Below, one piece after another: positions 1 through 30,591 of a DNA stretch of 30,591 nt (position 1 is its first letter; every line of letters starts with the position of its first letter). The position numbers and the translations under genes were made by a program. The stretch lies in NCBI RefSeq assembly GCF_000003605.2, contig NW_003109992.1, forward strand, positions 124,514-155,104, in the 5' to 3' direction. Source of the stretch: Saccoglossus kowalevskii (taxonomy: Eukaryota > Hemichordata > Enteropneusta > Harrimaniidae). The notes beneath the pieces are model-generated. The model worked only from the letters and a program-made list of their open reading frames with translations. It made no database searches and had not been told where the DNA came from.

Positions 1-21
1 TTCCTTTTGCTTCGTTTACAG

Positions 22-3000
22 GCTGAAATGGTATTGAGAGAAAAAGTTGAAGAGATGGAAGAAAGGCATCAACAAGAGCTGCAGGATTTACAGGATGAAC
101 TAGAAGAACAAATAGAAGAATTAAAATCATTACATCAAAAACAATTAGAACAGGAAAGAACAGCAGCCCAAGCTGCTCAAGGTGAGGACAGCGACCTTTA
201 TCATTGAAATTCCGAATACTGTAGAAACCTTACTTACAATGGCATACAATTAAATAGCAACTCTTAATGAATAGGAATACATTAGGCTGTATTGTTTTTT
301 TATAGCTCGTTTGAAAGGAGAGATTGAGTTTTTACAAGGGGCTTTTGAAGCATATAAAAGTAACGTTGCTGCTGACTTGGACGAAAAATGGTCTAAAAAA
401 GAAAGTGATATGCAAATGAAATTTCGAGAAGAATTGGAAGAAGCATTGCAAGAGCAGAGTAAGTTCTGAAAGAATTCAGCATTAAAATATTTAACCACAC
501 AGATGTTTTATTGCTTTAATGTTACTAGTCAGATAATAAACATGTCTAACTCTGGTTAACTGTACATTTATCAATAGTGGATTTTCAAAAATGTTTGTTT
601 AATCGTATTTAATATTTGTTTCCAGGGCAACGAATGATGGAAGAGAGGCAGAAAGAAAAGAAAGCTATGAGTCGTGAATTTCAAAGACAATTAGCCGTAG
701 TAACTCAGGATCATAAACGAGAAATGGATGTGAGTGATTACAGTCATATTAGTCTGGTTTAGATGATAAAGTGTAATTTTATATTCTGTATAATGATTGG
801 TTTAAGCAGCATTTCATTTTATTCATATCACACTCACATAATGTTTGCAACAGTGTAAACACCAGTGTTCCCTCTAAGCCATTTTGACTGATGCATTTTG
901 ATTCAAAATAATGAACCAGAATTAGTGATTTTTGACACATATTTGATGCAATCAAAAATTTACTTTCTCTGAAAAAAAATTTCGTAAAATAATTGATATG
1001 ATTGATTTAATTATACATAAATGACACCAGATGCCACCTAGAGTCTTCTAAAAATTACTAACTAACTATTGACAAATAAAACATGGAAGGTTGCTAAGCA
1101 ATGTGTATGTCTGCTATGCATCACTTAATTTTTTCACCACCAGACTTTCAGGTCCAAATTTTTCTGCACTTTTTTCTTATAATTCTTTAATATTTCTGGA
1201 AGTGAATCCTAATTTTGGAGCCAACAGACAAAATTTAAGTTAATTTTCAGTTTTTACTAAAAAAAATTGGCTATTTTTGTCCCAAGCTTCTGAAGGAAAG
1301 TGCAAACTATAAACAGAACTATTTTGTGAATAAAAAGAGTTAACTGGTGTTGAAAAGATTAAGTCACTCAAATTTCTCTTTTTCTTTTTTAACACAAGGA
1401 AATCATAATCCACTGTATGTTAGAGGGCATACTTGTTAGCACTGAAAGAAAAACATGCAAAATCTTTTCAAATTGAACATAATTTGCTGATACAGAGCTT
1501 TAAAAATGTATTTTTATGTTACAAATGTTGTATTTAAAAACAGCTTCTATGATTTGCACATCAGTCATTGAATATCAACTAATTTGCATATCACCAATGA
1601 AAATACCTGTTTGTCAGGAATTGTCATAAATATTAAATTTTTATTCTTAATCCACAAATGGTATCAAGTGGAATATCTGCATATCTGCATATCAGTTGTG
1701 GAAATACAGATTTCATTATATGTGCAATAATGTCTATGATTATGAGGTTACCGGTATTACAAGGATACTTCAAAAGTATGCACGAGGACAGTACAGCGAG
1801 AGTATCGACTAATGCACAGCTTGTCTCAAAGAATTGCATATAACTGGAATAAGTTTCCTTTGTAGATATTACACAGAAAGTTTTCTACTGCGGCAGTTGA
1901 TATGGAAAACATGAAAAAAGCACTCGATCAGTTATCCAATGTGCAGGAACTATTGAATAAGAAAACTGAACAGTTGGACACAGCGAATGCAGAATTAAAA
2001 AAGACAAAACTTGAACTCCAGGACACTGTAAGTCAAAAGTTAGAAACTTAATAGGATTCTTTTTAATTGCTCATCAAAAAATAATCATCCGTTTTTTGTT
2101 TACTTTTCATTTGTGACATTTCACATTACCAAAGGCATACAACAAACTGCATGCTCCATATTTGTAAATAAATAAATAAATGCTATCGATAAAGAGCCCA
2201 TTGCCTGAAATGTCTAGCTATTTTTAATAGTTACTTAGGACATCGGTTACCAACTATTATCTACTATATATATGTTCTGTTCAATGCACATTTACACCAG
2301 TTGTGCATATGAACCAGTAATGCTTGGTTTGATTGAAGAAATATTTGTTAAGAACACCATTATGTAATCATGGCTATTTCACTTCTTACAGAGAATTCGT
2401 CTTGTCGGCTTTGAAGAACATTTTCTTGACAAAGTACAAGAAGTTGATGATAAATACAAACAAAGAATGCACGGTCTAATGACAGAAAATACCGATCTCA
2501 GGTAAAAACTCTCAGATTTATTTTGCCTACATAATGATGAGTTTCATCTTGGCTGCTAGCCTGCCACATTTGTAAGCTTCACATTTTGTAGTTACCATAT
2601 AAGGAACTAATTACCATATATTCATATGTCTGCTCATAACAAAATTTTCCAAATATAAACATATTCAATCACATGACTACAAATTTGTCCAAATATGGGT
2701 ATGGTGCATAAAAACTTTGTATTCCCAGTCCAGATGCTGTTCCGGAATCTATGGATTGTCGCCTTATGTGTTTGTGTTTGTCCACCTCTATCCCAGCATA
2801 CATCTTGAGATACATATGCACGCCTGTTCATTTCACGATCTGATTTATGATGGCAAACATTTTTATGCTTAAAATTTATTAAAATCAAGCATTTCTGCTA
2901 TTCCGGAGCTGGATCTTGGTCGTGTATGAATGAATTTCCTTCAAACTTGGTACATACATTGAACATCTTGAGACCTTTATGCAGATTATTTTGTTTTTCT

Positions 3001-5855
3001 GATCACATTCAAAATGGCCAAATGCAAATGCTATTCTAGACCAATGTCTCTGACATACATCAACAGATTACAAATCAAACTTTACAGCAACATTATACAA
3101 AATGCACATCGGTAAATTTGAATCATGTTATGAGTCAAAATAGCTATCTCATTTCTGTTTACTATTTAACTAATGTTTTTATCAATTTCATGACAGGAGG
3201 CGATATATGCTGAAATGTGATGAATTATTTAGTGAGAAATCAAACCATGAAATTGATAGAGTTGAGAAACTGAGCAATGCTAAGGAAACAATGCAGGTAA
3301 GATTGGCTTAATCTTATTATGCTGAAACTGTTTCTGCTTAGTATTACAACAGTTATGAGAGAATCTTCATATTGTTTGTGTAACTTTTTCCTTTCTACAT
3401 ATTCTGTATATTAGCACCTTTCTAACAAATTTAAAAGTGTTGTGTTTCTACTTAGTGCATGGTGCTAATACTAATGTCAATAAACCCTGAAGCTGATTTG
3501 ATTTTCGGTTGCCAAGGGGTTTGTTTTGTTTAAAACTACTTGAATCTACATAAACCGATAAATTTTATAAAATTTCAACAAATACTGGGTTAAGATTTAT
3601 TAAAATGGAAAACACAAGATGAATACACATGATGCATACTTATCTATGTGGTGTTTCCTGGGAATGAACATGGCCTTCTGGGATACCATCAGTTGTGATG
3701 TATTGTGGGATACCGTGGTTCATTATCTGATTTTCTCATTGTTATTTGAATTTTATTAACCCTAACTTTCAAACTTCTGCTTCTTTATTACTAACTGTAT
3801 AATACTTATTTCCATTCGCTCTCATTTTTCGACCTAGTCGATATTATCAAAATACTGGTAAGTAATCTTCAACCTCCTATGCAGAATTTCTTCAACTAAC
3901 CTCTCCCTTTGTGAACACTGAGGGCAAACTCACATCTAGACTTCAAGGTCATTCATTAATATTATTTACTGAGCATTTTTATCAACTATTTAAAACCTCA
4001 GGTCATTAACATTTTCAGAGAAATAATTCACCTCTGATAGTGACAAATTGCATAAATTGGTGTAAGAAACACTGTTTACAGCATCAATATCATATTGATT
4101 TGTTATAAAACATTAATCAGAAATAAATTGTTTTAGAGATTTATTTTAATTTAATGGCTACTGCACAACCAAGCATAGTTATTTTAACGATATCGCCACA
4201 TTAAGCTGGTGTACAAACGATATTCAAATACATGTAAATGTGATTAATTTATAAATATTTATTTTATGGTGATGATTTTGAATACTGCTTAAAACTAATT
4301 GAAGAGACAACTAGTTTTTTAGTACAAATGGGAAAAAAATACCAAACTTTCACAGCGATCTGTTTGGATGAAATTAAGCCAACTGCTCATATAATTCAGC
4401 CAAATTCATGCAATTTTTGTGTGGAAAAATCTCTTCGTACACCTAATTACAAGAAGATCATAGAACACTTTCCCAGGATTATTTGAAACCAAAATTGTCA
4501 TCCAACTCAGGAGCCAATCAGGAACGGCCTTACAGTTAGATGATGATTTAGGTTTCTAAATACCCTCTGAAAGTAAACCCAGGGGTCCCACCCATATAGT
4601 AAATATTGATAGAATAATCAAATTTATTTTATTATCAATTGTACGCCATCTGACTGGAAATTGCTTACACCCATTTATGTCATTTTGATTGTTCTAAAAG
4701 CAATTTGTTGCTAGAGGAATACTGGAAAAGCGTTTTGTCATTTAGTTTAAGCACTTAAATATTCACTGTAGTTTATGCACCAAAGTTCGTTACCATAATC
4801 GCCCATCTCAGGAAATAAGCTGTTCTGATCATTTGTACAGTTACAGCTGGCACTGAAAAGAGATTCCTTTTTAATGAGTCAATTTTTAATGATCATTTCA
4901 CCTTGAAGTTGTATTGTTGACAACATTTTGTTTGATATCTTTTACAAGTCAAGTAATGTGCATTATGTATTAAATCTAAGGATAGTTTTAATAACATTTT
5001 TCCTTTCTTATTCCAATAATAATTTATTCAGAGAATTACATAAGCTTACTTTAAAGCTTGAAATGTGCACTTTTTTCTGTGTCAATTGTTTTTTGTATAG
5101 ATGTTTGATTGTTTCATTCTTTTTAGTGATTGTTACATATTTGTCTTTTTTATTTGATGTTGTATTTTGTTGTTAGAATTTTATGGATCCTGTTAATGGT
5201 ACTGGTTCTCATGGAATATCAAGCTAAAGGAAAAAAAAAAAAAAATTCAAAACAGCAATACATGTCAAGATTTGTTGTCATGATGACAATAATAACTTAG
5301 TCGAATAAACGGTGAAATATACCCGGTTTCAGTCTAACTAAATTTTGCCATCAATACAACTTAAGTCAAATTGAGAAATGACAGTTTTAGGAACAAACAT
5401 CTTTATTCAACACAAAAGTTTTCTATATACAGCTGTTTGAGGGCACTGCACACAGCTGCTGGAGAACCATTTCAGGTCTGTTGTTTTAATTCATGTACAT
5501 TGTGTTTTTCTTTCAGATGCTTATACATGTACGTAACAGGACAAATGTCAGTATGGCATGCTCTGATGCAGCACTAGACGATAAACCCAAAGTACCAAAA
5601 ATGAGGCCATCAAGTGCTCCTGTGACTCAAAGGGAAGAAAAGAATGCCAAACTGAGTGCTGGAGAAACGGACCATATAACGTGGCCGAAACAAAGTTATG
5701 ACAAACACCATGATAAACTGTTGCCTGGGAGACCGTTATCTCGACCACATACGTCCCACAGTTACCATACACCACCCCCAAAAGCAGAAACAAGAAAAGC
5801 AATATCTCTTCTTGATTCATTTGGGTACGGATCCATGCAGTCAATGCAAGAGTAG
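22..5855 (+). CDS. FLACC1: FLACC1-like (ALS2CR12-like) coiled-coil protein, C-terminal part, seven exons
   Basis: Partial gene; its 5' exons lie left of the window. Exons: 22-181, 306-458, 626-729, 1866-2027, 2392-2501, 3197-3296, 5517-5855. All have AG acceptors and GT donors, and the phases fit (0,1,1,0,0,2,0 on entry), giving 375 residues to a TAG stop. Seen: long heptad-like coiled coil rich in E, K and Q through the first six exons, then a basic, proline/serine-rich, non-coiled tail of about 110 residues. Family match: the segments ADLDEKWSKKESDM and VQEVDDKYKQRM, followed by MTENTDLRRRYMLKCDELF, line up in order with human FLACC1 (YDEMEEKWSKQK, then EEKYKHTIQILTEEN with IISKNEEI). Human FLACC1 is associated with the fibrous sheath of sperm flagella, so a flagellar or ciliary role is inferred. 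The tail has no counterpart I recall in human FLACC1. Another coiled-coil family is possible, but the two-block match argues for orthology. Confidence 0.75.
730..1865 (+). other. Intron of FLACC1-like gene
   Basis: Bounded by the donor after GAT at 729 (GTGAGT) and the acceptor TTTGTAG at 1859-1865. AT-rich and nearly CpG-free until about 1,740. Nothing coding is visible; the short overlapping ORFs at 1,633-1,843 have no domain character. Confidence 0.7.
2502..3196 (+). other. Intron of FLACC1-like gene
   Basis: Lies between donor AG|GTAAAA and acceptor GACAG. I see no gene or repeat in it. The preceding intron (2,028-2,391) carries a short AAAT microsatellite near 2,167. Confidence 0.7.
3297..5516 (+). 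other. Large intron before the last exon of the FLACC1-like gene
   Basis: Lies between CAG|GTAAGA at 3,296 and TTTCTTTCAG at 5,516. AT-rich and mostly unique-looking. A run of 15 A residues occurs at 5,231-5,245 and may be the tail of an old retroposed insertion, but no SINE body or target duplication could be defined. No exon is supportable inside. Confidence 0.65.
5231..5245 (+). repeat. A15 homopolymer
   Basis: Uninterrupted run of 15 A inside the last FLACC1-like intron. It could be a simple repeat or a retroposon tail. No matching 5' boundary was recognised. Confidence 0.6.
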
Positions 5856-7593
5856 CCCTATTGGTCACTGAAAAAGCTCCACAGATTGATAATAAATGCT
5901 TAAAGGCACCCCTAAGTTACTTATTATTAAACAATAACAATATAGGTGATTGTTTAGCACCAATCAAAATATTTTATTGGTCTTGGTGCGTGTTCAATAA
6001 TTCACTTGGGAGGTGCTTTTCAATTAGCTTTTTCATTTACCAGGATGTATTTATTACTTGTACTTGTAAATAAATGAACATTTTTATTACTGAGAAACAA
6101 CTTTTCCATTTACATCCATTCAAGAATTAAAACAAAATGATGTTTTTTGTTTTTCACCCAAGTTGCAGTGAATAATTTGTACATAGTATTTTGACATTAC
6201 ATGTTTATTCATAAAAGCAGTAATGCAGATGTACAATAAAGTGTACTGCCTTTACACCATGCATGTCACACACTGTTATGTTCTTAGTTGTAGGCAATCA
6301 CATGTGAGCAGGTGTCAATGAACATATGCTTTATTACATGGAGTTGTGTACAGTCAATGACATTTGTGTATTTATGGTAGGTGTGTAGAGGTAGAGGGTA
6401 CAATATATGTACTATATGTGTTTGACAGGTGGGTTTCAGCTGTTTTTATGGTTTCTGTGCTGTGTATTTATGATGGATGGCTTAGCTGTTTTAACACCAT
6501 CTAATATATTTTAAGCAGAGAGATTAGTGAGATCTTTCTGCATTCTTGTAAATTAAAAAAATCACTACAGCATTTCCATGGTGATCTTTGTTCAATACAG
6601 ACATCATCTTTTATGACATTGGGGAATAATTTCTTGTGTTTGTTTGACTGATGGAGACTTTATTTAACAAACGGTAAATTTGTAAAAATTATGAACATAA
6701 GAAAATTGAAATTTATTTAGAAAATTGTAAATAGTTTTTATTACAATATTGGCATGATTTGTCATGTCTATTGTTTGCCTGCATTTGCTGTCATATACCG
6801 GTATATATATTTTTTTTTTATTAAGTGAAAACGATTTTTGTTTTTTATTTTCACATGTTAATGTGCAATTTTGTAGTCAATTTGTAGCATCATATTTTGT
6901 CCTGTGCACCCGAATACTTTATCTCATAGTCACTGCATCAAACATGTATAGGAGTTTTGGTGGCTGACATGGGGTTTAAGTTTGGTATCAATTAATGTTA
7001 AAATTAACATTTAATTACCAACACTTACAAACAACGGAATACATTATTACAAATTTACTGGAGACCAAGCTACTTTTAAAATGACAGAAGTGCATTTGAG
7101 TAAAGAATGATAGTCATTACTTAAGAATGGATACAGCAACACATTTTAAACTCAAAAATTTGCAAATCTCAGTTATTTTCAATATTAAATGGCTGCCAGA
7201 GGAGAGAAAAACAAGTTTGTATATCTGTTTTTATTCGCTGTTCAATTTTTTTCTAGTTAGTTGCATCTATCCTCAACACCATTTAAACTACTCAACTAGA
7301 ATAGGTGATCTTTTATTCTGTGAAGTGAGATAATATCTGGTCATTCACAACTTATGAGTCAGTCTTTTTGTTTTTGCAAGCAATGTAATTAATTTATTTT
7401 GTCATTTCATGCCACACTGGTATATGTTTTTTTTTTCAAAACAGTCAAATTTGCATAAAACTGAAATGTTGTAGCTGTTGACCCTTTAACCAATATGTAG
7501 GTGTGTTGTCATGACATCAATTAAGATTTCTGTTACTGTTGCTTTTATCACTATCACCTGTGTTTTCAAATGACAATCAAAGACTAAAATAAA
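5856..7593 (+). other. 3'UTR and downstream flank of FLACC1-like gene
   Basis: Noncoding sequence after the stop codon. AATAAA occurs at 6,069-6,074, 6,235-6,240 and 7,588-7,593. The 6,235 signal is followed by GT-rich sequence and is a good candidate for polyadenylation. The CpG-poor character of the gene body continues to 7,899, which may mean that transcription reaches the distal signal. Confidence 0.5.
6235..6240 (+). terminator. Polyadenylation signal candidate, FLACC1-like gene
   Basis: Canonical AATAAA about 380 bases after the stop, with T/GT-rich sequence downstream. The alternatives are AATAAA at 6,069 and 7,588. Confidence 0.5.
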
Positions 7594-7899
7594 CTTGCAC
7601 TGTATAAAATAGATTTGTTTCATGATTTGTTTTGATATTATCACTAATAATGTAAATCTTGCTAGTTTAGTTCATTTCTTTATTTATACAAATACTAACA
7701 GTAATTTCTATTGTTTACATATTGTTGTACATGAATAGATTAAATGAAGAATTTTTAGCAAGCTCCCCATATGCAACTTTAATAGTTAGGATTTCCCCTT
7801 GGTTGTACAAACACTGTGGAAGGATTCCACCACTGCATAAATGAAATGTAGTGAGCTTGTATAATGACACTGCAGGCTTCACCTCTATAGACCATTTTC

Positions 7900-8290
7900 C
7901 GTTCACTGCGAGAATCACTCGTTATGCGTGAAATCGAACGTAAAAACAGGACAAACAAAGGTCATAGCGTCGTAGTCGCATCAAACATCGCGTGGGATTC
8001 GACAAACGCGAAAATATTTCGGGGACATTTCCATGCTCAATAATGTGCTGTCCACATTTGATGATAGGCAATTTCGATTAAATTCGGAAGCAATATTCCT
8101 CTGTCGAAGATCGGCCGGTCAATGTAAGCTACGAAATAAAGAAATTCTAGTTCAAAATCAAATCGTTCGATTTTTGCGGCAGACGTTCGACGCGCGTCTT
8201 TCATGCATCTCGCGAGATCTCGCAATTGTACGGAAAATCACCTATTGCTATAAGCTGATAAAAACACTATTTCTAAGGATGCAATAAAAT
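7900..8290. promoter_or_regulatory. CpG-rich segment with a TCTCGCGAGA element
   Basis: CpG dinucleotides appear abruptly at 7,900 after more than 650 bases without one; about fifteen fall in the next 140 bases. The perfect palindrome TCTCGCGAGA lies at 8,208-8,217. In mammals this element sits in CpG-island promoters and is bound by BANP. That suggests an unmethylated promoter, but no gene start beside it is convincing. Overlapping ORFs on both strands (8,033-8,287 plus, 8,037-8,225 minus) lack recognisable domains. Confidence 0.4.
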
Positions 8291-9042
8291 TATAATAATT
8301 ATGTCTGGACAAATATTTTGACTCGGAGGTCAATGTATTTTTGCTTCCTGGTATACCATTATCTGTATGTATAAAAAACCTTTGAAGAATGCCATGCCTT
8401 GTAGATGATAGGTCACCTGTCTAGGAAGCCTCCACTCTGGGAGGGCGTTTGTAGGATGTGACTTCTGTAAATTGAGTACTCGTTTATCACTTTGGTTCAA
8501 ATGTGTAAGCAGTCCTTGATTCTTCCCTTACGGACTCTGATTTTCTACAAGCGACTAACTGTCTTTTATGGTGAGGAATTTCAAATCTGCGATAAACATC
8601 ATACTGTTAGTCTTAATAGGAACATCACGGGAAAACAACACTATTAAGGCAATTATCCTTAACACACTTTCAGAACACTTCAAGGCTGTCTACACTAGAC
8701 TCTTCTTGTTAACTTTAACATCAGGAGATGCAGCAAGTTACATGCTTTATCCTCTGCAAGCAACTTCGCTGTGCGACGAACACCGCCCTCTAAACATCAG
8801 TCCTTATTCATAATTATTGTATTCATTGTTGTATTATACATGTCTAATAACATTTGATTTTTGTCAAAGTGTGCAGGTGGTTCACAATGTTCCGATCTTA
8901 TGGCTGTCAGAAATTGCATTGTTCCAGGAAGCTGCTGCTTTTATGAGTACAGTTGTTGTACTGGTAATACAGATTTATAGCACTATAGAATCAATTGTTT
9001 TACCTGCATATTGAATTTTTGACAATAGCTTTACTTTACTTT
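8291..9042. other. Intergenic sequence, no gene seen
   Basis: No splice-bounded coding segment is supportable. An 81-codon open stretch at 8,568-8,813 on the plus strand has no domain features and is probably fortuitous. Confidence 0.5.
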
Positions 9043-9145
9043 ACCTGCGCATGCGTCAGATGGCCATAGCGTGTCATTGTTTACAAACGAGCCATGAGCC
9101 TTTCCGTTTTTAGCGTGTGTTGTCAATTCCCACGCGTGCGCAGGT
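9043..9145. repeat. Short inverted-repeat element (MITE-like)
   Basis: Ends in ACCTGCGCATGCGT (9,043-9,056) and its near-complement ACGCGTGCGCAGGT (9,132-9,145), with one mismatch pair over 14 bases and about 75 bases between. No clear target-site duplication. Probably a nonautonomous DNA transposon remnant, or an old foldback structure. Confidence 0.5.
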
Positions 9146-10791
9146 GTGGACCCTTCCGCTTTAAACAATATCTAAAAAAAATACACAATAGTGTTACAGT
9201 AGTAATTCGTGAGTAAGGATATTAAACTAGAAAAACTTCAAAAGACGTAAGATGCATTGTTTATTAGTTGCTACCAATTACTTACATCCCTCCATCCTCC
9301 CAAGCGTGGTTGCACAAGAAAAGACTAACATGAACAACTTGGGTACTTGGAAATGCTAAGCAACCTTATGCTGTTTTCCCTGCAATTTCATATTTGGTGG
9401 TCTCAATATTGTGGTAACAAACCCCATATTTGTCTGCTTCAGATAATATCTAAACAATACATGGTTTTCTGATTGTTGCCATGGATTCTTTTGTGGTTTC
9501 AAACATGCTGTGTCATCAATTCCAACTAGATATAACAACCAAATGTGTCTTCTATCAAATGTGTTTTCAATCCTCAGCTATTGGTTGCTGTAGTAAACAA
9601 TGTTCTTTGTTTTTTAATTAATTGTTTGGTTGTGAAAGCCCAAAAATGTTAAGAATCTCCATAGAAAGGCGGTGGCTTCAATTTCACGTATTTACACGCG
9701 TTCGCGGCAGTGGCGGCCGTACAGAAGGGTGATCTATATTTCAACATTTTTTCGGGGGAGCAGATCTCACCCCTCCCTCCCCATGCAAAATGTCGTGCCG
9801 CCGCGTCCACGTTTTGCAAAAATCGAAAATGTATGTTGCTCGTAACTCAAAGTTCTGTTAACTGTTACATCGAGTTCCAATTTAATGATAGTTTCGTAAA
9901 AGTAGTTGTAGTCATTTCTGTAACTTGATGCTCGTATCTCGATGTCCGATCATCTCCCTATCTAGACCCCTATTCCCATCTAGGCAGGCACAGTGCAAGA
10001 ACCAATATTCCCTTTACACAATTTGCCGAACATATGGCATGCCCGATATTTCACAGATTACGTTTGTTTTTTTATGATCGTTTATCATGTATGATATGGC
10101 CATTTCCAACCAGTCTGGGAATTGGGATCATGATTAGGGAGGCCTCAACCATGGCCTGAAAAACGCTTTCAGCGACCTTAGAGGCAGTGGATTACATAGC
10201 GCTCTTGGCGATTTTTAACAATTTCTGTAGTCTCCATTCCAGAAACAGGGGAGACCATAATCCTCGGCGAGATATCCACATACAGTGCTACAATTGACTG
10301 GCGCTGTAGATGTAAATGTATATGTACATAAGTTGTCAATCCCACAAATTCGTTATGATGCGAACGTGATATCCATAGAAGGTAAATACAAAACAACTTT
10401 GAAAGACATGATTTTGCTCAAAATATCAGCTTTATTTTATTAGATATAACTAAACTCCAATACATTCTATTAAAACTACTGTACAAAAACGTACATAAAC
10501 CGAAGAAGCTAGCACTCTACCAAATATTCATAACTTCCAAAAGAGCTAAATATTAAAAAGGCACTAAATTTCGTAAAAATCATCGTCAGCTCGTATTCCA
10601 TCGTGTTCTTAGTTTTATCTACATGGAATAGTATGATATTACAAATAAGAAATATGGTCCAACAAGATTTGCATACAATTTCCATATATGGTCAACTATT
10701 CAAAATACTGTAAATTACGGCAAACAAATTCAATTTAATACATTAAATGAATTTTCTCAATTTTTCTAAAAATGTTAAAAATATATTGCTC
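9146..10791. other. Intergenic sequence, no gene seen
   Basis: Contains short ORFs on both strands without domains or convincing splice sites. A 17-base fragment at 10,706-10,722 resembles the fused ends of the element at 19,126-19,327. Confidence 0.5.
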
Positions 10792-10795
10792 TTAA

Positions 10796-10920
10796 CGCGC
10801 GGTGGTCGTCGCGCAGCGCGTGTTCGCATTTTATGTAAATAAACAATGTATTTTACACGCGTTGTATACGTCGCTATGAGTCCCATTTCGAACAGGACGC
10901 GGCACGACGACTACCGCCCT
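10796..10920. mobile_element. TTAA-flanked MITE, copy 1 (piggyBac-type target)
   Basis: A 125-base element flanked by TTAA at 10,792-10,795 and 10,921-10,924. Its ends are imperfect inverted repeats containing GGTGGTCGTCGCGC on the left and, on the complement, GGTAGTCGTCGTGC on the right. A longer relative lies at 25,322-25,612. TTAA duplication is the hallmark of piggyBac transposition, so this is inferred to be a nonautonomous piggyBac-type derivative. No transposase is encoded. Confidence 0.7.
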
Positions 10921-11084
10921 TTAATATATCTTGTTGTTGCATTTGACAAATATTGAAATTAGTTGTGACAAATAGATAATATACATCAACAACTTCGATT
11001 TGAGTTGCCTAAAGCATACGTGTAAAACGATGGACATAAAAATATGAAAAGTTGCAACTTTTTGGACCATACTAATTTACATAC

Positions 11085-11192
11085 CAGCACGTGACTAGAA
11101 CTGCGTACTAATTCATTGAATTCATTGATTGGATAATACTTGGACGGTGATGCTTGCGGGCCAACATTCGAATCCCGTAGGTATTCGCACAT
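11085..11192 (-). CDS. Candidate first coding exon of an unidentified minus-strand gene
   Basis: ATG at 11,192-11,190 opens 36 codons (MCEYLRDSNVGPQASPSKYY and sixteen more) ending in CTG at a GTATGT donor, phase 0. A CCAAT box on the same strand lies about 120 bases upstream (11,305-11,319). No downstream exon could be found with confidence, and no family is recognised. It could be a chance ORF or part of a noncoding transcript. Confidence 0.2.
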
Positions 11193-11304
11193 GCTGAATA
11201 TTTAGTAGTTTGACAACGAAAATATAAAAAAAAATGTTTCTAATATACTACACTGATACTAAAGAAACTAACTATGAAATTATCTACCGTATTGCAAAAC
11301 GCCA

Positions 11305-11744
11305 AATCTGATTGGATGAGAAGTATCAAAACTTTCACTATATGATGTGCCAACACAGATTTACTAGCAATCGCGTCCTAAGACGATGATGTATATAACG
11401 TTAAAATGGTGTTGATGGATGACGGTGTGTCGTTCTCGCTAGATGACTGTGTTTGGTTATGTTGTAATGTTTCAAAAACATTGTTTTGTGTTGACTGAGG
11501 ACATTGAACGGCGTTGAACGGATTGCATGTCACTCATTTACGTCACAGAATTTCTTAGTCGCTTGAGGGCGCTTATAAGAAATAGCATTGAATCAAATAA
11601 TGACTCATTGGAGAACGGTCTAGTTACATAATACTACGATAGAATAGGACACGAGTACGCTCCTCGAATCAACGTGACGTAGCTGGCTGTCATCGTGACG
11701 TAGATGACTGTCAAACGAGAGCAGCTGTCATCCAATCAGATAAT
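11305..11744. promoter_or_regulatory. Possible divergent promoter with opposed CCAAT boxes and CRE-like repeats
   Basis: CATCCAATCAGAT occurs on the minus strand near 11,306-11,318 and on the plus strand near 11,731-11,743, forming a 13-base inverted pair about 410 bases apart. Between them are a TATAAG at 11,574, a TGACTCA-like site near 11,602, and two tandem copies of a 21-base unit, each holding CGTGACGTAG (about 11,672-11,713). Candidate exons diverge from it on both sides. The pair could instead be the ends of an old transposon. Confidence 0.35.
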
Positions 11745-11888
11745 GGAGAAGTGTCAAATACCAAAGACAGCAAAAATGGAGAGCGAGCCCGTGTCAAGCA
11801 AAGACTTAAAGCCTACAAGTTCTTGGGTGACATGGTGACATACATGCAGGCAGGTATGAACGGGTACATGATTGTCGAAAAGTCTTAG
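11710..11888 (+). CDS. Ambiguous open coding-like segment, plus strand
   Basis: Two overlapping plus-strand frames are open. One begins with an ATG in the CRE repeat and gives about 44 codons, including an internal ATG in good context (AAAAATGGAG) near 11,776. The other runs to TAG at 11,888, reads RVKQRLKAYKFLGDMVTYMQ, and has a possible donor GCAG|GTATGA near 11,850. Neither matches a family I know and no downstream exon was found. Kept only because it lies next to promoter-like elements. Confidence 0.15.
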
Positions 11889-12157
11889 TAGAGCGCCCTC
11901 TGGAATAAAATGTAAAGTAATATATATTGATGACGAAGCTTCATTTTAGCGTCGTTTTCTGAGGTAAATGTTTTGTTACTCTTATGCAGTCTATAATTGT
12001 GTATCGTTGCACAAAACGCATTTAACATTTGTCACATGACTTGTAAACACCTGTGATTGGTGTACGTTGTTGCCCAATCACTGATGAGATAAAAAATATT
12101 GTTTTCTTCGAGCAGTTACTTTGTGCCATTTGTGCGGATATCAATTTCACCTTCGAG

Positions 12158-12163
12158 TTTATT
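12158..12163 (-). terminator. Polyadenylation signal candidate for the 144-residue protein gene
   Basis: AATAAA on the minus strand, about 80 bases past the stop at 12,243. Its spacing supports 12,243-12,470 being a terminal exon. Confidence 0.55.
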
Positions 12164-12242
12164 TTGACAATGTTAATACTTCGCACATATGTTGGAATAT
12201 CCACAAACAGTTTGAATAACAGATGAAAAAAATGTTTCCTCC

Positions 12243-15200
12243 TTAAACCTGCGTAACACGTCTTGCTCCCTCTTTCATCGTTGACGGCGGTTTCGGCGGC
12301 ACTGCGAACACCCGCGTGTGCATGGGACCATTTAGCGGTTGTTTTGACGGCAGAATAGGCAGATTTTTCCCCGTTATTCTAAGTCCATTTTGAGGAGGTG
12401 GGTGCGGCGTGTTTTTGATATCCCCGTTAATTACTGGTTCCTGTGGTTTTATCTGTGGCGTTTGGGGAGTCTGTTAAAAAAATTAAAATAAACAAATTAA
12501 TAATGACGAAAAAGTTGATTGCATGTTCGAGTTTAGGGATGGATCATTATAAGCCACGGTTACTCTTTTTTAGTAACCGTGTATAAGCAAACCTTGGTAG
12601 TGGTACAACTATTCAAATTATTTCATTCATTTAATAATGAATGAGTTGTTTCTGGTCAGCACAGCCTTTTTCTGGTTTCTGCCAAAGTGCTGCCCGTAAA
12701 GATGATAGAAAAAAAAAGCAAAAGATGCGCCACCACATCATATCTTGATCATCTTAAGACCAGAAACAATTATTTTTTTCAAACTTGTATTGCCATTTCT
12801 GTAATTGTGATCAAACATACATTACAAACTAGTCTGAATCATTCAGAACCTGAATGAACCAACCAGTTCCTCAATAAATGTCGCTTGGTTCCGGCGCGCG
12901 CGATATTATGTCCGATTACGTCATCTTCTTGTAGCCTCGTTCGCAGTGATTCCTGACGTACACTGTCATTGTCTTATGAATACAATCAACTGAACCAAAC
13001 GAGTGCAACTTTTTCAATATTTCGAGGAGTTTCAAAACCAAAAACAAAGAGAGCGTGTGATCTGCGCAATACATGAGATATTGAGGATGCATTCCATCAT
13101 ATATTCTTGGATTTTTTTATTGTTGTTTTTTCTGTGTACGTGTATTTGCTTTGTCATGTCACTTTTCATGTTTTTCTGTGTGTATTGTATCCATTATCAC
13201 TCATTCCAATGGATTCCAAGTGATTAAATAAATAATCTCATGTTGAGGATATGACCAAACACATAATGTGTTTCTTTAATGAGTTTTTCCACGAAGTCAC
13301 GGTGCACAGTACATAGGTCAATATGGCACAATTTATTAAACACTACCTTTATTATTTATGAAGACATCACACCTCATAGTAGGAGTATAATTATATATCT
13401 ATATTGTAATGTATTTTCTTATGTTTAATTGCCAGTATATCTTGTAATTTGTAAATTTAAACTTTCAATTTGTGTCCATTTTTATCATTCACTGTTCATC
13501 ATTTTTTATTGTCTTGTAGTTTTTAGTGACCTTGATGCTGTACTTTCCAAAGTCAGTGTTGTTTCAATAAATAAATAAATGTAAACATGCTAAATTTACA
13601 CCTGGTTTGATTTCGTATAACCCAAGTAAACGGTTCAACAGTTAGACTGTTACATTGATCAAACAAACAAGCCCCGACCGTTACAATTCTAATAAATAAA
13701 TAAGTTATTTTTATAAATGTACTTTAACCGTTTTTACGCCGATGTTATAAATTAGGTGTGGCCCACATACCCATTGTCTGTCCACATTCCAACATTTCAC
13801 TGAGATAATATTGATGGTTACCAAGGACATACCGGGTGGCTGTACAATAAACAATACTTCAGCAAATATATATATTCATTCGTGTGTTTGCGTATGACTA
13901 CTCACAAAGCACGAAAACAATATATATATACAAATATAAGACTGCTGCTATTGGTGAAAATAAATTCCAAACAAACAAGACACAATGGGATATTAATAAA
14001 CTCAAGATTCCGTGACACCGAAACATGGACGTTTGCCTGGATAAGATAGACAAAATTGTTCTACGGTCTAAGTTTCGTGGCATGGGGTATCGGACAGAGA
14101 ATGAATATGTGTGTTGTTTAGCGATCTCACTTAATGATTTCGTATTTTTGCTATTTTCTAGCACATTTTTTTGTTTGAAAAAGCTTAAAGCTTGTAAGCA
14201 AGACTAAAAATCACTTGATTTATTAAACTATATTTTACCTGTAATCTTAGCCTATCTAGTTCTTGCCTCGATGACCCAGCAGACCATGCGCTCCTCGGCG
14301 AGTTGTACGCAGGTTTAACATGTAAATTCAACATCTCGTCTCGAAGTTCTAACATCTCCTTGGTATCGTGGTCAACCACGAAGTCTGAGGTTTCGCGGAG
14401 GTCAGGCAAGCTGCCTTGCCTTGTCACGGTGTGACTGCAATAAAAGGGAGAAGTCGTCAAATTAGTATCCTTAAACTTTAGCACTTTACATACTTGATAT
14501 TATATGCATATTTGAAGCGCGCGCGTAAATATGACACTGAAATCAGCAAGGTAATGGAAGATCTCTTCCATGGAACATGATTATATGTTGATAGAATTAC
14601 ACAGTCTGAACGCTGGAATAATTGAAAGTACAATTAATTCAGGTGGTCAGCCATCATTGAGCAACGGTCGACAAACTTTCTACAATATGATCATGCGATT
14701 AAAATGGTTGCTTACAGCATAGCGAACTTCATGGTGCGTGAGCCTGGGATAACCTCAGTGAAATTACTGAACACTGCATATATAGAGACAAAGAACAATG
14801 GAAGAGCTGTTTCCGTTGTCCTTCATCGAGTCTTCGACGTGTGTTATAAACCAATCTTCAGTCACCGAACAATATAATTGTTTTTATTGTTGTGTCGATC
14901 AGCCCTCGCCGCGAGGACAACACACACGTAGCTCGGTGACCAGGTGATAACACTTCACAAGAAAGTTATGCACCAATGAAAGAACGTAATCATGCACCCT
15001 CTTTAAAAGTTGTAAAAGACGACCTCGACACGTTTGACCTCAGACGGACCGACCCACCGGCGATCTCACAACACAATTTCGGAGATAAAGTTATGATTAG
15101 ATTACTAATTAAAACAATGACAGTCACATTGTTGATACTAATAAATGTATTCATCATCATTATCATTAGCACTATCACCATCGAAGGACGATGGTGGACT

Positions 15201-17620
15201 TCATGGATAAATGTCAAATACATAATGTTATATTTGGAATAGAGTCTAAATGACTAGAAACATTTTATTTATTTTGCAAGCATTTTGAGTAAATCTGCGT
15301 ACGCGACACAGCAGGGAACTGTAATGATTTTCATTACAGCTCCCTGGACACAGTTTATTCAATGTATTCTTCAACACTTGGATTGAAATGTACTAATAAC
15401 AACATCACGTAGAGACCCTCTTTAAGATATAAGCCAGGTAGAAAGATTATTAGAAAGGAGGGACTTCCGTTATAAGTTGGTTTTAAATTGCACATCCTTA
15501 TCCGTTTTACGGCAAAGTAGGGCTCAGGCAATTATTCTTGTATTTTTCTGAAGGCAGGATTCTCGGTAAATCCAGTGATTGACCTTGTATTTGGTGTTTC
15601 GGATTAAGTAAAGGCAATGGCCGTTGATACAGATCGCCGAAATTCGCCGTTAGCTGACAGATTCAAATGTTAGTGAATGCAAAAGCAATGGTGCATATAT
15701 TGTCCGTAACTCACGCGTGATTATAACTTACAAAACAGCACAATGCGCAAAAAAAGTACGAGTTATGGTCCTTAATATAGTCAGATACCGTGACCGATAG
15801 TTAAATTGATTAATTCCTTCAAGAAAACGATTAAAGTGTTCAGATTCAAAGGAGAGCTAGACAGGACATAATATTTGCTATATCACAGTCTCTCTATATA
15901 GAGGGACTGTGGCCATATGAATAGTCTCATGGCCTAAAACCCATGATAACACTGAAATCATTTCATTCATAAACATCAACACGGCTTGTGGTCCACTAAC
16001 AATAATTTATATCAGCCTTGGCCTCACGCTTTATTGCACTAGGTTTGTTCATTCAACTTTATCGACTGTAATATTCGCTCTTTCCGTTGGCGGGTTTCGC
16101 GCTTGTCACACCACTAAACTCATAAAATGGACAATTAAACTTTGAAAAAGTTGGAAAGGCCGTGACTGCAGCATTCATACTCTTGGGTCACTGTCAATAC
16201 ATTAACCAAAATAGTACCTCCCCAACCCTAACAGTCTGACCAATCAGAGAGCGGTTTGTTTGTCGACAATCTTTTTCGACGTGTCAAATTCTGCCTTGTA
16301 TAGGCGTCGACTTAACTTGACTGTTGGATTTTAGTTCCCTTAGCCATTTCTATTTTATTTTAAAAGAATTGTGGCCTGGATTTGCTACACCGCGAGCAAT
16401 TATTTAAATAAAATCTTGGGTCAAGCTTGTATGAATCAAAGGCCAAATTGTGTGTCCCTATTCGGAGTCGACGATGACATCATCAACTTCTTGGTTTCGA
16501 AGTTGAATGATATTTAATGATGATATCCACAACTTTTCAATTTATTGTCCCAATTAGAAAATCTCATCTCAAAGTGGATTTCTTTCAAGCATCGCCGTCG
16601 GTACGAATGTATTTTGTCCTAATGTGAAATGTGTAAATGTTATTTTTGAAGCAATTTGAATATCGCATTATTCGTTTAATATAATACTGAATAATACAAA
16701 CACGAATCCACTCAATAGTGTGTGTCAATACGAAGATGAGAGTAGATGTTGTATGATTTTATAGAAATGGACTAAAACTGAGAAGTTTTATAAAACTGGA
16801 CAAAGGCTCAGATGTTTAGATCACAAATGTGTTGGTAATAAATAAAAACAACAAAACTATTAGATTATTAGGTGTGGTGACGTCAATTCTAGTGCTACCC
16901 AAAGATTCAATTGCGGGGTTGTAATGTTGAGAGGAATACCAACACTCCTTACATCACTGAGTTACCTGAGTCGTTACGTAGCTGCATACCAGCGCGCACA
17001 GTATGCGTCCCACATCCCCGTAGAGACCGGGTAGTCACTAGTCTCGGACCACATTAATCATAAATTGATTCTGGACAGCAAAGTCAAATAGTGACAGCTT
17101 ATGTACAAGACATTTTCTCCCCCGTAGCAACCTGGGATGGCAACCCGGGATAGCAACCCGCTCTGTCTCATTGTTGACATAGTATTAGATCCGTCCTGAA
17201 TACGCACACATATGTCTACCAATTTATTTACCAAAATAGAAACGCACAACATTCCTAGTTCATTTACAGTTATCCCAGACCCGTTTTAAAATGCGTGATG
17301 CCCCGGGTGTGATGTTGGAACGAAATACAGACGAGCTTAACCGACGACAGCGCAAGTGACAGTGACCCCGTGGCCTAATTAAACGTAACCTAGAGATGCG
17401 AGCCTCACTCTGATGCAGACATACCTAATACCTTATGTCAACTTTTGAAACTTGCTTTTTATAGTAACTTTTCATTTAAACTACTTAGTGGTCAAAGACC
17501 TGAATTTAAAGTCACTCGACAAAGCTTGTGCAAACTTCAAGCGTTAGAAATTGGATTAATTGCTAAAAGAAATATAAATTAATAAATCAAATTTAAGTCA
17601 ACTACTTACTGATTTGACAT
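12243..17620 (-). CDS. Unrecognised 144-residue proline-rich protein, three exons
   Basis: Model on the minus strand: 17,620-17,610 (ATG plus 11 bases), 14,434-14,239, 12,470-12,243. The splice sites are TCA|GTAAGT, TTGCAG|TCACAC, CAG|GTAAAA and TTTTAACAG|ACTCCC. Phases are 2 and 0 and keep one frame, giving 435 bases to TAA. Seen: the middle exon begins HTVTRQGSLPDLRETSDF, then an acidic, possibly helical stretch KEMLELRDEMLNLHV and a serine-rich part ending QELDRLRLQ. The last exon is proline-rich and basic (NTPHPPPQNGL, VFAVPPKPPSTM). There is no signal peptide or membrane segment. RQGSLP resembles a basophilic kinase site. I do not recognise the family. Exons two and three are well supported by phase and splice agreement. 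The first is tentative: an in-frame stop lies upstream of its ATG, and another candidate start exon exists at 18,380-18,393. Confidence 0.55.
12555..12581. repeat. Perfect 10-base hairpin
   Basis: CACGGTTACT and AGTAACCGTG separated by seven bases, in the region upstream of the last exon of the 144-residue protein gene. A small foldback; no function can be assigned. Confidence 0.6.
12646..12769. repeat. Inverted-repeat element, about 124 bases
   Basis: Bounded by TTGTTTCTGGTC (12,646-12,657) and its exact complement GACCAGAAACAA (12,758-12,769). Lies in the second intron of the minus-strand gene. MITE-like; no confident target-site duplication. Confidence 0.45.
12770..14238 (-). other. Remainder of intron 2 of the 144-residue protein gene
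   Basis: AT-rich, with an AATA microsatellite near 13,566 and a short TA repeat near 13,921. No further exon is supportable. Confidence 0.5.
15312..15346. repeat. Hairpin with 16-base arms
   Basis: CAGGGAACTGTAATGA and TCATTACAGCTCCCTG form a stem with one mismatch around a three-base TTT loop. Could be a foldback element end or a structured RNA if transcribed. Confidence 0.6.
15884..15911. repeat. 28-base near-perfect palindrome
   Basis: CACAGTCTCTCTATATAGAG followed by GGACTGTG is self-complementary except for one pair. It has no loop, so the DNA is a cruciform or dyad type of site; possibly two abutting transposon ends. Confidence 0.6.
17126..17163. repeat. Degenerate 14-base tandem repeat
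   Basis: AGCAACCTGGGATG, GCAACCCGGGATA and GCAACCCG follow each other. Two and a half copies of a GC-rich unit. Confidence 0.5.
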
Positions 17621-17686
17621 GGGTAGGAGGTTACTGTCTGCTCTGACACAATGGTTAGGGGAGACGCTGCGGTTCGTTTACAACAT

Positions 17687-17694
17687 ATTTGCAT
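17687..17694. promoter_or_regulatory. Octamer-like site upstream of candidate first exon
   Basis: ATTTGCAT (ATGCAAAT on the gene's strand) lies about 70 bases upstream of the candidate ATG at 17,620. POU factors bind this octamer. A chance match is possible. Confidence 0.25.
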
Positions 17695-18140
17695 AGTGTA
17701 TAGCGCCACCCCAGTACACAGGCTTGAGTTCGCCTGTTTTTATTCTTGTAATTCCGTTATTCGTTTTTTCTTTTGTGGGTATGAATCAACTAGTCAATTG
17801 TATGAGTTATATGAATCTGAATTGACACAAGCGACAGAGTAACGCATTTTACGTGAATTTTATTTGATTTGACACAATTCATGCTTTGTTCATCCAACGA
17901 GGAGATATTTACATTTGGATGTATGCAAAGCGAAGTCAATAGCTTGCGATAAACCAAGTCACGCCACTTGTATATTCGATCACATCTTCGTTTCATCGGC
18001 GTTTATTGAGGTCAACACTAGGCTTCCGAAAATAAAAAGACAATAATGGCATATGAAATAATGCATTCCATTTTATTTTGCACCTGTGCTATTTTCAGGG
18101 ATTCGTTTAAGTTTTTTCATTGCTTTTAATTTTTCGAAAA

Positions 18141-18171
18141 AAAACAAACAAACAAACAAACAACAACAACA
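18141..18171. repeat. (CAAA)n/(CAA)n microsatellite
   Basis: Uninterrupted CAAA repeats that change to CAA repeats. Confidence 0.85.
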
Positions 18172-18198
18172 GTATTTGTAAGCAAGCTCAAGGTCACA

Positions 18199-18232
18199 CC
18201 ATGGAAGGTACTAACGTTAGTACCTACCATGG
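18199..18232. repeat. 34-base palindrome
   Basis: CCATGG, two bases, then GGTACTAACGTTAGTACC (18,207-18,224, perfect), two bases, and CCATGG. The dyad is complete except for the two spacer pairs. Sequence outside it does not continue the symmetry. Confidence 0.7.
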
Positions 18233-18379
18233 TCACACGGAGCCGATGTTCTTACATTTCGCACACACAGCAAATCTAGTGAATGGAAGTATTATCAAGC
18301 CACTGGCATTTTCGAAGCAAATTTGTGACGGACTTTTGCGTCGACCATGCCCATGTTGATTTGCTCTAGACTTACTTAC

Positions 18380-18393
18380 TAACTTGGGGACAT
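18380..18393 (-). CDS. Candidate alternative first coding exon of the 144-residue protein gene
   Basis: ATGTCCCCAAGTTA followed by GTAAGTAAG. It ends in phase 2, exactly what the 14,434 acceptor needs, and would give MSPSYHTVTRQ in place of MSNHHTVTRQ. GTAAGT matches are common by chance, so this is only an alternative to the 17,620 exon. Confidence 0.2.
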
Positions 18394-19125
18394 TTGTTCC
18401 CTTGTGACAGTGACACTGTATGATAGATAACACATGCTAGATAATCCCGCCGGCAATTCTTGGGTATCTAGGCTGCGAACCACCCGATATACCGTGACGG
18501 AGGCTCACGCATGTTGTTCCGGAGTTGTCTTGAATATAGTTCTACATGTACGTATTCTACATGTACGTACGTATTTGCTTCTTTTAAGAAAAAGGGGGAG
18601 TACTGTGGTTATGTATGTACCTCTATTTCAAGGTGACCGACCGGTAATGGGAGCGGCAACCCACACACCCATTGCCCGGGGAGAGCACACAAACGAATCC
18701 GACCCAACTGAAATAAAGGAAATCGAATACTAGTACTAGTAATAGCTGACAGCTTTGGTTCATAAATAAACAAAAGAAGGAAAACTCGACATTTTATTAG
18801 GCGGGTTACTTTATTAGATGAATAGATCAAGTTTGTGTAGCCTCACCTAAAGAATAAAGTATACTACAATTGTCATGCACTTTGTTCGTCTAAACATGTA
18901 ATTCCGTTGTGGACTATTATTATTGTACTCTAACCGCCGCACCCAGCAGCACCCAACTCAACTTATGAGTGACATCACGAGATTTGACAACTTACTTGAG
19001 AAGTACATGTCGATTGTTTGACGAAAGATAACTAAAACGAATTGGATTGGCTGGTGGTAGAAAGCAGTGATAACATATTTTGAATATGAACTTGTCCGAC
19101 CCACCGTTGCCAAGTTTATTTAATA
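18394..19125. other. Intergenic sequence, no gene seen
   Basis: Short ORFs on both strands without domains. Contains repeated CTACATGTACGTA near 18,541 and a TACTAGTACTAGTA run near 18,729. Confidence 0.5.
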
Positions 19126-19327
19126 TACTGTAAAAGGATTAATTATTCACTGGGTTTTAATGTTACTTATTTCGCTGACTGGAAAAATGCGCTGAAAACC
19201 CCAGTGAATATATACAATTTAGCATAGAATACATTATCTAAATGATAAAACCGTGAATTTAAAACTCACTGAATATGCCTGAAATGGTAAATCAGTGAAA
19301 TTTAAACCCAGTGAAAATTTTACGGCA
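19126..19327. mobile_element. MITE-like element with about 200-base span
   Basis: Imperfect terminal inverted repeats. The left end reads TACTGTAAAA, then TTCACTGGGTTT at 19,146. The right end reads AAACCCAGTGAA at 19,304-19,315, then TTTTACGGCA. The complement of the right end matches the left over both blocks. Inside are additional CAGTGAA/CACTGAA motifs. No coding capacity. Confidence 0.55.
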
Positions 19328-22300
19328 AGTCTCTGTGTATAGTGAGTGACACACACACCGTTGAGGGCAGACTAACAAACAGGAACGATATCTGCGGTAT
19401 GAAATATTCGAGTTTCATTGTCAACTTTTCGAACAATGGGAGTTTAAGGTCAGAGGTCAAGTGACTTTACCTAGTAAACATTGTCTTTGTTGTACCCGTG
19501 GGCGTGAAAATATGCATGTTGTAGCTGTTGATAGCGACAACATACCTGGGCAAGAATCCAACATTATTGACGTTTTCCGTCGTATGATTCAATAATACCA
19601 CTGTATCAAGTTGACCATCTAGGTTAATACCCACCCACATGCACCAACATGGAAGTCATGAACCATGGTGAGTCTTTCATATGTTTTCGTACCCTCTACA
19701 TACCCCCACATTATCGACCCCCTTGTTCTCGCTTGTAAAGACTACAGCGATAATCCTAAGTTATCTAATCTGACCATTTCGGAACGACATTAGGCTGTAC
19801 TGTTATAGATCTTGGATTAGGGGTGATAGATCTTGGATTATGGGTGGGGTTAGATTTGCTCAATACATATTTACCTTCACTGGTAAACGTAGCATGTCAT
19901 TATGTCTTTTCTCATAACAAATCTGACCAGACCCTGTGTAAATTTCATTCACAGCATTATTCTATTATCAAGTTGGCAAAAAAGAAAAAAACAAATTTAA
20001 AAAATCCCTAATTCTAATCGATTTATACACCAACAACAATGACCTGTCCCTTAATTTCATTAGGGGAGCCCAGTAACGTGGAACCAATTGCATCTAGGTA
20101 ACAGGAACTCTTTTGTGTCACGTGATTGTCAAAATCTATGTTTGTACTCGCACTGTGGAACGCCGTGAATCAAAAGATCTATTATACTGAAGGCTAAACT
20201 AATATGCAGCGTAAAAGACCCTAGCAATGTTGACGACAATTTTCATAACTATTTCATTTGTTTTGTTTTTTTTATTATAATTACTTTATTAGTAATATTA
20301 CCTACAAATGACATAAAATACTAGTAGTCAAAATCGATAATCATAAAACAGAAGAATTAAGATATCGTTCGAACGAGTCCAAACTCGTGTTCACAATACC
20401 CCATTCCGATAACCTATCTATTTTAAAACACACTCGACTGAATAGTATAAAAAGCATATGACTCACAAAATGCGACGATTTATAACTATAGAAAGACCTA
20501 GGTTACATTGGCAGCATACCATGCATGGCCTAAAGGCTACACATATTATAGGGGTATTCTTATATAACAGCGATAATTTTAAATATTTTTGAACTTCATT
20601 GAAGAATAATTATGAGAAAATGTTTTGGTAATTTTTCATTCAAAGTGATTCGTTTCTCCAAGAATGTACCAGTATATGTAACCTCGGGATCATGCATGAC
20701 GTTTAAGTTGGGGTGGGTTTAGGGTTACACACGTGGCACACCCCAATGCCTCAATCAATTCTATAAAGAAGTTTACAGATATTCCGATGACCCCTTTTCA
20801 ACCGGCGTACAATACGTTGCAGCTATGATACACTGTTCCAATCGACGCTGACAACACTACTCTAATTCCACAAGTTACATGTAACATGATTAAAGTGCGT
20901 ATAATGCGCGGCAGTATATTAGTTTATAAATATTTGTAAATACCGAACCTCAGCTTTCATTTATTTCCAAAATGTAATTGTGATTGGATCACGAGCTGCA
21001 AGTAATGTACACGCATGTCTTTTCTGATTTTTTGTATTGCACAATGTGAGTGTTGTCATGAAAACCATACCTATGTTCAAGACCACATAATAAAACACCA
21101 GACCGATAGAAAACACACTGCGAACCTCAACTTTGGTTCTCCCAAAGTCACAGTTAATGAAACAAAATCTCCACGGTGCACTTATTCAGACTGTTCAAGT
21201 TCATGCCACTCCAAGTAGAAACACCCATTGTCACACCAAGATCGCACGTTTCCGTGGTCTAACTGACAGAATTGACAGACAAGTCCCAAAGTCGTAGTTT
21301 ACAATTTACCAAGTTAAAACTTTGTTCCCAGACTTTTTAATTTGTCCAAACATGAATCCAGTGCATATCACGTGATGTATTGATATGTTGAAATTCTGAC
21401 GTAAGTTCAGTAAAAAACGCACCCAACTTGCAATTTGGTGAAAAGCAGATGGAGGCGGATTTTCGCCCTTTAATTGTTATCACATTTATTTCTGAAGTAT
21501 CTCTGTATATTCGAAGTTTACTTAAATTCCGTGTACACTGGAGGAAATAAATAGTCAACATACATCAACCACATTCAAAATTCGTATTTCATCTTAGCAT
21601 AGGTATTGATAAAACAACTATAATATTTACCCTTTGACCAAACATAGTTATCATTTATGGCGAACAAAAATTTTTGAATTTTTTGAATATTTGTGACAAA
21701 TTGGACACAATTAAGCAGTTCTCCCTGTTATAACAAATCTCATGGAGTGAATCGATGGACCTGAAATAAATATCTTTAGAACTGAAAATTAATATTGATT
21801 CGTTTTTGAGGTCATCTTAACTTCATAGTAACCGAGGAAGACACTAATCACGGGGATACGAATACATGCTTTAAATACTCTTTGATACATGCTATTCCAT
21901 AGACCACTTCTTGCGAACTGTTAAATAGTACATTACTGTTTTACTTCGTCCGTTTTCGGATATGTAACCTAGGAGTTTAGATCGTCGTTAAACAGGTCAG
22001 TTTTAACCGAGATTGGACATTTTCTTCTTCATATAGGATGGTAGCCGTCATACATGATTCAACCATATTGAGTTAAGTATATAAACATGTGTTTACATAC
22101 ACATGGTTCCTATATTGTATACGTATTGTATACGACACCTGGAACCCAAATTGAACATGATACGTTCCGATGACGTGACGGTGGCGCTTTAATAATAAGT
22201 ACCATCAGAGAGTACAATGTTTTACGTTTTCATATATCAACAACAATATCTAAACTTTCTCTGTTCCCCAACCTCGCATCCGTGATACCCGTACCTCGTT

Positions 22301-25300
22301 GGACGCGCCCATACTCGCACCCATTCAATCAGCAAACATGTGTGGTTGCCATGTGCCAAGGATCTCGATATGACAAGTGTAAAATAATTTAGGTGAACCG
22401 AATATTTGATTATGATTTATGAAGGATATCATAATATCTACATACCAGTCTGTGCATGTCAATGTTACACATGATACGATCATTAGTGGTTGCAAGAATG
22501 AACATGATCTCTGCACGTACCACAGTCAATGATTTGACCTGATTTCAAGTTCTTTAATCCAAAGTTCACGATAAAAAATGCACTGTGGGACAGGGCGTTC
22601 GTTTAGGCAATGAAAGAACGATGATTGGTCTTTAAATATAGCGAATAAAATGAATGATAATGATTTAAAGTGCGATTTAGGGAGCCAATTCAGGCCCAGC
22701 AGTTTGAACGCAGTGTAATTGGTTCTTGAATGTTGTTACTATTATTGTAAACACTCACTCAAAAAAAAATGGTCAGATTCCAATTTCCAATAAATTAATT
22801 GAATTTGATTTACGTGCAATGCAGTAAACTCGACGAACGCGCTCAATAACTTAATGACATAAACATCGGTCGTAAACTTGACTGGCCATTCGTGCTATAA
22901 TTTACTAAAACCTCATAACAATTCAAGTAGCGTATGAATGCTACTACTTGAAACCATGCCCAAATTTTAAAAAAGAATTGAAAAGTTTTTCTCATAGTGG
23001 GAAGTCGGGATCTATAGTTCTGGTGGTTTATGTCGTGAAACGGTTTTTACAAACTGAATAATTCATTGCTTTATTAATGCTGTATAAATATTCCAAAATT
23101 GTTCGTCCAAGTCGTTCACTAGTGGTTCTTCACATAGGTGTAGTCGCGGCGGCGCGTGACAGAACCGCATAGATTTCCGGGGCAGATTCTGTTTTCAGTC
23201 AAGCTTCGAGTCGTTTCTGTGATCGATTCCATCAAGTTGATGAGCAGGTTTTAAATCATTTGGAACACCAACCATTTTTTTCTTTTTCTGCGGCTAAGCT
23301 GTTCAATTTACCGAGGAACACCCGCCACTACAATGACTGCCCATTTTTGCCCAAAGAAGCAAAGCAATTCCAAAGGAACGCAATCAAAAATATAACTATA
23401 TGTATTGGGAAACAGACCAATTGTTAGTAGTGTATGGGCCGAGTTAGGTAAACCCATTACCCGTAGTCATAACCGGTGCATGATAACAAATTCCCGGGGG
23501 TTGTTAGTAGTTAGTACGTGCCGTGTTTCTTCGTGATAAATCTACACCCCAGTTTAATTCGTGACGAGAAAACAATCAGAATTAACAATACACGGCGTTT
23601 TGAACACTCCGTTAAACCAAGTAGGATAAAACTGCGTGGGTAGAAGCCATGTTTTATGCTTGATGAGGCCAAGATAGCATAGAACAGAAAACAATGTCAA
23701 CAAAGGCATTGTTAAACAAATACCTTCACTAATCCAACAGTGAGGAAAAATCACAGCATACTAGTATTCACATATAAACCGACTAGTAAACCATAGTACA
23801 TACTAGTATTAAACCTCAAATGACGCGATTTAAAATAAGATGAATTTGGTCCCGTGCAGCCACACACGCTACGTAGTGCTAAAACAAATCGCTAGTCGAT
23901 CCTTGTTGCAAAGCTATTATATTTTAAAACACCGGGGAAACAATGGACAAAGAATGCGATCGGTTACTTTATCTGGCACTTCGGTGACTACGTCGGCTCC
24001 TTTTAAGTCCAGAAAATATATGAAATGATGAGCGTAACAGACCAGAATGAGGTTAGGAAATGTCGATTCAACGCGGGTGCATTGACTATGTTCAGATATT
24101 TGAAAAAGAAAAAAAGTTGCGACATTATTTAAGTATAAACGGAGACCTACCTCATGACAACAAGTGCCCGTTTAACCAATCGCTGAGAACGACTACATCT
24201 TACACTGTGGAATCGGCAGTAGAACGGATGATATTAAACAGCACAACAAATTAGAGCTTGGAGCCTTGGCAGCAGCTTCTGGAAGTGACTCTGTGATTTG
24301 TATCAGTGAATCCCGCCGTAGTGCTTTCACGACACAGTAAACATAGGACGCCTCACGGAAGAAGATAGGCATGTCCCGACATGCACATGGTAATACGCAA
24401 AGGACGATGGGAGCTGCATAGTTTCGTAGCCGCGGATCTATTGTTTGGCAAACAATGGAGGTTAGTGGGGTCAAACTTCTTTGTTGCGACGATCGTGCAG
24501 ATCGTGCAGCTAAACTATGCTATACAGGGAGCGTGGGCGTTTCAATCAGAAAATGTCAACACTGTGTATCAGTGATTTTTCAACATAAAACTTTACTTCA
24601 GAGTTTTTTGCAGCGCACTACTCCGAATTACCAAGTAAAATTGTCGTTATACGATGATTAATCTCACTGAGAGTTTTAATGACAGACAATGAGGATAAAA
24701 TAACGACACTGAATATCGATTTTTGCTGGTCAAATCTCACACCGTGACAGTGCCATCGACGACTCGTGGAATGTGGGAAAATTAATTTACCCTACGAATG
24801 CAATGGACAACTGAACGATTGCAAGACACCCCAGGGGTCAACGCATCGAGTTCACCATCCCGTTGCTAATAGTTAGATCGCTCGATTCGCGCAAATACGT
24901 AAACGAAAACTTGATCAGTGACAAATGTATTTATAATTTAAGTATCATGAAATATTTTTTTTTACAAGTGCGATGTTGTACAGTAAACATCCACGCGATT
25001 CGCCCAAATCATTCAAACGCCCAACGGCGGGGAATTCCCTAAACCAAGATATACGACTAAGCACTTCTTATAAAACAACAAACTCTCATTTATACTTGAC
25101 CACAATGTTTCTCACAATCCCAAAAATAAAAGTAATACACCATGTCGATAGAGATCAACTCTCAAACTGCTTAGGCGCTGGTAAAATTATTTTTAAATAA
25201 AAGAAAACATTATATTAACTAAGAAATTATATCAATTTTCAAACAGTAACTATGCAAAATAATGTTATTTTTGATGCTAATATTAATATACATATATAAT

Positions 25301-25317
25301 TATTTCTTTATAAGGAG
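19328..25317. other. Long intergenic region, no supportable gene
   Basis: About 6 kb with scattered short ORFs on both strands, none with a recognisable domain or a phase-consistent splice chain. It contains a 21-base tandem repeat at 19,805, TCACGTGA sites at 20,118 and 21,368, a TATACG repeat near 22,115, and paired ATACTAGTAT motifs near 23,759 and 23,803. The overlapping opposite-strand ORFs at 24,060-24,474 are the most protein-like but remain unsupported. Confidence 0.45.
19805..19846 (+). repeat. 21-base tandem duplication
   Basis: ATAGATCTTGGATTAGGGGTG is followed directly by a second copy with one substitution. Confidence 0.8.
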
Positions 25318-25321
25318 TTAA

Positions 25322-25612
25322 AGTGTGGTAGTCGTCGCGCTGCGCATGTGCGACATTTGTGTTGATAAACATTGACAATCAAATGCGCTTTTCTAATGGA
25401 AATCATAAGTATGAGGTTTTACCTGGGCGCGACTTGCACTAATTGCCGCCAGTGACTCTTTCGATACCCCCCAACCACCCGGAAAAACCTAATTAAAGCT
25501 TCGTAACGTCTCACTTTGTACTCGTTTGTCTGCCTAACAGTCAACAGTCGCCATCTCTGTTTACATGAGACCCATATATCTCTCGCATGCGTGGCGCGAC
25601 GACCACCGCCCT
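25322..25612. mobile_element. TTAA-flanked MITE, copy 2 (piggyBac-type target)
   Basis: A 291-base relative of the element at 10,796-10,920. It is flanked by TTAA at 25,318-25,321 and a mutated TCAA at 25,613-25,616. The left end AGTGTGGTAGTCGTCGCGC matches the complement of the right end AGGGCGGTGGTCGTCGCGC. The inner sequence next to each end is shared with copy 1 (ATAAACA on the left, ATGAGACCCATATAT-like on the right). It lies just past the 3' end of the cGAS-like gene. Confidence 0.7.
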
Positions 25613-25969
25613 TCAAGTAATTTCAATGAATATCCATACACAAGTAATATGTGAACTTCTCATTGTATATAACGAAAAAAATATTATCAATTGTTAAGTT
25701 TTCAATGTTTTAACAATATTAGCATTCATCTTATTAATTTTTGACTTTTTCGTCTCGTGTCATCGAGGTAAACTTATAATTCCATCATAGAAACCATTTA
25801 CTAGTACACAAATTACAATTTTGACTATTTTCTGTGATATTTTGGACTTTTGCTCCTACCGGTATCCCGATGGCATGAAGTCATAGTAATAAAAGCTCGA
25901 TAACAATGTCATAAATTTGTAATGTGGTCCGGACCTCATTAAGCTGACTGTGACGTAGAGATTATCACG
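25613..25969 (-). other. 3' flank of the cGAS-like gene
   Basis: Probable 3'UTR. No canonical AATAAA or ATTAAA is present on the minus strand here. The variant AGTAAA at 25,796-25,801 is the nearest candidate. Confidence 0.4.
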
Positions 25970-28900
25970 TCATCGTGTCAATGATAACCATTTGAAGTCT
26001 TGTCTATCAATTTTTTTGAGGACGTCTTCCAACTTATTCGCCATGCCGTTCAGCGTGACTCTCTCAAAATGAGACCGTGAAAACATATTGTAATTTGGAA
26101 GAAAAAAATGACACAAATTTGCACCGCGAAGACTTTCGATAAAGAATTGTAATAAATCTACAAGCCTCTGTTCCAGAAACTGATCACTCCATTGCTTATC
26201 GTTAGGATACATCACGCAGCAATGTAAAAACACAGTTTTTAGTTGAAATGAACGGAGACTGGCAAAAATACGTTTGTGCCGTTCTTTTAAATTAGTCAGA
26301 ATATATTTGAAGATTTTGTAGCAGTTCTTACGAACGGTAGGTGCGTATGTTCTTGTGTCTGCACGAAGCAGTAGCTCCTTTTCTACCGATGAAAAAGACA
26401 AACGCCAATGTTTATCATCACCTGGTTCTAATCCCACTTCTGAAAACAAGCAAAATATAATAAAACGTAATAGTCAATAGTAGTAAATCAGACGGTCCTA
26501 GTAGCATATTGTCTATTTATAATGATATATACTGAATGGATTCACATCCACACTCCCGATGTTTACATGGAGTCACGTTTCACCCTGAAATTGATGCTTC
26601 TTAAGGGCTACAGGTGCAAATGAAAATGTATAAATATAACTTTAAATAGCTGACACAATTTAAAACGAAATAAATCTAAATAAAACGCCTCTGAAGGTGT
26701 GACAACGAATACTAAAACAAAGAAAACTCCCGCGAAAACTCTTCTTTGTGAGATGCCCAATTGTGTAAAATTGTATGCCACAGGTGTAGACGCGTCTTTA
26801 TTTATAGTAGCTGATAGGTGGCGCTGTACCGTATGATGCGCCCTCATTGTCGAATATTGATAGTTTGTGGTGTAAGTGGCCATTTTTATATATATACATA
26901 GTATTACTAGTCCGGGGCTGGTCGTCTCGTTTGTTTGTTTTGATTGTGCCTATAAATTGTATGTCGTTCAGAATGTGGCTGGTGCTATTGAGATGTGTGG
27001 CTACTGATGTGTCTTGAATCAGTCGTACTGTAGAAAGATGATTAAGTATGTTACATTTCTGGTGGTGCATCTTATCACGTGATCTTTTATTGTGTATGTA
27101 TGGATATTAAGAGTTCTCCGAAAACTGTTAGTCTATGGGTTATCAGGAGGACTCGCAATTAAGTAAAACTAGTTCGAGGAATGTGCATTTCAATTAGCTG
27201 TAAAATAAAACGTCTCGGATGTTCTTACTGCGAATGTGTTAAATATTAGGGGTTTTGGGTTCATTATGGTGTCCGTAATTAATTCTATTTAGGTTATGAC
27301 TAGCCAGGCAGTTCACCTAGATGAATGTACCGCCACACCGGTTTGAAAAAATGCGGCAAATCATGATCCTCGTGGGGAAATCATATGGAATACTTGTTTT
27401 TAATGGGAATGAATGGGAAGACGCAAAATGAAAATATTGATTGTAAATGTGGTTTTCTATTACTTTTTATTACTATTCTTTATCAATGTTACCTATGAAT
27501 CAATATGAACTTTGACATCAAGAAATGACGAGTCAGTGTTTCACGGTGAATTTGATGGTCTCGAGAGATCGTTTGATGAAATCATCATGATGCAATTTGT
27601 TAATACATATTTATTAAATTAAATGTAATTATAATGAATATAAATAGTACAAAGATGAATAATTAAAAGCAGTGAATCGTGCACGTAATAATATTCATGT
27701 CTTGAGCATGTCCATGAGTATATTGGCATAACTCGGACCATTTTTTGTCACATTAGAGTGCAAATATTTGTAAATAGTTATTGTTATTAAGAATGAGTGT
27801 TAGGAAATTGATAATGGTGGAGATGGGTGGAATTTAAACCTGTTCTTTAATAGATACGTTGCTGTACAGGGCCGTTACACCAAGTGTTACCATGTAACTC
27901 CCTTGAGATACCTTCCCCTAGGTATTGCAAACAATGGATCGAATCTTTGAGGCTTTTGTGCTATAACCAAGAATTGGAAAAATGATCCACAAATTCAGTG
28001 ATTTTTTAGGTGCAAATCAGAAAGTTGTTATTTAGTAATTCCCCCCCCCGAATTACTTAACATAACATGTCTAAAAGTTTGTTGGCCTACGAAAAGTTAA
28101 ATTCAGTATCCATAACAATGACTGCTGAATCTCGTCAACGCTTAGAGCGGACAATCGAATACAAATATCGCCCACTTTTAAAACGTCTTGGGTCCAGAGT
28201 TTTACAAAGCGACAACATATACAGCATCTCACAGTACACACCTGTCAAGTAGTGACTTTATAGATAGTATTTTGCAGGACTTTTTCGACTTTTATAAAAC
28301 GACTAGAAACAAAATGGCAGAATGTATGACGTACTCTGACAAGGTCACGTGAAATAGTTTACCGTACCTCTTATTGATGTTTTTGCCACGGCATGTACGA
28401 TAATATTCTTTAGGTCCATCTCTTCTCTCTTTTTAAGCCATGGTCGTGCAGTCCATTCTTGCGTCCCATCCAGGTCACTAAATCTGTCTAGTTCGACTGC
28501 CAACACCAAATCTATTGAATATGTTTTACTGTTTCTGGAGTTAGTCAGAGATAACGTGATGGCTGGACATTCATCGGACGTCACAACATTGATAGATTTG
28601 TCTGAAAATAAAATTTCTTTTTATTCAAATTGTTACAATAATATACTAGTATCATCTGTTATAATCTCAAGTTGATCTTACAATAGCAGATAATTACCAT
28701 GGTGTTAACCATACCTGAATGTTTACATCGTTTGTATTCTGTTACGGCCTTTTCAACAATTTCAGTCTGGAAATAGTCTCGCATGCGTCTTGGGGATAGG
28801 TGGCCACCTTTTGTGGTGAATTCACTCCATGTTCCTTTTGGCACATTCAGTTTTACTAGTCCCATGTATGGTCTCAAAAGTTCAGTGAACTCCAAATCTG

Positions 28901-30146
28901 GTACATTGACGACGAACATGACGTCAACTTCGTCTGATTTCCCAACCTGGAATTTAAAGCTAGATATTAAAGAGATTGTTACAATTAAACTCATCTGTAT
29001 TATAACATAGGCCGAGGGTCTATGAATATAATAGCTAGCGAGCAGCGGGATTAATAATATAAACTTTTTAATTACAGCGCCCTCTAGAGACAAATCTTTT
29101 CCGTGACGTACGCAGGTAAGAGGAAAGCCTGTGTTTACTGTGACGCTTTTGTAGAAGATGAATGTATATATTTTCACGATTCTACTGAATCTCTACCGTG
29201 ACGTCATAAAAGCGCACCGTAGCTATCGACAGTAATGAAAAGAATTTGTGTGAAGACTTCAATACATATTAGGTGCCATCAGTTGCCGAAAGAGGACGTG
29301 GTTTGCGACGATGTTCAAGACTGCCGTTGAGTAATTTTGATTGAAAAAATGTTGATAAAAAATAAGTGAGATAAAAAACAATTTAATCTTGACCTTAAGT
29401 TTTTCGTAGTGACTGCCAGCTGGTAATTTCTTCATGGATGACAACAATGAGTCATTCTTTGCATACTTGAGGACTAAGTCTATTACAGGGTTCATCTCGC
29501 GGACTGCAATGCTTGTATCGTCTCTGCAAATTTTAACATGCTCGTTCAAAAACTGTTTCAAAGAATTTATTTGATTATAATCCTGGCGCCCTGGATTAGT
29601 CGTTGATTTTGTTGTTTTAGGTTTACTACCCTGCTCGGTCCGGACCGGCTTATCTCGAGTGGTAGAACTTGGGCGCCCACTTTTTCTAGCGATTTTTACA
29701 CCTGTCTCCGATGCCCTTCTTTGACCGGACGATGTGAATTTAGAGCCTTCGCCTCCATGTTTCGGCGAATCGCTCCGGGGATGGGACCATTGCCCTCCAA
29801 ACGCAGACGATGGTACGTTTTTCTTTAGAGCTGCTATTGTCCCACCTTTTCTCTTCTGCAAGTCAGAGTCTTTTAGGACGCTGGGTGATGAACTTGTTGA
29901 CGCTGGACGCATATCAGGCGAACGTTGCGAACGAGCTTCCTCGCGTGACTGGTTACGCGGGATTTGATGTGTCCTTGTCTTTTGTTTAGTTGAGGCACCA
30001 TCGATCCACATCGTTGATGGTAATACCGGTATGTTCAATTCAACCATTTTTAATTGAAGAGACGATTTCCCAGATATTTCACGCGATCCTTTGATCTTAC
30101 CATGGCCTGGTGCTTCCCTTTCCGGTGCTGTTTGTTTACCTGACAT
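25970..30146 (-). CDS. CGAS: cGAS-like receptor (Mab-21 family nucleotidyltransferase), complete, four exons
   Basis: Exons 30,146-29,394, 28,946-28,715, 28,601-28,368 and 26,439-25,970 join in frame (phases 0, 1, 1) to 562 residues; human cGAS has 522. cGAS-like receptors join nucleotides into cyclic dinucleotides that activate STING after nucleic-acid binding. Seen: residues 1 to about 190 are low-complexity, basic and S/R/K/P-rich. A spine-helix stretch VKICRDDTSIA (204-214) follows, then AGS (243-245), DEVDVMF with E257 and D259, and SIDLVLAVEL with D359. These match human G212-S213, E225, D227 and D319. WRLSFSSVEKELL (418-430) matches the human lobe bridge. The zinc-thumb loop is reduced to LRADTRTYAPTV (431-442), with no His/Cys ligands. 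RKNCYKIFKY (443-452) keeps lysines equivalent to K407 and K411. The base-stacking Tyr436 is replaced by F471. Donor one, AAG|GTCAAG, is weak, but the joined protein aligns with human cGAS without gaps there. The ligand and product are not known. Confidence 0.93.
28027..28066. repeat. Hairpin around a C9 run
   Basis: GTTATTTAGTAATT, nine C, then GAATTACTTAACATAAC. The arms pair over about fifteen positions with a small bulge. It ends directly before an ATG on the plus strand. Confidence 0.5.
28067..28252 (+). CDS. Small intronic ORF, 61 codons, doubtful
   Basis: Antisense to the cGAS-like transcript within its intron 3. It encodes a basic 61-residue peptide beginning MSKSLLAYEKLNSVS and holding ESRQRLERTIEYKYRP, with no signal peptide or known motif. 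Composition is protein-like, but length alone is weak evidence. It may be a remnant of a retrocopy or a chance ORF. Confidence 0.15.
   Translation: MSKSLLAYEKLNSVSITMTAESRQRLERTIEYKYRPLLKRLGSRVLQSDNIYSISQYTPVK
28947..29393 (-). other. Intron 1 (coding) of the cGAS-like gene
   Basis: 447 bases between AAG|GTCAAG and AATTCCAG|GTTGGG. Holds TGACGTCA at 29,199 and a CTCTAGAGGGCGCTG motif on the minus strand near 29,084-29,098, resembling a CTCF core. The reading frame stays open through part of both ends, which makes the flanking ORFs look longer than the exons. Confidence 0.75.
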
Positions 30147-30166
30147 GCCTCTGGTTTACCCAATAA
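30147..30166 (-). other. 5'UTR stretch of the cGAS-like first coding exon
   Basis: An acceptor-like TTGTTTCTTTAATACAG lies just before 30,166, 20 bases upstream of the ATG. It pairs with a donor T|GTAAGTTT at 30,253/30,252, implying an 86-base 5'UTR intron (30,167-30,252) and an upstream noncoding exon. Confidence 0.4.
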
Positions 30167-30252
30167 CTGTATTAAAGAAACAAAATATGTAAATTTAGTA
30201 AATGTAATATTCGCTAATAAAACAACAGACTATTAGGTCAGGTGAAACTTAC

Positions 30253-30591
30253 AGACATGGGGTTTACTCCACTGTAACACGAACAAACATACAGAGCAAA
30301 AGTATCTGGATATATGGCCACCAAAGGGCGCTATATGTATTATCATATATTGGTTATCTCTACACCTCCCTTTAAAGTACAGAAGGGCTGAACTGAAACT
30401 AATGTCCTGTATCAAGTGTTCTCACTATTGTTCGTAACAAGTCCACGAATGTTTCTCTGAATACAACACAACATAACGTAATTCATTAACTCTAACTGCA
30501 ATATATCAACTAACATAATATTCACTAATAATGAACTGCTAAACTAATTTCAATGTCTGCTTTGGTGACATTACTATAAATCTAGACATAC
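30253..30591 (-). promoter_or_regulatory. Upstream exon/promoter region of the cGAS-like gene
   Basis: Contains the candidate 5' exon donor, a CTCF-like site at 30,315-30,333, and a GAACTGAAACT at 30,390-30,400 that resembles half of an interferon-response element. No clear TATA box can be placed, and the transcription start is unknown. Confidence 0.35.
30315..30333 (+). promoter_or_regulatory. CTCF-like binding motif
   Basis: TGGCCACCAAAGGGCGCTA agrees with the long vertebrate CTCF consensus TGGCCACCAGGGGGCGCTA at 17 of 19 positions. CTCF and its motif are broadly conserved in bilaterians. Position near the start of the cGAS-like gene suggests a promoter or insulator role (inference). Confidence 0.5.

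Follow-up and report, generated by a model that had tools for sequence, protein, structure and literature searches.

Vertebrate cGAS is described, in the portions of the literature drawn on here, with a long basic N-terminal region, which precedes a fold carrying a catalytic triad, a Gly-Ser activation loop and a zinc thumb. Its invertebrate relatives, the cGAS-like receptors (cGLRs), are treated in several of the sources consulted (PMC9980059, PMC8410604, PMC8218723, PMC7293265, PMC13043383, PMC8204762, PMC12424679, PMC2034537 and PMC2697986). In the sections of Li 2023 cited here, cGLRs were searched for with the motif h[QT]GS, [DE]h[DE]h, h[DE]h, two dsDNA-activated cGLRs are described from oyster, and the dsDNA-sensing cGLRs map near human cGAS. 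Nucleic-acid-sensing cGLRs have a pI above 8.5 in the same sections, and oyster cGLR1 is activated by dsDNA and makes 2′3′-cUA. In the excerpt of Slavik 2021 used here, the Zn-ribbon is an insertion of the human protein that is absent from other cGLRs, and two reviews describe invertebrate cGLRs without the zinc ribbon.

In the hemichordate Saccoglossus kowalevskii, the window (the whole stretch of DNA that was analysed, 30,591 nucleotides) contains at 30146-25970, on the minus strand, an intact-looking gene model of four exons encoding 562 aa. The three introns are all GT-AG, with phases 0, 1 and 1, and an in-frame stop stands directly 5′ of the ATG. The parts of the gene, read from the sequence, are the following:

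29394-30146, minus strand: exon 1, coding for the basic N-terminal region and the spine helix, ending in ...GSHYEKLK, with the donor AAG/GTCAAG (the slash marks the exon end)
29574-30146, minus strand: N-terminal region, residues 1-191, pI 10.9, net charge +21
29523-29534, minus strand: codons K205 to R208, equivalent to mouse R158 and R161 (human K173 and R176 according to the preliminary description)
29412-29417, minus strand: Gly-Ser of the activation loop, G244 and S245, placed by alignment to mouse cGAS
28715-28946, minus strand: exon 2, with the codons of the catalytic residues E257 and D259 (28923-28931)
28368-28601, minus strand: exon 3, with the codon of the catalytic residue D359 (28510-28512)
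25970-26439, minus strand: exon 4, coding for the C-terminal lobe, with the stop codon
26333-26368, minus strand: 12-residue loop LRADTRTYAPTV (residues 431-442) where vertebrate cGAS has its zinc thumb, His and Cys absent
26315-26329, minus strand: codons K444 to K448, equivalent to mouse K395 and K399

Scans of the window with Rfam at the gathering threshold and for tRNAs gave no matches. Several open stretches on the plus strand at 275-5855 are coiled-coil-like and may be exons of another gene; Pfam searches with five of them returned nothing above the cut-off.

The protein encoded by the gene (hereafter the window protein, or A) matches both Mab-21 (PF03281, 3.5e-23, 83.1 bits) and Mab-21_C (PF20266, 2.2e-19, 69.9 bits) above the Pfam cut-off. 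A sequence search of the PDB yielded 44 distinct sequences at E<=1, headed by vertebrate cGAS (E 9.8e-37, 130 bits) and followed by entries named ‘cGAS-like receptor 1’ (8gjy, 6.3e-30, 108 bits; 8gjw, 5.5e-14), after which comes MAB21L1 (E 4.9e-13). The result table gives molecule names only, and we take the cGAS chains to be those of human, mouse and pig. The insect dsRNA-sensing cGLRs match the window protein far more weakly (E 6.6e-6 for 7lt2, presumably the Tribolium cGLR). Gene model, Pfam and PDB matches bear out the preliminary description of a cGAS-like receptor at 25970-30146. Its statement that the protein aligns closely with cGAS is right in that the homology is far beyond chance, but identity to mouse cGAS is only about 31% (30.9% over 353 columns with 7bum, taken as carrying full-length numbering for the mouse residues given here). 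A single-sequence fold of exon 4 alone was poor (mean pLDDT 50.4), and the PDB matches of this model, 61 at E<=10 and none at E<=0.001 with human cGAS best at E 0.0098, are given no weight here.

Relatives were sought in the whole genome (572,110,611 bases in 4,830 contigs), and the 13 of 18 rows that reach at least 220 residues were used for a first tree, which was reduced to eight rows by removing five flagged as long branches. Reference sequences were few, the cGLRs of oyster, insects and cnidarians being left out of the trees. With these few references, the window protein, its closest paralogue (B) and mouse cGAS form a group with bootstrap/SH-aLRT values of 85/96 in the 13-row tree, the bootstrap of which had not settled, and of 82/84 in the 8-row tree. 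In AU tests on groups named after the first tree had been inspected, pairing A with member C (p-AU 0.027) or with members D/E (0.016) was rejected, and so was pairing it with MAB21L (0.020); hence, as far as so few references allow, the protein does not fall among the catalytically dead Mab21-like proteins, a placement that the preliminary description had set against its own reading. The window protein with mouse cGAS alone was retained (p-AU 0.46), the order within the trio with paralogue B being unsettled. Support for the grouping with mouse cGAS and B rather than with MAB21L is moderate. MAB21L proteins share the Mab-21 fold with the window protein, but in this genome the MAB21L-like gene L033 differs from it: two of the three catalytic residues are replaced by Q, and three of six site-A positions are basic. 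Taken together, the sequence comparisons support a cGAS-type cGLR and not a MAB21L protein. On viral contigs, 46 pattern matches included no relatives.

The triad E211, D213 and D307 of mouse cGAS corresponds to E257, D259 and D359 in the window protein and is intact, and the activation loop reads AGS. In the base pocket, which we take to involve mouse R364, S420, Y421 and K424, the equivalent residues are R419, S470, F471 and K474. When compared with the search motif of Li 2023, E257-V-D259 and D359 fit, and the first part fits in its GS only, which is preceded by A instead of Q or T. Because the triad, the Gly-Ser of the activation loop and the base-pocket residues R364, S420 and K424 are kept, the protein looks catalytically competent, with a product that is not readable from its sequence.

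The window protein lacks the vertebrate zinc-thumb pattern H-x5-CC-x6-C. The loop, counted between two flanking blocks aligned in separate searches, has 12 residues in the window protein and 18 in the human, mouse and pig cGAS chains; with no His or Cys, it is as the preliminary description had put it, six residues shorter and devoid of metal ligands. An additional exon supplying the His/Cys ligands is ruled out, because the loop lies wholly within exon 4 and any insertion would have to split that exon. In 8gjy the local match leaves out the opening 11 residues of the second block; provided that these align gap-free, the loop has about 7 residues. We assume that 8gjy is the dsDNA-activated oyster cGLR1, which fits Li 2023 only in its being the cGLR1 entry nearer cGAS. 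On that assumption, the oyster protein is like the window protein in being a cGAS-side cGLR without a thumb, and unlike it in its even shorter loop.

In a profile alignment of 17 family members from the same genome, His/Cys is found at the three scorable ligand columns in none of the 17, the fourth ligand lying outside the profile and seven members being gapped at one or more of the three columns (F and MAB21L at two). A looser search with H-x(3,8)-CC-x(4,9)-C found mouse cGAS and one of the 17 members, O, in which the match is not at the thumb place. The match in O (L040, G000:C3812) is a Cys-rich stretch at residue 587, after the Mab21 region, and the thumb place is near residue 272.

The preliminary description spoke of a thumb that had been lost. 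Because the pattern is present at the thumb place in none of the 17 members, the loop of 8gjy is shorter still, and invertebrate cGLRs are reported to be ribbon-less (Slavik 2021 and the two reviews), a gain on the vertebrate line appears the better reading of these sequences. The mixed anatomy of the window protein, with site A kept and the thumb absent, is then the expected state outside vertebrates. It is very improbable that the protein is derived and that a zinc thumb of the deuterostome ancestor was truly lost. The loop of paralogue B, which is 23 residues long and includes a single His and a single Cys, could be a thumb remnant, and Cys also occurs within or close to the loop of paralogues N and J, but none of the three has the zinc pattern; in B, the His alone could match and, by eye, the remaining three ligands have no counterpart. 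As the ribbon is reported absent from other cGLRs in the excerpt of Slavik 2021, a loss would also need several parallel events.

K205, R208, K444 and K448, which the preliminary description had listed, are all present at these positions in the translation and the alignment. For the wider comparison, we relied on presumed lists of mouse positions for the site-A region (ten Lys/Arg), for site B (seven) and for the nucleosome anchors (R222 and R241). On the wider site-A list, 8 of 10 positions are basic in the window protein, the exceptions being K160, replaced by C207, and K162, replaced by D209. A narrower set (K205, R208, K227, K427, K444 and K448), picked from the ten after the alignment had been inspected, is basic at 6 of 6 positions, the other mouse Lys/Arg positions in the alignment being basic in 24 of 57 cases (Fisher p 0.009). 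The window protein and paralogue B are basic at all six positions, D and E at five each, C at four, MAB21L at three and J at one, the remaining members having no residues at several of the six columns. The set of six thus marks the cGAS-like pair best, but a single lysine, K444 for instance, has no diagnostic value.

Vertebrate cGAS shares these six chosen positions with the window protein, together with the fold family, the triad, the Gly-Ser loop and a long basic N-terminal region, and differs from it beyond the thumb in site B and in the nucleosome-anchor arginines. Only two of the seven site-B positions are basic (K335 to R387, K382 to R436), K240 has no aligned residue, and the others are changed (R222 to D268, K315 to D367, K323 to T375, R342 to N394). 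Neither anchor arginine is kept, R222 being replaced as above and R241 by N285. Because most site-B residues are changed, a 2:2 DNA complex of the vertebrate kind would be weakened, which counts against the reading preferred below. The pI is 9.2 for the core and 9.8 for the whole window protein, both above the 8.5 that Li 2023 gives for nucleic-acid-sensing cGLRs. The N-terminal region includes one weak AT-hook-like motif, RKSGRP (P 0.066 in shuffles), and its charge of +21 is unlike the reduced N terminus reported for invertebrate cGAS.

With somewhat better than even confidence, we read the window protein as a catalytically competent hemichordate cGLR of the cGAS side, activated by long double-stranded nucleic acid, with dsDNA likelier than dsRNA, in a lineage in which the thumb was never present. 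The sequence itself gives the gene structure, the family, the intact triad, the site-A residues and the missing thumb; the activation, ligand preference, product and downstream receptor that we infer are as follows. The duplex would lie along the spine-helix groove on site A (the six residues of the narrower set) and would order the Gly-Ser activation loop, whereupon E257, D259 and D359 would link two nucleotides to form a cyclic dinucleotide. Additional affinity would probably come from the basic N-terminal region, and the dinucleotide would then act through STING; the STING profile PF15009 gave no match, nor did it match in any control. The zinc thumb would have arisen as an insertion in the vertebrate lineage. 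We favour dsDNA over dsRNA because the protein groups on the cGAS side, the part of the tree to which Li 2023 assigns its two dsDNA sensors. Against this, Nematostella cGAS is reported to be unresponsive to dsDNA, and an oyster cGAS is reported to bind both dsDNA and dsRNA, for which its authors credit predicted zinc fingers.

It is unlikely, if far from negligible, that the protein senses dsRNA, or both ligands, by holding an A-form duplex in the same groove, as in the thumb-less cGLRs of Tribolium and Drosophila, which are described as having a basic groove and no zinc ribbon. The missing thumb fits dsRNA sensing, and Slavik 2021 includes a thumb-less insect cGLR that is activated by dsRNA and resembles human cGAS in its basic groove residues. 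Moreover, the sections of Li 2023 count seven dsRNA-activated cGLRs against two activated by dsDNA, and the dual binding by oyster cGAS points the same way; however, Li 2023 puts the dsRNA sensors on other branches than the cGAS side, where the window protein lies. The preliminary description called the lysines DNA-contact residues, and that they argue for DNA is only partly supported. The basic residues of site A are indeed intact, but they fit dsRNA-sensing cGLRs too, and three to five of the six positions are basic even in MAB21L, C, D and E. The question of the ligand, as the preliminary description raised it, is not a new one, given Li 2023 and the oyster cGAS.

An enzyme that is self-active, or that responds to an activator other than nucleic acid, seems improbable. 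Six enzymes in the cited sections of Li 2023 are active without added ligand, one of them mapping near cGAS, but some, though not all, of these six are described as acidic, and the window protein has a fully basic narrow site A and a core pI of 9.2.

Paralogue B (L026:1890-6205, G000:C1730) encodes 758 aa in four exons, with intron phases as in the window gene. Its introns 1 and 3 have GC donors instead of GT (AAG/GCAAGT and CAG/GCAAGT). The N-terminal region of B, 375 aa long, contains six AT-hook-type GRP cores according to what we take to be the AT-hook consensus, five of them GRP[RK][RK], a number reached in 0 of 5000 shuffles; two of the six are inside an exact internal repeat of 88 aa, so that these two are not independent. 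Pfam did not report an AT-hook family in B, and a literature search found nothing joining AT-hook with cGAS and Mab21 or with cGAS-like. We offer tentatively, as a doubtful extension of the preferred reading, that DNA sensing in the hemichordate cGAS clade may do without the thumb, the site-B contacts and the nucleosome-anchor arginines, with the tails (basic in A, with six AT-hook-type motifs in B) gripping DNA instead. If so, A and B would be thumb-less DNA sensors held off self-DNA otherwise than vertebrate cGAS.

The window protein is a useful new member of the cGLR family and not a surprise, ordinary-looking but well placed. Hemichordates being the sister lineage of echinoderms, a cGAS-side enzyme of theirs helps to date the zinc thumb, and in it nature has separated site A from the thumb, site B and nucleosome anchor in a way that can be tested. 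Since canonical cGAS and STING are, according to one paper, missing from sea urchins, the hemichordate copy is well suited to asking what a pre-vertebrate cGAS bound. Among the matches listed in literature searches for Saccoglossus with cGAS and with STING, none was on a hemichordate cGAS by its title or the start of its abstract.

Elsewhere in the genome, L029 and L030 (G000:C4195) hold a cluster of three more Mab21/cGLR-like genes, two of them near-identical and with an E/D/D triad; one of these two may be broken, as the matches to it include a stop. L028 (G000:C1214) is a copy of the L027 gene and, because it has in-frame stops, probably a pseudogene.

The mitochondrial contig (G000:C4830, with L053 and L054; 17,037 bases) has COX1, with seven TGA codons inside it, on the minus strand and most other protein genes on the opposite one, and nad5 adjoins cob; COX1 was identified with PF00115 and the other genes were named by eye. 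In COX1, COB and COX2, ATA codons occur where Ile is conserved and AAA codons where Lys is conserved, the conserved positions being those we presume for the three proteins. On these codon readings and the gene order, a hemichordate is the most likely host; Xenoturbella and lancelet were rejected on ATA as Ile and on nad5 adjoining cob, and an echinoderm on AAA as Lys. The parts of Bourlat 2009 cited here describe the nd5-cob adjacency as common to hemichordates and Xenoturbella, ATA as Ile in echinoderms and hemichordates, and AAA as Lys in Saccoglossus.
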